From Novipirellula aureliae (GTDB lineage Bacteria; Planctomycetota; Planctomycetia; Pirellulales; Pirellulaceae), in the NCBI RefSeq assembly GCF_007860185.1, contig NZ_SJPY01000004.1, positions 532,214 to 596,213 on the forward strand: a stretch of DNA of 64,000 bases, given 5' to 3'. Under the pieces are notes generated by a model that did not search any database, was not told the DNA's origin, and saw nothing but the letters and a program-made list of their open reading frames with translations. The position numbers were made by a program, and so were the translations under genes. Below are positions 1-64,000 of the stretch, piece after piece. Each line of letters begins with the position of its first letter. Position 1 is the stretch's first letter.

Positions 1-52
1 CAACGAGGCTAGCAATTTCGTCCGCCGAGGGACTGTTGGAGGCCGATTCCAT
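1..52 (-). CDS. 5' end of an unidentified gene, cut by the window edge
   Basis: An ATG on the minus strand at 52 opens a frame that stays open to the window edge and gives MESASNSPSADEIASLV. Only 17 residues are visible, so no family can be named. It is divergent from the riboswitch-controlled gene to its right. No strong Shine-Dalgarno is seen upstream. A chance open frame of this length is possible. Confidence 0.4.
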   Translation of the reverse strand, partial: MESASNSPSADEIASLV

Positions 53-227
53 GGCAATTTACCTAAAATGTGTTCTCTAAAACTCCCAGCCTTCCGGGCT
101 GCACGTCTCCTATTGTAAATCCCATGTCAATTTGAGCCCAGGCCAATCTTCCCCACAAACCCGGTCATGCACCCGCCCCTTAACAAATGACAATCCACGC
201 TTGACAGCATTGGTCTGGGGCGTTAAG

Positions 228-512
228 ACTTCAGATGTGTCCGAGGTGATTCGGTCCGGCTTCTGTCGGCACCGAATGAACAGGGAACTCCGGTGCAATT
301 CCGGGACGGTCCAGCCGCTGTGTGCTGCTGAGCAACCCTTCGACGAAAAACCTTCGATAGAAGATTTTTCTTAGCGGAGTTGCGATCGATTACTCCTTCT
401 ATTGAAGTGCCATTGTTCGCTGCCATTGTTTTTTAGGCACTGCGAATGAGAAGGTTGATGGGTAACCGATTGAGGCAGCGAGTCAGAAGACCTACCTCGC
501 GCGAGACGATTT
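228..512 (+). promoter_or_regulatory. Cobalamin (B12) riboswitch
   Basis: The leader carries the conserved core of the cobalamin riboswitch: ACAGGGAACTCCGGTGCAAT at about 279-299, followed by TCCGGGACGGTCCAGCCGCTGT-like sequence to about 322. The 3' closing element GAGTCAGAAGACCTACCT lies at about 479-497 (consensus GcCaGgAgACcgGCC). The stretch between core and closing element is about 150 nt, longer than usual, suggesting an enlarged variable arm. It lies on the same strand as the membrane protein at 644 and ends about 130 nt before it. In this family bound adenosylcobalamin normally represses the downstream gene. The exact 5' boundary is approximate. Confidence 0.88.
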
Positions 513-643
513 TTGCCTTCTTGGATTGAGGCGATCGTTGCAAGTCTTTCTGCTTTCATGACGAAGTAAATTTGCTTTGTTCGACTCAGAAAGCGTCCTG
601 TGCCCATTCGCTGTCACCTTTACTTGAAAAATGGAACCCAACA

Positions 644-1162
644 ATGTTTGACAAACGAACCCTACTCATCGGATCGCTGGTCCTTGTCGCCGTCGCCTCT
701 CGTTTGCTACCCCATCCACCCAATTTCACCGCACTCGGTGCTGTGGCCTTGTTTGGCGGTGCATCGCTAACGGGACGACGCTGGGCCTATGGATTACCAT
801 TGTTGGCAATGCTACTGAGCGATCTGGTGATTGGATTCCACGGCTGGGCTCCGGTTGTTTACGGCGCCATGATGGTTTACGTTTGGCTCGGTCGCCGCGC
901 CGGTTCGTCGTCGACCCGCGTGATCGGTGCATCGTTGTTGGGCTCGGTCGCATTCTTTGTCATCACCAACCTCGCCTGCTGGTGGAGCATGTATGACCAC
1001 TCGGCAGTTGGTTTGACGGCATGCTTCGCTGCGGCGATCCCGTTCTTCGGGTTCACGCTCGCAGGCGACTTGGTCTTCAGCGGAGTGCTATTTGGAGCAA
1101 TGGCAATGGCTGAAAAGTTATCGCCGAGTCGTTTCGCACCGAGCCTAAGCTTGGGCTGTTAA
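644..1162 (+). CDS. DUF6580-like membrane protein, putative cobalamin-related transporter component
   Basis: The 172-residue protein is almost wholly hydrophobic, with about five membrane segments. It begins MFDKRTLLIGSLVLVAVASR and has PNFTALGAVALFGG near residues 23-37, a pattern recalled from DUF6580/ECF S-component-like proteins. I chose the ATG at 644; an in-frame TTG at 572 would add a polar, unconserved-looking leader. The cobalamin riboswitch directly upstream links it to B12 or a precursor. A role as substrate-binding S-component or stand-alone permease is inference; no ECF ATPase lies beside it. A reasonable alternative is uptake of another corrinoid-related compound. Confidence 0.75.
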   Translation: MFDKRTLLIGSLVLVAVASRLLPHPPNFTALGAVALFGGASLTGRRWAYGLPLLAMLLSDLVIGFHGWAPVVYGAMMVYVWLGRRAGSSSTRVIGASLLGSVAFFVITNLACWWSMYDHSAVGLTACFAAAIPFFGFTLAGDLVFSGVLFGAMAMAEKLSPSRFAPSLSLGC

Positions 1163-1225
1163 TGTCTTTCCGTTGAGTCTATGCGAGAGCCCTGCGCGGC
1201 TCTCGTTGCTCGACGATGAGAATGC

Positions 1226-2104
1226 CTACTCGTTTTTCATGCGATTGCGAGTGATCCAAACGCTACAAGGGGCGTGCCTCAATACGTAGCGAGTTGTACT
1301 GCCCAAGAGGAACCGACTCAGGGTGTTGCGTGGTGTTTCGCCAATCACAAGCAAATCGATGCCATTCTCTTCGGCGAACTTGACGATCGCTTCTCCCTCG
1401 TGTTCGCTCGCGAATGAGTGAGGCGTCACCGTTGGAGCGATGTCGATCAACTGATCGGTAGCCCGTTTTAGGTTTTGCTGACAGCGAACCGCTGTATCGC
1501 TGTCAGGCCGTAGCTCTCCGAAAAAGTTGTCCAAATGGGGGGCGATCGTTAGGACATGGAAATCGCTACCCGTTTTCCAGGGGATATCGGCGATCTCCTC
1601 CAGTGCTGCCTGTGCCGCATCGCCTCCGTCGTATGCCAAACAAATCCGAATCGGTCTCTCGGCATGGTCAAGCCCGGTTTCCCTGACAACCAACACACTG
1701 CATCGAGCGTGTGTGGCGACCTCATCACTGACGCTTCCCAGTAAAACACGGCTTATCTGTGACACGCCCGTCGCACCGACAACGATCAAGTCCGCACCGC
1801 ACTGGTTCGCGGCTTCAATGATCGCTGGGCCGACTCTTCCCTCCTTCATGATGTGCTTGACCGTTGCATTCGCTCCATCAAACATCTCCGCCACTTTTTG
1901 GTAGTCCTTTTCCGCGTCCGCTTTCTCGAGCGCATACGCCTGTTCCGACAGAACACCTGCCGAGAAACCACCATAAACAACCGCCCCCTCCGTGACGGTG
2001 ACGACGTTTAAGCTAAGTGGTTGTCCATGGGGCAAATGGGCCAGCAAACTGGCTGCCCGCTCGGAAGCTTTGGAACCATCGGTGGCCAGTAGTACTCTTT
2101 GCAT
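1226..2104 (-). CDS. Tandem-domain universal stress protein (UspA family)
   Basis: The 292-residue cytoplasmic protein contains two UspA domains. The first (about 1-145) begins MQRVLLATDGSKASERAA and ends with an ATP-binding type motif VVGATGVSQISRVLLGSVS. The second (about 150-290) begins RICLAYDGGDAAQAALEEIA and carries VIGETPRNTLSRFLLGSTT, matching G-2x-G-9x-G(S/T). The start at 2104 is preceded by GGGAGACGATC, a good Shine-Dalgarno; a longer frame to 2287 has no such support. Family members bind ATP or AMP and are induced by stress. No partner gene is adjacent. Confidence 0.9.
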   Translation of the reverse strand: MQRVLLATDGSKASERAASLLAHLPHGQPLSLNVVTVTEGAVVYGGFSAGVLSEQAYALEKADAEKDYQKVAEMFDGANATVKHIMKEGRVGPAIIEAANQCGADLIVVGATGVSQISRVLLGSVSDEVATHARCSVLVVRETGLDHAERPIRICLAYDGGDAAQAALEEIADIPWKTGSDFHVLTIAPHLDNFFGELRPDSDTAVRCQQNLKRATDQLIDIAPTVTPHSFASEHEGEAIVKFAEENGIDLLVIGETPRNTLSRFLLGSTTRYVLRHAPCSVWITRNRMKNE

Positions 2105-2291
2105 GATCGTCTCCCGTTCATGTGCTGAAGCAAGAACCATGCCCCTCTCCATTGCAAGCGAGATGCCAAAGGTCGAAACGCGGTAATCGATCTGTGTAAA
2201 CCCACTTAGCCCGTGCGGGTGTGCGCAGTGGTGGTCCAATTTGTCACAACTGTGACTGCTTTTGAACGCCATTGCGTCAAGACCCACTACC

Positions 2292-2398
2292 GCTAGCCCG
2301 GATGATTCTTGTGATGCGTCGTCATTTGAGTAGCTCGTTCGAGCCCAAGAGTTTGTGTGAGCCCTTGGAGAAACACGCTGCGAATAATCCGGGCTAGG
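2292..2398. repeat. Short MITE-like element with terminal inverted repeats (copy 1)
   Basis: This 107-bp block lies between the stress protein and the ABC ATPase. It starts GCTAGCCCGGATGATTCTTG and ends GCGAATAATCCGGGCTAGGC, so its ends are near-perfect inverted copies (GCTAGCCCGGAT / AT(C/A)ATCCGGGCTAG). The same ends bound larger elements at 18268 and 30967. The interior lacks the large hairpin of those copies, so it is probably an internally deleted or distinct member. Confidence 0.7.
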
Positions 2399-2430
2399 CG
2401 CAATGCCAATCGCTGGGCACCCCTAGGCCT

Positions 2431-3555
2431 CTATTTATAGGCCTCTACTTCCAAAACCTCTTCCACGGCGTCGAATAGATGAAACGAGACCACATCGATG
2501 CTTAGCTGTACCTCGTCGCCAACGTTGAATCGAGCTTCACCGGTACTTAGCGTCTCCAGGAAAACGCTTCCGACTTGGACTTGCGCATGGCGCTGGCCTT
2601 GATAATGTTTGACCCAAGTACATTTCCCGCAAAGCACGATTTCGCCCGATGCTTCCCCGGTTGATGCCGGTACGCTTGATTTTGGCAGAACTCCAACCGT
2701 GATCGATTCGGGACGAATACCGATCATAACGCTGCGTGATTCCGTAGGGGGTTGTTTTTGCGAGTGCGGAACAATCCGATTGCAATCTGCGCCCAATTGC
2801 AGGCAGAGGTGATCTTGCTCCAGCCGGCCTTTAACCAAATTGATGGGAGGAACACCAACCGAGCGTGCGGCGGCGATCGAATTTGGATGGTTGTAGATAT
2901 TCTCAGGCGTATCGATCTGGGTGATTTGACCTCGATCCATAATCGCGATTCGGTCTGCCATCCGCATCGCTTCCTGACCGTCATGGGTTACATGAATCGT
3001 CAATCCTGGGCTCTCTTCATGCCACCGTCTTAAAACATGTTGTAGCGTGTGGCGAGACGAAACATCGATGGCTGATAAGGGTTCATCGAGCAACCGAACG
3101 CTTGCTTGGCGGACGACCGATTTCGCGACGGCAACTCGCCTCAATTCGCCGCCGCTAAGCCGATCAACCCGCCTCTCAAGTAGGTGCACGATCCCAAGCC
3201 GCTTCGCGGTTTCTTCGATTCGGCGATCGAGTGTGCGGCGATCGAGTGTTTGGCGATTCGCAAAACAGAGGTTTCTCTTGACCGTCATGTGCGGATACAG
3301 ACCATCATTTTGAAAAACCATCGAAACGTCTCGATGACGGGCGATTTGTTTGGTAACGTTCTTGCCGTCGATCCAGATTTTGCCTCGATCAGGCGTTTCC
3401 AATCCCGCGATCAACCGCAGCGTCGTCGATTTACCACAGCCACTTTGTCCAAGCAGCACCAAGTACTCACAATCAACGGTCTGAAGGTTCAACTGGCGGA
3501 GTATCGGTTTGCCACGAAATGACTTTTGGAGATCGGCAAGGCAAAGCTTCGGCAT
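2431..3555 (-). CDS. ABC transporter ATP-binding protein, MalK/UgpC-like
   Basis: The 374-residue protein has an N-terminal nucleotide-binding domain with Walker A GQSGCGKST (about 36-44), Q-loop VFQNDGLYPHMT, signature LSGGELRRVAVAKSV, Walker B VRLLDEPLSAID and H-loop IHVTHDG. A C-terminal TOBE/MOP-like region follows from about 240 to 374. This is the architecture of ATPases for carbohydrate, glycerol-phosphate or polyamine importers. No permease or binding protein lies beside it, so it is an orphan ATPase that may serve a transporter elsewhere. The substrate cannot be told from sequence. Confidence 0.88.
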   Translation of the reverse strand: MPKLCLADLQKSFRGKPILRQLNLQTVDCEYLVLLGQSGCGKSTTLRLIAGLETPDRGKIWIDGKNVTKQIARHRDVSMVFQNDGLYPHMTVKRNLCFANRQTLDRRTLDRRIEETAKRLGIVHLLERRVDRLSGGELRRVAVAKSVVRQASVRLLDEPLSAIDVSSRHTLQHVLRRWHEESPGLTIHVTHDGQEAMRMADRIAIMDRGQITQIDTPENIYNHPNSIAAARSVGVPPINLVKGRLEQDHLCLQLGADCNRIVPHSQKQPPTESRSVMIGIRPESITVGVLPKSSVPASTGEASGEIVLCGKCTWVKHYQGQRHAQVQVGSVFLETLSTGEARFNVGDEVQLSIDVVSFHLFDAVEEVLEVEAYK

Positions 3556-3775
3556 AAAAGGGCAGCAATTGAGGAGTTTTGTCGGTTTTTCTGTTTAACC
3601 GTAGCCCAAACAGACCGCGTCGATGCGTTGCAAAAGGCGGAGCCCGCTGGGCATGCGGTCAATCACGGATTAAAACGGAGTTTTTGGCGAGAGATGCTTT
3701 GCAGCGATAGAAAACGCGACCTACGATTCCATTGATCGATCTCTACGTCCAATATCCTAAGGCTTTTTTCAGCCC

Positions 3776-5053
3776 ATGTCGCGTCCAGGCTCCATTTCCG
3801 TTTCGGTCGATCGACTGCGGCCCGGTACGGTTTGTAGTCACCCGATCGAGGATGCTTCAGGCATCCTGTTGCTTGGCAGCAACACCCGTATCACGACGCG
3901 CGTGATTGACGGACTTCGTGACCGGGGGGTCCATTCGATCGAAATAGACCCCAGCGATTTGGATCGATTGACCGGTAACGGTCATCCCAAGACCGCCACG
4001 ACCAAGGGTCGATCCTCCAAGGGCGAATCGAACGAACCCTGTTTTTCCAGTGTTTGGGTGCCCAACGTTGCCGTGAAAGATCTGTTGGTTGATCGAATCG
4101 ATGAACCGCTCAGCGACAAACGAATCGAAACGCTTCACAAGGGCGTGGCTGCTGCAAAGAAACGATTCGACCAGCTTGAACAGATCATTCTCGATCATCA
4201 GGTTCATTCGATCTCGGGATTTGCAACGATCTCGGACGCTTATGCTCGCTCGATGGTTGATGACCATGATCAAACCGTTGGAGTGATGGGTGTGCTATCG
4301 CACGGCAATAACGATCTCAGGCAGCGAGCGGTTTGCTTGTCAGTGCTGGGAATGTCGATTGCAATTGAAATGGGACTTGATGGTCCAGCAACATTGGACG
4401 TGGGGTTGGCGGGACTACTTCATGATGTCGGTTTGATGTTGATGCCCAAAAGGTTTTCGGATCAAACGAGTTCCTTATCCGATGAAGAACGGTGGGAATA
4501 TAGCAAGCATCCGCTGATGGTAAACGACTGCCTTGCCAATTTAAGAGACATCTCCTCCGCGGTACAAATCGCTATCCAACAAGTTCACGAGCAATATGAC
4601 GGATCAGGATTTCCGAGAGCACTCCGCGGTCCACGAATCCATCTTTACGCTCGAATACTGAATGTGGCCGATGCCTACTTGCAATTGACGTCAGCATCGA
4701 CGAACCGATGTGCTATTTTGCCACACGATGCTTTGGGGGTGATTCTGCATCACGCCGCTCGGGGTATCTTTGATCCGCAAGCGGTCCATGCATTTTTGAA
4801 AGTGGAAACGATGTTCCCGCTCGGCAGCAATGTCGAATTAAAAAATGGCGAACAAGCAACGGTTATTCGCCGCAGCCCCGCCGGCTATGCCACCCCCATT
4901 GTGGTTGATTCGCAGGGTGAACGGATTGCGGTCACCGAGTCCAACCCGATCGTACGGCCGTTGCCATCGACTCGTGTCGAAGAGATGCGTATTCCGGTCT
5001 CTCGTATGCAGACGATTGAGTGGAATTTGGCAGAACAAACCTTATTGATTTGA
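3776..5053 (+). CDS. HD-GYP-type signalling protein (putative c-di-GMP phosphodiesterase, degenerate)
   Basis: The 425-residue soluble protein has an N-terminal region like that of other HD-GYP proteins (about 1-60) and an HD-GYP domain at about 180-350. The HD pair is in GLLHDVGLMLMPKRF, then KHPLMV, then VHEQYDGSGFP in place of HHExxDGxGYP, then ARILNVADAY. The first ligand position, where NDLRQRAVCLSVL replaces the usual H-S-x-x-V, lacks its histidine. It probably acted on cyclic di-GMP, but the incomplete ligand set leaves activity uncertain. It is divergent from the ABC ATPase and lies 82 bp before fumC. Confidence 0.82.
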   Translation: MSRPGSISVSVDRLRPGTVCSHPIEDASGILLLGSNTRITTRVIDGLRDRGVHSIEIDPSDLDRLTGNGHPKTATTKGRSSKGESNEPCFSSVWVPNVAVKDLLVDRIDEPLSDKRIETLHKGVAAAKKRFDQLEQIILDHQVHSISGFATISDAYARSMVDDHDQTVGVMGVLSHGNNDLRQRAVCLSVLGMSIAIEMGLDGPATLDVGLAGLLHDVGLMLMPKRFSDQTSSLSDEERWEYSKHPLMVNDCLANLRDISSAVQIAIQQVHEQYDGSGFPRALRGPRIHLYARILNVADAYLQLTSASTNRCAILPHDALGVILHHAARGIFDPQAVHAFLKVETMFPLGSNVELKNGEQATVIRRSPAGYATPIVVDSQGERIAVTESNPIVRPLPSTRVEEMRIPVSRMQTIEWNLAEQTLLI

Positions 5054-5135
5054 TCCGTGGTTCTTGCATGAAACCGCCCGATAGGTTCTTGTAAGAGGCA
5101 TCAAAAAAACCTCAAATCCTATCAAGCCAATAACG

Positions 5136-6560
5136 ATGAGCCAATTTCGAAGCGAACGCGATTCCATGGGCGAAGTCCAAGTGCCCGCCGATGCCTATTA
5201 CGGAGCCCAAACCCAACGCGCGGTCGATAATTTTCCGATCAGTGGGTGGAGGTTACCTCCGGCAATGATTTCGGCGATGGGATTAGTGAAATATGCTTGT
5301 GGTGTTGCCAACCGCGATCTGGGCAAGTTAACCTCGAGCGGCAAGAATCCTCTCGACGATCCCCAGGTGGAAGCGATGTTATTGGCATGTGAAGAGATTG
5401 CCGCGGGGAAACTTGGCGATCAATTTCCCGTCGACGTGTTTCAAACGGGATCGGGCACCAGCAGCAACATGAACGTCAATGAGGTGATCGCCAACCGAGC
5501 GACTGAATTGGCAGGCGGCAATCGGTCCGATACGGAGAAGCTTGTCCATCCAAACGATCATGTCAACATGGGGCAAAGTACGAACGATACCTTTCCTACG
5601 GCAATCCATGTCGCCACCGCTTTAGAAATCGAAAATTCACTGTTGCCCGCTTTGCGGGGTATCCATACCGCGTTGGCTGAGAAAGCGGCTAAGTGGGACA
5701 AGGTGATGAAAATTGGTCGTACTCATTTGATGGACGCAACCCCGCTCAGGCTTGGTCAGGAGTTTAGCGGATTCGCCCGCCAGATGCAGCTTTCCATTTC
5801 ACGAGCGGAAACGGCTCGCGATGCCGTCCTCGAACTTCCCGTTGGCGGGACGGCTGTCGGCAGCGGTATCAACACGCATCCACAATTTGGGCACCGGGTT
5901 GCGATGGAGCTGGCCAAGAAAACCGGGATTCCCTTCATCGAAGCGATCAATCATTTCGAAGCCAATGCGGCACGTGATGCACTGGTTCAATCCCACGGCG
6001 AACTCAAGTGTATCGCGCAAACTCTGTTCAACGTTTCCAATAACATCCGCTGGCTTGGCAGCGGTCCACGGTGCGGATTTTATGAAATTCAACTGCCGAG
6101 TCGGCAGCCAGGAAGCTCAATTATGCCTGGCAAAGTCAATCCTGTCATGTGCGAGTCGATGATGCAGCTCTCGGCGCGCGTGATGGGAAACGATACCGCG
6201 ATGACAATTTGCGGCGCAGCGGGCAGCAATTTCCAGCTAAACATCATGATGCCGATGATGTGCCATACCATTCTGGAATCGATTCACCTGCTTTCAAGTG
6301 GCACGGATTCGTTCGTCGAGTTCTGTCTCGATGAGATGGAAGCCAACGAGGCTCAATGTGAAGCAAGCGTCGAGAAAAGCTTGTCGATGTGCACCAGTTT
6401 GAACCCGCTAATCGGCTACGAACAAGCCGCCAAGCTAGCGAAAGAAGCCTTCAACACAGGGCAAACCATACGTGAGTTGTGCCGTGCCAACGGAATTCTT
6501 CCTGAGGATACGCTGCGAGAAGCACTCGATCCATGGAAGATGACCGAGCCCCAAGAGTAA
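5136..6560 (+). CDS. fumC: Fumarate hydratase, class II
   Basis: The 474-residue protein is full length for the aspartase/fumarase superfamily. It begins RSERDSMGEVQVPADAYYGA and has the substrate-binding motif GSGTSSNMNVNEV (about 105-117), HPNDHVNMGQSTND, GRTHLMDATP and the superfamily signature GSSIMPGKVNPV (about 325-336) containing the catalytic serine loop. It interconverts fumarate and malate in the TCA cycle without an iron-sulfur cluster. It follows the HD-GYP gene on the same strand but has no clear functional link to it. Confidence 0.96.
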   Translation: MSQFRSERDSMGEVQVPADAYYGAQTQRAVDNFPISGWRLPPAMISAMGLVKYACGVANRDLGKLTSSGKNPLDDPQVEAMLLACEEIAAGKLGDQFPVDVFQTGSGTSSNMNVNEVIANRATELAGGNRSDTEKLVHPNDHVNMGQSTNDTFPTAIHVATALEIENSLLPALRGIHTALAEKAAKWDKVMKIGRTHLMDATPLRLGQEFSGFARQMQLSISRAETARDAVLELPVGGTAVGSGINTHPQFGHRVAMELAKKTGIPFIEAINHFEANAARDALVQSHGELKCIAQTLFNVSNNIRWLGSGPRCGFYEIQLPSRQPGSSIMPGKVNPVMCESMMQLSARVMGNDTAMTICGAAGSNFQLNIMMPMMCHTILESIHLLSSGTDSFVEFCLDEMEANEAQCEASVEKSLSMCTSLNPLIGYEQAAKLAKEAFNTGQTIRELCRANGILPEDTLREALDPWKMTEPQE

Positions 6561-6639
6561 CGTTCGAGTGTTGTCCTTAGCCAATCAAGATGGCTCAGGG
6601 AATCGCTCAAAGGCGAGTGCTTCGCCAAAAGACAACTTT

Positions 6640-6690
6640 AGGATGCTTTTTTGTGGCAGTGGCTTCCAAGCCGCAGAACTGGGGTTGGAA
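6640..6690. repeat. Dispersed short repeat with GGCTTCCAAGCCGCAG core (copy 1)
   Basis: In the gap between fumC and dnaB, TTTTTTGTGGCAGTGGCTTC followed by CAAGCCGCAGAACTGGGG is closely related to a stretch at about 46992-47034. The core can fold as GGCTTCCAAGCC. The rest of the 200-bp gap shows nothing I can name. Confidence 0.5.
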
Positions 6691-6761
6691 GCTATCGTCA
6701 CGTTGTACCGCCCCCTGTTGTTTAATCTGGACAAAGCACGAAACCTCAACGCGCCCGCCCT

Positions 6762-8204
6762 CTAGAAGCCAGCTGGGCTGTTGAATTCAGCATAGTCATC
6801 AAACTCACTGTGCCGATCGGGTGCCCGGTCGCTAAACTTCGTGAAGTCACCCTCCCAAGTGAGCGGGACATCCCCGATGGGCCCGTTACGTTGTTTCGCA
6901 ATAATGATCTCAGCTTGACCGGCATACTGTGCTTTCTCCTCACCGCGATGGTAGTATTCTTCGCGGTGCACAAACATAACCACATCGGCATCCTGCTCGA
7001 TCGCTCCGGATTCCCGCAAATGACTTAGCCGTGGACGGTGATCCTTGCTATCTTCGGCTTGCCGATTTAACTGAGACAAGCACAGCAATGGAACCTCTAA
7101 CTCTCGCGCCATTCCTTTCAAGCGTCTTGCGATCTTGGCAACTTGTTCTTGCCGAGGGTCACGCGAATTATCGGGTTCAATCAATTGTAAATAATCGATT
7201 ACAATCAACCCGAGCGCCCCTTCGCGGCGTTTTATCCGGCGTGCCCCCGCTGCAATCTCGCTCACCGTTCGACTTGGCGAATCATCGACAAACAGCGGCG
7301 CTTCGCTAATTTCATTTGCTTTGCCGATCAATCGTTCTCGATCGTCCGACGAAATCGATCCGTTGCGAAGCTTGTGACCATTGACGCGGGCCAACGAGCA
7401 TAGCATCCGGTCCGCCAACTCGATGCCTGACATTTCAAGTGAAACGAAGAGTACCGGAGTCCGTTGTTCAATCGCAGCGACTTCCGCAACATTCATCGCC
7501 AAAGCCGTTTTTCCCATCGACGGACGCGCGGCCAAGATGATCAGTTCACCATTGTGTAGCCCGCCAGTCATCGCATCAAAATCGGTGAAACCTGTTTCAC
7601 AGCCGCCATCGACATGCTCGCCACTCATGCGAGCTTCCATGCGATCCATCGCCTGGTGCAAAACGTCGTTGAGACTGCTTACGGAATTGCCGCTGCGACC
7701 ATCCATTATCGCAAATACTTTTTGCTCCGCCTGAGCACAAAGCTCTCGAGCGTCACTCGATTGATCATAGGCATCGCGAAGTATCTCGGTGCTCGATTCG
7801 ATCAGTTTGCGGTAGACCGCCTTTTCCGTGACAATGCTGGCGTAATAAACCGCGTGAGCTGCATTGGGAACGGCACCCGACAACCTTGCCAAATAGCCTG
7901 CACCACCGACTTTCTCAAAATCCCCTTTCGTCCTCAACCGGGAAACGAGCAGCGTGATATCGATCTTCTCACCCTGGTCGTGCATCTCGCGGAGATGCTC
8001 ATAGATCGTTCGGTTTGCCTCGTCGTAGAAATCGTCCGTTTTTAATGAGGCGATGTCGTCGCACACGATGGGCATCAACAAGATGCTGCCCAAAATGCCC
8101 ATTTCCGCTTCGAGATCAAACGGCGGTTGTCGCTGCAATATCTCGCTAGCACTAACTGCGCGTTTCTTTTTCTTGTTTTGGTAGGGGCCGTCGTCTGATA
8201 TCAT
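6762..8204 (-). CDS. dnaB: Replicative DNA helicase DnaB
   Basis: The 480-residue protein has the DnaB N-terminal helical domain (PPFDLEAEMGILGSILL near residue 27) and the RecA-like C-terminal domain with Walker A ARPSMGKTALAMNVAE, LIVIDYLQLIEP, SHLRESGAIEQDADVVMFVH and IIIAKQRNGP. It is the ring helicase loaded at the origin. I chose ATG at 8204 (MISDDGPYQNKKKKRAV); the longer frame to 8273 is a low-complexity leader read from a repeat. It follows dnaA on the same strand across a 138-bp repeat-filled gap, so co-transcription is possible. Confidence 0.95.
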   Translation of the reverse strand: MISDDGPYQNKKKKRAVSASEILQRQPPFDLEAEMGILGSILLMPIVCDDIASLKTDDFYDEANRTIYEHLREMHDQGEKIDITLLVSRLRTKGDFEKVGGAGYLARLSGAVPNAAHAVYYASIVTEKAVYRKLIESSTEILRDAYDQSSDARELCAQAEQKVFAIMDGRSGNSVSSLNDVLHQAMDRMEARMSGEHVDGGCETGFTDFDAMTGGLHNGELIILAARPSMGKTALAMNVAEVAAIEQRTPVLFVSLEMSGIELADRMLCSLARVNGHKLRNGSISSDDRERLIGKANEISEAPLFVDDSPSRTVSEIAAGARRIKRREGALGLIVIDYLQLIEPDNSRDPRQEQVAKIARRLKGMARELEVPLLCLSQLNRQAEDSKDHRPRLSHLRESGAIEQDADVVMFVHREEYYHRGEEKAQYAGQAEIIIAKQRNGPIGDVPLTWEGDFTKFSDRAPDRHSEFDDYAEFNSPAGF

Positions 8205-8235
8205 CGATCCGATCCGTGGCGAAGAAGAGGAGAAG

Positions 8236-8340
8236 AAAAAAAAACGTAGCCTAGGCTTCCAGCCTGGGAACACGATCCTCCCCAGGCTAGAAACTCCCCA
8301 GGCTAGAAGCCTAGGCCACCGGCTGGCAGCCTAGGCCACA
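8236..8340. repeat. Cluster of short inverted repeats between dnaA and dnaB
   Basis: Several copies of GCCTAGGCTTCCAGCCTGGG-like sequence and its complement (CCCAGGCTAGAAGCCTAGGC) occur within about 100 bp. They can form stem-loops in the dnaA-dnaB spacer. No T-run follows, so they are better described as repeats than as a classical terminator. Confidence 0.6.
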
Positions 8341-8342
8341 GA

Positions 8343-10052
8343 CTACCCGGTTCTCAACAAAGTCTCAATGCGGTCAATCGCCTCGCGGGCGGAAACAGCG
8401 TTGTTGCCTCGCCCGATTGATTTTCCGTTGTCTAGCCATTTCTTGACATTTCGCTCTGCCGCGATCGCGGTTGAATGCGATCGGCCCCCGAAATGACCAG
8501 CAATTTGTGCGTAGGCCGATGAGGTCAATTGTCGCGATAGATACATTGCCAGCATTCTGGGTTCGCAAACCGCCCTGGCCTGCGACGAGCCGCGCAGATC
8601 TTCGACTGGCAATTGGAACGCTTCACAAACCACTCGCTCAATCGAAGCCAGCGATACCGTTGGCTGAGCCGTTCTTAGCAAGTCGCCACCAAATTGCCGA
8701 ATCTCCTCCATCGTCGGCATCCGCTCGAGCATTTTTTGCAGTGTTGCCACCAAATTGACAACGCCGCTGAGCAGGCGTCCATCGCCAGCCAATTGAGCGT
8801 TGATTTGGTTTATCGTCGATTCAGGCCACTCGGCATCACATCGCTGTTCGATCAACCCGCGAAGAACCGACAATCGGGTTGCAGTGTCGAGAGCATGCAT
8901 GGGACACACCAAGCCGCTCGCCATCCGCCCTATCAATTCTCGCGACAACCCGTCGATCTCAGAAGGGGCTTGATTGGCCGTAAAGATGATCGGCCGGCCC
9001 GTTTCGATCAAAGCTTCTACGGTATAAAGCATCTCGCGAAGCGTCGCACTCTTCGAACTCAAGAATTGAACATCATCAATGATCAACGCATCCACATCAC
9101 GGTATCGTTTGCGAAATGCGGGCAAACCAGAACTACCAACCGACTTGCAAAAATCATTGGTAAACTTTTCACCCGAGATTTGCATCACTCGCCGCATTCG
9201 ATGGACACGCCGAAATTGATCGGCGATCGCGTTAGCCAAATGCGTCTTTCCAATCCCCGATGGACCATACAAAAACAAGGGAGTCGCGGCTGACGGGTTC
9301 TGACATGCCATCATCACAGCCGTATGTGCGAGTTGATTGCACGAACCGCTGACAAATGTCCTTAGCGTCATCATCGCTCGGGCCGCCGCAGCAGGCGACA
9401 ATGGATTTGATGATGCTTGGCCAGATGTCGCTTCGGTGTCGGTATTGGCCGTTTCGAAATTCGGCAGCCTCGGTTGATCAACGAGTGAAACCGACCGTCG
9501 TGACTTCGGTTTGCGGGTGGTTCCCGCACCGGCTGACAAGAGCGAGGAGAGCGACTTTGCGGATTGACGTGAACGGTTCGCAGCTGGTTTTCCAGGCCTA
9601 ACTTTGCGGCTCGTCAACGTCGCCTTGTCGGCCACGATCGACTCATCCGAATCGATCGCGTCGACTCGATCGATCGAATCATCGCCAAGCGGCAAATTCG
9701 GCTGGACCGCGTCTTTTCGTTCCAGCTCCAAAGCAACCCGGTGCGTCGATCCGTAGACCTGGGCCGCAGCCGCTCGGATCGGCTGCATAAAGTTTTGCCG
9801 CATTCGGTCGAGAGCGAATTGACCGCTGACCAAAATCACGATTCGCCCCGACGGCGTATCGAATGGATTCGCAGGTTCTCCACCGACCGAGGCCTCCACC
9901 GTGTCGCCCTCCACCGTGTCGCCCTCGACCAAGATCGAAACGCCATGATGAAACCACAAGCGAAATCGGTCTGCACCGATACGTTCTTTCAAAGCATCCT
10001 TGAATTTTTCGATGACAGCCTTGTCCTCGATGCAGCCTTGCGATGCAGACAT
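8343..10052 (-). CDS. dnaA: Chromosomal replication initiator DnaA (divergent)
   Basis: The 569-residue protein has DnaA domain I (about 1-95), a long low-complexity linker (about 95-215), an AAA+ domain with Walker A GPSGIGKTH and Walker B ALIIDDVQF, and a DNA-binding domain IV with CEPRMLAMYLSRQLTS and GHFGGRSHSTAIAAE. The family signature reads GGRDHTTV, so the Asp is Ser here. I chose ATG at 10052 because AAGGAGGAT lies upstream of it, although the spacing of 14 nt is long; an in-frame ATG at 10076 lacks a Shine-Dalgarno. VEGDT is duplicated in tandem in domain I. dnaB follows. Confidence 0.9.
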   Translation of the reverse strand: MSASQGCIEDKAVIEKFKDALKERIGADRFRLWFHHGVSILVEGDTVEGDTVEASVGGEPANPFDTPSGRIVILVSGQFALDRMRQNFMQPIRAAAAQVYGSTHRVALELERKDAVQPNLPLGDDSIDRVDAIDSDESIVADKATLTSRKVRPGKPAANRSRQSAKSLSSLLSAGAGTTRKPKSRRSVSLVDQPRLPNFETANTDTEATSGQASSNPLSPAAAARAMMTLRTFVSGSCNQLAHTAVMMACQNPSAATPLFLYGPSGIGKTHLANAIADQFRRVHRMRRVMQISGEKFTNDFCKSVGSSGLPAFRKRYRDVDALIIDDVQFLSSKSATLREMLYTVEALIETGRPIIFTANQAPSEIDGLSRELIGRMASGLVCPMHALDTATRLSVLRGLIEQRCDAEWPESTINQINAQLAGDGRLLSGVVNLVATLQKMLERMPTMEEIRQFGGDLLRTAQPTVSLASIERVVCEAFQLPVEDLRGSSQARAVCEPRMLAMYLSRQLTSSAYAQIAGHFGGRSHSTAIAAERNVKKWLDNGKSIGRGNNAVSAREAIDRIETLLRTG

Positions 10053-10076
10053 ATCGGTTGCGCAATCCTCCTTCAT

Positions 10077-10431
10077 GGATATTTCGCGAGCAAAATCTTA
10101 GCGACAAGTGGAAAGCGTCGTCGCGACGCTTTTGTGTCGAGCGAGAGGCCAGATTCTATGGTTGCTAGCAAACAAGTCAAACGCATTTGGGCCTTCTCTC
10201 TAAACTTTTCTTTGGGGGCTTCAAAAGGGAGCGTCACAACCCAAAAAAGACCACGATACGGCATCTTAATCCTTTCTTGCCGAGACCAATCGTCGCAGAA
10301 ACTCAAATCGGTAGGTTGGTGGATAACATGTTGGTAACAAAACGCCCATCAAATCTTCATCACGGAAATAGGAACGCAAGTGTCTACAAGACAACTACTT
10401 GCGGCGACGCAGTGGACCGTTTCTTGCTTTT
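10077..10431. other. dnaA leader region with one hairpin and one weak DnaA-box-like site
   Basis: This gap separates the GNAT gene from dnaA. AAAGCGTCGTCGCGACGCTT at about 10113-10132 is a perfect 9-bp stem with a 3-nt loop. GGTGGATAA at about 10318 differs from a DnaA box by one base. Only one such site was noticed, with no AT-rich unwinding block, so an origin is not claimed. No gene is supported here. Confidence 0.4.
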
Positions 10432-11508
10432 CTAGGGGGCGCCCAACATGTCGGCAACCTCGAGCTTTTTCACCGCGACGGTTTCCTTTAACATGCACCT
10501 CATCCCGAACGCATCGTAGACTCGCCGGGCGTAGACGTTTTGGCTATCAACGGCCAAAATCAGCCGTCTTGCCCCCAGCTGCTTAGCCGTTTCAATCACC
10601 CCGTTCATCAGCAACCTACCCAAGCTACCACCGCGGGCCTCGGGGACGATACCCATGTAAACCAGTTCAGCAACGTTGACACCTGCTTGCTCCGCAGGAT
10701 GCAGGGCCAGTATCAGCACCCCCACGGGGTCTTTTTTCGCGTGATCCTTCGCGGGATACAGCCGGAACCAGGCTTCGGGCGCGAACGCCGCCGATTGCTG
10801 GTAGCCCAACAATGTTTGTTTGGCCGATCGGTAGTGGAGAAGGATCGGGCAATCGAGCGTATCCACGTAGGTTCGCTCGACGAGTGACGCAAAGTGATCT
10901 TCGTTCACCAGCAAACCACCGTCCCATTCGGTTTGCTGAAATGCCAATTTTGTATTCGGCGAACTCGCGGAGGTCGGCGGCGGCGAAATGGTATCGAAAT
11001 CGACCGTCAGGTAATCGAGGTCGGCCGCCCATTCGAATCCCAGCGCGTCTCGCCAGCTTTCGGTCTGCTCGGCTGCCTCCGACAAGTCGTCCACATCACT
11101 TGCCCACTGCAAAAAACGGATGCCGCGTTTGGCGAGCGTTAAATCGAGCCGCGTCTGAATCGCGATGGCGGTATCGCGTCGCACGGAGTCGGGCAGCCGA
11201 TCTCGCTCGACCAACCACGCGGCGTGCAAAAGCGTAGCCGCGTCGTTGGCAGGTGCGGCGCCCTTAACCGCTTGGGGGATCGCGGGAGCAATGACAACCG
11301 CGGCCGCGATGTCGCGTTCCTCCGACTCATCTTGATCGCGGTAACTTGCCAGGATGATCAGAATCCCCTCCGCGTTTCCATCATCAATCCAGTGTCGCAA
11401 TTGGTCGACAACGATCTGGCCTCGAGCAATCGAGATATTTTGCAAAAGTTTCGGCAATAACCCGGGCAACGAGTCGAGCGTCATCCGGCGTGTTTGGATC
11501 GTTGACAT
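10432..11508 (-). CDS. GNAT family N-acetyltransferase
   Basis: The 358-residue protein has a GNAT domain in its C-terminal third, with the acetyl-CoA-binding motif VPEARGGSLGRLLMNGVI (R/Q-x-x-G-x-G/A) at about 285-305, followed by LILAVDSQNVYARRVYDAFG, a typical beta5-alpha4 segment. The N-terminal half is less conserved and may be a second, degenerate GNAT fold. Substrate is unknown. It lies upstream of dnaA on the same strand but 355-380 bp away. Confidence 0.82.
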   Translation of the reverse strand: MSTIQTRRMTLDSLPGLLPKLLQNISIARGQIVVDQLRHWIDDGNAEGILIILASYRDQDESEERDIAAAVVIAPAIPQAVKGAAPANDAATLLHAAWLVERDRLPDSVRRDTAIAIQTRLDLTLAKRGIRFLQWASDVDDLSEAAEQTESWRDALGFEWAADLDYLTVDFDTISPPPTSASSPNTKLAFQQTEWDGGLLVNEDHFASLVERTYVDTLDCPILLHYRSAKQTLLGYQQSAAFAPEAWFRLYPAKDHAKKDPVGVLILALHPAEQAGVNVAELVYMGIVPEARGGSLGRLLMNGVIETAKQLGARRLILAVDSQNVYARRVYDAFGMRCMLKETVAVKKLEVADMLGAP

Positions 11509-11698
11509 GAACTTGCTTTGCTTATAGGTAAGGCTGGCCCGCTAAAATACGAGGGTGGATGTACACACGAGCGCCCGCAGGTTTTAGCCCCCGTCGGAAT
11601 ACCCGTCAACGTTCGCTACCGTCGTTTACGCGTCTGCCTACTTCCTTTCCCGATTGGACCTAAGGGGTGTGTCAAGGTCTCGTTTTAGAGTTTTTAGA

Positions 11699-11766
11699 GT
11701 AGTGGACGAGGTAACGAGTCCTTTTGGACCGCTGTGCAGTATGGGACTCGTAACCTCGTCCACTAC
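11699..11766. repeat. Near-perfect 23-bp inverted repeat
   Basis: The left arm starts GTAGTGGACGAGGTAACGAG and the right arm ends CCTCGTCCACTAC. The arms match over 23 bp with one mismatch and are separated by about 22 bp. It could form a stable hairpin or be a palindromic mobile repeat. No T-run follows on either strand. Confidence 0.7.
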
Positions 11767-12179
11767 GACCAACCCCAATTTTTGATCGGGACGCAGCACT
11801 TGCCTCTTCTCGTCAGCCCATGTGGCAATTTTGAAGAAGTTGGTTCGCCTCTAGCACCCGAATAGAAAGCAAGCGCGTCCGTTTCGAAATCACCGATCGT
11901 GGCCTCACCGATTTTGGCTGCGCGGTTGATTGGATCAATTAGCACAGTAGCGATGCCGGCGTCGTCATCTTTGCCGACGAACATGCTCCCGTACCAAGGA
12001 TGCGGAAGAATCGTCGAGCGTGATTTTGCGGCTCTTCCAAAATCCGTCGGCCCATGCTTCAATGTGCGGAGAACGACGGCCACTTGGACGAACCGCTTTT
12101 TATAGGTTTGATGCCTCGTTTGAAGATTGCTTCTGAAGTGCGTTCGTAGCGGAGGTCGTCTAGACATTCGACGAGACAA
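11763..12179 (-). CDS. Doubtful hypothetical protein
   Basis: A 138-codon frame covers most of the 750-bp gap between the GNAT gene and the CDF exporter. Its C-terminal half (MFVGKDDDAGIATVLIDPIN onward) looks more protein-like than its Arg-rich start, so it may be a shorter gene or a decayed fragment. I recognise no family and see no clear Shine-Dalgarno. Apart from this frame and the inverted repeat at 11699, the gap holds nothing I can identify. Confidence 0.25.
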   Translation of the reverse strand: MSRRMSRRPPLRTHFRSNLQTRHQTYKKRFVQVAVVLRTLKHGPTDFGRAAKSRSTILPHPWYGSMFVGKDDDAGIATVLIDPINRAAKIGEATIGDFETDALAFYSGARGEPTSSKLPHGLTRRGKCCVPIKNWGWS

Positions 12180-12208
12180 GGAATGGGCCCAAACCCTCGG
12201 CGAGTTTT

Positions 12209-12244
12209 GCTACGGGTGAAGCTACGGGTGAAGCTACGGGTGAA
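12209..12244. repeat. Three tandem copies of GCTACGGGTGAA
   Basis: Three exact 12-bp units end 17 bp before the CDF start codon. The A/G-rich sequence that follows (GAGGAACGG) probably contains the ribosome binding site. The repeat may be slippage-prone and sits in the 5' leader. Confidence 0.75.
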
Positions 12245-12261
12245 GAGGAACGGTACGAAAA

Positions 12262-13224
12262 ATGAATCATTGTCATCACACGAATCACGATCATGCCGGT
12301 CATTCACACGGATTAACCCGCAGTGACGAGGTAGCAGCAATTCCCGATTCAAGGCTCTTATGGGCAGTCGTACTGAATCAAATTTTGACCGTTGCTCAAG
12401 TGATCGCGGGTATTGTCTCGGGCAGTACGGCATTGCTTTCCGATGCCGCTCATAACTTTAGCGATGCCAACGCGCTACTGATCGCCTACGCAGCCCGACG
12501 CATCTCTCGAAGAAAAGCAAACGCGGATTACACCTTTGGCTATCGCCAGGCAGAGATGATCGGCGCATTGATTAACCTTACGTTGCTTGGGACCATCGGG
12601 ATCTACCTTGTATACGAAGCGATCCACCGCCTCGTTGATCCAAAGGAAATCATCGGATGGTTGATGGCTGCCACTTCGGCATTGGCGTTGGTCATAGACC
12701 TTGGTACGGCGATACTCTTGTGGGCGATGAGTCGTGGGTCGCTGAACGTGCGTGCTGCGTTCGTTCACAACCTCGTCGATGCTTTCGGTTCGCTTGCCGT
12801 TTTGGTCGCCGCAGGTGCAGTTATCTGGTTGGATTGGACTTGGGTCGATCCAGCAATCACGTTGCTGATTGCGGCTTACATCCTGTACCAAGTCTACACG
12901 TTGATGCCCCAGGCCATACGCGCCCTGATGCAAGCCGCCCCGTCTGATTTAGACATGGACGGTCTGATCGAGAATGTCAATGCGATCAAAGGCGTTGACG
13001 GTATTCATCATGTTCACGTCTGGCAACTCGACGAACAAAACGCTGCACTTGAAGCGCATGTCGTCATCGCTGCGGACCAAGCAATCGAGTTAGAGTCGAT
13101 CAAGGGTTGTATTAAAAAGATGCTCGCTGAACGACACGACATTGACCATTCGACGCTTGAGTTTGAATTGGAGGGCTCGGCGGCACACTGCTGCCTCGAG
13201 ACCAGAACCATTGTCACTCATTGA
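12262..13224 (+). CDS. Cation diffusion facilitator (zinc/cobalt/cadmium exporter)
   Basis: The 320-residue inner-membrane protein starts with a His-rich metal-binding tail ([17 protein letters not shown]). Six membrane segments follow. The transport-site motifs are [18 protein letters not shown] (HNxSD, TM2) and [12 protein letters not shown] (HxxxD, TM5). A C-terminal cytoplasmic domain follows from about 205. The family exports divalent metals by proton antiport; ZitB/CzcD-type zinc export is the likely role. The gene overlaps the end of the convergent small gene by 7 bp. Confidence 0.94.
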
Positions 13225-13682
13225 CTCGGGGCATCGATGCGATGGCCGCGATGAGAGAGCATTAGAATTGCAACCGCTGTGACTTGGATGGCTGCGATCA
13301 TCAACGGTGGGATTCGGCGGACGGTGCTCAATACCAGCTGCAGCCATTTCGGTTCGCTGGCCTGCTGCGTCGCGATTAGTTCGCTGATCGATCGATTGGC
13401 ACCAAAATGGTTCGGCATGGTCCAGTTCGATGTGTGCTCCCATCCGCGGTTCGTCCGTCGCCATCCTGAAGGTGGTACGCTCCGCATCGATTCAACCTGC
13501 TCTTCAGAGTAGCTTGCGATCTGTGCTTGCGGGGCGGAGATTGCCCCGTGGTCGCCCGATCGGCTCCCTTGAAATCCGCCAGCAAAGATCAACGTCATGA
13601 AAGCGGCGACGACTTTGGTGTTGGTCCAAAGTGCTCGATTCAGCAGTTTGAGGTTTTCGGCGTCGATCCATATTCTTGTCAT
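13218..13682 (-). CDS. Small planctomycete hypothetical membrane protein with WRRT..GWE motif
   Basis: The 154-residue protein has a hydrophobic stretch near residues 25-38, a middle segment [15 protein letters not shown] (about 79-93) and a second hydrophobic segment close to the C-terminus (about 125-145). The WRRTxxGWE pattern recurs, to my knowledge, in short uncharacterised planctomycete proteins. ATG at 13682 was chosen over 13700. Function is unknown. It is convergent with the CDF exporter. Confidence 0.65.
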
Positions 13683-13994
13683 GCTCCGACAACGATGCAA
13701 ACAGCGATCCAGCAGCCCAGAGAACGCGGTCCCATCGCCAGTAAGTCTGTTCCGGTAAACACGTTACGAAAAGCATAGCAAAATGAGAGACGCGTGAGTG
13801 TTGGGAAAGCGAAACGAGCTATTGTTGCCAAAAAACAACCAATGAAGAAGCAAAGCGACAATGTGGCTTACCGCTACAATCGGCAAGCTTGCAATGAAAA
13901 GCCCCCTACTGAGGTGTAGATTCTTTTGCTTCGTACTTCTTTTGGGCCTAACTTTGACTAGTCCGTTATCTGTATTCCTCCTACGCAATTTAGA

Positions 13995-14894
13995 TTGATG
14001 ACAACGACAATCGATACCACCTCTCTAGAAAACGTCTTTCATAGTGACGTCTTGCCCGCGCTGCCGCATAGTGCGATCGCGCTTTTGCAACTGTCACAGC
14101 GTGACGATGTGGGTCCTGCAGAATTTGCCAAACCGATTGAAGCGGACCCAGGATTGATGGGGCAAGTCTTAAAGTTCGTCAACTCGTCCTACTTCGGTTT
14201 CAGCCGCGAAATCATGAGTGTGCAGCAATCGTTGACGTTAGTTGGCAGCCGAGCGATCACCAATTTCGCTCTTTGGAACGCCGTGTTTAGTGTGATTCCC
14301 AATCCAAAATTCGGGCCTTTCGACTTGAAGTCGCTTTGGCAAGATTCGCTGCGACGAGCAATTTTTGCCCGTAAGTTGGGGAAAAGATTAAGAGTCGACA
14401 ACGCAGAAGACTTGTTTGCAGGTGCCTTGTTGCAAGACATGGCCATTCCGCTGCTGCTCAAAGAGTTACCAGAGAAGTATCAGATTCTTGTTGAGCGTCG
14501 TGCCTTCGAAGGTCGCCGCCTGAGTGGACTCGAACAAGAAATGTTCGGCTGGGACCACGCTGATGCCGCTGCCCTATTGGCAAGTCGTTGGAGTTTGCCG
14601 AGTGAGTTTGTGAAACTGATTCAACAGCACACGCAAATCGAAGACCTGCTCGGTCAAGGCCCAGCCGCCTACGGCAGCGCCTGTGTCGCACTCGCTTCGC
14701 TGCTACCTTCCTGCTGCGATCAGAATTGGAGCGAGCAAGCGGAGTTCGTGAACGGCTTCAAACAGCTTTCCAATTCAAACGATACCGAGCTTGGAGGCCT
14801 ATTCGATGAAGTTGATGAATCAACCGCCGAATTTGCACCGCTGCTAAAACTCCCCATTCCTGCTAGGTCGCTCTTCGGCTATTTGGAAGACTGA
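13995..14894 (+). CDS. HDOD domain protein
   Basis: The 299-residue protein shows the HDOD pattern from about residue 15: LPALPHSAIALLQLSQRDD, PIEADPGLMGQVLKFVNSSY, LVGSRAITNFALWNAVF and GALLQDMAIPLLLKELP. The HD residues of the parent superfamily are replaced (QD), as is usual for HDOD, so it is probably a non-enzymatic signalling protein. No receiver, GGDEF or kinase domain is fused. The 310-bp upstream gap holds nothing recognisable. Confidence 0.85.
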   Translation: MMTTTIDTTSLENVFHSDVLPALPHSAIALLQLSQRDDVGPAEFAKPIEADPGLMGQVLKFVNSSYFGFSREIMSVQQSLTLVGSRAITNFALWNAVFSVIPNPKFGPFDLKSLWQDSLRRAIFARKLGKRLRVDNAEDLFAGALLQDMAIPLLLKELPEKYQILVERRAFEGRRLSGLEQEMFGWDHADAAALLASRWSLPSEFVKLIQQHTQIEDLLGQGPAAYGSACVALASLLPSCCDQNWSEQAEFVNGFKQLSNSNDTELGGLFDEVDESTAEFAPLLKLPIPARSLFGYLED

Positions 14895-14982
14895 TAGGAC
14901 CGCCCTGAGGAAGGCTCAAATGCTTCGCTTTTGAGCACATTTCATTTCTACCCGTTTCTGTCCCACTTGATGCCACGACGTA

Positions 14983-15056
14983 GCTTGCCTGGAATGGAGC
15001 TTGCCTGGAATGGAGTGTGCCTAAAATGGAGCTTGCCTGGAATGGAGTGTGCCTAT
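14983..15056. repeat. Tandem repeat, unit GCTTGCCTGGAATGGAG (about 17 bp)
   Basis: Units alternate between GCTTGCCTGGAATGGAG and TGTGCCTRRAATGGA over about 74 bp, roughly four copies. Two further related units (GAGCTTGCCCCGAATGG, GAGCTTGTCTCGG) occur downstream to about 15180. The 757-bp gap between the HDOD gene and the secreted protein contains no supported gene. Confidence 0.7.
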
Positions 15057-15651
15057 GTAAACGGCCTGAATTTCACGGGCAACGTGCTCTGCTTCCTCCG
15101 AGCTTGCCCCGAATGGCGTGGACGGAAGGAATTTTGAAACATGGAACATGAAAGATTCTTCCGTCGAGCTTGTCTCGGCAGAGGAAACATGGTCAGGGCG
15201 GGACGAACGTCTCGCTCAGGTTCGAGAAAACAGGTTGTTTTGCCGAGGTCTATTTTTGAACGTCAGACAAAACGTCTTTTTTCCCTGCCATGCCTGAAAA
15301 ACCTACCAATCCGTACTTGGGATTGATGAATCACCCCACGGATTCTTCGGTGGAGCCGTCTTTTTGACGAAATGGTTTTGAACAGGGCTCGACGGCGGGA
15401 GCCCCTTTTGTGGCCAACCGGAACCAATCCAACGTAATGGGCCTACCCGAAAACACTAACGGTTGAATACACCAGGTCCGGCCCTGCTCGACCGAGGTAG
15501 TCGCATCGCGACCAGGAAGTACCCAACTTCCAAGCATTTGCGTGGAGCATTGACGAATTCGCTCTATTTTAGCGCTCGCCAAGATCCAAACCCCGTCGCT
15601 ACAATGGCGCTGCCTTATCCGTTGCCAAACCATTCTTTGATAAATTCGTCA

Positions 15652-18174
15652 ATGTTTGATCGCCTTTTCTCGCCAGCAAAGCCTCGCGTCCGCAAACCCG
15701 CAAAATGCGCGAGAAATCGCCGTGCCTCTTTTGAGACGCTGGAGATCCGCCGTATGCTCGTCGCCGAGGGGGAGGTTTTTGAGCTGACCCGCAGCGTCGA
15801 TGCGCTCGGTTTGCTCGGTACGGTATCGGCCCAGGTTCGTTGGGGAGACGGCACAACTTCCAATGCCGTCGTCAGCACACAACCCGCAACTGGACAATTG
15901 AAGGTTCGGTTCGATTATTCCCTTGACACCAGCGGCTTTTTCTCGGGTGCGAATTCATCGCGTCGTGCTTTGCTGCAAGACGCCGCGGACGCTGTCCTGC
16001 GGTCCTTTAATGATGATTTGAAAGCAATCGTACCGGGCGGCAAGAAAACATGGAACGCCCAATTTATCAATCCATCGACAGGGCAAACAACGCTCAATTC
16101 AGACGGCACAACCAATTTCGCTGCTGCCCGAAATTTGCAAGTCAATGCAAACGAGATCGTCGTCTTTGTTGGTGCCAGAGATTTGGCTGGTAACGAGCGT
16201 GGCCGGGCGGGGCCAGGTGGATTCGCGTTCCCCACCGTTACGCCAAGTTCACAAGCAGAACTGCAACAAATTTTGGCGTTTCGCGATGACGTTCAATTCC
16301 GCGGCGAAACGGGTGCGAGCGGGAATAACCCAACCGATTTCGGACCTTGGGGAGGGTCCATCGCTTTCGATAACCAAGGGACCGACTGGTATTTTGGAAG
16401 TGATCCAAATGATATTGGCTCCAATCAAACGGACTTCGTCACCGTGGTCATGCATGAATTCCTACACGTCATGGGTTTTGGGCAGGCAGGAATCAACAAG
16501 TCGTGGGATACCTTTACCTCCGGAAGTCAGTTTACGGGCCCGAAGGCAAAAGCCGCTTACAACGGTAGTGGCAACGTACCGCTCGAAGGGGCGTATCACT
16601 GGGGCGAAACGATTCTTACCCAACAAAACCAAGCAACGATCATGCGAGAGGAATTGCTTCGTGGCAAAAGACAAAATCCGACCGACCTCGATACCGCTGC
16701 CCTCGATGACATTGGCTGGTCCCGTGTCAATTCTCGTGTCACCATCACGGCGGAGCACGTCTATGGTGATGATGGTCGCTATGCAGCCGAAATCATCTTG
16801 AAAGGAAGCGAGCTGGGGGAAACCGTCCTCTCAGCAGCCACGGCGGTCGTTACCAATGTCGCACCTGTTTTGACGGTCCCCGCCAATCAGTCGGCCGTTG
16901 CCGGTGTACCGCTCAGCATCACGGACATCGGATCGATATCGGATAAAGGATTCCGACAATTGAACGCCGATCCTGCGACCACCGAAACGTTCGGTTATAC
17001 GATCAATTGGGGCGATGGTAGCAATGTCCATTCCGGCACCGCAACCATCGACCGCCACGGGAATTCATCGCGAACAACGTTAGCGTCTTTGAATGGATCG
17101 CATACGTATTCAACACCAGGCAATTATACGGTTCGGGTAAACGTTACCGACGATAATGGCGGAAGCGACGAGGAAACGTTTCGGGTAACCGTGGTTGCCC
17201 CCCCTAAGTTCGAATTGTCCCTAAGCAAAACGTCAATCGTTGAAAACGCCAATGCAAATGCAGCGACTTTGACGATCCGTCGCTCGGGGCCAGCTCTTGA
17301 TACCGCAACGGTGGTAAACCTTTCATCAAGCGATACCAGCGAAGCGACGCTGCCGTCAACGGTGACGATTCCTGCCAACGCAACATCGACCACGGTCGCG
17401 ATCGATGCCGTCGACGACAACCTGCTCGACGGATCCCAAACGGTATCGCTGCGTGCAAACGCAGTGGGCGTCGACGAGGGATCGGTCGACTTGATCGTGA
17501 GCGACCGCGAAACACTCCGCGCCCTACTGAATCTCGCAAAGGTCCGTGAAGATGCGACGACAGGTGCAAGATTGACATTGTCCCGCAGCAACACGAACAT
17601 CGACAAAAGTTTAACGATCAATGTTCGCGGCGGTAACGCATCGGAATTAAACTTCGATGCCGAACTCGTCATTCCCGCTCAGCAGCAAAGCGTGGTTGTG
17701 AATCTTGTTCCAATCAATGACGATGATCCTGAACCGACGCAAACGTATACCTACACGTTCACTGCCTCAGGTTATGTTGGTGACGAAGCGGGAATCGAAT
17801 TGATCGATGATGAACCGAGTTTTTTCCAAAACCAAACCGAACCACTTGATGTGAATGGTAAAGAAGGGGTGACGGCACTCGATGCACTGATTGTCATCAA
17901 CCAATTGACGGATCGTGGTGGTGATACAGATCTCGATCCTGAAACCGAAACGATTTATAGCAACCTGTACTACGATACAAACGGGGATTATAAGCTTACC
18001 GCACTCGATGCACTCCTCGTAATCAACTCGCTAATCGAAACGTCTCCATCAAAGGACAGCACCGCGCCGGAGCAACTGGCTGCGACGCCAATCGCTAGTA
18101 TCGTCGACCGGACGGACGACGTGAAACGACGTCTCATCCATGAACCGTTTTTTGCCGAAACGCAACTCTTTTGA
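15652..18174 (+). CDS. Secreted LEPR-XLL / metzincin-like / Calx-beta / dockerin protein
   Basis: The 840-residue protein begins MFDRLFSPAKPRVRKPAKCA and has the basic-hydrophobic FETLEIRRMLVAEGE near residue 40, a LEPR-XLL-type N-terminal motif of planctomycete exported proteins. A metalloprotease-like region has HEFLHVMGFGQAG at about 267-279. A PKD-like segment (FGYTINWGDGSN) lies near 445, Calx-beta-like repeats at about 520-720, and two dockerin-type repeats with TALDALIVINQL and TALDALLVINSL at about 733-785. ATG at 15652 was chosen because the sequence after it matches the export motif; the frame runs open from 15463. It is probably an extracellular or surface protein. Confidence 0.85.
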   Translation: MFDRLFSPAKPRVRKPAKCARNRRASFETLEIRRMLVAEGEVFELTRSVDALGLLGTVSAQVRWGDGTTSNAVVSTQPATGQLKVRFDYSLDTSGFFSGANSSRRALLQDAADAVLRSFNDDLKAIVPGGKKTWNAQFINPSTGQTTLNSDGTTNFAAARNLQVNANEIVVFVGARDLAGNERGRAGPGGFAFPTVTPSSQAELQQILAFRDDVQFRGETGASGNNPTDFGPWGGSIAFDNQGTDWYFGSDPNDIGSNQTDFVTVVMHEFLHVMGFGQAGINKSWDTFTSGSQFTGPKAKAAYNGSGNVPLEGAYHWGETILTQQNQATIMREELLRGKRQNPTDLDTAALDDIGWSRVNSRVTITAEHVYGDDGRYAAEIILKGSELGETVLSAATAVVTNVAPVLTVPANQSAVAGVPLSITDIGSISDKGFRQLNADPATTETFGYTINWGDGSNVHSGTATIDRHGNSSRTTLASLNGSHTYSTPGNYTVRVNVTDDNGGSDEETFRVTVVAPPKFELSLSKTSIVENANANAATLTIRRSGPALDTATVVNLSSSDTSEATLPSTVTIPANATSTTVAIDAVDDNLLDGSQTVSLRANAVGVDEGSVDLIVSDRETLRALLNLAKVREDATTGARLTLSRSNTNIDKSLTINVRGGNASELNFDAELVIPAQQQSVVVNLVPINDDDPEPTQTYTYTFTASGYVGDEAGIELIDDEPSFFQNQTEPLDVNGKEGVTALDALIVINQLTDRGGDTDLDPETETIYSNLYYDTNGDYKLTALDALLVINSLIETSPSKDSTAPEQLAATPIASIVDRTDDVKRRLIHEPFFAETQLF

Positions 18175-18267
18175 GCCCTTGCATCCATTCCTGCGTGGAT
18201 TCATTTTTTTTCGCGGCGATTGTCACTCTGCTCTCCGAGCGGAGCAGCACGGCGGCGTTCTTCGCCT

Positions 18268-18526
18268 TAGCCCGGATTATTCATTAGCCGTTTTGGCGAT
18301 AGCGGGCTGTCGATTTAATCGGTTTGACTCGACTGATCGTTTAACGCCAAGCCGTAGGCGACCGCTTACGGAAAAGCTGACGCCTTCGGCTAAGCGTTAA
18401 ACGATTAAATCGACAGCCCGCTAACGCCAAAACGGCTAGTACGCACACTGTTTTTCGAGCAATGAACGTAAACGCTTGAAGGCGTAGACGTTAGCAAAAC
18501 AATTTGCAAGCCCATGAATCATCCGC
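18268..18526. repeat. MITE-like element with terminal inverted repeats and large hairpin (copy 2)
   Basis: The element starts TAGCCCGGATTATTCATTAG and ends CCATGAATCATCCG, so its termini are inverted copies. Inside are two long arms: GCGGGCTGTCGATTTAATCG on the left and CGATTAAATCGACAGCCCGC on the right, able to form one large hairpin with GTTTAACGC inner stems. A non-palindromic 3' segment of about 85 bp (from CTGTTTTTCGAGCAATGAAC) is nearly identical in the copy at 30967. It fills the gap between the secreted protein and the PfkB kinase and reaches the kinase stop codon. There is no transposase. Confidence 0.85.
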
Positions 18527-18527
18527 C

Positions 18528-19532
18528 TTAGGCCAAGCGGAGCAGTGCTTCGATTTCTGCGGCCGTGAATTTTCGATCGAGCCTCGCCCCCATTTGCGAT
18601 ACGATTCGGGCGGCGGCATGAGACGCCAAGTGGCCCGCATGTCGCCAATCCATTTGATTGGTGATCCCGTACAACAAAGCTCCCGCGTACATATCGCCAG
18701 CCCCCGTCGTGTCGATTGCTTTGGTCTCGACTCCTTCGATGGGAAACGCTTCGCCACCGTGCATAACGAGAGAACCCTTTCCGCCGAGAGTTAGGGCGAC
18801 ATTTTCAGCGTGTTCGTGAATCTTTGCTGCGCACTTGATCGGGTCACTTTCTCCGGTGAGACTGATGGCTTCCTCTTCGTTACAGAAAAAAAGATCGACG
18901 GGGCCCGTGATCAAATCCCAGATTTCGTCACGGATCATATTGACCAAGAACGGATCGGAGGCTGTGAAAGCGACTTTGACACCGTTTTCTTTTGCCAGGT
19001 GCATCGCTCGGTATGCGGCCGCTTTTGTCGTTTCACCTGTCAACAAGTATCCCTCGATGTATACATACTTCGCGGCCTTGAGCGTTTCTTCGCAAATATC
19101 GTTTTCGGTTACCGTTGCAGCAGCGCCAAGATTGGTTAGCATCGTCCGCTGAGCATCCTCGGTGATCAGCACCGCGCACGTCCCCGTCCGCACGGAATCG
19201 CTTGGCTCGGCGTTGAAATGGATTCCGAGTTTTTGCAGATCACTTTGGAACGAATTTCCATAGTCGTCGTCACCAACTTTTCCGACAAACGCCGCCGAGC
19301 CACCAAAATCGGCAAGGGCAACCATCGAGTTGGCTGCCGATCCGCCCGCGCAAAGGTTTAAGGGATAGCCAACAAGTTTTTTGAGGACATCGGCTTGTTT
19401 CACATCATCGGCAAGGGTCATGATTCCCTTTTCAAGAGCGAGTTCGTTTAACAGCGAATCTTCCACTCTCGCTTGAATATCAACCAATGCATTTCCAACA
19501 CCTAGCACATCATAAGACGCCATTCGATTCAT
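18528..19532 (-). CDS. PfkB family sugar/nucleoside kinase (adenosine kinase-like)
   Basis: The 334-residue protein has the ribokinase fold: [15 protein letters not shown] at the start, [16 protein letters not shown] (about 63-78), GKVGDDDYG and the C-terminal signature [16 protein letters not shown] (about 275-290) with the catalytic Asp in GAGD. The overall pattern resembles adenosine kinase-like members, but substrate cannot be fixed from sequence. An ATG three codons in ([10 protein letters not shown]) is an equally good start. It stands alone; its 3' end abuts the MITE-like element. Confidence 0.88.
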
Positions 19533-19842
19533 TACCTATGGATTTCGCGAAACAAAAGAGATAGTTCATTGAAAAAGATAAACGTTATGGTGTTTCACTG
19601 CTAGCGGCGGGTTGATGCTGTTTTTCCATCGCGTGCGTCTCGCTTCTCGACATGGATGCACCACGAAATAATCGAACGTCCCAAAATGAACAATCAACGA
19701 TCTTACTCGCTGGCTCGTGTAGAGATCGAGGATTTTTGCCGTGGGCTAGGTGCTGACGTCGCTGTCGCGATTGAGTCCAAACGACGGACAATGACAAATC
19801 GCAGACGCATCGAGGCGAGATCCGCGAGGCCGCGAAGGGCGT

Positions 19843-21966
19843 CTAGGCGACGTCGCCCAAATCAAGCCGTTTTCCGTAACGCCGAATCACTTGCGATTTC
19901 AGTTCGCTCATTTCTGCGGCTTCCAAATCGGGATCTTCATCAATCATCTCTTGAGCCATCGTCCGGGCCACCGTCAAAATATCGATATCGCGGAGCGGAT
20001 CGGCAATCCGCAGCGGCGGCATCCCGCTCTGTTTGCGGCCGAGCATGTCGCCAGGACCACGGAGACGGAAGTCGGCTTCGGCCAACTCGAAGCCGTCATC
20101 GGTCTTTTCAAGCAGCTTGAGACGCTCGTTTTCCGCAGGTGGCAAGTCGCCATCGGTGAAGACACACAAATGCCCCGCATGAGTGCCTCGTGATATCCGA
20201 CCGCGAAGCTGATGAAGTTGGGCCAGCCCAAACCGCTGGGCTCCGAAAATCGTCATCACCGTTGCATTGGGCACGTCTATCCCAACTTCAATCACCGTGG
20301 TGCTGACCAAAACGTCGATTTCACCATCCGCAAACGCTTGCATCGTAGCCTGCTTCTCTTCCGCCGGCATTCGGCCGTGCAACAGCGCAATGCGATACTC
20401 GGATAATGTGGTCGAACTCAGTTCTTTGAAGATCGTCTCGACGGACGATACATCTTCGTTTTCAAGACTTTCCTCTTCATGCGATTTTCCCAGCGGCTCA
20501 CTTTCGACCTCCGTTGAGGACGCAACGACTCGCGGTGCCACCACAAATACCTGGCGGCCCTCTTTCAATCGTTCGATAACGAATGACCACCATCGATCTT
20601 TCCACCCATCGTGGGCGAGGTAGGTATGGACGGGTGCTCGCGATGGCGGTTTTTCACGAAGCGTACTCAATTCCACATCGCCGAACAATGTCATCGCCAT
20701 CGATCGGGGAATCGGCGTTGCAGACATGACTAAATAATGTGGATCGACTCCGCCGCTTCGAAGCGCAACTCGTTGGTTGACGCCAAATTTATGCTGCTCA
20801 TCGATCACGCATAGCCCGAGTTTCTTCATTCGAATGTCACCGTACAATAACGCTTGTGTGCCGACGAGAATATCGATTTCGCCATGGTGTGCCGCGTCGA
20901 TTGTCCTGGATCGCTCCGCCTTCGATATCGATCCACAAAGCAGTCCGATTCGGACTCGGCTTTCGGCTAAAACTTTTTTCAGCGTGTGGTAGTGTTGCCG
21001 GGCCAGCACTTCGGTGGGGGCCATCATCACAGCCTGGTGTCCATTGGCAACTGCCAACATCATCGCGTACATCGCGACGACCGTTTTGCCGCTACCGACG
21101 TCCCCCTGCAATAGTCGGTTCATCGGAAATTGGCACGACATGTCCCGACTGACCTCCTTGATCGCCTTGATCTGGTCGCCCGTCAATTCGAACGGAAACC
21201 GATGAAGGATCCGTGCGTCGATCAGAGCGGTTGTTGGCAACGGTGGAGATTTCAGTGCACTCGTCAAACGTCGGCGTCGCATCGCAAGCGCCAATTGCAT
21301 TACCAACAATTCCTGAAAGACGAGCCGCACGCGGGCGAATTGCATCGACGACTCGCTGCTCGGTTGATGCAGTTCTCTCAAGGTGGTCTGGATGTTTGGC
21401 AGGACGGTGGGGGTTTCGATCCCCGCTTCCCCTAGCCGGACTGCGGCGGAGTGGCGAAGCGGTTCAGGCATCACTTCGGTCAATTGGTCGGAAACGGCAT
21501 CAAGCGTTTCCGCAACCAAAAAACGCAAATCCTTTTGCCGCAGCCCTTCGGTCAACGGATAGAGTGCCAACATTCTCGGTGTCGGAATGTCTTCGTCCGA
21601 ATCAAACACCGTAACCTGTGGATGAACAAACTCCATACGCATTGCGTTTAGCTTGGGTGTGCCGGAGATCATCACCTTCTGGTCAACGAGTATTTGCTCC
21701 ATTCGGTAAGCTTGATTAAAAAACAGAATCCGAACGGCACCGGTTTCGTTTTCAACGAGGGCAGCAAAAACAGATTTACCAGGCGTCCGCGAGGTGATGT
21801 CTCGATCGGTAACCGTCCCGATCAGGGATGCGGGTTCCCGGTCGCGAAGTTGGTCGATTCGTTTCGGAGGTGCGGGGCGTTCGTAATCACGAGGCAAACA
21901 GAAAATGATCGATTGAGCCGTTTTGAGACCCAGCTTTTCGAGTCGCCGCGCACGCATTTCTCCCAT
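19843..21966 (-). CDS. recG: ATP-dependent DNA helicase RecG
   Basis: The protein of at least 707 residues has the OB-fold wedge domain (about 20-160) and helicase motifs LLQGDVGSGKTVVA (I), APTEVLARQH (Ia), VIDEQHKFGV (II, DEQH), VMSATPIPRSMAM (III), STTVIEVGIDVPNATVM and QLHQLRGRISRG (VI). It remodels stalled forks and branched DNA. The upstream frame stays open to a TGA at 22030 and encodes ITLTTPVRSLPG, which matches the start of the RecG wedge domain, so translation may begin at an ATT near 22024-22026. A 310-bp gap downstream shows nothing recognisable. Confidence 0.94.
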   Translation of the reverse strand: MGEMRARRLEKLGLKTAQSIIFCLPRDYERPAPPKRIDQLRDREPASLIGTVTDRDITSRTPGKSVFAALVENETGAVRILFFNQAYRMEQILVDQKVMISGTPKLNAMRMEFVHPQVTVFDSDEDIPTPRMLALYPLTEGLRQKDLRFLVAETLDAVSDQLTEVMPEPLRHSAAVRLGEAGIETPTVLPNIQTTLRELHQPSSESSMQFARVRLVFQELLVMQLALAMRRRRLTSALKSPPLPTTALIDARILHRFPFELTGDQIKAIKEVSRDMSCQFPMNRLLQGDVGSGKTVVAMYAMMLAVANGHQAVMMAPTEVLARQHYHTLKKVLAESRVRIGLLCGSISKAERSRTIDAAHHGEIDILVGTQALLYGDIRMKKLGLCVIDEQHKFGVNQRVALRSGGVDPHYLVMSATPIPRSMAMTLFGDVELSTLREKPPSRAPVHTYLAHDGWKDRWWSFVIERLKEGRQVFVVAPRVVASSTEVESEPLGKSHEEESLENEDVSSVETIFKELSSTTLSEYRIALLHGRMPAEEKQATMQAFADGEIDVLVSTTVIEVGIDVPNATVMTIFGAQRFGLAQLHQLRGRISRGTHAGHLCVFTDGDLPPAENERLKLLEKTDDGFELAEADFRLRGPGDMLGRKQSGMPPLRIADPLRDIDILTVARTMAQEMIDEDPDLEAAEMSELKSQVIRRYGKRLDLGDVA

Positions 21967-22143
21967 CCCCGGTAGTGAGCGGACCGGTGTCGTTAAGGTA
22001 ATCGAGTTTTCGCCAAAAGAATTAATCTGTCAGTTCCGATATTCGTCCATCTCGGTTCAACGCTGCGATTGAGGTATGGTAGCGGAAATTGCCCTTCAAT
22101 ACCAAACCGTCCTCCGCCGGGCGTATACGATAAAGGATTGACA

Positions 22144-22533
22144 ATGGATAAGAAACTTGAACGCTTTCACGTTTATTTTTATGGGCCTGGAAAAGGACCG
22201 ATCGAAACCAGCTTCGAAGAGGCCCAAGCGAGGCTCGAACAAGAACCAAGGTTGCACTTTGAGCCTGACGGTTCCTTTGTTTGGTCGCTCGATGCAAAGG
22301 AACAGGTCTACGGAATGCTGTACGACGCACAGGGACGATTGCAATACGCCGAACTTCAAGGATTATGTACGCTGCAAACTTGGCAGCAACTCGTCGGTTT
22401 GGTCGGCGGCTTGGTCGGCGGAGAGCGTGAAGCAATCAAAACGACGGTATCGGATTATCAAGTCATGATGCTGCCGGATCGCATTTTGAAAGATCTACAT
22501 GCGTTTGAAGAAAAAACATGGATGGAGGAATGA
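22144..22533 (+). CDS. Conserved hypothetical protein
   Basis: The 129-residue protein begins MDKKLERFHVYFYGPGKGPI and is rich in aromatic and acidic residues. It has no signal peptide or membrane segment; HFEPDGSFVWSLDAKEQVYG (about 44-63) suggests a small beta-rich fold. ATG at 22144 follows AAAGGATTGACA, a fair ribosome binding site. I do not recognise a named family. It is divergent from recG. Confidence 0.7.
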   Translation: MDKKLERFHVYFYGPGKGPIETSFEEAQARLEQEPRLHFEPDGSFVWSLDAKEQVYGMLYDAQGRLQYAELQGLCTLQTWQQLVGLVGGLVGGEREAIKTTVSDYQVMMLPDRILKDLHAFEEKTWMEE

Positions 22534-22793
22534 TCCGACACGTTTTAGCCATGAATGCCGAACCCACTCACAATTGGCAAATGTCATTTTTTTCTACGAA
22601 ACACGGTGTTTCACCCTCTACAATCTGTTTTCTTTGCGATAAATTGCATTTTCAACACACCTTTGGCACACTGATTGCTACTCCCTAGAACCGTCACAAG
22701 CGGCATGTGCCGTATTTGCGACGGATGCGAATCACAAAGCCTTCTCACTCAACTCAGAAGGCCGGTTAAACACGAACGAGGAAGGAATCACCG

Positions 22794-23012
22794 ATGCTTA
22801 CTGCCACCTACAACGAAAACGTCTCGGATATCATCACAATGCCTCAAAATGAGACAATGGAAGCAAATCTGGTTTCGGATATCGAAGTTTCTCGACGAGT
22901 ATTAGCCATTCGTTCGAAATGGAGTGTTTCGGAACGAATTCGTCGCCGCGAAGAAGCGAACAAGCGATTTGGTGACTTGATGGACGCGTTGGGTTGTGGC
23001 GAAGCAGCATAG
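22794..23012 (+). CDS. Small hypothetical protein
   Basis: The 72-residue protein starts MLTATYNENVSDIITMPQNE. Its C-terminal half is a charged helix with many Arg and Glu (SVSERIRRREEANKRFGDLM). A strong Shine-Dalgarno (GAGGAAGGAATCACCG) stands before the ATG, which makes it a credible gene despite its size. It ends 2 bp before the end of the convergent ruvX gene. Function is unknown; a regulatory or structural peptide is possible. Confidence 0.65.
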   Translation: MLTATYNENVSDIITMPQNETMEANLVSDIEVSRRVLAIRSKWSVSERIRRREEANKRFGDLMDALGCGEAA

Positions 23013-23014
23013 TG

Positions 23015-23530
23015 CTAGCCAATCTCCTCGCCCCCCTGCTCCTCCGTCGATGCTCTTTGCCCAGCGATTTCGCCTCGGTATCGGCACGCTTCGATAAACG
23101 ACTCGAGCAAGACATGCGCTGCGATCGCGTCCACTCGCTTCTTCTTTTTCTTGCGGGTGTAGCCAGCGATGGACATTCGTTCGTTCGCATCGACGGTGGT
23201 AAACCGTTCATCAAATAGTTGGACCGGCAACTGCGTGGACTCCGCCAACCAAACGGCAAACTCGCGACACAGCTTGCTCTTTTCACTTTCGCCTCCGTCC
23301 AAATGGATCGGCAATCCGACGACAAAGGCGACCACCCGCTGCGACTTTGCCAAGTTGCAGAAATAGTCACCGTTCTCTTTCCAATTTGCTGCTGGGAACA
23401 CCTCGTAGGGACTCGATAAAATGCGATCAGGATCGCAGATTGCGATCCCTATACGAACGGTTCCAAAATCGACTGCCGCGATTCGACCGGATTCGGGAAA
23501 CGGATCGGCCGGTGGTGTTGATGGTGTCAT
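23015..23530 (-). CDS. ruvX: Putative pre-16S rRNA nuclease / Holliday junction resolvase YqgF
   Basis: The 171-residue protein has the RNase H-like fold of the YqgF family: AAVDFGTVRIGIAICDP (about 18-34, first catalytic Asp), FVVGLPIHLDGGESEKS, FDERFTTVDANERM (catalytic Glu) and VDAIAAHVLLESF (third acidic residue). The family matures the 16S rRNA 5' end and was first predicted as a resolvase. It is the last gene of the minus-strand run from recO and starts 1 bp after folP ends. Confidence 0.9.
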   Translation of the reverse strand: MTPSTPPADPFPESGRIAAVDFGTVRIGIAICDPDRILSSPYEVFPAANWKENGDYFCNLAKSQRVVAFVVGLPIHLDGGESEKSKLCREFAVWLAESTQLPVQLFDERFTTVDANERMSIAGYTRKKKKKRVDAIAAHVLLESFIEACRYRGEIAGQRASTEEQGGEEIG

Positions 23531-23531
23531 C

Positions 23532-24389
23532 TTAGACGTCTCGACAAGATTGGAATAACTTGAGTGCTTGAGCGGTCGGGCCTACCGCGTGTACCCGAAC
23601 AACACTGGCCCCCGCAGCGGCGACGGCTAACGAGATACCGATTCCCGCCGCGTCACGGTCTGCCATCTTGTCAGCGAGTACTTTGCCGATAAATCCTTTT
23701 CGCGAATGTCCGATCAGGAGCGGGCTCCCTAAACTGGCGAACCGCTCGGTCGCACGAAGCAATTGCAGGTTGTGCTCGTGTGACTTTCCAAATCCGATTC
23801 CAGGATCAAGACAAATCCGGTCTCGATCGATTCCGGCACTTTCACACATGGTTCGCGTTGCGATCAAGTACGCTTCGATCTCGGCGACGACATCATTGTA
23901 TGTTGGATTGTCTTGCATCGTTTGCGGTGTGCCTTGGATGTGCATAACGCAAACTCCAACCCCCGCTTCTCTCACAACGTTTAACATACCAGGATCCCCA
24001 TGGAGTCCTGTGATGTCGTTGACAATCTCGGCGCCTGCGGCGATTGCTTGGCGAGCCACTTCGGCCTTCGACGTATCGATGCTAATGGGGATGGTGAGTT
24101 TGCCAGCCAATCCTTGGATCACGGGCAACACACGGCGGAGTTCCTCTGCGGTGTCAACGGGATCGCTGTAGGGGCGGGTGCTTTCGCCACCGATATCAAC
24201 GATATCCGCTCCATCCGCTTGCATCTGCAATGCTGAACGAATCGCTTCGTCGCTTGCGAAGTGTTTCCCACCATCGGAAAAGCTATCGGGCGTTACATTT
24301 ACAATCCCCATCACCAAAGGAATGGTCTCGAACACCAATCGACGCGTGCCAATATTCCAGGACGTTGATCGAGATGCTGGGCTCACCAA
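23532..24389 (-). CDS. folP: Dihydropteroate synthase
   Basis: The 285-residue TIM-barrel enzyme joins pterin pyrophosphate and p-aminobenzoate in folate synthesis. Motifs in order: MGIVNVTPDSFSDGGKHF (about 26-43), VDIGGESTRPYSDPV, ISIDTSKAEVARQA, EIVNDITG, CLDPGIGFGKSHEHNLQLL, LLIGHSRKGFIGKV and a final VRVHAV. All substrate-binding signatures appear intact. It overlaps lptE by 7 bp and precedes ruvX, so it is part of the same transcription unit. Confidence 0.96.
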   Translation of the reverse strand: MVSPASRSTSWNIGTRRLVFETIPLVMGIVNVTPDSFSDGGKHFASDEAIRSALQMQADGADIVDIGGESTRPYSDPVDTAEELRRVLPVIQGLAGKLTIPISIDTSKAEVARQAIAAGAEIVNDITGLHGDPGMLNVVREAGVGVCVMHIQGTPQTMQDNPTYNDVVAEIEAYLIATRTMCESAGIDRDRICLDPGIGFGKSHEHNLQLLRATERFASLGSPLLIGHSRKGFIGKVLADKMADRDAAGIGISLAVAAAGASVVRVHAVGPTAQALKLFQSCRDV

Positions 24390-24940
24390 CGCAATTCCAT
24401 TTGAGAAACGATTCGGCTAGCAAGATTCTCAATTGCCACCTGAGTTGCCGTGTCGATCGATTGCCCGGCTTCGGGGACAAATCGGGCGGATTGGCTGAAG
24501 CCGATCAAGGCGCCACTATTTGGAACAACCGTATTTTGCATCAGCATTTCGCCTTGGCGAGAAAGCCAATTCGCTTGAACCGCAACGTTCGCGTCGAGTG
24601 CCCGGGGATCATCCGAAGGGGATTCGGTCAATACCTGCTTTGTTTCTGACGTCATGGTCACCACTAACGTGCTATCGGCATTGGGGTCTCCGGTCACCTT
24701 GTAGGGCGTCCGCCCTTCAATCTCCTTGACAATTGCCTCGGTCAGACGCACACCCAAGTCATTGCGAAAGGTGGCATTGCGTACGATCGGTACATGAATC
24801 GTTTTAATATCGCTACGATACAGCGATGAGGGTCCGTATTGATAGAGCGAGCACCCGCCGATGGCAATGAAAACGGCAACCCAAAGGGCGGTGGCTAGCG
24901 AGTGACCAAGCCGGTCGGTCAAATCAAATCGTGTGCTCAT
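24383..24940 (-). CDS. lptE: LptE-like LPS assembly lipoprotein
   Basis: The 185-residue protein has an N-terminal hydrophobic segment and a lipobox ending IAIGGC with the lipidated Cys at about 30. It continues with CSLYQYGPSSLYRSDIKTIH and RNDLGVRLTEAIVKEIEGRT, the LptE pattern. LptE plugs the LptD barrel and helps insert LPS into the outer membrane. It overlaps the BamD-like gene by ATGA and folP by 7 bp, indicating translational coupling. Its presence supports an LPS-containing outer membrane. Confidence 0.85.
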   Translation of the reverse strand: MSTRFDLTDRLGHSLATALWVAVFIAIGGCSLYQYGPSSLYRSDIKTIHVPIVRNATFRNDLGVRLTEAIVKEIEGRTPYKVTGDPNADSTLVVTMTSETKQVLTESPSDDPRALDANVAVQANWLSRQGEMLMQNTVVPNSGALIGFSQSARFVPEAGQSIDTATQVAIENLASRIVSQMELRW

Positions 24941-26220
24941 CGCAGCAACGTTTCGCCTCCGGAGGGATTCCGATTGCCATCCGCGTCAAAGGTTGGTTCG
25001 AGCGGACTCGAAGCGGTCGAGTCGGGAAAAACGGTTTTCAACCATGACAATCTTCGCACCGGTACGTCCGGCAACGCTTCGATCTTTGCCAATCGTTCGC
25101 GTGCGACCTCCGCATGTGGCGAGCCTTGATGTTTTTCGAGCAATTGGTTGTAGTAGTATCGAGCCGCACCATACTCCTGTTTCTTTTCACGAAACTCCGC
25201 TCGGTATGCGATGCGTTCGGATTGATGGAAGTCAATCTCAGCGGCTGCTCGAGCGAGGATTTCGGCATACTTCTCGTCCTGCATTTTATCAGGGAACCGT
25301 TCCCGCGTTTGCTTCACGAGTTTGTCGGCTTCCTCAAGGATCAAGCCGCTATACTTTGGCCCCGCGTAGATTTCCAATTTACAGCGGATCCCTAACAGAT
25401 GTGCCAAAAAGAGATGGTCGCTATCGGTGTAGGTCTCGCGTAAATCCGTCAGAAACTCGTCGGCCTTGCTATATTTTTTCTGGCGGATTTGTTCTGCAGC
25501 GGCAGCCATGGTGGCATCGTCTGCCAATTTTCCGGTCGGATCATCGTAGCGGATTTGGTCAAGCAAACGGATTGCGTGCCCATCGGCATCGGTGAGGGGA
25601 CGCTTGTGGTCCGTCAGATTGACGAAGTTCCAACTGCCTTCTTCTGCTTTGACCGTTTCAATCCAATACTTAGAAATCGTGAACAAGCGAGCGGTTACCA
25701 AGTCATTGTGTCGGTTACGTGGAAACGTTTTCTGAAGCGTTCCATAGGTTTCTGCCGCATCGTTCAAACGGTCTGCAAAGAACTCGCTTTCGGCACGCAT
25801 GAACATTGCGTCCTGTTGAAGAGCGGTTTCCGGTGCAGCTTCGGAAGCTCGCCGAAACAGCTTTGACGCAGCGTAAAACGCTTTCTTTGCCTCGTCCCCA
25901 CTCAATTCTTTTGCTTCACGAAACTTTTTGTCAGCGGCTTGGTAAAGTTCTTTCCCTTTGGCTAAATCCTCTTGCTCGCGCAAGGCGACAAAATTAATGA
26001 CTTTTTTCGTTGATTCTCGAGCGGCATCGACATACGAAACCTGCTGTATTGGCGAAGCACCTTCGTCCGCATTTGGGGGCGCAGCGGTCAATGCGCCAAG
26101 GTCGTTCTTCTTCCCGCCAAAACTCTGGCAACCTGACAGAATGACGAGGGATACAAGCGTCGAGCATAAAAAGCAATTGGGCATGATTCGTCGTAGCGCT
26201 GCTTGGTGGTATCGTATCAT
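24937..26220 (-). CDS. BamD-like TPR outer-membrane lipoprotein
   Basis: The 427-residue protein has a lipoprotein signal peptide (CSTLVSLVILSGC, Cys at 31) and then alpha-helical TPR-like repeats: KGKELYQAADKKFREAKELS, LQQDAMFMRAESEFFADRLN and a C-terminal YGAARYYYNQLLEKHQGSPH typical of BamD-type tetratricopeptides. It is longer than E. coli BamD. It probably assists outer-membrane protein assembly, though other TPR lipoproteins share this layout. It is coupled by ATGA overlaps to recO upstream and lptE downstream. Confidence 0.75.
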   Translation of the reverse strand: MIRYHQAALRRIMPNCFLCSTLVSLVILSGCQSFGGKKNDLGALTAAPPNADEGASPIQQVSYVDAARESTKKVINFVALREQEDLAKGKELYQAADKKFREAKELSGDEAKKAFYAASKLFRRASEAAPETALQQDAMFMRAESEFFADRLNDAAETYGTLQKTFPRNRHNDLVTARLFTISKYWIETVKAEEGSWNFVNLTDHKRPLTDADGHAIRLLDQIRYDDPTGKLADDATMAAAAEQIRQKKYSKADEFLTDLRETYTDSDHLFLAHLLGIRCKLEIYAGPKYSGLILEEADKLVKQTRERFPDKMQDEKYAEILARAAAEIDFHQSERIAYRAEFREKKQEYGAARYYYNQLLEKHQGSPHAEVARERLAKIEALPDVPVRRLSWLKTVFPDSTASSPLEPTFDADGNRNPSGGETLLR

Positions 26221-27014
26221 TCGGTCGGCTCCGTCCTCATCGAGTCAGGCAGTAAAGACTGCGTCCGGGGCACGTTGCCCACGATTGTTTGAATGTATCG
26301 GCTCATTACGGCGCGAAGCTCGCTGTAAAGATGGCTCGGAACGCGAGTTTGTAAGTTTGCATCGACGCTGAACAACCTCCTCAATTCTTTGATGGCCGTT
26401 TGCCGAATCGACAAGACACCGCTTTGTCGGTTCGAGCAAGGTTTGCATACGACACCGCCTGAAAGCAGCGAAAACGGCATTCGTGAAAGCGACGAATCGA
26501 CGTCTCCTCCGCATTCGGTACAACGATCGGTTAACGCTGCATGACCGATCATGCGAAGCAATTGTGCTTCGAAAAAGAGCACGGCCGTGGCGACATCTCC
26601 CATACCATCGATTTCGTTAAGCGTCGTGGTGGTCAAGTCGTAAACTTCGGGGTGAGGGTCGTAGTCATCAGTCAATAATCGCAATAGTTCAGCAAGATAG
26701 TAGCCCGCGTAGACTCGTTCGAGCGAGCGTTCGGCTCCTCGAAATCGTCGATGTAGCTTCGCTTCGGTTAACAAATCAAGTGCATCCGAACGCTTGCAAA
26801 TAACAACTACACGACAAACGCTTAGCAAGTCAAGCGATCCTTCGAAAGGACCTTTGGGACGCCTGGCACCCTTCGCGATGGCCGACAACTTTCCCAATTC
26901 GCGGCTAAACAGCGTCACAATGAGGCTGGTTTCGCTAAACTCGATCGTTCGGATAATGATGGCTAAGCTCTGTTCCGCCGACACAAGCACTCCATTGGCA
27001 TCATCGAATAACAA
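26217..27014 (-). CDS. recO: DNA repair protein RecO
   Basis: The 265-residue protein has an N-terminal OB fold (SLAIIIRTIEFSETSLIVTL, then KLSAIAKGARRPKGPFEGSL) and a helical C-terminal domain with a four-Cys zinc site: CTECGG near 168 and VCKPCSNRQ near 193. RecO anneals ssDNA and loads RecA with RecR in gap repair. It is the first gene of the overlapping run recO-bamD-like-lptE-folP-ruvX. Confidence 0.93.
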   Translation of the reverse strand: MLFDDANGVLVSAEQSLAIIIRTIEFSETSLIVTLFSRELGKLSAIAKGARRPKGPFEGSLDLLSVCRVVVICKRSDALDLLTEAKLHRRFRGAERSLERVYAGYYLAELLRLLTDDYDPHPEVYDLTTTTLNEIDGMGDVATAVLFFEAQLLRMIGHAALTDRCTECGGDVDSSLSRMPFSLLSGGVVCKPCSNRQSGVLSIRQTAIKELRRLFSVDANLQTRVPSHLYSELRAVMSRYIQTIVGNVPRTQSLLPDSMRTEPTE

Positions 27015-27044
27015 GAAAAATTTAAAAAACGGGTTTCCAGGCTA

Positions 27045-27092
27045 CCACCTCAGGAATTGGGCACCTCAGGAATTGGGCACCTCAGGAATTGG
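27045..27092. repeat. Three tandem copies of CACCTCAGGAATTGGG
   Basis: Three 16-bp units stand in tandem in the leader upstream of recO. The last lacks one base. No hairpin is obvious. The 258-bp gap between recO and the TPR gene holds nothing else I can identify. Confidence 0.75.
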
Positions 27093-27272
27093 CTGTAGGC
27101 TGGGTCTGGAGTGCTCAAAACTTGCGGTTTACGTGAAAATTGCTTTACGCAGTTTTTGTTCCAGATATCTCTACTTTGCGCTAACGACGTAGTTGACGAA
27201 TGCAGGCATGAATAGGAGGCAACCTCTAAGCTGCTCGAAAGCGAAGCTTTTGCGCCCCCCCCAAGACCCAGC

Positions 27273-27599
27273 TTACAACTCTCCTCGGTCTCCCAACGCA
27301 GCTAAATATTCGCTCATTTCTGCCGCTGCATGTGCGTCGCCCTGAGCTCTTGCTTGCTCTATTCCGTCGCGCAGGTAGGTCCGCGCCTCGTCGACTCGGT
27401 CCAAGTCGGCCAATGTTTGAGCGGCCATAAAAAATGCGGGGACGTAAGCCGGCGAATCGTGCGTCAACTCGTCCAATCGCGATAAACTGTCATCAAATTC
27501 CCCTTCGCTCTTTAGCTCCATCGCTAGCGAATAACGCAAAAACGTATCGCTTGGTTCATCCGCCAACATCGCCTCGATCTTTTCTCTTCGGCTCATCAT
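27273..27599 (-). CDS. Small tetratricopeptide repeat protein
   Basis: The 108-residue soluble protein has about two TPR units: FLRYSLAMELKSEGEFDDSL (about 20-39) and VPAFFMAAQTLADLDRVDEA (about 52-71). No signal peptide is present. It probably mediates protein-protein contact. It is upstream of recO on the same strand, 258 bp away, and divergent from the large secreted protein at 27754. Confidence 0.78.
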   Translation of the reverse strand: MMSRREKIEAMLADEPSDTFLRYSLAMELKSEGEFDDSLSRLDELTHDSPAYVPAFFMAAQTLADLDRVDEARTYLRDGIEQARAQGDAHAAAEMSEYLAALGDRGEL

Positions 27600-27753
27600 C
27601 CCCTACTCTCCGTTCGGTAGTCATAAAAACCGTCGTTATACCGAAAATCGATGAGATCGGTATAACCGGCAAATTTTATTCATCTAGCACCGCACGGTTT
27701 GCCGATCAACCAAGACGTATCGAACTCTTTCCGACAAAACGTGAGATGAATGC

Positions 27754-30700
27754 ATGATGCGCAGTCTTCGCAAAATGCTTGTGGCAGTGACCTCGGTCGC
27801 ACTTCCTGTTGCATTCCTACTAACAAACAGCTTGACCGCTGAGCCGGCAATCGGTGAAACGCCCGATTTTGGCTCCCCCGCGGTCGTCCATGCTGTAGGA
27901 GAATCTTCCGCCGCGTCAAGGGATCTTGCTTCGAACGAGGGCCAACAACCCAGCGAAATCCAACTCGTTGCAGGCTCAAGCCGCGGTGGCCTGCTCAACG
28001 CACTCGGATTCGGAAGTAACAATGAAACCCAGTCGCAGTCTGTCAATCACAGTCACAACCACCAACAAACTCAGAAAACTCAGGCTCCAAGCTTGCTCAG
28101 TGGACTGTTTGGAGGATCAATCAGCTCGAAACCAAGCGCTCCGGTAAGGCTCAGTGGGTCGGGCGATTCGACCTCCCCGCGTCAACCTGCCGACTGGAGT
28201 GGGATTCCCTACCATACGGCACACCCATCGAGTGAAACACAAACTCGCACACCGATTCGTGATCCAGGGACGGTCGACCCGAATGCACGAATCATCCGCG
28301 GCCGATCGCCTCAGCCACACACGGTAAGTCGTAGTGAAACATCCGGATCGTATTCATCGGGGCAAACAGCGTCCCGTATTCCCACCCCACCAACTGGCAT
28401 TCCTCAACCGCGAAGTCAAGTCGCGAAGGAGACATCGCCGCCAGCGACGTCGCAGCCGATTGCTTCGGCGACCCCCGCCCCAAGTGTTTCACGTCGTCGA
28501 ACGATTGCCGAGCTATCAAGCGAAACGAGTAGCCGCCGAAGTGGACGCCGCCTGCTCGATACCTTTGATCCATCGACAATCAAAACGTCATCGGAGTTAG
28601 CACAATCCGCATCATCCGAGAATCGTAATGCGTCGGTGCCAAACAGCATCGAACTGGTACCACGGGTTGCTCGCCGAGAGATCCAGTCGTCGGACCAAGC
28701 CATTCAAGAGTCCCTGCAAGCGCAAGAAGACTTGAAGAAGGCCGAACAGCTAGCTGCAGCGAGAGCCGCTGCCGCGGAAAGGCTCGCTGCACAAAACAGA
28801 GCGGCTGACAAATTGGCTGCCCAAAAGCGAGCAGCGGAACAGGCAATCGCCGACAAGATCGCTGCCGACAGAATCGCTGCCGACAGAATCGCTGCCGAGA
28901 AAATGGCTGCCGAAAAGTTGGCTGCGCAAGAGCGAGCTGCTCAAAAACTAGCAGCCCAAAAGCTTGCAGCTCAGAAACTGGCCGCCGATAAACTGGCCGC
29001 CGATAAACTGGCCGCCGACAAACTGGCCGCCGAGCAGGCAGCGGCTGCGGAGAAGTTGGCCGTAGACGACGGCAAGTCGTGGCAAGCCACACCGGGCTTC
29101 GAGTTGCCAACGAACCCCCATTCGCAACCTGCGGGACCGTCGGCTGCAGCGTTTAGCCCCAATCAGTTTGTGCGATCCGACAGCGATGACCGCGTGGTCA
29201 ATGGTCGATCAATGCAGCTTCAAACGCCAGCGACATCCACACGGATTGGATCAGGGCTCGCTGCCTCGACCAACACCGATGGTGATTCCGATGGTTTCGC
29301 GAATGCCCAAAGTGATCGCATCGCCGGGACCAAAGCGACCTTCGGTCAAAGCATCAACGCTCATTCGGTCGCCCACCATTCATCGACCTCGTCACGTCGT
29401 AGCATGAGTGAATCCCCGTCGGAGAGCATCCATGGTCGCCAATTGGTCGCGGGGGAATCATCGATCGCGTCGGAGCTACCAGGCATTCGCGTGATGACGT
29501 TCGGACCGGGCGAAGTCATGATTCGTCAAACACGCCAATACGAAATTCGCGTCGAAAACCGAGGTGCCATCAACGCCAACGCGATTGTCGTGCGTGCCAA
29601 TATTCCTGACTGGGCTGAAATCAGCGGGCATGAAGTTTCCGAGGGAATCGTCGAGAATGAAAAGCAAAAGCAAGGTGAGCGTCTGGTTTGGAAAATCAAA
29701 TCTTTACCAGCCGGGTCGGTCGAGCGCATGTTTGTCAAGCTTCGTGCCGAACGCAGTGGGACTCATGACTTGGACGTCGATTGGACGCTCGTTCCCGAGC
29801 CAGCCGTCGCGACTGTCAAGGTTCACGAACCTCGTTTGGATTTGACCATCGATGGCCCCGAAGAAGTGGTCTATGGCGAGTCACAAGCATACACGGTACG
29901 TGTCTTGAATCCAGGGGATGGAACCGCAGCAAACGTTGTCTTCACCCTTTCACCTAACTCAGCCACACCACAAACCCAACGCATTGGTGATATCCCTGCG
30001 GGCAAGGAAGCTCAATTCGAAGTCGAACTGACCGCCCAAGATCTTGTCGACCTAAAAATCCACGGTCTCGCATCGGGTGATTTGGATCTGCGTGCGGAAG
30101 CGGAAAAGACCATTCGCGTTTCGGCAGCAAAACTCGAAGCGATACTTACCGGTCCTGAGCTTCGCTATCAAAATACCGAATCGCTTTACAACCTCGAAGT
30201 CCAAAACACAGGTACGGCCACAAGCGAACAAATTGTGGCAACCCTGCGGCTGCCCGGTGGCGTTACCTATCTTGGCGGTTTAGAGGAGGCAAAGTTGGAT
30301 GCGGGTACGCTCGCTTGGACGATTCCAACCCTTCGCCCTGGTGCGACCTCCAGCTATCAATTTCGCTGTGAAATGGTTGCAACCGGAAACCAAAAGTTTG
30401 TCTTCGATTGCAAGGGCACTGCCGCTGGGGAAACGGGGGTGGCCTTGGCAACGCGAGTCGAATCGATCGCTGACTTGGTCCTATCGATCAACGATCCGCC
30501 CGCGCCCGCGCCGATTGGAAGCGATGTTACCTACGAAATCGTCGTGCGTAACCGAGGTAGTAAAGAGGCCACCGACGTACGGGCGATCGCTCAATTCAGC
30601 CATGGCATCGAACCGAATCGAATCGAAGGCCAAACGGGTGAATTGTTGACCGGGCAAGTTTTGTTCGATCCGATCAAGTCGATCGCTGCTGGACAAGAGG

Positions 30701-30864
30701 TCCGACTTCGCGTGGTTGCGAAGGCCGACCGAGCTGGTCACCACCGGTTCCGCACCGAAATTCGCTCGGGCGACACCGTCTTGGTCGCCGAAGAAGCGAC
30801 TCACTACATGAGTCCACAAAGCGACCGAGTCAGCCGCCGCAGCAGTGACAGCGAATCGCGGTAG
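27754..30864 (+). CDS. Large secreted DUF11/CARDB-like repeat protein with Ala-rich coiled coil
   Basis: The 1036-residue protein has a signal peptide (MMRSLRKMLVAVTSVALPVA, cleavage likely near residue 29). A disordered Ser/Pro/Thr-rich region with His- and Gln-rich patches runs to about 300. An Ala-rich heptad-like segment built from KLAAQ/KLAADK units covers about 310-435. From about 579 there are four immunoglobulin-like repeats, each with a pattern like YEIRVENRG or YTVRVLNPG, as in DUF11/OmcB-type cell-surface proteins. It is probably exported to the envelope; its exact role is unknown. Confidence 0.82.
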   Translation: MMRSLRKMLVAVTSVALPVAFLLTNSLTAEPAIGETPDFGSPAVVHAVGESSAASRDLASNEGQQPSEIQLVAGSSRGGLLNALGFGSNNETQSQSVNHSHNHQQTQKTQAPSLLSGLFGGSISSKPSAPVRLSGSGDSTSPRQPADWSGIPYHTAHPSSETQTRTPIRDPGTVDPNARIIRGRSPQPHTVSRSETSGSYSSGQTASRIPTPPTGIPQPRSQVAKETSPPATSQPIASATPAPSVSRRRTIAELSSETSSRRSGRRLLDTFDPSTIKTSSELAQSASSENRNASVPNSIELVPRVARREIQSSDQAIQESLQAQEDLKKAEQLAAARAAAAERLAAQNRAADKLAAQKRAAEQAIADKIAADRIAADRIAAEKMAAEKLAAQERAAQKLAAQKLAAQKLAADKLAADKLAADKLAAEQAAAAEKLAVDDGKSWQATPGFELPTNPHSQPAGPSAAAFSPNQFVRSDSDDRVVNGRSMQLQTPATSTRIGSGLAASTNTDGDSDGFANAQSDRIAGTKATFGQSINAHSVAHHSSTSSRRSMSESPSESIHGRQLVAGESSIASELPGIRVMTFGPGEVMIRQTRQYEIRVENRGAINANAIVVRANIPDWAEISGHEVSEGIVENEKQKQGERLVWKIKSLPAGSVERMFVKLRAERSGTHDLDVDWTLVPEPAVATVKVHEPRLDLTIDGPEEVVYGESQAYTVRVLNPGDGTAANVVFTLSPNSATPQTQRIGDIPAGKEAQFEVELTAQDLVDLKIHGLASGDLDLRAEAEKTIRVSAAKLEAILTGPELRYQNTESLYNLEVQNTGTATSEQIVATLRLPGGVTYLGGLEEAKLDAGTLAWTIPTLRPGATSSYQFRCEMVATGNQKFVFDCKGTAAGETGVALATRVESIADLVLSINDPPAPAPIGSDVTYEIVVRNRGSKEATDVRAIAQFSHGIEPNRIEGQTGELLTGQVLFDPIKSIAAGQEVRLRVVAKADRAGHHRFRTEIRSGDTVLVAEEATHYMSPQSDRVSRRSSDSESR

Positions 30865-30966
30865 GGGGGAATGGTAGGCTACGTCTGGGATGCTCAAACG
30901 CTTTGTTTTTTCGCAGCTGGAGCTTACCTCCTTTTCCTTCCTGCATTCGTCAAATACGCCAACGGC

Positions 30967-31392
30967 GCTAGCCCGGATGATTCATTAGCCGTTTTGGCGT
31001 TAGCGGCCTGCTGATTTAATCGTTTAACGCTTAGCCGAAGGCGTCAGCTTTTCCATAAGCGGTCGCCTACGGCTTGGCGTTAAACGATAAGTCGAGTCAA
31101 ACCGATTAAATCAGCAGGCCGTTAGCCAAGGTTCCGTGATTTGTCGTGTGAACCGTGGCTAACGGCCTGTCGATTTAATCGTTTAACGCTTAGCCGAAGG
31201 CGTCAGCTTTTCCATAATTGGTCGCCTATGGCTTGGCGTTAAACAATCAGTCGAGTCAAACCGATTAAATCGACAGCCCGCTAACGCCAAAACGGCTAAT
31301 ACGCAGACTGTTTTTCGAGCAATGAACGTAAACGCTTGAAGGCGTAGACGTTAGCAAAACAATTTGCAAGCCCATGAATCATCCGGGCTAGG
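30967..31392. repeat. MITE-like element with terminal inverted repeats and duplicated hairpin (copy 3)
   Basis: It starts GCTAGCCCGGATGATTCATT and ends ATGAATCATCCGGGCTAGG, giving about 19-bp terminal inverted repeats. The interior holds two related hairpin arms (about 31004-31130 and 31155-31285), each with GATTTAATCGTTTAACGC and GGCTTGGCGTTAAACRATMA blocks, so it is longer than copy 2. The 3' segment from CTGTTTTTCGAGCAATGAAC is nearly identical to copy 2. It fills most of the 667-bp gap between the DUF11-like gene and the DUF2780 gene. Confidence 0.88.
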
Positions 31393-31531
31393 CAACATCG
31401 CCCAGGATTAAGAGCTTGCGGGCGAAACGTCGCAAACCGCAACCCTGGGTGGGGGACTCCTTGACCGAGCAGACATCCAATGCAACACTCGTTCAGGTAT
31501 CTAACTTCTCTTCACAAACGGAACGACGACG

Positions 31532-31948
31532 ATGGACGAGCTAATCCAAAAACTCACAACTCAATTAGGGATTCCTGCGGGAGTCGCCAATGCCGCGATT
31601 GGCCAAGCGATGGCGATGCTAAAGGAAAAGGTGGGCGACGATTTGTTTAGCAAAGTTTCCGGCGCCATTCCTGGCGCCGAAAACGCGGCGTCAGCTGCAA
31701 AGGATGCAGCAACTAGCAGTAGCGGTGGGATGATGGGAGCTCTCTCGGGGGCTGCATCGAAGATGTTCGGCGGAGGCGCCGGCGAAGCAATGGAGCTTGG
31801 TGCAAGTCTAAAATCGGCTGGCCTCAACTCCGACCAAATGGGCGGTTTTGCGCAAACGTTAATCGACTTCATCAAGGACAAACTTGGCGACGAAGTGCTG
31901 GAGCAAATTCTAGCCAAAGTTCCGATGCTAAAAACACTGGTCGGCTAA
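31532..31948 (+). CDS. DUF2780 family protein
   Basis: The 138-residue protein begins MDELIQKLTTQLGIPAGVAN, has a Gly/Ser/Ala/Met-rich middle (about 50-85) and ends with an amphipathic helix LGDEVLEQILAKVPMLKTLV. This matches the DUF2780 (VcgC/VcgE-like) pattern. No signal peptide is evident. Function is unknown. The MITE-like element lies directly upstream. Confidence 0.75.
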   Translation: MDELIQKLTTQLGIPAGVANAAIGQAMAMLKEKVGDDLFSKVSGAIPGAENAASAAKDAATSSSGGMMGALSGAASKMFGGGAGEAMELGASLKSAGLNSDQMGGFAQTLIDFIKDKLGDEVLEQILAKVPMLKTLVG

Positions 31949-32103
31949 TCGCCTTTTCTTATGGCTCTTCGAAAGAACGAGTGGGTGGAAATAGGCCGCG
32001 TATGGTTTTCCGAATTTCGCCCACAGATGCTTCCGACGAGGCTTTTTTGTAAAGTGACTTCGGATCAACCATATCGTTGGCCTTCGAAGACTAGAATGAA
32101 ACG

Positions 32104-32964
32104 GTGATCACCCCGTCTGAAAACAAAGAAAGCCAAAGACCCCGTAGCTCGATGTTCGATCCACTGCACAAATGGCTTGGGATTCCTGCCGACGAACAAC
32201 CGCCAAACCATTATCGATTGCTGGGCATTTCGTTGTTTGAATCGGACCTCGATGTCATCGATGCCGCAACGGACAAGCATCTTGCCTATCTGCACCATTT
32301 CGCTAACGGCGAACATGGACGAGAGGCCGAGCAACTGGCTAACCAGTTGTCTCGAGTACGACTGCAATTAATCGATCCAGAGCAAAAAGCTGCCTACGAT
32401 GCCGAATTGCGAGCACAGCTGACGCCATCCGTGGAAGCCGAATCCAATCACGAACTCGATCGTGAAGGCTGGTACCTTCGACATTCGCCCGACGAAATCT
32501 TTGGTCCCTTTTCACTGGATGATCTTATCGAAGCAGCCGAATGGGGGCGGATCGCCGATCAAACGGAACTTTGGCATCCAAAGTCCACCGATAGCCAGTG
32601 GACGTTCGCTTTTCTGTTTGAGTCAATCAGCCGGCATCGCCCAGACCCTACGACAAAACAATCGGATTATCCTGGTAGTGAAGACCGTGGTGTCACGGAG
32701 CCACAAACGGACACGGACCAGCCGGTCGTGATCCGAACAAGAAAACGCCGTCGTTCGTCCTCGTATGGGTGCTTAACGCTATTGATCCAATTGGTGATAC
32801 CCGCTCTGCTTTTCGCGATACCGATCGATTGGCTTGCGACCAACAAGGCAACCTTTCATATCAATGATGGCTGGAACGAGCAAACGGGCCAGTTCAACGG
32901 GCAAACACGCCCGTTGAACGATCGGCCATTGAATTCAACGGAACCAAATACTTCGACCAAATGA
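32104..32964 (+). CDS. Membrane-anchored J-like/GYF_2-domain protein
   Basis: The 286-residue protein has an N-terminal J-domain-like region (HYRLLGISLFESDLDVIDAA at about 38-57, then QLANQLSRVRLQLIDPEQKA) without a clear HPD tripeptide. A GYF_2-like module follows (GWYLRHSPDEIFGPFSLDDL, about 122-141). One membrane segment lies near 225-245 (LLIQLVIPALLFAIPIDWLA) and a short polar tail follows. Translation appears to start at GTG 32104; an internal ATG follows at 32152. Its stop overlaps the Hsp70 start by ATGA, implying coupled synthesis and a partner role for that chaperone. Confidence 0.75.
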   Translation: MITPSENKESQRPRSSMFDPLHKWLGIPADEQPPNHYRLLGISLFESDLDVIDAATDKHLAYLHHFANGEHGREAEQLANQLSRVRLQLIDPEQKAAYDAELRAQLTPSVEAESNHELDREGWYLRHSPDEIFGPFSLDDLIEAAEWGRIADQTELWHPKSTDSQWTFAFLFESISRHRPDPTTKQSDYPGSEDRGVTEPQTDTDQPVVIRTRKRRRSSSYGCLTLLIQLVIPALLFAIPIDWLATNKATFHINDGWNEQTGQFNGQTRPLNDRPLNSTEPNTSTK

Positions 32965-34577
32965 ACATCTCCCCAAAATCCTCTTTTGCCAAACCGCCTG
33001 TTGTCTCACGAACCGTGGGCATCGACTTGGGCACCACCCGTAGCGTCGTAGCGTTTATCGATGGCAATGGCTACCCACAAACCATCATCAATGGTGATGG
33101 TGATATGACGACTCCGAGTGCAGTGGCGTTTGAAGGTGGCACCGTTTTGGTTGGAAAAGACGCAATCAAGTCGTTGGCCATTACACCCGATCGTGTCGTC
33201 CAATTTGCGAAGCGAGAAATCGGTACCCAGCGATACATTATATCGGTTGATGGAGTCGACTATCCGGCGGAGTTAATTGAATCGTTCATTCTAGGACGCC
33301 TTCGACGCGATGCCGAGCGGCATTTCGGCGAAACGATACAAGACGCAGTCATCACCGTACCCGCCTTCTTCAATGAACCGAAACGACGGGCGACAATGGA
33401 CGCCGGTATGTTGGCAGGTCTCAACGTCAAAGCAGTCATTAACGAACCGACCGCCGCAGCACTCGCTTATGGTGTTGAACATGGCTTGATGAACGAAGAC
33501 GGTGTCTTTGCAAAGTCTCAAACCATTTTAGTCTACGATCTCGGTGGCGGTACGTTTGACGTATCTGTTTTGAAGATCAAGGGCGAGTCGATCGATGTAA
33601 TCGCAGTCGATGGCAATTCGCGACTCGGTGGTATCGATTGGGACGAATGCATTTTGCAGTGGATTACCGAACAATTTAAGACACAGTGCAAAGCGACCGA
33701 CCAGCAAATCAAAACCTCGCGTGGCATTCTGTTGAAGGAAGCCGAAGAGATCAAACATAGCTTGACCTCGCGAGAAAAGGTGGCCGTCAAGATTCGACTT
33801 GACGAACACGTCTTGCAAACCCACATCAATCGTGCTCTCTTCAATTCACTCACGGCACACTTGCTCGATCGAACACGTTTTACACTCCGAAAAGTACTTG
33901 AGGAAAGCAAGCTAAAGTGGCCCCAAATCGAACGCGTGTTACTTGTCGGCGGCTCAACACGAATGCCGCAGGTGATCGAGATGCTGCGGAAGGAAACCAA
34001 GAGTATTCTTGACCAATCGGTTTCTCCAGACCAAGCGGTTGCTTATGGTGCAGCCGTTTATGGTCGAATCTTGTCGGAACGCGACGAATTGGATTTTGAT
34101 CTCGATGAGGCAACGGAATCTGGCCATGACGGGTCGATGCGGATTACCGATGTCAATGCGCATCACCTAGGTGTACTGGGTGTCGAGTTAAAAACGGGGC
34201 GACCGCAAGGGCAAGTGATTATCCCCAAAAATACCCCCCTCCCCGCAATGAATGTGGCCCGATTCAAAACCGCCAAGCCGAATCAAAAAAGCGTTGTCAT
34301 TAAAGTGATCGAAGGGGGCGATCTACGAGGTCAGAACGCTACCACCATCGGAACGTTTTCGGTGCGAGACCTACCGAACGGATTACCAGCAGGTTCGCCC
34401 GTCGACGTGATCCTTCGCTACAACAACGACGGAATCATTCAAGCAGAGGCGATCGTCGTCGCAACGGGCAAAAAGAATCGTATTGAAATCAAACGAGAAG
34501 CGGGTTTGTCAGCCGATGAGATCGATGGTTGGCAAGATGCATCAAAAGACATTTTCGAAGCACTCGGCTTGGACTAG
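32961..34577 (+). CDS. Short Hsp70 (DnaK-like) chaperone without the C-terminal lid
   Basis: The 538-residue protein has a full Hsp70 ATPase domain: VGIDLGTTRSVVAFIDG (about 16-32), AVITVPAFFNEPKRRATMDA, VINEPTAAALAYG, VYDLGGGTFDVSVL and RVLLVGGSTRMPQV. A substrate-binding beta domain follows (HHLGVLGVELKTGRPQGQVI, about 398). It ends soon after, where DnaK (about 630 residues) continues into the helical lid. It is translationally coupled to the J-like membrane protein, so it may act at the membrane. It is unlikely to be the main housekeeping DnaK. Confidence 0.88.
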   Translation: MNISPKSSFAKPPVVSRTVGIDLGTTRSVVAFIDGNGYPQTIINGDGDMTTPSAVAFEGGTVLVGKDAIKSLAITPDRVVQFAKREIGTQRYIISVDGVDYPAELIESFILGRLRRDAERHFGETIQDAVITVPAFFNEPKRRATMDAGMLAGLNVKAVINEPTAAALAYGVEHGLMNEDGVFAKSQTILVYDLGGGTFDVSVLKIKGESIDVIAVDGNSRLGGIDWDECILQWITEQFKTQCKATDQQIKTSRGILLKEAEEIKHSLTSREKVAVKIRLDEHVLQTHINRALFNSLTAHLLDRTRFTLRKVLEESKLKWPQIERVLLVGGSTRMPQVIEMLRKETKSILDQSVSPDQAVAYGAAVYGRILSERDELDFDLDEATESGHDGSMRITDVNAHHLGVLGVELKTGRPQGQVIIPKNTPLPAMNVARFKTAKPNQKSVVIKVIEGGDLRGQNATTIGTFSVRDLPNGLPAGSPVDVILRYNNDGIIQAEAIVVATGKKNRIEIKREAGLSADEIDGWQDASKDIFEALGLD

Positions 34578-34666
34578 CCAGCCCCAGGAAACAGACCAAG
34601 AAAATGACGTTTCACGGTAAATGCCACCGCCGATTGCTGGTAAACATCTGAAAAAAGGTGTTTTTC

Positions 34667-34708
34667 GCACCCGCACCCGCACCCGCACCCGCACCCGCAC
34701 CCGCACTC
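34667..34708. repeat. Hexanucleotide repeat (GCACCC)6, G-quadruplex-prone on the minus strand
   Basis: Six perfect GCACCC units are followed by GCACTC and GCACAC. On the minus strand this reads (GGGTGC)6, with four or more GGG runs separated by 3-nt loops, the classic G4 pattern. It lies in the 272-bp gap between the convergent Hsp70 and metallophosphoesterase genes. No gene is supported there. Confidence 0.85.
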
Positions 34709-34849
34709 GCACACATACTCAAAGTGTCCTGAGCTTCCGAACAGCAGTACGAGCACCATTTCATTGATTTCGAGTACGATTTTTTTGCCAATTTTCGCGT
34801 TGACAATCCCTCGGCACTCCGAGCGGATCGACATTGCGGCGATGCCGCT

Positions 34850-35590
34850 TTACTCAAACGGGATATCGATTGGTTCGAACCGTACGTGCCGAATCGCTGC
34901 ACCGCCACTGTAAAACCGAAGTCCACCAAGCTCATGCCCATCGACGACGCGGTGGGTATGTCCGAACACAACTCGGCGTACCCCTTGTTCATAGCCAAGG
35001 TCGTGCAGTGCCAAGTATTTTGACAAACGTTTGACGGTCAAGCGATTTCGATGAGCGAGCGCCGCGGCAAGCTTATGAGCACGAGCGGTGACGATGGCAT
35101 CATAGGGTGAAAATCGCCAAATCGAGGCCCGTTTTTTCTCTGCCCATTTTTGGCGATATTGGTCAAAGCGAGCCTGTTTACCACGGCCTTCAATCTGGTC
35201 GCCGTGTAACATCACGACGTCTCCAATGCGAAGAATATCCCCCGCGATCGTAAATCGATCGTGCTGATCGGCCCACCTGTCGAGCTGATTCAAAAATAGA
35301 GGACTCGCATCGTGATTGCCTCGCAGAAATACAAATTGTTGGTTCGGAAATCGTATCAACCAATCGTGAAGGTACTCGATGGCGAAGGAAACCGAATCCC
35401 GTTCGGCCTTGAATCGGCTCCAGCGAAAATCAAACAAATCACCTCCCCAAACAACCACCTCCGATTGTTGGACGCTCTGCTCAATCAAGAACGCATGCTC
35501 CTCAGCGGTGCTTCGGGTGCTCATCAAATGAAGATCCGATACGAAAACAGCTTGGGCGATACGGCGGTTTGAGGGCCATTCATAAATCAT
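34850..35590 (-). CDS. Metallophosphoesterase (LpxH-like/calcineurin-type)
   Basis: The 246-residue protein has the calcineurin-like metal motifs: VFVSDLHLMS (D-x-H, about 15-24), VVWGGDLFDFR (GD), VFLRGNHDAS (GNHD), VMLHGDQIE and VVFGHTHRVV (GHxH). The order and size resemble UDP-2,3-diacylglucosamine hydrolase, so a lipid A role is possible, but other nucleotide or phosphoester substrates cannot be excluded. ATG at 35590 was chosen because TAGGAACCGAC precedes it; the longer frame to 35746 has no such site. Confidence 0.82.
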   Translation of the reverse strand: MIYEWPSNRRIAQAVFVSDLHLMSTRSTAEEHAFLIEQSVQQSEVVVWGGDLFDFRWSRFKAERDSVSFAIEYLHDWLIRFPNQQFVFLRGNHDASPLFLNQLDRWADQHDRFTIAGDILRIGDVVMLHGDQIEGRGKQARFDQYRQKWAEKKRASIWRFSPYDAIVTARAHKLAAALAHRNRLTVKRLSKYLALHDLGYEQGVRRVVFGHTHRVVDGHELGGLRFYSGGAAIRHVRFEPIDIPFE

Positions 35591-35948
35591 GTCGGTTCCT
35601 AGGTCGTAAGTTTCCGCGTTGGGGGCAAGTTCGACGGACGAACCGTTTTCTATCACAATGATCCGAAAGGCTAGAATCCTTGGACCCGAACCGCAATCCT
35701 CAGAACATAGAAAATACCCACTTGGATAAGTTTGCCTGACTCCCATTTGTCAACTGTTTTTCGTTGGCCTACCGTGTTTCGCGAGATAGAGTACGGCAAA
35801 CAACCCTGAATGGCAATTCCGAAGCACGAAGCTCCGAGATTCGGGATTGTGATGCATTCTAGCGACAAGGATGGCCACCGTGCATCCGCCAATATTTTTC
35901 ACCACTTATGCAAATCTTAAACCATGGCTCTTCCAAAGAATTTGTGGG

Positions 35949-36140
35949 TTAAAAGGAAGTTGCGGAAGTTTTTTTGGGGCATGGCAGTCGCGATACCCAT
36001 TGCCACGCTTGCTCGACTCCCTCGATGCCTCGGAGCAAGAAGTGAGGCAGATCGAACATCACCTTGATGACCGGGAACGGTGTTTCGCCGAAATGACGGC
36101 GGCGACTGTACGCGATATTGGACTCTTCCTTCTGCCTCTT
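35949..36140 (-). pseudogene. C-terminal remnant of an IS (IS1182/IS5-like) transposase
   Basis: The minus frame reads SNIAYSRRRHFGETPFPVIK, then FDLPHFLLRGIEGVEQAWQW, which resembles the end of DDE transposases (RRRHFGE..F..IK....R.FLLRG...V..EW.W). The rest of the transposase is absent and no start or terminal repeats are seen. It is a decayed fragment at the left edge of the repeat island, whose intergenic stretch runs from 35591 to 37543. Confidence 0.6.
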
Positions 36141-36210
36141 TCTTCGGTTCCGACGACGGGCCGATTCGTGAACATCATCCATCATTTCTCGACCGATGTC
36201 GCATGGTTTT

Positions 36211-36620
36211 CAGCCGGAGGCCGACACATCTTTGCCGGTGGTGTAAGCCACCGACTCAAACTCCCATACCCTGAGGCCAGAGGCCGACACATCGTTGCCG
36301 GTGGTGTAAACCACCGGACTCAAACTCCCATACCCCCAAGGCCAGAGGCCGACACATCGTTGCCGGTGGTGTAACCCACCGGACTCAAACTCCCATACCC
36401 CCAAGCCCAGAGGCCGACACATCTTTGCCGGTGGTGTAACCCACCGGACTCAAACTCCCATACCCTAAGGCCAGAGGCCGACACATCTTTGCCGGTGGTG
36501 TAAACCACCGGACTCAAGCTCCCATACCCCTAAGGCCGGAGGCCGACACATCTTTGCCGGTGGTGTAAACCACCGGACTCAAGCCCCCAATACCCCCCAA
36601 GGCCGGAGGCCGACACATAT
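36211..36620. repeat. Tandem array of about 64-bp stem-loop units (block A)
   Basis: Six full units and one partial unit begin with CCGACACAT at 36221, 36284, 36349, 36414, 36478, 36543 and 36610. Each contains GAGGCCGACACATC, then a stem-loop GCCGGTGGTGTAAACCACCG, then CTCAAACTCCCATACCCC. The stem is kept while loop bases vary (GTAAACC, GTAACCC, GTAAGCC). Variable period (63-67 bp) rules out coding. The function is unknown. Confidence 0.88.
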
Positions 36621-36914
36621 TTCCCAATGAACTCCGTTATGGCTTCGCATCAACAGTTTCTTCGCGATCAAGATGTCAGTGGGTTCCGCACGATCTCTGG
36701 TAGAATTGAAGATGGAAATGTGTCGCCCTCTGGGCTAGGGAAAAAAACTAGCAAGTTTCCGGGGCCTGACGACCCCGGCAGTTTATGTGCCGCCCTCTGG
36801 GCTGAAACAACAACGACTCTCGAACAAATCGATAAGAACTTGGCCATGGAGCTGACATATCGCTTCCGCCCGCATAGAGGGCAGGCCACCAATAGAACAC
36901 CCAGGTCACCAAGC

Positions 36915-37216
36915 CCAGAGGCCGACACATCGTTGCCGGTGGCGTAAACCACCGACTCAAACTCCCATACCCCCAAGGCCGGAGGCCGACACATCTTTGC
37001 CGGTGGTGTAACCCACCGAATCAAACTCTCATACCCCTAAGGCCAGAGGCCGACACATCGTTGCCGGTGGTGTAAACCACCGGACTCAAGCTCGATACCC
37101 CCCCAAGGCCGGAGGCCGACACATCGTTGCCGGTGGTGTAAGCCACCGAATCCAAGGCGTTTGGGTCGCCGCAAGGCCGGAGGCCGACACATCTTTGCCG
37201 GTGGTGTAAGCCACCC
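36915..37216. repeat. Tandem array of about 64-bp stem-loop units (block B)
   Basis: About five more units of the same family as block A follow after a 290-bp spacer, again with GCCGGTGGTGTAA and AACCACC stems. The spacer (36621-36914) carries short relatives such as TGTGTCGCCCTCTGGGCT but no supported gene. The last unit ends where the REP array begins. Confidence 0.85.
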
Positions 37217-37217
37217 A

Positions 37218-37390
37218 GGACGGCATTAGGGACGGCATTAGGGACAGAGCATCATAGGGACGGCATTAGGGACAGAGCATCATGTCAGGTGATACAGCGA
37301 CACCCCAGACGGACGCTGTCGGGGACGGCATTAGGGACAGAGCATCATTTCAGGTGATGAGGCGACACCCCAGACGGACGCTGTCGGGAT
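37218..37390 (+). repeat. Left REP array: TTAGGGACAGAGCATCAT units
   Basis: Three copies of GGCATTAGGGACAGAGCATC plus a partial copy are interleaved with two copies of a 36-bp block containing CAGCGACACCCCAGACGGAC (the block can fold with ACAGCG/CGCTGT arms). They stand at the 3' side of the transposase gene and point toward it. The same core, inverted, recurs on the 5' side. Confidence 0.85.
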
Positions 37391-37543
37391 TTTTGCTTGC
37401 TATTGCAACTGATCGTCAAATAGCGTGCATGCATGCCAGTGAGATAGGCTTTTCACCTCGAAATGGCCGCAACGAGTGCGTACCATCTTCCTGGGGCAGC
37501 TCAAAGAGCGTCACGAAAAGGAGGGAAATCGAAGAAGGGGCGC

Positions 37544-38590
37544 TCAGTCCGGGAGCGTCAATAGCTCGCGGGCGCGGCGGCGGAGATGGTAGCGGCGGTG
37601 CGTACGGTGACAACGCATCGAATCGACACTCTCGGGGCGTCCTGCAATGCTGCAGAACAATTTCCCAAAGTCCTTCACCAGTTCGCACCAAGTCGCTTGC
37701 TCGAGTCCCAACCGAACCAAAATCGGTGGTGCAGCCGAAGGCGTCACTCCGCGTTTGCCCGGCGCCACCTGCCGAGCTGTCCAATCGAGTAGCTTCAAGT
37801 AATCCACGAGCGAAATCGGTAAGAAGCCTTTATCACTACATCGCTTGCTGCTATCGCTAGCACAGGGACCTACGGGATCAAGCTGCTCATCGATCGACAG
37901 AGGTGCCAAGAAAGCATCCGGCTTGTCTTCGCTTGGTGACTCGCTTTTCATCGCCTCGATTCGTTTTTGCACCGACGTATGATCGCTCTGCTCCAGCGTT
38001 TCCGCCATCGCGGCACGAATCAAGTTCAAATCCACGTAGGCGGCACAGGCCAGCAGGGATGCTTCGTCCGTCAATCGAGTTGCGCGGTAGCGATCTTGGA
38101 AGAACCGGCCCGACTCCTGCTCCTCGCGATTCGCTCGCATCGCAACGCGTTGGCACAACAGCCGCATCCACCAACTGAAACTGCTCAGCCGCTCGCGGAT
38201 TTCTTGGCATTTGATTGGACAACCAGCGATCGATTTGAGTTCTGGCTCGCTTGGCGGCAAAGGCGACCCGTCGGATTTGCGGCGGTGTGGACAGAGCATC
38301 AACCAGCGCCGAGCCACCTCCCTATCGCTCCAGGTCGCCACCAGATCGGGCCGCGATCTTAGGATCAAGTGGAGGTGGTTGTCTAGTATTGAAAAAGCTA
38401 GCAAATCTACAGAAAAGCATTTGGCAAACTGTTGCAGATACTTTTCGATCCAGATTTTCCGGTGGTCGAAGTTTTTGCCGGACACTTGGTCATTTCCCAT
38501 CAGGAAACAGCGTCGGCAGGTCCGATTGTAGAGATGGGCGACAACGACCTCATGCGGATCAAACACCTCGCTACGTGCCAACCGAACCAT
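37544..38590 (-). CDS. REP-associated tyrosine transposase (RAYT), IS200-like HUH family
   Basis: The 348-residue protein has the Y1 HUH motif FSILDNHLHLILRSRPD (about 66-82, HLH pair). The region with FFQDRYRATRL and AAYVDLNLIRAAMAE (about 165-195) includes the likely catalytic Tyr. A long C-terminal part follows that I do not recognise. ATG at 38590 has GGGAGG upstream. The gene is bracketed by inverted copies of TTAGGGACAGAGCAT, the pattern of RAYTs and their REP/BIME repeats. It is probably a single-strand nuclease/transposase that spreads REP sequences. Confidence 0.85.
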   Translation of the reverse strand: MVRLARSEVFDPHEVVVAHLYNRTCRRCFLMGNDQVSGKNFDHRKIWIEKYLQQFAKCFSVDLLAFSILDNHLHLILRSRPDLVATWSDREVARRWLMLCPHRRKSDGSPLPPSEPELKSIAGCPIKCQEIRERLSSFSWWMRLLCQRVAMRANREEQESGRFFQDRYRATRLTDEASLLACAAYVDLNLIRAAMAETLEQSDHTSVQKRIEAMKSESPSEDKPDAFLAPLSIDEQLDPVGPCASDSSKRCSDKGFLPISLVDYLKLLDWTARQVAPGKRGVTPSAAPPILVRLGLEQATWCELVKDFGKLFCSIAGRPESVDSMRCHRTHRRYHLRRRARELLTLPD

Positions 38591-39172
38591 CACACACCTC
38601 CCGAGAGAAAAGCGTCAGCAGAATCACCAGGAATCGTATACCTCGGTTAGGGAAAAGGCAAATCCACCAGAATCATGCTCTGTCCCTAACTGACCACCAG
38701 AATCATGCTCTGTCCCTAACTGTCCCTCGTGCCAACCGAACCATCACACACCTCCCGAGAGAAAAGCATCAGCAGAATCACCAGGAATCGTATACCTCGG
38801 TTAGGGAAAAGGCAAATCCACCAGAATCATGCTCTGTCCCTAACTGACCACCTTTGCCGGACACTTGGTCATTTCCCATCAGGAAACAGCGTCGGCATGT
38901 CCGATTGTAGAGATGGGCGATAACGACCTCTTGCGGATCAAACACTTCGCTACGTGCCAACCGAACCATCACACACCTCCCGAGAGAAAAGCGTCAGCAG
39001 AATCACCAGGAATCGTATACCTCGGTTAGGGAAAAGGCAAATCCACCAGAATCATGCTCTGTCCCTAACTGAACACACCTCCCGAGAGAAAAGCGTCAGC
39101 AGAATCACCAGAAATCGTATACCTCGGTTAGGGAAAAGGCAAATCCACCAGAATCATGCTCTGTCCCTAACT
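38576..39172. repeat. Four tandem copies of the RAYT leader, one with a duplicated gene start
   Basis: A block starting at GTGCCAACCGAACCATCACA and running through CCTCCCGAGAGAAAAGCGTC and GGTTAGGGAAAAGGCAAATC to a REP core occurs at 38576-38692, 38731-38846, 38956-39072 and, without its first part, 39074-39172. The third copy includes the first 38 or so codons of the transposase. This looks like repeated duplication of the gene's 5' end. Confidence 0.85.
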
Positions 39173-39364
39173 GACACCTAACTGACACCAGAATCATGCT
39201 CTGTCCCTAACTGAATGCTCACCAGAATCATGCTCTGTCCCTAACTGAATGCTCACCAGAATCATGCTCTGTCCCTAACTGAATGCTCACCAGAATCATG
39301 CTCTGTCCCTAACTGACACCAGAATCATGCTCTGTCCCTAACTGAATGCTCTGTCCCTAACTGA
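38667..39364 (-). repeat. Right REP array: ATCATGCTCTGTCCCTAA units
   Basis: Ten full copies and one partial copy of CAGAATCATGCTCTGTCCCT AACTGA-type units occur, the last five spaced by only about 32-35 bp. They are the reverse complement of the core in the left array (TTAGGGACAGAGCATGAT), so the transposase gene sits between inward-facing REPs. They also abut the leader duplications. Confidence 0.9.
38851..38969 (-). pseudogene. Duplicated 5' fragment of the RAYT gene
   Basis: The minus frame starting at 38969 reads MVRLARSEVFDPQEVVIAHL and YNRTCRRCFLMGNDQVSGK, nearly identical to the first 38 or so residues of the transposase at 38590. It then runs into repeat sequence. Two codons differ (H to Q, V to I), so the copy is not brand new. 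Confidence 0.85.
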
Positions 39365-39670
39365 AGGCGAGGTGGTTCCATTCCATGCGAGCAAGTCGTC
39401 AGACTGAGCTCGAACGCGATTTCCCGAGGCATGTTGTTTGTGCGTGGATTGGCAACAGTGAAGCGGTCGCCATGAAAAATTAGCTGCTTGTGACCGAGGA
39501 AGACTTCGCCAAGGCGGCGCAGAATCCGGCGCAGTTGACCTCGGAAACGACGAAAAGTGGCGCAGAATCCGGCGCAGCAAGGAACACGCAAACTTCCGCA
39601 AAGCGCAAAGAAAAACCCGCAAAACACAGTGGAAATGACGTTTCCGACGTGTTTTACGGGTTTAAAAAGG
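39365..39670. other. Intergenic stretch between REP array and tRNA-Ala
   Basis: No gene is supported. A minus frame from 39711 overlaps the tRNA and ends in repeats, so I do not accept it. The direct repeat GGCGCAGAATCCGGCGCAG occurs at about 39518 and 39563. The stretch may hold a decayed gene. Confidence 0.35.
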
Positions 39671-39743
39671 TGGAGGTAGACGGACTTGAACCGACGGCCT
39701 CCTGCGTGCAAAGCAGGCGCTCTCCCAACTGAGCTATACCCCC
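39671..39743 (-). tRNA. tRNA-Ala (anticodon TGC)
   Basis: The 73-nt minus-strand sequence starts GGGGGTATAGCTCAGTTGGG and folds as a cloverleaf. The anticodon arm CTGCTTTGCACGCAG shows anticodon TGC, the T arm contains GGTTCAAGTCC, and the acceptor GGGGGTA pairs with TACCTCC. The full CCA end is not encoded. It lies downstream of tRNA-Ile on the same strand. Confidence 0.97.
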
Positions 39744-39753
39744 GAAGAAGTGA

Positions 39754-39823
39754 GAAGTTTGAAGAGTGAAGGGTGAAATGTCAATTGGGCTTTTCACCCT
39801 TCACTCTTCTTTCTTCAAACTTC
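39754..39823. repeat. Long inverted repeat between tRNA-Ile and tRNA-Ala
   Basis: The left arm GAAGTTTGAAGAGTGAAGGG and right arm CCCTTCACTCTTCTTTCTTC form a long stem of about 25 bp with a short bulge and a 12-nt loop. It lies in the 85-bp tRNA spacer and could be an RNA processing site. No T-run follows the stem. Confidence 0.8.
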
Positions 39824-39828
39824 CCAAG

Positions 39829-39902
39829 TGGGCGTACCAGAACTCGAATCTGGGACCTCGTCGTTATCAGCGACGCGCTCTAACCAACTGAGCTATACGC
39901 CC
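39829..39902 (-). tRNA. tRNA-Ile (anticodon GAT)
   Basis: The 74-nt minus-strand sequence starts GGGCGTATAGCTCAGTTGGT and folds as a cloverleaf. The anticodon arm CGTCGCTGATAACGACG shows anticodon GAT, the T arm carries GATTCGAGTTC, and the acceptor GGGCGTA pairs with TACGCCC. It precedes tRNA-Ala in transcription order, as in bacterial 16S-23S spacers, but no rRNA gene lies on either side. Confidence 0.97.
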
Positions 39903-40277
39903 GAATTTCTCTGTGACAATCTGTCTCGAATCGACTTTCGGGTTGGCGATTCTTTTGTCACGGCCAAAGTTTACGCAAACTGGTTAGCCTGTCAAAGGGA
40001 AGTGACCTCGAATTTCACGTTTTCTCGACTCTTTTCGGCCTATAGCCTCGATTCAACCCTTAAAACCAGTTCTTGCGAATATATCTTTTCGGCTGAAGGT
40101 GCGTCATCACTTCAATTATTTCAGCAACATAGGCTGATCGGAAACCTGAATCTGCTTGCCACCAACGATCTTAGCGAAAAACGTGTTTGGGGTCCTCGCA
40201 AAAACATGTCAGATTTCGTAACGTAACCGTTCGAGATGCTTCTGTAACCTTCACGCCCTAAAAGAAGATCAAAGAAG
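39903..40277. other. Divergent intergenic region between tRNA-Ile and pyrB
   Basis: The 375-bp region must hold the promoter for the two tRNAs (minus) and for pyrB (plus), but I cannot point to convincing -35/-10 boxes. No rRNA-like sequence is seen. AAAAGAAGATCAAAGAAG lies directly before pyrB and may supply its ribosome binding site. Confidence 0.4.
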
Positions 40278-41306
40278 ATGCCTGATACGGGTACTTGCGA
40301 CTTCCCTTTTCCTGCCGATTGGCATCGCCGTGATCTGCTGGAACTTCAATGCCTCGAGCCCTATGAGATTCAGATCTTGCTCGACACGGCCCAGTCGATG
40401 AAGGATCGAACGGAGGGTGGCCGTAAAAAGCTATCTCTTTTAGAGGGGAAAACGTGTGCCAATTTATTTTTTGAGAACAGCACGCGGACGCGGTCGAGTT
40501 TTTCCTTGGCGGCGAAACGACTCGGGGCCGACACGCTCGAGTTCAGCAGTACGGGTAGCAGCGTTGCCAAAGGTGAAACGTTTGTCGATACGGCCAAAAC
40601 GATCCAAGCGATGGGTGTCGATTGGGTCGTCACTCGCCACAATACTCCTGGGACACCTCACTTGTTGTCGCGAGAACTTGAATGCAGCGTGCTCAATGCT
40701 GGCGATGGGGCTCACGAACATCCGACGCAAGGATTACTGGATATGCTGACGATTCGTCAGCATCGCGGTCGACTCGACGGGTTGACCGTCGCTTTGGTCG
40801 GCGATATTGCCCATAGCCGGACCGCCCGCAGCAATCTTTGGGGTTTGAGTAAATTAGGTGCCCACGTGATCGTTTGCGGTCCTCCGACTTTGGTCAGTCC
40901 ACGGTGGGGGGAAATCGGGTTCGAGGTTGCTCATAGCCTGGACGAGATCCTGCCTCGATGCGATGTTTTGAACTTGCTGAGAATTCAATTCGAGCGACAA
41001 CAAGCACGTTATTTCCCCAGCGTTCATGAATACGCGGCTCTGTATGCGATGACAGCCGAGCGAATGCGGAGGGCAAAAGACGACATTTTGATTATGGCAC
41101 CGGGGCCGATCAATCGAGGTGTCGAAATCACACCTGAAGTCGCCGATGGTCCTCAATCGGTGATTCTCGAGCAGGTGACCAATGGCATCGCGGTTCGAAT
41201 GGCCGCCCTTTGGTTACTGGCCGGTGCATCGGATCGACAAGCCGCTGCCGGACAATCCGCTCGCTTCAACGAACCCCCAACTCATCCTGAAAAACCTTGG
41301 TCATAG
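40278..41306 (+). CDS. pyrB: Aspartate carbamoyltransferase catalytic subunit
   Basis: The 342-residue enzyme joins carbamoyl phosphate and aspartate in pyrimidine synthesis. The carbamoyl-phosphate motif FFENSTRTRSSFSLAAKRLG is at about 61-80, HPTQGLLDMLTI near 153, and VALVGDIAHSRTARSNLWGL near 173 in the aspartate domain. No regulatory PyrI gene is adjacent. It ends 1 bp before the dihydroorotase-like gene, which suggests a class A-like complex with that protein. Confidence 0.95.
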   Translation: MPDTGTCDFPFPADWHRRDLLELQCLEPYEIQILLDTAQSMKDRTEGGRKKLSLLEGKTCANLFFENSTRTRSSFSLAAKRLGADTLEFSSTGSSVAKGETFVDTAKTIQAMGVDWVVTRHNTPGTPHLLSRELECSVLNAGDGAHEHPTQGLLDMLTIRQHRGRLDGLTVALVGDIAHSRTARSNLWGLSKLGAHVIVCGPPTLVSPRWGEIGFEVAHSLDEILPRCDVLNLLRIQFERQQARYFPSVHEYAALYAMTAERMRRAKDDILIMAPGPINRGVEITPEVADGPQSVILEQVTNGIAVRMAALWLLAGASDRQAAAGQSARFNEPPTHPEKPWS

Positions 41307-41307
41307 C

Positions 41308-42633
41308 ATGTCCGACTTGTTGATTGAAAACGGCCGTTTAATCGATCCGAGCCAAGGAATTGATCGCCAAGCTCGCTTGCTGATCCGCGCTGGTATCGTC
41401 GCTGCGATCGACCCGGAGGATGAAGTGATCCCAAGGGGGTGTCCTACGATTGACGCCTCGGGACTCCTTGTGGCACCGGGGTTAGTCGATCTTGGGGTCG
41501 AGATTCGCGAACCCGGCTTTGAAGAGGACGAGACGATTCAATCGGCCAGCGATGCTGCTTTAGCAGGTGGTTATACGTCGATTTTGTGTAACGCCAGTAC
41601 GACACCGGTTGTTGATTCGCCTGGAGCCGTTGAGTATGTGCGTCAGAAAGCCGCTTTGGCGAATGGTGTGCGTTTTTATGTCATCGGATGCTTAAGCCGC
41701 AACCAAGAAGGCGACCAAATGGCCGAGCTTCGTCTGATCGCGGGTGCCGGTGCGGTCGCGATTAGCGATGCTCCCAAACCAATGGTCAACGATGCGCTCC
41801 TAAAACGGTCGCTTGATTATTGCCGAATGCTCAAACTCTTGATCATCGATCGGCCGGAAGTCCCTGAATTGGCGGAATGCGGAGTGATGCACGATGGCCA
41901 GGTTTCATTGGTGCTCGGATTAAAGGGCTTACCGACTGAGGCCGAAGATTTGGCTGTTGCCCGAGATGTGCGGCTTGCCGAAGCCACCGATGGTCGACTG
42001 CACGTAGGCCCCGTCAGCACGATGGGTGCGGTCGATATGATTCGTCGCGTCAAGTCGCGTGAGATCAAAGTGACCGCGTCCGTTTGTCCTCACAATTTGT
42101 GTCTGAACGATCGCATGCTGGAATCGTTCGATTCGCGATTTAAGGTCCACCCACCACTTAGAAGTCCGCGGCACGTGCAAACGCTCAAAGAAGCGGTTGC
42201 CGACGGCACGATCGATGCGATTCAAAGCGGGCATATGCCGCGGAGCCGCGAAAAGAAGATGAATGACCTGAATACCGCGCCGTTTGGTGCTGCCGCGCTC
42301 GAAACGACACTCTCGACCATAGCGACATTTATGGTCGAAGAAAACGTCATTGACTGGTCGACTGCGATCGATCGGCTTTCGTGTTCGCCTGCAAGAATCG
42401 CTTCGGTGCCTGGCGGTACGCTATCCGTGGGGTCTGCTGCCGATATCGTGATCATCGATCCCAGCAAACAATGGACGGTCGATCCGTCACTTTTTCGATC
42501 CCACTGTATCAGTAGTCCACTCGACGGACATGATCTGAAGGCGAGAGTGACCCACACCATTGTTGGCGGCGTTGTCCGTTTTCAATTGGTTCCGGACCTG
42601 AATCGGATCGCCAACTGTTCTGACCAATCGTAA
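41308..42633 (+). CDS. Dihydroorotase-like protein lacking metal ligands (PyrC'-type)
   Basis: The 441-residue protein has the amidohydrolase fold, beginning MSDLLIENGRLIDPSQGIDR. The H-x-H metal motif of active enzymes (usually DxHVHxREPG) is LVDLGVEIREPG here, so both His are gone. The later His pair is CPHNLCL instead of PHHL, and the catalytic Asp site usually in DHAPH reads SGHMPRSREKK. All are at homologous positions. Such pseudo-dihydroorotases (PyrC' in Pseudomonas) serve as scaffolds for PyrB. A true PyrC should be elsewhere. Confidence 0.85.
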   Translation: MSDLLIENGRLIDPSQGIDRQARLLIRAGIVAAIDPEDEVIPRGCPTIDASGLLVAPGLVDLGVEIREPGFEEDETIQSASDAALAGGYTSILCNASTTPVVDSPGAVEYVRQKAALANGVRFYVIGCLSRNQEGDQMAELRLIAGAGAVAISDAPKPMVNDALLKRSLDYCRMLKLLIIDRPEVPELAECGVMHDGQVSLVLGLKGLPTEAEDLAVARDVRLAEATDGRLHVGPVSTMGAVDMIRRVKSREIKVTASVCPHNLCLNDRMLESFDSRFKVHPPLRSPRHVQTLKEAVADGTIDAIQSGHMPRSREKKMNDLNTAPFGAAALETTLSTIATFMVEENVIDWSTAIDRLSCSPARIASVPGGTLSVGSAADIVIIDPSKQWTVDPSLFRSHCISSPLDGHDLKARVTHTIVGGVVRFQLVPDLNRIANCSDQS

Positions 42634-42671
42634 CAATCCTTACCTCTACAAAACTCACAAAGTTATCAACC

Positions 42672-44261
42672 ATGACATCTTCAACGATTCAACCCGTATT
42701 GATTGCTGGCCAATGGCGTTCATCGGATCACGACAAGACGTTTCAAGCTACCGATCCGAATAAGAATGAATTGCTCGATCAAACGTTTCCGATTAGCAAT
42801 TGGTCGGACTGTGATGCGGCTCTCGATGCCGCTGCGGCAGCCGCGATCGAACTGCGAAAGCTACCTTCTGCGAAGATAGCCGAATTCTTGAATGCTTATG
42901 CCGACCGAATCGATGCAGCGAAAGAATCGCTTGTCGAAGCAGCATTCGCAGAGACCGGGTTAGCCAAGTCACCTCGCTTGGCAGACGTCGAGTTGCCGCG
43001 CACGAGTAATCAATTGCGGGCCGCGGCCGCTGCCTGCCAAAGCGGTGACTGGGCGATGGCGACGATTGATACGAAGGCCGGAATTCGATCCTGTTTCGAA
43101 TCACTCGGTCCCGTTTGCGTATTTGGACCCAATAATTTTCCATTTGCATTTGGAAGCGTTTCGGGAGGCGATTTCGCAGCTGCGATTGCAGCGGGGAATC
43201 CGGTCATCGGCAAAGCCAATAGCTCCCATCCCGAAACCACTCGTTTGTTCGCAGAAATCGCACTCGAAGCCCTCAAGCAAACGGGGCTTCCGCTTGCAAC
43301 CGTTCAATTGATCTATCGCAGTTCCCATGCGGATGGCGAACGACTCGTCGCAGACCCGCGACTCAGCGCAACGGGATACACGGGAAGCCGATCCGCGGGG
43401 CTAAAACTGAAAGCCGCTGCGGAAACTGCTGGCAAACAAATCTACCTGGAACTTTCCAGCGTAAATCCCGTTGCGATCACCCCGGCGGCTCTCAAAGAAC
43501 GTGGCGATGCGTTAGCGGAAGAATTTGTTGGTAGCGTGCTAATGGGGTCAGGCCAATTTTGCACCAACCCCGGGATGATTTTGCTGATCGATTGCGACGA
43601 GTCGGAAGACTTTATCGATGCGGTCAAAGAGCGGTTCGAGGCTGCAGGTAGCGGAACGCTCTTGTCGCCCGCTGTGGCGAATAGCTTGTCCGCAAGTGTC
43701 AAAAAACTGTGCGGAATTGGAGCAACACTGGTTACCGGTGGTGGCGATCCGGCTGCTGATCGCTGTGCCTATGCAAACACGTTACTTCGTGCCGATGGCG
43801 CCGATTTCCTAAAGGATCCCGAAGGTTATCAAACGGAGGCGTTCGGCAACGCGACGCTATTGGTCGTCGCTGATGATTTGGACGAATTAACTCAAGTCAT
43901 TCGGCAATTGGAAGGTAATTTGACCGGTTCGATCTACACCGAGTCCGGCGACGCCGACGAGGACGCTTATCAGGCGATCGAATTTGAACTCAAACCAAAG
44001 GTTGGACGTCTGCTCAATGACAAGATGCCGACTGGCGTAGCCGTTAGCCCCGCGATGAACCATGGCGGCCCCTATCCTGCGACCGGACATCCCGGTTTCA
44101 CCGCTGTCGGTGTTCCCGCGTCACTGGTTCGCTTTGCCAAATTGACCTCGTTCGATAACATTCGCGGCAATCGCTTACCCGAGTTGCTACGAGATAAAAA
44201 CCCGACTGGCAAAACATGGCGACTGGTCGACGGCGACTGGACTCAAGCCGATCTGGCATAG
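42672..44261 (+). CDS. NAD(P)-dependent aldehyde dehydrogenase (ketoglutarate-semialdehyde type)
   Basis: The 529-residue protein has an ALDH fold: FGPNNFPFAFGSVSGGDFAA (about 154-173), TGYTGSRSAGLKLKAAAETA, the general-base Glu in QIYLELSSVNPVA and the catalytic Cys in GSGQFCTNPGMI. The extended C-terminus and the FPFAFG form resemble 2,5-dioxovalerate (alpha-ketoglutarate semialdehyde) dehydrogenases. The substrate is not fixed by sequence. It follows the pyr genes 38 bp later but has no obvious role in them. Confidence 0.88.
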   Translation: MTSSTIQPVLIAGQWRSSDHDKTFQATDPNKNELLDQTFPISNWSDCDAALDAAAAAAIELRKLPSAKIAEFLNAYADRIDAAKESLVEAAFAETGLAKSPRLADVELPRTSNQLRAAAAACQSGDWAMATIDTKAGIRSCFESLGPVCVFGPNNFPFAFGSVSGGDFAAAIAAGNPVIGKANSSHPETTRLFAEIALEALKQTGLPLATVQLIYRSSHADGERLVADPRLSATGYTGSRSAGLKLKAAAETAGKQIYLELSSVNPVAITPAALKERGDALAEEFVGSVLMGSGQFCTNPGMILLIDCDESEDFIDAVKERFEAAGSGTLLSPAVANSLSASVKKLCGIGATLVTGGGDPAADRCAYANTLLRADGADFLKDPEGYQTEAFGNATLLVVADDLDELTQVIRQLEGNLTGSIYTESGDADEDAYQAIEFELKPKVGRLLNDKMPTGVAVSPAMNHGGPYPATGHPGFTAVGVPASLVRFAKLTSFDNIRGNRLPELLRDKNPTGKTWRLVDGDWTQADLA

Positions 44262-44263
44262 AA

Positions 44264-45970
44264 TCACCAATCGATCCAAGACTTTGTGTTGGCAACATCT
44301 CTCTTTGTCAAACCGCCTCGGCGAGCTTGCTTGATTCCATACTTCATCACGTTCAATCCATCGACGGAATGAGCGTCGGTATTGATGACGATGGGAATAC
44401 CATGCCGCCGGGCGGCGGCTAAATGAATGTCGTTTAAATCCAAACGGGCCGGGTTGGCGTTTAGTTCCAGCCATTTGTTATGCGACTTTGCCGACTTCAT
44501 GATCGCTTCCATGTCGGCATCATAGGCGGGCCGGCGGTTGATTAGTCGTCCGGTGGGGTGGGCAATGCAGTCAACGTGCGGGTTTTCGATCGCTCCAAGA
44601 ATCCGCTCCGATATTTGCTCACGCGATTGCTTTTGCCCGTAATGCACGCTTGCCAAAACCCAATCGGCCTCTGCCAAGCAATCGTCCGGAAGATCCATGC
44701 CCCCTTTTTCTAAAATGTCGCACTCGATTCCTTTTAAAATTTGCAAGCGTCCATCGTACTCTTTGCGGATCTCATCGATTGCCAACCATTGTTGACGCAG
44801 TCGCTCGGCGTCCAAGCCGGACGCCATCGTCACTCGTTTACTGTGGTCGGTAATTGCGATGTATTGAAGTCCTCGCTTGATCGCCGCATCCGCCATCTCG
44901 CGAATCGAGGCATTCCCGTCCGTCGCCGTGGTATGCATATGCAGATCGCCGACGATATCGGAGAGTTCGATTAGCTCGGGCAAGGCATCATTGCGTGCCC
45001 ACTCGAATTCATCTCGGTCTTCACGAAGCTCGGGTGCAATCCATGGTAATCCAACGGACTGATAAACACTTTGTTCGGTATCGCCGGCAACCTTCGAACC
45101 GTCATCATTGCGGAATACGCCATACTCATTGATTTTCAAGTCGCGTTCTTTGGCGAGCTTGCGGAGATGAATGTTGTGAGCTTGGGAACCGGTGAAGTAT
45201 TGTAGCGCCGCTCCAAATTGGTCTGCATCGACCAAACGCATATCGACTTGAAAGGCTTTGGCGACTCGAATCGAGATTTTTGTATCGCCACGCATGATCG
45301 TCCCTGAACGGCCCGAGAACGATTCAAAGAAGTCCATTGCAGCGGTTCGGTCGCTGGCAACGACTAACAAATCCAAATCGCCGATCGTTTCGCGACCTCG
45401 GCGATAGCTACCTGCCCACTCAATCATCTCGATTGCCGTGCATGTTTTCATGTAGTCGCCGATGGTGGTAGCAAGTTCATCGCCGGTGGCCCAGTAGATA
45501 CGTTCGGAGGCTTGTTTGGCAATTTGCAAGCCGTCCAAAATCATGGTCTCGGTTTTCGCACCAAAGCCCTTTAGCTTGCTGACCAAACCTTCCTGGCATG
45601 CTCGCTTAAGGTCGTCGAGTGATTCGATGTCGAGTAATTCGTAGAGTTTAGCCGCCTTTTTGGCCCCCAATCCAGGAATCCGCGATATTTGAATGACGAT
45701 GGGAGGAATGGCTTCACGCAGTTCTTCAAGTTGTGGGAAGGTGCCCGACTCGAGCAATCGCATTGTTTTTTCAGCAAGCGTTTTGCCGATACCGGGCAAG
45801 TCGGCAAGCTCTCGATTGGGATCGTCTGCGATTGCCGCAATCGGCTCATCGAGATCGCGAATCGCCTGGGCACCGCCTCGGTAAGCCCGAATTCGAAACG
45901 GATTCTCGCTGCGAAATTCCATCAAATCCGCCATCTCATCAAAAAGATCTGCAATCGTTGTGTTTTCCAT
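44264..45970 (-). CDS. polX: DNA polymerase X family protein with PHP domain (PolX)
   Basis: The 568-residue protein joins an N-terminal helix-hairpin-helix/Pol X region (FRIRAYRGGAQAIRDLDEPI, then DLPGIGKTLAEK) to a nucleotidyltransferase core (YRRGRETIGDLDLLVVAS) and a C-terminal PHP exonuclease domain (VGDLHMHTTATDGNASIREM, ... INTDAHSVDGL). Bacterial PolX fills gaps in base excision repair. ATG at 45970 (MENTTIADLF) follows GGAAATAGAATCG; an ATG five codons earlier is also possible. It is convergent with the aldehyde dehydrogenase, 2 bp apart. Confidence 0.92.
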   Translation of the reverse strand: MENTTIADLFDEMADLMEFRSENPFRIRAYRGGAQAIRDLDEPIAAIADDPNRELADLPGIGKTLAEKTMRLLESGTFPQLEELREAIPPIVIQISRIPGLGAKKAAKLYELLDIESLDDLKRACQEGLVSKLKGFGAKTETMILDGLQIAKQASERIYWATGDELATTIGDYMKTCTAIEMIEWAGSYRRGRETIGDLDLLVVASDRTAAMDFFESFSGRSGTIMRGDTKISIRVAKAFQVDMRLVDADQFGAALQYFTGSQAHNIHLRKLAKERDLKINEYGVFRNDDGSKVAGDTEQSVYQSVGLPWIAPELREDRDEFEWARNDALPELIELSDIVGDLHMHTTATDGNASIREMADAAIKRGLQYIAITDHSKRVTMASGLDAERLRQQWLAIDEIRKEYDGRLQILKGIECDILEKGGMDLPDDCLAEADWVLASVHYGQKQSREQISERILGAIENPHVDCIAHPTGRLINRRPAYDADMEAIMKSAKSHNKWLELNANPARLDLNDIHLAAARRHGIPIVINTDAHSVDGLNVMKYGIKQARRGGLTKRDVANTKSWIDW

Positions 45971-46069
45971 CGATTCTATTTCCATCTGCCGTTTACAGGA
46001 TATCGATTCAGTACGATTCACCAAAAGCATTTTCACCACTCGCTCCCAAGCGGTGAAACAATTCACCAT

Positions 46070-46208
46070 CACGTAGCCGTGTCTCTCCGAGACACGAAAT
46101 TCCGCACCATCACGTAGCCGTGTCTCTCCGAGACACGAAATTCCGCACCATCACGTAGCCGCGCCTCTCCGAGACATGGAATTCCGCGTCTCGGAGAGAC
46201 GCGGCTAC
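46070..46208. repeat. Cluster of GTGTCTCTCCGAGACAC palindromic repeats
   Basis: Three direct copies of a 41-bp unit (GTAGCCGTGTCTCTCCGAGA, then CACGAAATTCCGCACCATCA) are followed by an inverted copy with CGTCTCGGAGAGACGCGG. Each has a 7-bp stem GTCTC/GAGAC-type hairpin. The same core recurs near 56010-56300. They lie just upstream of PolX; the rest of the gap to the tRNA-Ser gene shows nothing I recognise. Confidence 0.85.
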
Positions 46209-46484
46209 TACTCGAATCAACGCCTGGTCGCGAACGATGGCGGAGCGAACAACGGCGATCACGAAATCGATCCCCCATTGCGAAAGGTCGTCGAGAGTAT
46301 AGCCCAACCTTTTTTTGAAGGTAAGCATTGAGCAGCGAGCATCCAGTCGCACGAAGACCATACAGGGTGTACGCGTTGTCGGTTGGGCCCGTTTTTTGCG
46401 TCTTTCACCCGCAATCGTTTTCGGTCAGGATGTCCCGTTGCAGACTTCGGCGATTTCGCACAGAATAGGCCCCATGGTCAATTC

Positions 46485-46567
46485 GGAGGGTAAGCGAATT
46501 GGTGAGCGGCCTCATTGGAACTGAGGTACCCCGTAAGGGGCTGCGAGTTCGAGTCTCGTGCCCTCCG
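46485..46567 (+). tRNA. tRNA-Ser (anticodon GGA)
   Basis: The 83-nt sequence starts GGAGGGTAAGCGAATTGGTG and ends CTCGTGCCCTCCG. It has the long variable arm TACCCCGTAAGGGGC of a class II tRNA, anticodon arm CCTCATTGGAACTGAGG with anticodon GGA, and T arm GAGTTCGAGTCTC. Acceptor GGAGGG pairs with CCCTCC and the discriminator is G, as for serine. The CCA end is not encoded. A terminator follows directly. Confidence 0.95.
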
Positions 46568-46572
46568 CTACT

Positions 46573-46610
46573 TAGCTACTTGTCGCATTGCGGCAAGTAG
46601 CTATTTTTTT
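46573..46610 (+). terminator. Rho-independent terminator after tRNA-Ser
   Basis: The stem TAGCTACTTG ... CAAGTAGCTA (10 bp) with an 11-nt loop is followed directly by seven T. It lies 5 bp after the tRNA-Ser gene and is a textbook intrinsic terminator for that transcript. Confidence 0.92.
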
Positions 46611-46611
46611 G

Positions 46612-47130
46612 GGATTCACGTCGTTTTTCGTTTTAAGTAACTCGATCCTCCCCGTCGCTCATGGGTGGGAGGCCAAATCGAAACGAACCTTGTCGCACGT
46701 TCTCGAGTAGCAGCGTTCATGATCATTCGCGATGATTTCGCGGTCGAGGTGCCAGAAATTTCAGTTGGAATCACGACTTCTGACTGACCACTTGGATTCG
46801 GTGGCGTCAGTTCGCTTTTATTCTTTGTCTTGGCAAGTGTGGCCCAAATCGGGTCGTTGTGGTAGCCTTCTTATTGAGCGAGGTGATGCCAGCAAAGGCT
46901 CGCCGCACTCGTCCATCTAGCCTGCCAGAGGTCCAATCGTCGCAGCGTTTGTCGCGGTAGAAGCACATTCCGACAAGGCCGATAAAGTAAGATTTTTTTT
47001 GTGGCTGTGGCTTCCAGCCGCAGCTTACTGGGGGCAAGATTCCCCAGCCTCTCTTTATGCCATGCCCAAAATCAAGCGGTGACAAAGCACCAGAGAACAT
47101 TTTCCTCTCGCATCTGAATCAGATAGAAGT
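46612..47130. other. Intergenic region with a dispersed short repeat (copy 2)
   Basis: No gene is supported in this 519-bp gap. At about 46992-47034, TTTTTTGTGGCTGTGGCTTC followed by CAGCCGCAGCTTACTGGGGG resembles the stretch at 6640-6690 and can fold as GGCTTCCAGCC. The promoter of the U32 peptidase gene is presumably here. Confidence 0.5.
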
Positions 47131-48795
47131 ATGTCTTCACGACGCCCCCCCTGCAAATCCGAACTACTCATCCCTGCCGGTTCGCTTGAAAAACTGAAGG
47201 TTGCCGTTCTTTACGGAGCCGACGCCGTCTATCTGGGCACGCCGGACATGAGCTTACGTACAAAATCGGATTTCACACTTGAAGATGTTGTCGAAGGAGT
47301 CCGGTTTGCTCATCGATATGGCGTTCGCGTCTATTTGACACTCAATCTATTTGCCCACAACAAGGACGTCAGGAAACTCGACACCTTCATCGCCACCGTT
47401 CGTACGGTGGCGCCTGATGGGTTAATCGTGGCCGATCCGGGCGTGTTTCAATATGTTCGCAGCCGAGCACCGGATCTACCGCTACACGTTTCCACGCAAG
47501 CGAATGTGTGTTCGTCGCTCGGCGTCAAGTTTTGGAAATCGCAGGGAGCCGAGCTGGTGGTGCTGGCACGTGAAGTCTCATTCGAAGAACTATCCGAGAT
47601 TCGTCGCGATTGCCCCGACATCAAACTGGAGGCGTTCGTGCATGGAGCGATGTGCATGACCTATTCGGGACGCTGCTTGCTGTCGAACTTTATGTGCGAG
47701 CGTGGGGCGAACCAAGGGAATTGTGCAAATAGTTGTCGCTGGAACTACAAGTTGCACCTGAGGCTCAAAGACGGAACAATCGAAGAGCTCGTCGTCGACG
47801 ATTCGAATCGTGAGTTGTTCGAGTATTTGCTGGAAGAAGAAGTAAGGCCAGGCGATTTGATGCCAATCGTCGAAGACGAGCGTGGATCGTACATTTTGAA
47901 CAGCAAAGATCTTTGTCTGTTGCCAAAACTGGATCAGTATTTACATTTGGGAATCGATTCGCTCAAGGTCGAGGGTCGTGGTAAAAGCATGTACTACGTA
48001 GCCGTCGTTACGCGGGCCTACCGGATGGCGATCGATGCGTGGTCGCGAGATCCAGAAAACTGGACGCCCGCCCCCTTTATTGCGGAACTTGATCGAGTGC
48101 CCAGCCGCGGCTACACGCTCGCCTTTCACGATGGGCGTCTAACCCACTTGGCTCACGGCTACCAGCACACCGGGCAAGTCGCCGATGTGGCTTTCGCAGG
48201 CTACATCGTCGACCACGAACGCAATCAAGGGGGGGAGGCCATTATCGTCGATGTTCGCAATCGCCTCGATGCCGGAGAAGTGCTGGAGTTTGTTCCGCCG
48301 TCGGATGCGGAAGTCATACGGCTGCGACTTTACGAGTTTGAAATTGTGGGTCGATCCAATCGAGCCGATACGGTGCATCCAGGGCAAGGATTACGGCTAC
48401 GGATTGCTCTTTCCCTTTTTGACCAAGAAGACCTTGCAACCATCTTGGATCGGTTGCCCATTCATACGGTGATTCGCAAAGAGAAACCGCTCACCGAATC
48501 AGAGTATGCCCGCGTCAAGATGGACCGAGCTGCCCGTCGCCTTGAAACGGGTCGTCATGAAATGGGTGACGGCAAATCGAGCCGCGACCAAGAGCTTTAT
48601 CAAGTGCACCAAATCGAGCTAAAAGAGGCTCGACAAAACGAGGCGACTCGCCGTGAACCAAGATTTATTCGCATGGGGAATAAGGGCTGCTGCGGAAAGG
48701 GCTGCAATGGCTGCCTCGTTTTTTGGCAAGATCCTGCTTACGAAAAAGGACGAGAATTGATGAAATCGAAAAAGCTCGGTGAACGATTGAAGTGA
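47131..48795 (+). CDS. U32 family peptidase (tRNA/rRNA-hydroxylation type)
   Basis: The 554-residue protein starts with the TIM-barrel segment LLIPAGSLEKLKVAVLYGAD and has the U32 signature EAFVHGAMCMTYSGRCLLSN (about 169-188), followed by CERGANQGNCANSCRWNY with further Cys that may bind a metal or iron-sulfur cluster. A Cys-rich tail (GCCGKGCNGCLVFWQDPAYE, about 517-536) ends the protein. U32 proteins include TrhP and RlhA, which hydroxylate tRNA or rRNA; which subgroup this is cannot be told here. Confidence 0.88.
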   Translation: MSSRRPPCKSELLIPAGSLEKLKVAVLYGADAVYLGTPDMSLRTKSDFTLEDVVEGVRFAHRYGVRVYLTLNLFAHNKDVRKLDTFIATVRTVAPDGLIVADPGVFQYVRSRAPDLPLHVSTQANVCSSLGVKFWKSQGAELVVLAREVSFEELSEIRRDCPDIKLEAFVHGAMCMTYSGRCLLSNFMCERGANQGNCANSCRWNYKLHLRLKDGTIEELVVDDSNRELFEYLLEEEVRPGDLMPIVEDERGSYILNSKDLCLLPKLDQYLHLGIDSLKVEGRGKSMYYVAVVTRAYRMAIDAWSRDPENWTPAPFIAELDRVPSRGYTLAFHDGRLTHLAHGYQHTGQVADVAFAGYIVDHERNQGGEAIIVDVRNRLDAGEVLEFVPPSDAEVIRLRLYEFEIVGRSNRADTVHPGQGLRLRIALSLFDQEDLATILDRLPIHTVIRKEKPLTESEYARVKMDRAARRLETGRHEMGDGKSSRDQELYQVHQIELKEARQNEATRREPRFIRMGNKGCCGKGCNGCLVFWQDPAYEKGRELMKSKKLGERLK

Positions 48796-48877
48796 GACCA
48801 CTTCGGAAAGTCGGGTTTGTTTGCTATTCTGTTTGGTAATTTGAAATTTACTTCCTCACTTTACCGGAACAGACTCC

Positions 48878-51800
48878 GTGCCTCGTCGAGACGACATCAA
48901 AAAAATACTGCTTATTGGCAGCGGTCCCATCGTTATTGGTCAAGCCTGTGAATTCGATTATTCAGGAACCCAGGCCTGTAAAGCGTTGCGTGAAGAAGGC
49001 TATGAAGTCGTGTTGGTCAACAGTAACCCTGCGACCATCATGACCGATCCAGGAACTGCCGATGCGACATATATCGAGCCATTGACTTGGCAAATCGTGG
49101 AAAAAATCATTGCCAAGGAACGTCCTGACGCCCTACTTCCAACCTTAGGTGGTCAAACGGGCCTGAATTTGGCGATGGACCTGGAAGCCAACGGAGTGCT
49201 TAAGAAATACGGCGTCGAAATGATCGCCGCCGATGCTCAAGTGATCGCGAAAGCGGAAGAACGGGACCAATTTAAAGAGGCAATGGAAAAGATTGGGCTC
49301 GACGTTTGTACGGGTCGAACGATCACCACGCTGGCCGAAGCCCGCCAAGTGCTTGCGGAAGTCGGCTTGCCCGCCGTCGTTCGTCCCAGTTTTACAATGG
49401 GGGGATCGGGTTCCGCCATCGCTTACAACCGCGACGAGTTCGACTCACTCGTACAATCGGGACTTGATCAATCACCGGTGAGCGAGGTCTTGATCGAAGA
49501 ATCGATTATTGGCTGGAAAGAATATGAAATGGAGGTCGTTCGCGATCGCGACGACAATGTGGTCATCATTTGTAGCATCGAAAACTTTGATGCCATGGGG
49601 GTTCATACAGGTGATTCGATCACGGTCGCGCCCGCCCAAACGCTGACCGATAAAGAGTACCAGCGGATGCGTGATGCTTCATTGGCAGTCATCCGTGAAA
49701 TCGGAGTGGAAACAGGCGGCAGCAATATCCAATTTGCGATCGAGCCGAATACGGGCCGAATGATTGTGATCGAGATGAACCCTCGAGTCAGTCGGTCGAG
49801 TGCGTTGGCCAGTAAGGCGACCGGATACCCAATCGCCAAAGTCGCTGCCAAGTTGGCCGTCGGCTACAGACTTTGGGAATTGCCAAACGATATCACCAAG
49901 AAGACCAAGGCTTGCTTCGAACCGACAATCGATTACGTCGTCACCAAGATGCCTCGTTTTGCTTTCGAGAAATTTCCCGAAGCCGATGCAACGTTGACGA
50001 CTCAAATGAAAAGTGTCGGCGAAACGATGGCGATCGGACGCACATTTAAAGAGTCGATGCAAAAGGCGCTTCGGGGCCTGGAAGTCGGTGCGTTTGGATT
50101 TGGTTGTGACAACAAGGATTTGTGGGGCACGGATGCTCAACCGGACGGGGATACCATCCGAGCAAAACTCAGCACGGCTGGTGCCGAACGTATTTTCTAT
50201 CTCCGCTATGCCATCAAAGCGGGTTTGTCGATGGACGAGATCTTTGAATTGACGAATATCGATCGTTGGTTCCTCGACCACTTGTTCCAAATCGTGGAAG
50301 AAGAAGATCGCTTGATAGCGATCGGTTCACTGTCGGCAATGACCTTTGACGACATGTGGCAGGCAAAACGGAACGGCTTCTCCGATCGGCAATTGGCAAA
50401 ATTGTTGTCCAGTACGGAATTGAAGGTTCGCGACAAACGATTGAGTTTAGGAGTAAAGCCAGTCTTCAAAAGCGTCGATACCTGCGCTGCCGAATTCGAA
50501 GCCTACACGCCGTACTACTACAGTGCCTATGAAAAGGAAGACGAGTTACCACCCAAGGCGGACAAGAAACGAATTATCATTTTAGGTGGTGGTCCCAACC
50601 GAATTGGGCAGGGGATTGAGTTCGACTATTGCTGCTGTCACGCCAGTTTCGCGCTTCGCGAAATCGGCATTGAAAGCATCATGGTGAACAGCAATCCTGA
50701 GACCGTCAGTACCGATTATGATACGTCCGACATCCTGTTTTTTGAACCGCTGACCATCGAAGATGTCTTGAACATCTGTGATGCGGTCCAGCCCGATGGA
50801 GTGATTGTACAATTTGGTGGTCAAACGCCACTCAATTTGGCTCGTGGATTGAAGGATGCGGGCGTCCCGATCATCGGAACGAGTGTCGAGACGATCGAAG
50901 CTGCCGAAGATCGTGAATTGTTCCAAAAGCTGATCGAGGAATTGGGGCTGCGGCAACCGCCGAGCGGAATCGCCCGCAACATGGACGAGGCCCGTCAAGA
51001 AGTGAAAAAGATTGGTTTTCCTGCTCTGGTACGTCCCAGCTTTGTGTTGGGCGGACGGGCGATGGAAATCTGCTACGACGCCATTCAGTTCGAACGATAC
51101 GTTGCCGAAGCGTTCATCGTCGCGGACGGCCAACCGGTACTCATCGATCACTTCTTGGAAGATGCCACGGAAGTTGATGTCGACGCGATTTCCGATGGAA
51201 CCGATTGTGTCATTATGGGCATTATGGAGCATATCGAGGAAGCCGGCGTCCACTCCGGTGATTCAGCTTGCGCGATTCCGCCCTACAGTTTAACTCAGCC
51301 CATTTTGGCGGAAATTCGCGAAGCGACCAACAAGTTGGCGATGAAGCTTAACGTGGTTGGTTTGATGAATATTCAATATGCAATCAAGATGCAGGATGGA
51401 ACTCCGACGTTGTATATCTTGGAAGTCAATCCGCGCGCGAGTCGTACGGTACCGTTTGTCGCCAAGGCGACCGGCGTGCCTGTTGCCAACATTGCAACCA
51501 AGGTCATGACGGGTAAGAAGTTGAAGGAGCTAGGTATTACGTCAGAGCCGATTCCACGCCACGTGTCGATCAAAGAAAGCGTCTTCCCGTTCCGCAAATT
51601 CGCTGGCGTTGACATCGTGCTCGGGCCTGAAATGCGAAGCACCGGCGAAGTGATGGGAATTAGCGAAAAGTTCTCGCTGGCATTTGCAAAGAGTCAAATT
51701 GCAGCGGGTTCGGTACTGCCCGATAGCGGCAAGGTGTTCATCAGCTTGGCACCGCGGCATAAGGATGCGGTTGGATCGCTCGGCAAAGAATTATGCGACC

Positions 51801-52126
51801 TCGGCTTTGAATTGTTGGCGACCAGCGGCACAGCAGCCAAATTGAGAGAGGCCGGCGTAAAGGTCACGCAAGTCAAAAAGATTGCCGAGGGCCATCCCAA
51901 CCTGATCGACTACTTGAAGAATGGTGACGTCCAATTGGTTGTCAACACGCCGAGTGGCAAAGGAGCGAGAACGGATGAAGGAAAGATTCGTGCCGCAGCG
52001 GTGCAAGCAGGTGTTCCATGTATCACCACCGTCGATGCAGCGGACGCCGCCATCCGTGCAATGGTAGCTGTCAAAGAAGGATCGCTCGAAGTCGAATCCC
52101 TTCAAAACCGCTATGCCAATTCTTAA
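48878..52126 (+). CDS. carB: Carbamoyl-phosphate synthase large subunit
   Basis: The 1082-residue protein is full length, with two ATP-grasp halves: [20 protein letters not shown] (about 10-29) and [20 protein letters not shown] (about 567-586), each followed by a VRPSF..GG motif. The C-terminal MGS-like allosteric domain lies from about 950 ([20 protein letters not shown]). It makes carbamoyl phosphate for pyrimidines and arginine. The start is GTG at 48878. carA is not in the window; pyrB lies about 8 kb away, so the pyr genes are not one operon. Confidence 0.97.
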
Positions 52127-52231
52127 GCATAGGTCTTATGTTTCGGCCTCCGGCCTGTGTAACAGTGAAATATGTCCTCACCTGGTTTCCTGTCATCGAT
52201 CGATCGAATAGCCCCGAGTTAGCCAAGACGT

Positions 52232-53689
52232 ATGAAAGACGAATTGAAAGCGGATGGAGCAAAGCCAACAGCAAACGCCTCCCCTGAGGCTGACAAGAGC
52301 TACTCGCCTGGCGATTTGCGTTTGTTGGTAGTCGATAACGAAGCCGCGCATGCTCGCGCAATGACTGAAAGTCTGGAAAAGGTTGGCTATCGTTGTGACG
52401 TCGCCACCAGCGGCCCAGAGGCGGCAAAGATTATTGAACGAGAAACATTCGATATCGTCATTACCGATATGGTAATGAACGATGTCGATGGCATGAAGAT
52501 CTTGGCGCTGGCAAACAAGCAATTGCCGGATTGTGAAGTCGTCATGGTGACCGGACATGCGACGGTTCCGATCGCCGTCGAAGCGATGCAGCAAGGTGCC
52601 TTTAACTTTCTCGAGAAGCCGATTACCCCTAATCGACTACGCGCAGTCGTCGAAAAAGCAGCGGATGCTGTTGCATTAAAACGCAAAAACACCGAATTAA
52701 TGCAGCGGCTCGATGAGCGATTTGGGTTCGAGGGCATCATCTACACCAGCAACAAGATGCAAGACGTGATCGACCGCGTGCGGCGAATTGCGGCAACCGA
52801 CGCCACGGTGTTGATTACCGGTGAAAGCGGGACGGGCAAGGAGATGATTGCACAGGCGATCCACCAGAATAGTCCGAGACGAAACAAGCGAATGCGTTCG
52901 CTTAACACGCGGGCGATTTCGGAAAATCTTGTCGAGAGTGAGTTGTTTGGTCACGTCAAGGGATCATTCACCGATGCGGTTGCCGATCGCGTCGGTGCCT
53001 TTGAGTACGCCAACGGCGGTACTTTATTCCTCGACGAAGTCGGGGACATGCCGATGAACACGCAGATCAAGTTGCTCCGCGTCTTAGAGGAAAACCAAAT
53101 CTCGCGTGTCGGTGACAACAAGACGATCAAAGTCAACGTACGGTTGATTTCCGCAACCAATCGACCACTTGAAGAGATGGTCGAGTCGGGTGTGTTTCGC
53201 AACGATTTGTACTTCCGTTTAAAAGTGGTCACGATCGAATTGCCGCCATTGCGAGAACGCCGAGATGACGTGATCACGCTGATGGATCATTTTCGAAAAA
53301 TGTTTCTGCGCCGACATGATAAACCATCGGCTCATTTCACACCCGCTGTGACGAAGCGTTTTTATGCCTACGATTGGCCTGGCAACGTCAGACAATTGCG
53401 CAACTTTGTCGAAACAATGATCGTTTTGGACAATGACAAATCGCTCGACCTCGATGATTTGCCACCTGAGTTACTCGAAGAATCAGCAGAGCAAGCTGCC
53501 GAGCAAGTGGCTGACATGGGAGGTCCGTCCAACTTGATGGACAAGACACTTGCTGAGATCGAGCGTTGGGTGATCGAAGAAAAACTCAAAATGACAGGTG
53601 GCAATCGAGAAGAAACCGCCAAGCAACTCGGCATCGCACCGCGTACCTTGTATCGACGTTTGGATCAGTATAGCAAGGAAAAGAAATAG
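52232..53689 (+). CDS. NtrC-family sigma-54-type response regulator with altered GAFTGA loop
   Basis: The 485-residue protein has a receiver domain (acidic Asp at 35, phospho-Asp 79 in VITDMVMNDVDG, Lys 129 in FLEKP), an AAA+ domain with Walker A ITGESGTGKE (about 196-204) and Walker B GGTLFLDEVGDMP, and a Fis-type helix-turn-helix GGNREETAKQLGIAPRTLYR. The sigma-54 contact loop reads GSFTDA (244-249) where GAFTGA is expected. It may act atypically or with a variant sigma-54. No cognate kinase is adjacent; it lies after carB. Confidence 0.9.
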   Translation: MKDELKADGAKPTANASPEADKSYSPGDLRLLVVDNEAAHARAMTESLEKVGYRCDVATSGPEAAKIIERETFDIVITDMVMNDVDGMKILALANKQLPDCEVVMVTGHATVPIAVEAMQQGAFNFLEKPITPNRLRAVVEKAADAVALKRKNTELMQRLDERFGFEGIIYTSNKMQDVIDRVRRIAATDATVLITGESGTGKEMIAQAIHQNSPRRNKRMRSLNTRAISENLVESELFGHVKGSFTDAVADRVGAFEYANGGTLFLDEVGDMPMNTQIKLLRVLEENQISRVGDNKTIKVNVRLISATNRPLEEMVESGVFRNDLYFRLKVVTIELPPLRERRDDVITLMDHFRKMFLRRHDKPSAHFTPAVTKRFYAYDWPGNVRQLRNFVETMIVLDNDKSLDLDDLPPELLEESAEQAAEQVADMGGPSNLMDKTLAEIERWVIEEKLKMTGGNREETAKQLGIAPRTLYRRLDQYSKEKK

Positions 53690-53712
53690 CCACGACATCG
53701 GTAGCGGAGCTT

Positions 53713-53744
53713 GTTAAAGATCCTGACACATGAGGATCTTTAAC
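53713..53744. repeat. Perfect 12-bp inverted repeat after the NtrC-like gene
   Basis: GTTAAAGATCCT and AGGATCTTTAAC flank an 8-nt loop. It lies 24 bp past the stop codon of the NtrC-like gene, where a terminator is expected, but no T-run follows on either side. It may terminate weakly or be a protein-binding palindrome. Confidence 0.65.
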
Positions 53745-53815
53745 GAGATCGCTGACTTCCACCCTCGTTATCTAATCGCCGGTGCATGCGTTATACCCGT
53801 CATTTGGCTGCCTTT

Positions 53816-55093
53816 TTAAAACTTGTAGAGCAATAGCAACGAGTAGTAGACGTCGTTTCGCTTGGCTCCTTGCGGGGTGCTGTCATAGCGATCGGTCGCC
53901 GCTAACTTCAGACTCAAGTTATCGCTGCCGTCGAGTAAAATTTCCCACGACACATCGCTGACCAGACGATAGTCGGTAAAGTCCTCCCAAGAGGGGAAGT
54001 AATCGATCTTGGCCTTCACTTTTTGGCGACTGGTGATTTGTCGTTCGCCTTCAATTCCGAAAACGCCTTCAGGAGTCCACTCGTCAATCGGTGCTCCGAT
54101 TTCTCGCGATGCACCGGCACCAAAGCGAGTTACCAAAGTCGTATCGTCGGTGCGGAACCAATGATACCCAATACCTCCGTTAAGGTTGAGCCTTAAGTCA
54201 AACGCCTTGAATGCGTCCCATTCCATCCCATACTTCCCGAACAATGACCAAGCCGATTCGCTAAACATGCGGTCATAGTCAATGTTGAATCGTCCATTGT
54301 CTTCGGTCGTCACGCGACGGCTTGTTGCGATCCGATAATCGGTATCGATGGAGAAAGTATAGAGGTCGGTTTTGCGTTTGAGTTCCAAGCCGGTTTGTAA
54401 CGCCAGCGTTTCCGCGTTTCCACTACTACCATCAAGTCCGAATTCGGCATTGCTATCCCAGCCCTTCATCCATCGAATTGGATACTGATACCAACGCAAT
54501 ACCTCTTCTTGCAATGGAGGAGTTTCAATAACGATCGGTTCCGATTCAAAATCGGTTTCGCGAGGCGGGGTGAAGGTCGACTCGTTGTCCTCCATGTTTA
54601 AATCTGGAACGCCATTGGAGGCCCCGTTCGAGACCACCGGCGGTGCTAATCCCTGGCCAATTGGTGCCGAATCGTCCCAATAGATTGCTTTCGGTTCCCC
54701 GAGCATCTCGAAATCATTCACTGACGGACCAACCAATTCGGGTGGCATCCCCGTTCTGGCAATCCGCGTACTGTCATTGGTAGCCCCGATTCCAATCGCT
54801 TGCATGGAAGGATCAAAGGGGACGGTATAGGGTGCGGTTGAAGTCGGAGCCTCCACCGAAACCTGTGCAATTGGCGAATCAGCAATTGGGGTCGGTTCGG
54901 CATACCGAGAGCCATTCCAGGTCGAGACACCTTGCTGCCAGAGCGGTATTTCCGCGATCGAATTGCCGTCGACCTCACTGGGTGGTTGGGCAGCTACCGA
55001 AACGGAGGTCGATAGACTGGATACCGCCAGGAAAACGGTCCAGACAAGACAAGCAATACCAATGGCTCGATTCTCTTGGCGAGCGTTTGTCAC
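53816..55093 (-). CDS. DUF481-like outer-membrane protein
   Basis: The 425-residue protein has an N-terminal hydrophobic segment (IACLVWTVFLAVSSLSTSVS) that fits a signal peptide, a disordered Pro/Ser-rich region to about 210, and then a beta-rich domain beginning WMKGWDSNAEFGLDGSSGNA and ending LLLLYKF. The alternating polar/aromatic strands and C-terminal aromatic residue fit a YdiY/DUF481-type beta barrel. The substrate or role is unknown. Confidence 0.75.
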   Translation of the reverse strand: MTNARQENRAIGIACLVWTVFLAVSSLSTSVSVAAQPPSEVDGNSIAEIPLWQQGVSTWNGSRYAEPTPIADSPIAQVSVEAPTSTAPYTVPFDPSMQAIGIGATNDSTRIARTGMPPELVGPSVNDFEMLGEPKAIYWDDSAPIGQGLAPPVVSNGASNGVPDLNMEDNESTFTPPRETDFESEPIVIETPPLQEEVLRWYQYPIRWMKGWDSNAEFGLDGSSGNAETLALQTGLELKRKTDLYTFSIDTDYRIATSRRVTTEDNGRFNIDYDRMFSESAWSLFGKYGMEWDAFKAFDLRLNLNGGIGYHWFRTDDTTLVTRFGAGASREIGAPIDEWTPEGVFGIEGERQITSRQKVKAKIDYFPSWEDFTDYRLVSDVSWEILLDGSDNLSLKLAATDRYDSTPQGAKRNDVYYSLLLLYKF

Positions 55094-55302
55094 GGAGGAA
55101 CACCTGATAAAAAAGGGAGATCATTTCATTGAGCAAACTTCTGTTTATCAGAAAGCCGTGGAGGCTGTCACCATCGATTTTTCTGGATCTCTCGAGTGCA
55201 ACGTCAATAGAAAACAATTAGGGTTGGTCGTATGTGAATGCGCATCTGTCGAGCAGATAGCTGGTGTGCCGACACACCTTGAAGAAGTTCGTCGGCATCG
55301 CG

Positions 55303-55641
55303 TCAAATGGCTTCGCTACCACGTTCACCGGTGCGGATGCGGATGCAATCATCCATTGGCAAAACAAAAATCTTACCGTCACCTATCTCGCCAGTTTGGC
55401 CTGCTTCTAAAATTGCATCGACCGTCGGTTTGACGAACTCTTCATTGACCGCGATTTGAAGCTGAACTTTGCGGAGCAGATTCACGCTGACTTCGTGACC
55501 ACGATAAATTCCTGTTTGTCCTTTCTGGCGACCAAATCCTTGGCAATCCATTACCGTCAAACGGTAAACGTCCACCCTGGTTAACGCTTCCTTGACCGCT
55601 TCAAGCCTAGTGGGCTGAATGATGGCGATGATCAGTTTCAC
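55303..55641 (-). CDS. glnK: P-II nitrogen regulatory protein (GlnB/GlnK type)
   Basis: The 112-residue protein matches P-II proteins: MKLIIAIIQPTRLEAVKEAL at the start, GFGRQKGQTGIYRGHEVSVN (35-54) and the C-terminal PMDDCIRIRTGERGSEAI. It should bind ATP and 2-oxoglutarate and control AmtB and other nitrogen targets. The T-loop position equivalent to Tyr51 is Val, so uridylylation at that site is impossible; Tyr46 is kept. It lies downstream of amtB on the same strand, which supports the GlnK role. Confidence 0.9.
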   Translation of the reverse strand: MKLIIAIIQPTRLEAVKEALTRVDVYRLTVMDCQGFGRQKGQTGIYRGHEVSVNLLRKVQLQIAVNEEFVKPTVDAILEAGQTGEIGDGKIFVLPMDDCIRIRTGERGSEAI

Positions 55642-55736
55642 GATAAATTCACTTGTGACCTAGTATTCGGTAAAATTCAATGATAGCCATTCGCATCGTT
55701 TTTCTGTAGCCCTAGCGGAAAGCGAAAAAACACCTA

Positions 55737-55771
55737 ACAAAAAACCGGTTCGCCTTTGCAGGCGAACCGGC
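55737..55771 (-). terminator. Rho-independent terminator in the amtB-glnK spacer
   Basis: On the minus strand CCGGTTCGCC ... GGCGAACCGG (10-bp stem, 6-nt loop) is followed by six T. It lies between amtB and the P-II gene and would end transcripts from the right, so glnK probably has its own promoter in the following 95 bp. Confidence 0.85.
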
Positions 55772-56008
55772 TAATCACAAAATTCTTGGAAGACAAGGGT
55801 GAAAAAACCCCGGCTCGGACGAATGAGGCGGACATTCGCCACGAGCCATTGGGGCTCCTTCTGGCCCAGGCAAGAGCCAAGAAGTTGCGTTTAATGAATA
55901 GATTATCTGAACCCTGGAAGCATTGGCTTCCACACCGGGCTGCTCCGCCGGTCACACCTGTGAGATCCTATCTCGTGTGAAGCCGACGGAGCTGCGGTGG
56001 GTAGGTTT

Positions 56009-56300
56009 TAAGCGAGTCTCTCCGAGACTCACCGTATTTTCTCGTAGGCGAGTCTCTCCGAGACTCGCAGCTTTATTTCGTAGGCGAGTCTCTCCGAGAC
56101 TCGCAATTTTTTTAGCGTCTCGGAGAGACGCTGCTACTGACTCGCAATTTTTTTAGCGTCTCGGAGAGACGCTGCTACTAGCTCGCAGCTTTTTCAGCGT
56201 CTCGGAGAGACGCTGCTACTAGCTCGCAATTTTTTTAGCGTCTCGGAGAGACGCTGCTACTGGCTTGCCGCTTTTTTAGCGTCTTGGAGAGACGCTGCTA
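56009..56300. repeat. Array of GAGTCTCTCCGAGACTC and TAGCGTCTCGGAGAGACGCT palindromes
   Basis: Three copies of GCGAGTCTCTCCGAGACTCG and five copies of AGCGTCTCGGAGAGACGCTG with TTTTTTTAG or GCTACTAG linkers follow each other. Each has a 7-bp stem with a short loop. The final copy abuts the amtB stop codon. Together with the terminator this fills the 659-bp gap to the P-II gene; no gene is supported there. Confidence 0.9.
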
Positions 56301-57779
56301 CTAGTTGACCGCACCGCCGGCGATCACGTCTGATGGGTAGGCATGCATTCCGTGTTCGGAAATATCCAAGCCAGCCGCTTCGTGCTCTGCAGAGACTCGT
56401 AAGAATCCGATTGCCTTGAGTGCGAAGAACAGAATAGCCATCGTCGCAAAGGCCCATACAACGATGACGCCCGTCGATAAGCACTGAACCCAGATGAACT
56501 CACCACGGCTCAGCAAGACATCGTTTACTTCCGGCAGCTCGCCGAACAAGCCGGTCGCCAAGCCACCCCAAACACCGCACAAACCGTGAACAGGCCATGC
56601 ACCGACGGGGTCATCAATCTTGACCTTATCAAGCAGCACAATACCGAGTACGACCAAGGCACCGCCGATGGCACCGATAAGAAGTGATTCACCCTGGCTA
56701 ACGCGATCGCAGTTCGCTGTGATCGCAACCAAACCGCCGAGTACACCATTGAGTGCCATCGTCAGATCGGGCTTGCCGAACAATGCCCAGCCAGTAACCA
56801 GTGCTGTCACTGCACCCGCAGCTGCAGCTAAAGTCGTTGTGAGTGCGATATAGGTTGTCGCTTCCGCATTGGCAGCACCCGAGTAAGTCAATTGGCTACC
56901 AGGATTAAAGCCATACCAACCCACCCAAAGGATGAAGACACCAAGTGCAGCGAAGGCAATGTTGTGCCCAGGAAGCGGTACGCTTTTCCCATCCGATGTG
57001 TAACGTCCGAGCCTAGGCCCTAAAGCGATCGCACCAGCCAATCCTGCGAAGCCGCCGACCGCGTGAACAACGACACTTCCTGCGAAGTCTTGGAAGCCCA
57101 TCGCATCCAAGAAACCGCCGCCCCATTTCCAACCACCACTGATCGGATAGATCAATCCCGTCAGAAACGCACTGTAAATCAGATACGCACCAAACTTCAT
57201 CCGTCCCGCAACGGCACCCGAAACGATTGTCGCCGCGGTGGCAGCAAACGCTACCTGGAATAAGAAGTCGGCACTATGGCTGAAACCGTACTCCAAGTTG
57301 GGTGTCACATCACGATCAACCCAAGGACCCGCATAGCCGAGGATCCCATCGCCGATAATATTGAAGTCGCCTGGATACATGATCCCCCAACCGACAAAGA
57401 GGAACAGGATCACCCCGACCCCCAAATCCATTACATTTTTGGCCAAGATGTTGACCGTGTTTTTGGCGGAGTTCAAACCGACTTCCACCATCGCGAAACC
57501 TGCTTGCATAAACAGGACCAAGACGGCACAGAGAAACATGATCAACGTATTGATGGTATAGTCGAGCGAGGCACCTTCGGTAACCGGTGCGGCCTCTTCA
57601 ACGGCGGCATCGACTGCGCCCGCGTCGGTAGCGACTTCAACATCCATGGAAACTGCAACTGGCTCATCCTGAGCCGATGCAACCGACGCGAGCGGCAGAC
57701 CGACTCCCATCATCCCTAAACACATCAAAACGGCTGTGCACATCACAATGTGCAGTGGTACTCTAAAACTGTGGAACAT
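56301..57779 (-). CDS. amtB: Ammonium transporter
   Basis: The 492-residue inner-membrane protein has an N-terminal leader (about 1-36) and an extra acidic, Ala-rich extension, then the Amt core. The conserved twin-His pair appears as FAGSVVVHAVGGFAGLAG and WPVHGLCGVWGG. NIAFAALGVFILWVGWYGFN and SGGWKWGGGFLDAMGFQDF are typical. It imports ammonium; the neighbouring P-II protein normally blocks it when nitrogen is plentiful. The leader suggests processing at SVASAQ. Confidence 0.95.
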   Translation of the reverse strand: MFHSFRVPLHIVMCTAVLMCLGMMGVGLPLASVASAQDEPVAVSMDVEVATDAGAVDAAVEEAAPVTEGASLDYTINTLIMFLCAVLVLFMQAGFAMVEVGLNSAKNTVNILAKNVMDLGVGVILFLFVGWGIMYPGDFNIIGDGILGYAGPWVDRDVTPNLEYGFSHSADFLFQVAFAATAATIVSGAVAGRMKFGAYLIYSAFLTGLIYPISGGWKWGGGFLDAMGFQDFAGSVVVHAVGGFAGLAGAIALGPRLGRYTSDGKSVPLPGHNIAFAALGVFILWVGWYGFNPGSQLTYSGAANAEATTYIALTTTLAAAAGAVTALVTGWALFGKPDLTMALNGVLGGLVAITANCDRVSQGESLLIGAIGGALVVLGIVLLDKVKIDDPVGAWPVHGLCGVWGGLATGLFGELPEVNDVLLSRGEFIWVQCLSTGVIVVWAFATMAILFFALKAIGFLRVSAEHEAAGLDISEHGMHAYPSDVIAGGAVN

Positions 57780-58371
57780 TCAAACGCCTACTTTCTTGCT
57801 TCTAGGAGGTGAAACCGTAAACGCCGGCGCGCTACGATACTCCTGTAGCAATCCGCCAACGGTCATGAACTGCGGTACCTTCAAGGTTTCTCACCATCAA
57901 CTCCTGCCCGGGCCATCAATCAATCGCTCGCGAGCTAATCGCTGAAGAAACAGGTACCGCTTCAACGAAACCCATTCGTTAGCACGGGGCGGACCAAAAC
58001 GAATGATCCATACAACAATGACATCGCAAGTGCTTTCCGACAAATGAGTTAAAAAAACAAGAATGTTTTGTGAAGCTGCGGTTCCTGAGGTGCCAGCCCC
58101 CCGGCAAGCCAAGCGATTAAGCACGCAGCCAGTGGTCTGCATAGAATCTGGGCAGGCAGGGCGTTGTGAGCCGTAGCTCCGGTTTCTCGTGCACCCGATT
58201 GTTGATTGCAAGAAGACGCAGACCTGGCATCGAGAGCTTTCCCGCATGGACGCCGTCCAACTTGGAACGCGGAGCGACATCGGCGGCGTTCGCTGCCTAC
58301 GAAAAAAAGACGAGCCTCTACTTTCGCAGAAACCCGCCTTCTCAGGATGGTATTTTACGTTTGCCAGTTGC
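57780..58371. other. Intergenic region between amtB and porin 1
   Basis: Minus frames here (for example 57897-58421) overlap the porin end and lack coding character, so no gene is accepted. A sigma-54 promoter for amtB was looked for on the minus strand but no clear GG-N10-GC pair was found. The region presumably carries the amtB promoter. Confidence 0.35.
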
Positions 58372-59706
58372 CTAGAACGTAAAGACCGAGTCGATTCCGA
58401 ACGTGCTTTGGCTATCGCCATCCTTCAAACCGATGTTTTCTTGCTCATCCCAGTCCCAACGCATTTCGGGTCGGATCGTTACATTGGCATGAGGCCGATA
58501 ATTTACGCCGAGCGTGAGCGCGTAGATGTCTGTATTATCACCCACCGGGACCCCCAGCGTGCCTTCGGTCTGATACCATTCGAATCGGGCACCGACAGCG
58601 AAGCAATCATTGATGCTGCGAATCAGGTATTGGTTGATTCCAAACGTTTCACGAACCGTGCCGCCAACGCGGTCTTCACTCGACAAGAGGTCGCTTTGGA
58701 AAACGTACTGCAAATCGTCGGTCAACGAGACGTCAGCAACGAGCGAGTGCATGTAGCCTTTCTCGAATGCGTCTTGGTTGTTCGCAAAAACGCCGCCGAC
58801 GACGGCATATGTCAAAGCCACATCGTCGGAAATGGCCAAAGACGCACCGCCGAGGAACGAGTCGCCGTTGTCGTCGAAACCGCTATCCCAGCCCATGACG
58901 TAGCCACCATAAAGGTCGACTTTCTCCAGCCCCGAATAGGTCGCCAAGGCTCCGGTGTGCGTAAACGGTTCGCTGTTGTACATCGTGTAGGCATGACTAT
59001 AGAAGAAATTGCCGGTCGCTTGGACCACTTCCCAGCCGATGATTGTGTAGAAATGACCTGCCTTGACCGACCAATCACCGTAACCGACTTCCGCGTACAA
59101 CTGAGGAATCGCGTGCCCGTAATCGGGGCCGTTATTCCAGTCGTTGTCCCAGCTGTCGTTGTCGATTCCAAAGGCTTGGGTATCTTGACCGTCCGTACCG
59201 TAGATGTAATCCATTCGTCCACCGATGTCGAATCCGTTTGACGTATCGATTGCCTTTTCCGCGTACAACCATCCTTGTTGTAGTTGCACATTGTCGGGCC
59301 GTGTGTTGAACGTTCCGTTTAACCCTTCGCTGTGGTATCCCACGCTGGCCCATCCGCCCATCGAAAAGTTTCCACATTCGCCAAACAGCACAAGTGGATC
59401 ACCGAGGTCGCATTCGCAGCCACGATCAAAAATGCTGTAGCCGGTTTCGTCACAGAAATTGTCGCATGAATCGAATCCACAACTCGGCTCCGCGCTGCAT
59501 GTTGGCTCGAATCCACAACTTGGCTCGGCGACTTCACAACCGCAGGAAATATCACCATAGGAGGTCTCGCCACATTGCTGGCAAGAGACCTGGGCGATGC
59601 CAGCATGCTGCTCAGCGTCTGTTTGGTAATACTCCCGATTTCCATCGGCGGCAAAGCCGGTACCACAACAGAGCATAGCAGCCAGTGCCAAATATTTTCG
59701 TTTCAT
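58372..59706 (-). CDS. Outer-membrane porin with Cys-rich N-terminus (paralog 1)
   Basis: The 444-residue protein has a signal peptide (MKRKYLALAAMLCCGTGFAA) and a mature N-terminus rich in Cys and Gly (CQQCGETSYGDISCGCEVAE, about 40-60). A beta-barrel region follows, rich in Gly, Asn, Tyr and Asp, with GGWASVGYHSEGLNGTFNTR near 135 and ending STFGIDSVFTF. It resembles BBP2/OmpL-like porins. ATG at 59706 has GGGGGAG upstream; the longer frame to 59748 is not needed. It is a paralog of the next porin, both on the minus strand. Confidence 0.85.
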   Translation of the reverse strand: MKRKYLALAAMLCCGTGFAADGNREYYQTDAEQHAGIAQVSCQQCGETSYGDISCGCEVAEPSCGFEPTCSAEPSCGFDSCDNFCDETGYSIFDRGCECDLGDPLVLFGECGNFSMGGWASVGYHSEGLNGTFNTRPDNVQLQQGWLYAEKAIDTSNGFDIGGRMDYIYGTDGQDTQAFGIDNDSWDNDWNNGPDYGHAIPQLYAEVGYGDWSVKAGHFYTIIGWEVVQATGNFFYSHAYTMYNSEPFTHTGALATYSGLEKVDLYGGYVMGWDSGFDDNGDSFLGGASLAISDDVALTYAVVGGVFANNQDAFEKGYMHSLVADVSLTDDLQYVFQSDLLSSEDRVGGTVRETFGINQYLIRSINDCFAVGARFEWYQTEGTLGVPVGDNTDIYALTLGVNYRPHANVTIRPEMRWDWDEQENIGLKDGDSQSTFGIDSVFTF

Positions 59707-59914
59707 TTTCGTGGACTCCCCCGTCCTTACCGCTTTTCTGCTTACCAATCATCTCGCTTTCATCCGAACCGCTACCCATGAGCGGTCCAGCGAGAACTAA
59801 TCGCCTAAACCGAACTATCGGCACGATTCATTCAGAGAATTGAGTCGGAAGCGGTGCAAGTGAGGGGTTCTTTGGGGACGATTGTTCCCGTATGGTAAGA
59901 TGTGCCGGTTAGGC

Positions 59915-59957
59915 GAAGAAAAAGCCCCGGCTATCCAAATGGAGATAGCCGGGGCTC
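59915..59957 (-). terminator. Rho-independent terminator after porin 2
   Basis: On the minus strand AGCCCCGGCTATC and GATAGCCGGGGCT (13-bp stem, 8-nt loop) are followed by TTTTCTTC. It lies 33 bp after the stop codon of porin 2 and separates the two paralogous porin genes. The plus-strand flank CATTTTG could also weakly terminate. Confidence 0.9.
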
Positions 59958-59989
59958 ATTTTGTTTCAGTTCTTTCTTTAAGCTTTTGC

Positions 59990-61288
59990 CTAGAAAGTGA
60001 TAACCGAATCGATTCCGAACGTGGTTTGATGATCTCCATCGTCGAGACCAATCAACTGGTCGTCATCCCAATCCCAGCGGATTTCGGGACGAACGACAAC
60101 GTTTGCGATCGGACGATAGTTCAATCCCAAGGTCAACTCGTAGACGTCGCTTTGTTGCAGCGTGTCATCCGTGTCGTCATCTGGGGTTCCATTGTCATTG
60201 TTGAAAACACCTTCTTGATCGTACCATTCGAAACGTCCGCCAACTGCCAAGCGATCGCTAAGCGTATAGATCAAGTATTGGTTGATACCAAATGTTTTCC
60301 GAGAGGTTGCACCCGTGCGATCATCGGAGTCGAGATAGTCGCTTTGGAAGATGTATTGCAAGTTTTCCGTAAGGGCCAAATCGGCAACGATGGACTGCAT
60401 GTAGCCCTTCTCGTAAGCATCTTGATTGTTGGCGAAAACGCCTCCGACGGTTGCATAAGTTACAGTCAAATCGTCCGAGAGTGCGACGGACAATCCACCG
60501 AGGAACGCATCGCCGTTGTCTTCGAATCCGCTATCCCAGCCAAGAACGTAGCCACCATAAGCGGTGACGTTGTCGTTCACGTTGTACGTAGCCAAAGCAC
60601 CTGTGTGCGTAAACGGCTCGCTGTTGTACATCGTGTAAGCATGGCTGTAGAAGAAGTTACCGGTCGCTTGGACAACTTCCCACCCGATGATCGTATAGAA
60701 GTGACCTGCCTTAACCGACCAATCGCCGTAACCGACTTCCGCGTACAACTGAGGAATCGCGCTTCCGTAATCGGATCCGTTGTCCCATCCGTTGTCCCAG
60801 TGGTCATTGTCGATACCAAAGGACTGCGTATCTTGGGCGTCGGTACCATAGATGTAATCGATGCGTCCCCCGATATCGAAACCATGTGACGTATCGATTG
60901 CTTTTTCCGCGTACAACCAAGCTTGTTGCAGTTGCACCTCGTCAGGCCGGCTATTGAACAACGGCAAAGCCTCATTGTGATAGCCAATCGAAGCCCAACC
61001 ACCAGCACTCCAACCATTGTCGGTCGATCCGAACAATTCTAAAGGATCGCCTAGCGATCCACCGCCGAGACAGCCTGCGGGACCGCAGCCACTATCACAA
61101 CCGCTGTCGCAGCCAAAATCGCATGATGGCTCGACCATTTCGCATCCACAGACAGGTTCGCCACAATCGCAGTTCGATTGTTCGAAACATCCTACTTGTG
61201 AAATGCCGTATGCTTGGTCTGCTGAAGCGACCCCGGCATTCACGCCGCAGGCCAACATCGCAACCAGAGCAAGTTTGCTAATTTTCAT
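59990..61288 (-). CDS. Outer-membrane porin with Cys-rich N-terminus (paralog 2)
   Basis: The 432-residue protein has a signal peptide (MKISKLALVAMLACGVNAGV) and a mature N-terminus very rich in Cys (CDCGEPVCGCEMVEPSCDFG, then CDSGCDSGCGPAGC). The beta-barrel part includes GGWASIGYHNEALPLFNSRP, and the C-terminus HQTTFGIDSVITF is nearly the same as paralog 1. The shared core, for example EVGYGDWSVKAGHFYTIIGW, is almost identical in both. ATG at 61288 has GGGGAG upstream. It is probably a general or substrate-specific outer-membrane channel. Confidence 0.87.
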   Translation of the reverse strand: MKISKLALVAMLACGVNAGVASADQAYGISQVGCFEQSNCDCGEPVCGCEMVEPSCDFGCDSGCDSGCGPAGCLGGGSLGDPLELFGSTDNGWSAGGWASIGYHNEALPLFNSRPDEVQLQQAWLYAEKAIDTSHGFDIGGRIDYIYGTDAQDTQSFGIDNDHWDNGWDNGSDYGSAIPQLYAEVGYGDWSVKAGHFYTIIGWEVVQATGNFFYSHAYTMYNSEPFTHTGALATYNVNDNVTAYGGYVLGWDSGFEDNGDAFLGGLSVALSDDLTVTYATVGGVFANNQDAYEKGYMQSIVADLALTENLQYIFQSDYLDSDDRTGATSRKTFGINQYLIYTLSDRLAVGGRFEWYDQEGVFNNDNGTPDDDTDDTLQQSDVYELTLGLNYRPIANVVVRPEIRWDWDDDQLIGLDDGDHQTTFGIDSVITF

Positions 61289-61755
61289 CTTGTGTTCTAC
61301 TCCCCAAAATCCGTAACGGGTGAAATTTCTTTTTTTTTGGCAATTGCCGCGTGATCTCCCACAACGATGGCTCGCTATTAGGACTCGCGAGATAACCATC
61401 TCCCGCTCTAGGTCGCTCGAGGCCGAACTTCCGCCTGACTACCTCTTTTGATCGAGGTTCACGTCAAGTTGACAATCGACTTCCCAGCACCACGCTAAGT
61501 CTTCGTAATTTGATATCGGATTGTTATTTGGTTGTTATTGCCATTTAATTCCGAAAATTCGCACTAAGCCAATCGAGGGGTGAAACAAACGCTTACTGGC
61601 AAAAATGTACACCCTAGGCAAAGAATGACGATTAGAAAAAATGTGGCGAGTCTCGCCTATCGATCGTTCATGGAGTTCATTTCGAAGGAATGAATCGCTA
61701 TAACATTGGCTCTCTCATTATTTGTCTACCTCTCGATCCGATAAGTGAACCCGCG
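61289..61755. other. Divergent region between porin 2 and ftsY
   Basis: No gene is supported in this 467-bp gap, apart from an optional 22-codon extension of ftsY from 61690. AT-rich stretches (for example GATATCGGATTGTTATTTGG near 61511) may hold promoters for both divergent genes, but no consensus boxes were convincing. Confidence 0.35.
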
Positions 61756-62712
61756 ATGGCTTTTTGGCGATCCAAGAAAACAGAATCCACCGAGCCGGCC
61801 GGCGTCATTGCCAAAATGGTCTCAGGACTTCAAAAAACACGTCGTACGCTCAATACCGACATCCGTGATTTGTTCAAAAGTCAAGGTCGGCTCGTCGATG
61901 ATGAGCTTCTTGACGAGTTGTTTTCTAAGTTGATTCGAACGGATATGGGCACGGGCCCCGCCGAGATCATTCGCGACGACGTTGCCCGCCGATTGCGCGG
62001 CCGAGTCGTGCAATTGGAAGAGGTGCTCGAAACGATCACCGAGCAAACGCGATCCATGCTAGCGCAAGAGTCGACGGGTTTGCGGTTCGCCGATTCGCCG
62101 CCAACGGTCATTCTTGTTGTCGGAGTCAATGGTAGTGGCAAAACGACCTCGATCGGAAAACTGGCCTACCATCTTCATTCAACCGGCAAGAAAGTGGTCT
62201 TGGGGGCTGGCGATACGTTCCGAGCCGCAGCGGTAGAACAACTCACCATTTGGGCCGGCCGGATCGGCTGCGACATCGTGAAAGGAAATGAGGGAGCTGA
62301 TCCCGCATCGGTAGCCTATCAAACGGTTGAACGGGGCGTACAAACGGGTGCCGATGTGGTCATCATCGATACCGCTGGGCGTTTGCAAACACAAACCAAC
62401 TTGATGCAACAACTCGACAAAATTCGCCGCGTCGTCGACAAAAAGATCGAAGGAGCACCGCACGAAGTCTTGCTCGTACTCGATGCAACCTCGGGCCAAA
62501 ACGCGATCAGCCAAGCGAAAGGGTTTAGCGAAGCCGCTGGTTGCACCGGAATCATTTTGGCCAAACTCGATGGGTCCGCTAAGGGAGGCGTGATCTTGCC
62601 AATCCGTGAGCAGTTCGATTTGCCAGTGAAATTTGTGGGGCTTGGTGAAAGAGTCGAGGACATCGCCTCCTTTGACGCCGACTCCTTCGCCTCTGCCCTT
62701 TTCGCCGAGTGA
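61756..62712 (+). CDS. ftsY: Signal recognition particle receptor FtsY
   Basis: The 318-residue GTPase has an N-terminal helical domain (LQKTRRTLNTDIRDLFKSQG) and the NG domain with G1 VGVNGSGKTTSIGKLA (about 118-133), DTFRAAAVEQL, G3 IIDTAGRLQTQTNLM and G4 LAKLDGSAKGG. The acidic A-domain of E. coli FtsY is absent, as in many bacteria. It docks SRP-ribosome complexes at the membrane. ATG at 61756 (MAFWRSKKTES) was chosen; an upstream in-frame ATG at 61690 would add 22 residues. Confidence 0.95.
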   Translation: MAFWRSKKTESTEPAGVIAKMVSGLQKTRRTLNTDIRDLFKSQGRLVDDELLDELFSKLIRTDMGTGPAEIIRDDVARRLRGRVVQLEEVLETITEQTRSMLAQESTGLRFADSPPTVILVVGVNGSGKTTSIGKLAYHLHSTGKKVVLGAGDTFRAAAVEQLTIWAGRIGCDIVKGNEGADPASVAYQTVERGVQTGADVVIIDTAGRLQTQTNLMQQLDKIRRVVDKKIEGAPHEVLLVLDATSGQNAISQAKGFSEAAGCTGIILAKLDGSAKGGVILPIREQFDLPVKFVGLGERVEDIASFDADSFASALFAE

Positions 62713-62823
62713 ACGACTCTCGGATACCGCTTGACCAACTGTCCGATTGAAAAACAAAAAACGCTTGCAGCAGTCATCCCGGTGTTTCACATTCGCATTG
62801 CGGCAACGGTGCCGCAATGTCGC

Positions 62824-63138
62824 TCAGCTCCACGAGCTGATTGCGTCCATCGATTGGCTCAGACCCACTGTCAATCCCAGGCGGCCGATGTTTTCCGCTC
62901 GGAGAGCAGAGCAAAGCAGAGCGTCAATCGCCGCGAAAGAACACAGGTCGCAGCGATAAAGGATGCCGGGTCTCTCGTTGGCCGACTCAACCTGCAAGCG
63001 ATCTAGCTCCGGCAAAAAGCGTGTTTCACGACTCCACCATCCCACCAAATCCCAATCGCTCTCCTTGCCCTTGGGACTCTCAAGGCTAGATTTCTTTGTG
63101 TCACGCAGAACTTGCTGTTCCGCGTGATCCTTTTCCAA
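62824..63138 (-). CDS. Uncertain hypothetical protein
   Basis: A 104-codon frame in the 511-bp gap between ftsY and the terminal secreted protein begins MEKDHAEQQVLRDTKKSSLE and contains YRCDLCSFAAIDALLCSALR. Composition is protein-like, but I recognise no family and see no clear ribosome binding site. It is convergent with ftsY. Nothing else is seen in the gap. Confidence 0.35.
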   Translation of the reverse strand: MEKDHAEQQVLRDTKKSSLESPKGKESDWDLVGWWSRETRFLPELDRLQVESANERPGILYRCDLCSFAAIDALLCSALRAENIGRLGLTVGLSQSMDAISSWS

Positions 63139-63223
63139 GATGGAAGAAGCGTTATCGCCAAAGGACTTAGGCGACGATTACGACGGAGTTTCCAAATAGG
63201 TTTAGGATAAGGATAGAAGTCCC

Positions 63224-64000
63224 ATGCGATCCCCCATTCTGTTTACGGTCTTGACGCTTGCTTGCTCGGCTCCTTTTTCCATGTCAGCCCGTGCGGCAAA
63301 CCAAGACAATGCACCTGAGATCTTTTTTGACCTACCACTCGTAACCGCCGGTTCAGCGTTGGACACAAGCACGTGCGATCAATTGATCGATGTTGAACTT
63401 CGCCTGTCGTCAATGATCGTCGCGCCGAAACCTCAGCGGATTGACCAGTGGATTGTTCGTTGCCAACCTCGGCAAGATGGAATTCAAATCGCGGACTATT
63501 CACCTCGTACGGAAGTAGCCAGCCGTATTCAAGGTCCGATACAAGTGAAAACGACCGATGAGAAAACGGAATCGTTTGGACTCTCGATCAACGGGACCTA
63601 TGGCGATCTGGCTAAAGGCAATGCCGGAACCGATCGCGGTAGCAAGCAAGCCGAATGTCTCCAGTACGATCGGATAGCCCCGGTTCACGCCGTCACCGCT
63701 TCGGGCACGATCAATCGAGGACGCGGGGTCTATTTCAAATTGAAGTGGACGGAACAACAAGTTTTGGAAGGCGAAAAAGTGTTCCACTTGACCTTGAACG
63801 TCCCCGCCACTTGGCGTAGCGGACTGGTCGACGTTTCGGTGATTGCCCAAAGCGAAAAAAAATCGTTCGGCGGTTGGGATCGCGACGTCGTGACACTCGG
63901 ACGAGCCAATTTTGTTGTTGCCGTCTACCGCGCCGGTGATTCCGAAGCGATGGCCGCTGCTAAAAACTTGGCAGACGCTGAAGACACTCTTCGCCGAACC
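63224..64000 (+). CDS. Secreted protein, C-terminus beyond the window (unknown function)
   Basis: From ATG 63224 the frame is open to the window end (259 codons seen). It starts MRSPILFTVLTLACSAPFSM with a signal peptide ending near SARAA. The mature part is beta-rich with IFFDLPLVTAGSALDTSTCD, VYFKLKWTEQQVLEGEKVFH and VPATWRSGLVDVSVIAQSEK. AAGGATAGAAGTCCC before the ATG is a fair ribosome binding site. I do not recognise a family. It probably acts in the periplasm or outside the cell. Confidence 0.78.
   Translation, partial: MRSPILFTVLTLACSAPFSMSARAANQDNAPEIFFDLPLVTAGSALDTSTCDQLIDVELRLSSMIVAPKPQRIDQWIVRCQPRQDGIQIADYSPRTEVASRIQGPIQVKTTDEKTESFGLSINGTYGDLAKGNAGTDRGSKQAECLQYDRIAPVHAVTASGTINRGRGVYFKLKWTEQQVLEGEKVFHLTLNVPATWRSGLVDVSVIAQSEKKSFGGWDRDVVTLGRANFVVAVYRAGDSEAMAAAKNLADAEDTLRRT

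Follow-up and report, generated by a model that had tools for sequence, protein, structure and literature searches.

How did a tRNA-Ile/tRNA-Ala pair come to stand without rRNA on either side in the planctomycete Novipirellula aureliae, and is it more than the remnant of an operon? The two tRNAs, their order and their short spacer are those of the pair found between 16S and 23S in bacterial rRNA operons, and the pair is homologous to those of intact operons in the same phylum; unlike them, it has a promoter-like site of its own. The analysis started from a stretch of 64,000 nucleotides, referred to here as the window, and was extended to the whole genome and to relatives. The comparisons below indicate that the pair is probably a former rRNA-operon spacer unit that is now free-standing and transcribed on its own.

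ARAGORN and Rfam place tRNA-Ile, an 84-nt spacer and tRNA-Ala in succession on the minus strand (Table 1), and Rfam identifies no rRNA gene anywhere in the 64-kb window. A reading made earlier from the sequence alone had proposed a stand-alone tRNA-Ile/tRNA-Ala pair with a hairpin between the genes, resembling an rRNA-operon spacer in order and spacing but with no rRNA alongside. ARAGORN, Rfam and RNA folding bear out the pair and its hairpin; the shared strand, the Ile-then-Ala order, the short spacer and the absence of Rfam rRNA matches agree with the rest. That the two genes are pseudogenes was rejected on their Rfam scores of 72.2 bits (Ile) and 68.1 bits (Ala).

Table 1. Features of the tRNA-Ile/tRNA-Ala locus (window positions) and rRNA genes of N. 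aureliae (positions on contig C2)
Feature	Position	Strand	Basis and remarks
tRNA-Ile (GAT)	39828..39902	minus	ARAGORN and Rfam, 72.2 bits
tRNA-Ala (TGC)	39669..39743	minus	ARAGORN and Rfam, 68.1 bits
Hairpin between the tRNAs, arms of inverted GAAGNNT heptads	39747..39824	minus	Folding, period-7 self-match
Sigma-70-type promoter-like site, TTGACA-N16-TAAACT	39968..39995	minus	End of the -10 is 65 nt upstream of tRNA-Ile
22-bp hairpin and TTTTT resembling an intrinsic terminator	39611..39663	minus	About -26 kcal/mol; begins 6 nt downstream of tRNA-Ala
pyrB (aspartate carbamoyltransferase), next gene on the Ile side, divergently oriented	40278..41306	plus	Pfam OTCace_N/OTCace
16S rRNA, single copy	C2:326343-327878	minus	
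23S rRNA, single copy	C2:64410-67292	plus	

Beside pyrB, an Ile-Ala pair was absent from all 73 other pyrB loci compared, 3 of them from non-planctomycetes, in flanks of up to 10 kb and often less. Among the pyrB loci compared, the two are neighbours in the N. aureliae genome only, and the idea that the pair travels together with pyrB was rejected on this count. A tRNA gene of any kind occurred in the pyrB flank at 5 of the 73 loci, one of which (L156) has a lone tRNA-Ala(TGC). On the tRNA-Ala side lie ten copies, nine of them exact, of a 23-nt repeat (AATCATGCTCTGTCCCTAACTGA; window 38671-39345); eight more copies are found on contigs C7, C1 and C25, and the reversed pattern was not found. 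Adjoining this array is a minus-strand reading frame (37544-38593) with a weak match to Y1_Tnp (IS200-like transposase; Pfam score 19.9, below the curated cut-off of 23), which we presume could be a REP-associated transposase. At the far end of the window (227-513, plus strand) Rfam recognizes a cobalamin riboswitch (58.8 bits).

The N. aureliae assembly comprises 7.27 Mb in 40 contigs. The pair is on contig C4, and the single 16S and single 23S are both on C2, about 259 kb apart and on opposite strands, with 5S directly behind 23S. The rRNA organization is thus split, a state that the sequence-only reading had called frequent in planctomycetes, and the pair does not lie between 16S and 23S. 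No tRNA gene was detected within 15 kb around 16S or within 17 kb around 23S. The genomic half of the refuting case named beforehand for a relic spacer, another Ile/Ala pair within an unbroken rRNA operon, was sought in the assembly and did not appear, there being one 16S and one 23S with no tRNAs beside either. Further genes for tRNA-Ile(GAT) and tRNA-Ala(TGC) do occur in a tRNA array on C5, where they are not adjacent.

Unlinked rRNA genes have been in print for planctomycetes since 1989 (Liesack and Stackebrandt 1989, for Pirellula marina; Brewer et al. 2020; both as cited in PMC7761764). As far as that account describes them, N. aureliae resembles these cases in having 16S apart from 23S-5S, and differs from them in that its Ile-Ala pair is also off 23S and carries its own promoter-like and terminator-like sites. 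What is already known is therefore the splitting of planctomycete rRNA genes; what is new is the second break, the separate putative promoters and the heptad hairpins described below. No description of free Ile-Ala units that have a promoter of their own, or of heptad hairpins in planctomycete tRNA spacers, was found in the open-access literature, subscription papers being mostly outside that search.

To place the pair among its relatives, its sequence was searched in 60 genomes, N. aureliae and 59 others of the same order. Stretches were examined from 54 of these, no pair locus having been taken from G007, G011, G036, G043, G053 and G058. An Ile-Ala pair on one strand and within 1.5 kb was present in 41 of the 54; eight had tRNA-Ile with no tRNA-Ala in reach, and five had no tRNA-Ile(GAT) in the stretch. 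At 21 of the 41 pair loci 23S follows on the same strand, 0.47-1.09 kb from the pair, and at 2 it lies farther off (2.9 and 5.2 kb); 18 show no 23S in the available flank, 6 of them with a flank too short to judge. 16S is absent from the flank (1 to 10 kb) of all 41. Both other genomes of the genus are linked, with tRNA-Ala 875 nt (G001) and 825 nt (G002) from 23S on the same strand, which suggests that the last break in N. aureliae is recent. Detachment is not peculiar to this species, because the pair is also far from 23S in three genomes assembled as single contigs (G021, G042 and G052).

From the wider class and phylum, 20 stretches were picked by eye from matches that looked paired, a non-random sample of which one was the 16S of G052; both tRNAs lie close together in 18 of 19 picked stretches. 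An intact 16S-tRNAs-23S order on one strand was seen at 11 of these 18 loci, all from other classes of the phylum, with the strands verified by Rfam at 4 of them. The intact operons vary: three have the Ala-Ile order, two carry a tRNA-Met after the tRNAs, and the 16S of G135 is cut by a contig end. Among the other seven pairs, five are followed by 23S with 16S out of reach, G095 has neither rRNA, and the pair of G163 has a 23S end upstream of it and no other rRNA. With short flanks, rRNA was absent from 5 of 17 wider loci with both tRNAs (G108, G052, G170, G133 and G095), G095 being the one among them that was re-examined with a longer flank outside the order. Homologous pairs are thus linked to rRNA in many relatives: in the two congeners 23S comes shortly after the pair, and in other classes 16S and 23S flank it. 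This speaks for the proposal that the pair began as an rRNA-operon spacer.

The position of the break can be read from comparison with the congener G002. The two pairs match at 93% over 238 nt, and homology stops 4 nt past tRNA-Ala; outside the pair it reappears in a 40-nt promoter block further upstream. The region upstream of the N. aureliae 23S is homologous to the Ala-23S leader of G002 from 76 nt past tRNA-Ala onward (75% identity over 841 columns, 80% over the inner 546). The break therefore fell between these two points, 4 and 76 nt past tRNA-Ala. The surroundings of both the pair and 23S are scrambled relative to G001, G002 and G030, and synteny is lacking; two genes that are neighbours in G001 and G002, for example, sit about 8 kb apart in N. 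aureliae. Comparison with these three genomes gave no answer as to which piece moved, in which direction or by which type of rearrangement.

Two other accounts of the pair's position have to be weighed against a break in the chromosome by ordinary rearrangement. Draft assemblies often fail at rRNA genes, and the separation could be an artefact of this kind, in which case the pair would still precede 23S in the chromosome itself. The confinement of the break to one short stretch would suit such an error; both places, however, are inside long contigs (C4, 647 kb; C2, 996 kb), only one 23S was found, and the three single-contig genomes show pairs far from 23S as well, so that we regard an artefact as very improbable. 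Alternatively, a mobile element made up of the Y1-transposase-like gene and the repeat array may have brought the pair to its place beside pyrB. The weak Y1_Tnp match lies about 1.1 kb from the pair with ten repeat copies in between, and none of the 73 other pyrB loci carries the pair, but the match scores below the curated cut-off and on this contig the repeat is confined to one side of the pair. In addition, rRNA units occupy differing neighbourhoods across the genomes compared, and because of this ordinary rearrangement suffices to explain the move; transport by an element seems to us improbable.

Whether the detached pair could be expressed was considered through the sequences that flank it. 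The promoter-like block before tRNA-Ile, 38-40 nt long, is common to G001, G002 and G015 at 82-92% identity. Exact matches to TTGACA-N16-TANNNT within 250 nt upstream of tRNA-Ile were found at 33 of the 41 pair loci of the order and are missing in 8; shuffling the whole set 1000 times by mononucleotide gave a mean of 0.031 loci and a maximum of 1. A looser match is present at 39 of the 41, a figure obtained without a shuffle control. Linked and detached pairs alike carry the site. Outside the order the picture differs: the loose pattern was found in none of the 16S-tRNA gaps (100-256 nt) of the 11 intact operons, in none of four same-class pairs within 350 nt upstream (G095, G111, G124 and G137, all with 16S out of reach), and, among the 7 wider pairs lacking 16S in reach, in just 2 (G151 and G163). 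This type of promoter seems to belong to the order. Its absence from the same-class pairs and from most of the wider pairs without 16S gives no support to the idea that promoter gain preceded the loss of 16S.

Promoter-like sites also precede 23S. The pattern TTGACN-N15-18-TANNNT occurs in 20 of 22 Ala-23S leaders, compared with a mean of 1.04 and a maximum of 5 in 500 shuffles; the 22 are those of the 21 linked relatives and the 23S leader of N. aureliae, G020 and G022 being excluded. The N. aureliae 23S leader has two such sites, 726 and 582 nt before 23S and near those of G001 and G002, and another lies 396 nt before its 16S (found without a shuffle control). Since sites stand before both tRNA-Ile and 23S, the pair and 23S each resemble a transcription unit of their own within the order, even when adjacent, on the assumption that the predicted promoters are used. 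In one relative (L092, G030) the interval from tRNA-Ala to 23S holds five tandem promoter-like sites before 23S, three of them with near-identical spacer sequence, which suggests promoter duplication.

At the other end of the pair, N. aureliae has a terminator-like hairpin past tRNA-Ala for which no counterpart was found at this place in the linked relatives G001, G002, G015 and G030. Terminator-like sites within 120 nt past tRNA-Ala were found at 7 of the 14 pairs that lack 23S within 1.2 kb versus 2 of the 21 that have it (Fisher p = 0.015, a value to be taken only as a guide because the rows are related species). Six pairs at contig ends were excluded from this test, whose limits were made stricter once an initial run had given 10 of 20 and 3 of 21, respectively. 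Of the relic-spacer proposal, then, origin from an rRNA operon holds, but the pair does not have the appearance of a mere relic: with a promoter-like site conserved in the order, it looks like an independent transcription unit.

We therefore favor, with a probability of roughly 0.8, a reading in which the pair represents the tRNA section of an ancestral 16S-Ile-Ala-23S operon, was freed in at least two steps and most likely forms a two-gene transcription unit. The departure of 16S would have come first, leaving Ile-Ala-23S, and in N. aureliae Ile-Ala would then have separated from 23S. RNA polymerase would now start at the TTGACA-N16-TAAACT site, transcribe tRNA-Ile, the heptad hairpin and tRNA-Ala, and stop at the terminator-like hairpin directly past tRNA-Ala; RNase P and 3' nucleases would release both tRNAs. 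In our proposal, the ancestor of the genus already had separate promoters for the pair and for 23S, which made the second break tolerable. This suggests that within the order the acquisition of separate promoters came before the physical parting of the tRNAs from 23S. The phylum offers an rRNA operon caught in the middle of its dismantling, in which the intact operon, Ile-Ala-23S without 16S, and free Ile-Ala can be compared with one another.

The spacer between the two tRNAs has features of its own. Its predicted fold has a free energy of -40.9 kcal/mol and 31 base pairs, of which 18 form the core, 4 and 7 make up two further runs, and 2 close the tip. The z-score is -7.6 against 200 dinucleotide shuffles, and equal stability was reached by 10 of 3987 pieces of 84 nt drawn at random from the window. 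The 25-bp stem named in the sequence-only reading is thus roughly right in length, although the stem is interrupted. As predicted, the fold offers a long double-stranded stem of the type expected for RNase III processing. The arms consist of 7-nt units of the form GAAGNNT, head-to-tail and inverted, with some units off pattern; the period-7 self-match is 0.62, and none of 1000 mononucleotide shuffles reached this value at any period from 3 to 12.

Similar hairpins are found in part of the order. Spacers of 40-399 nt numbered 36; period 7 ranked first in 14 of them and reached significance (p<0.01) in 8 (those of N. aureliae (G000), G001, G002, G015, G025, G026, G029 and G030), all eight of which fold below their shuffles (z of -2.5 to -11.0). 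The hairpin is not universal, since the spacers that fold no better than shuffles include those of G020, G031 and G051. In G001, of the same genus, the heptad hairpin has a quite different sequence. Between N. aureliae and G002, one stem pair has changed on both sides, from A-T to G-C, in an alignment read by eye; this fits selection for the stem and also fits copying from arm to arm.

Within the N. aureliae genome the exact three-GAAG-heptad pattern occurs 22 times at 10 places, versus 7 for the reversed pattern. Six GAAG-heptad hairpins were noticed by fold or by eye, and two of them lie between two tRNA genes: one in the Ile-Ala spacer and one in the gap between tRNA-Gly and tRNA-Asn of the C5 array. 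Two others are less than 1 kb from the end of that array, one of them detected only with mismatches allowed; one is on C24, and an imperfect one is at C4:465416. Near position 13006 of C1 (L204), a direct array of GAAGRGT heptads adjoins a second array, whose 7-nt unit is GAGTCTT; inspection by eye of 220 nt there revealed no inverted partner for GAAGRGT.

A part in tRNA processing is plausible for the spacer hairpin. As a tentative model, to which we give slightly less than even odds, it may provide double-stranded RNA that separates the two pre-tRNAs and is possibly a substrate of an RNase III-like enzyme. There is no support for a strict processing role, because such hairpins are also found at a distance from known tRNAs and the spacers of several pairs form weak folds. 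At close to even odds, the hairpin could have no function of its own and be a product of the turnover of heptad (STRR-like) repeats, expanding by slippage, with its arms kept matched by template switching between inverted copies. Such turnover would account for exact GAAG-heptad triplets at 10 places in the genome, for hairpins away from known tRNAs (C24, C4:465416), for the wholesale replacement of the hairpin sequence in G001 with the heptad form retained and, through template switching, for the two-sided pair change relative to G002. It accounts less readily for the recurrence of the form between tRNAs, where 8 of the 36 spacers have a significant period 7 and every one of the eight folds below its shuffles, and for the two of about six GAAG hairpins in the genome that sit between two tRNA genes. 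A broader generalization would be that the rRNA operon of the order was dismantled in a fixed sequence, the pair and 23S each having a promoter before they parted, and that the spacer hairpin kept its shape and a job in pre-tRNA processing while its heptad sequence could be swapped; as a whole we consider this unlikely.

The closest match to the hairpin among known structures is the P6b stem of the trnL intron of Nostoc. Degenerate heptanucleotide repeats pair into a hairpin there (as described in PMC3488679), and two different seven-nucleotide motifs give a similar stem and are suggested to fulfil the same role (according to PMC4476775). To the extent that these sources describe it, P6b shares with the planctomycete spacers the 7-nt units on both arms and the formation of similar hairpins from unrelated classes of motif. 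The N. aureliae hairpin differs in lying between two tRNA genes and outside a group I intron, in another phylum and with the motif GAAGNNT; no intron was found in the window by Rfam at gathering scores. The puzzle of interchangeable heptad-repeat stems, known from cyanobacterial introns, thus gains a further setting in the planctomycete spacers, in a different phylum.

The C5 array that carries one of the heptad hairpins (L086; examined as C5:244000-258500) comprises 28 tRNA genes of many isotypes on one strand, spanning about 7.6 kb (C5:247904-255538), and many of these tRNAs have low Rfam scores. Arrays of tRNA genes are described in mycobacteria and in mycobacterial phages and plasmids, according to PMC5966550.
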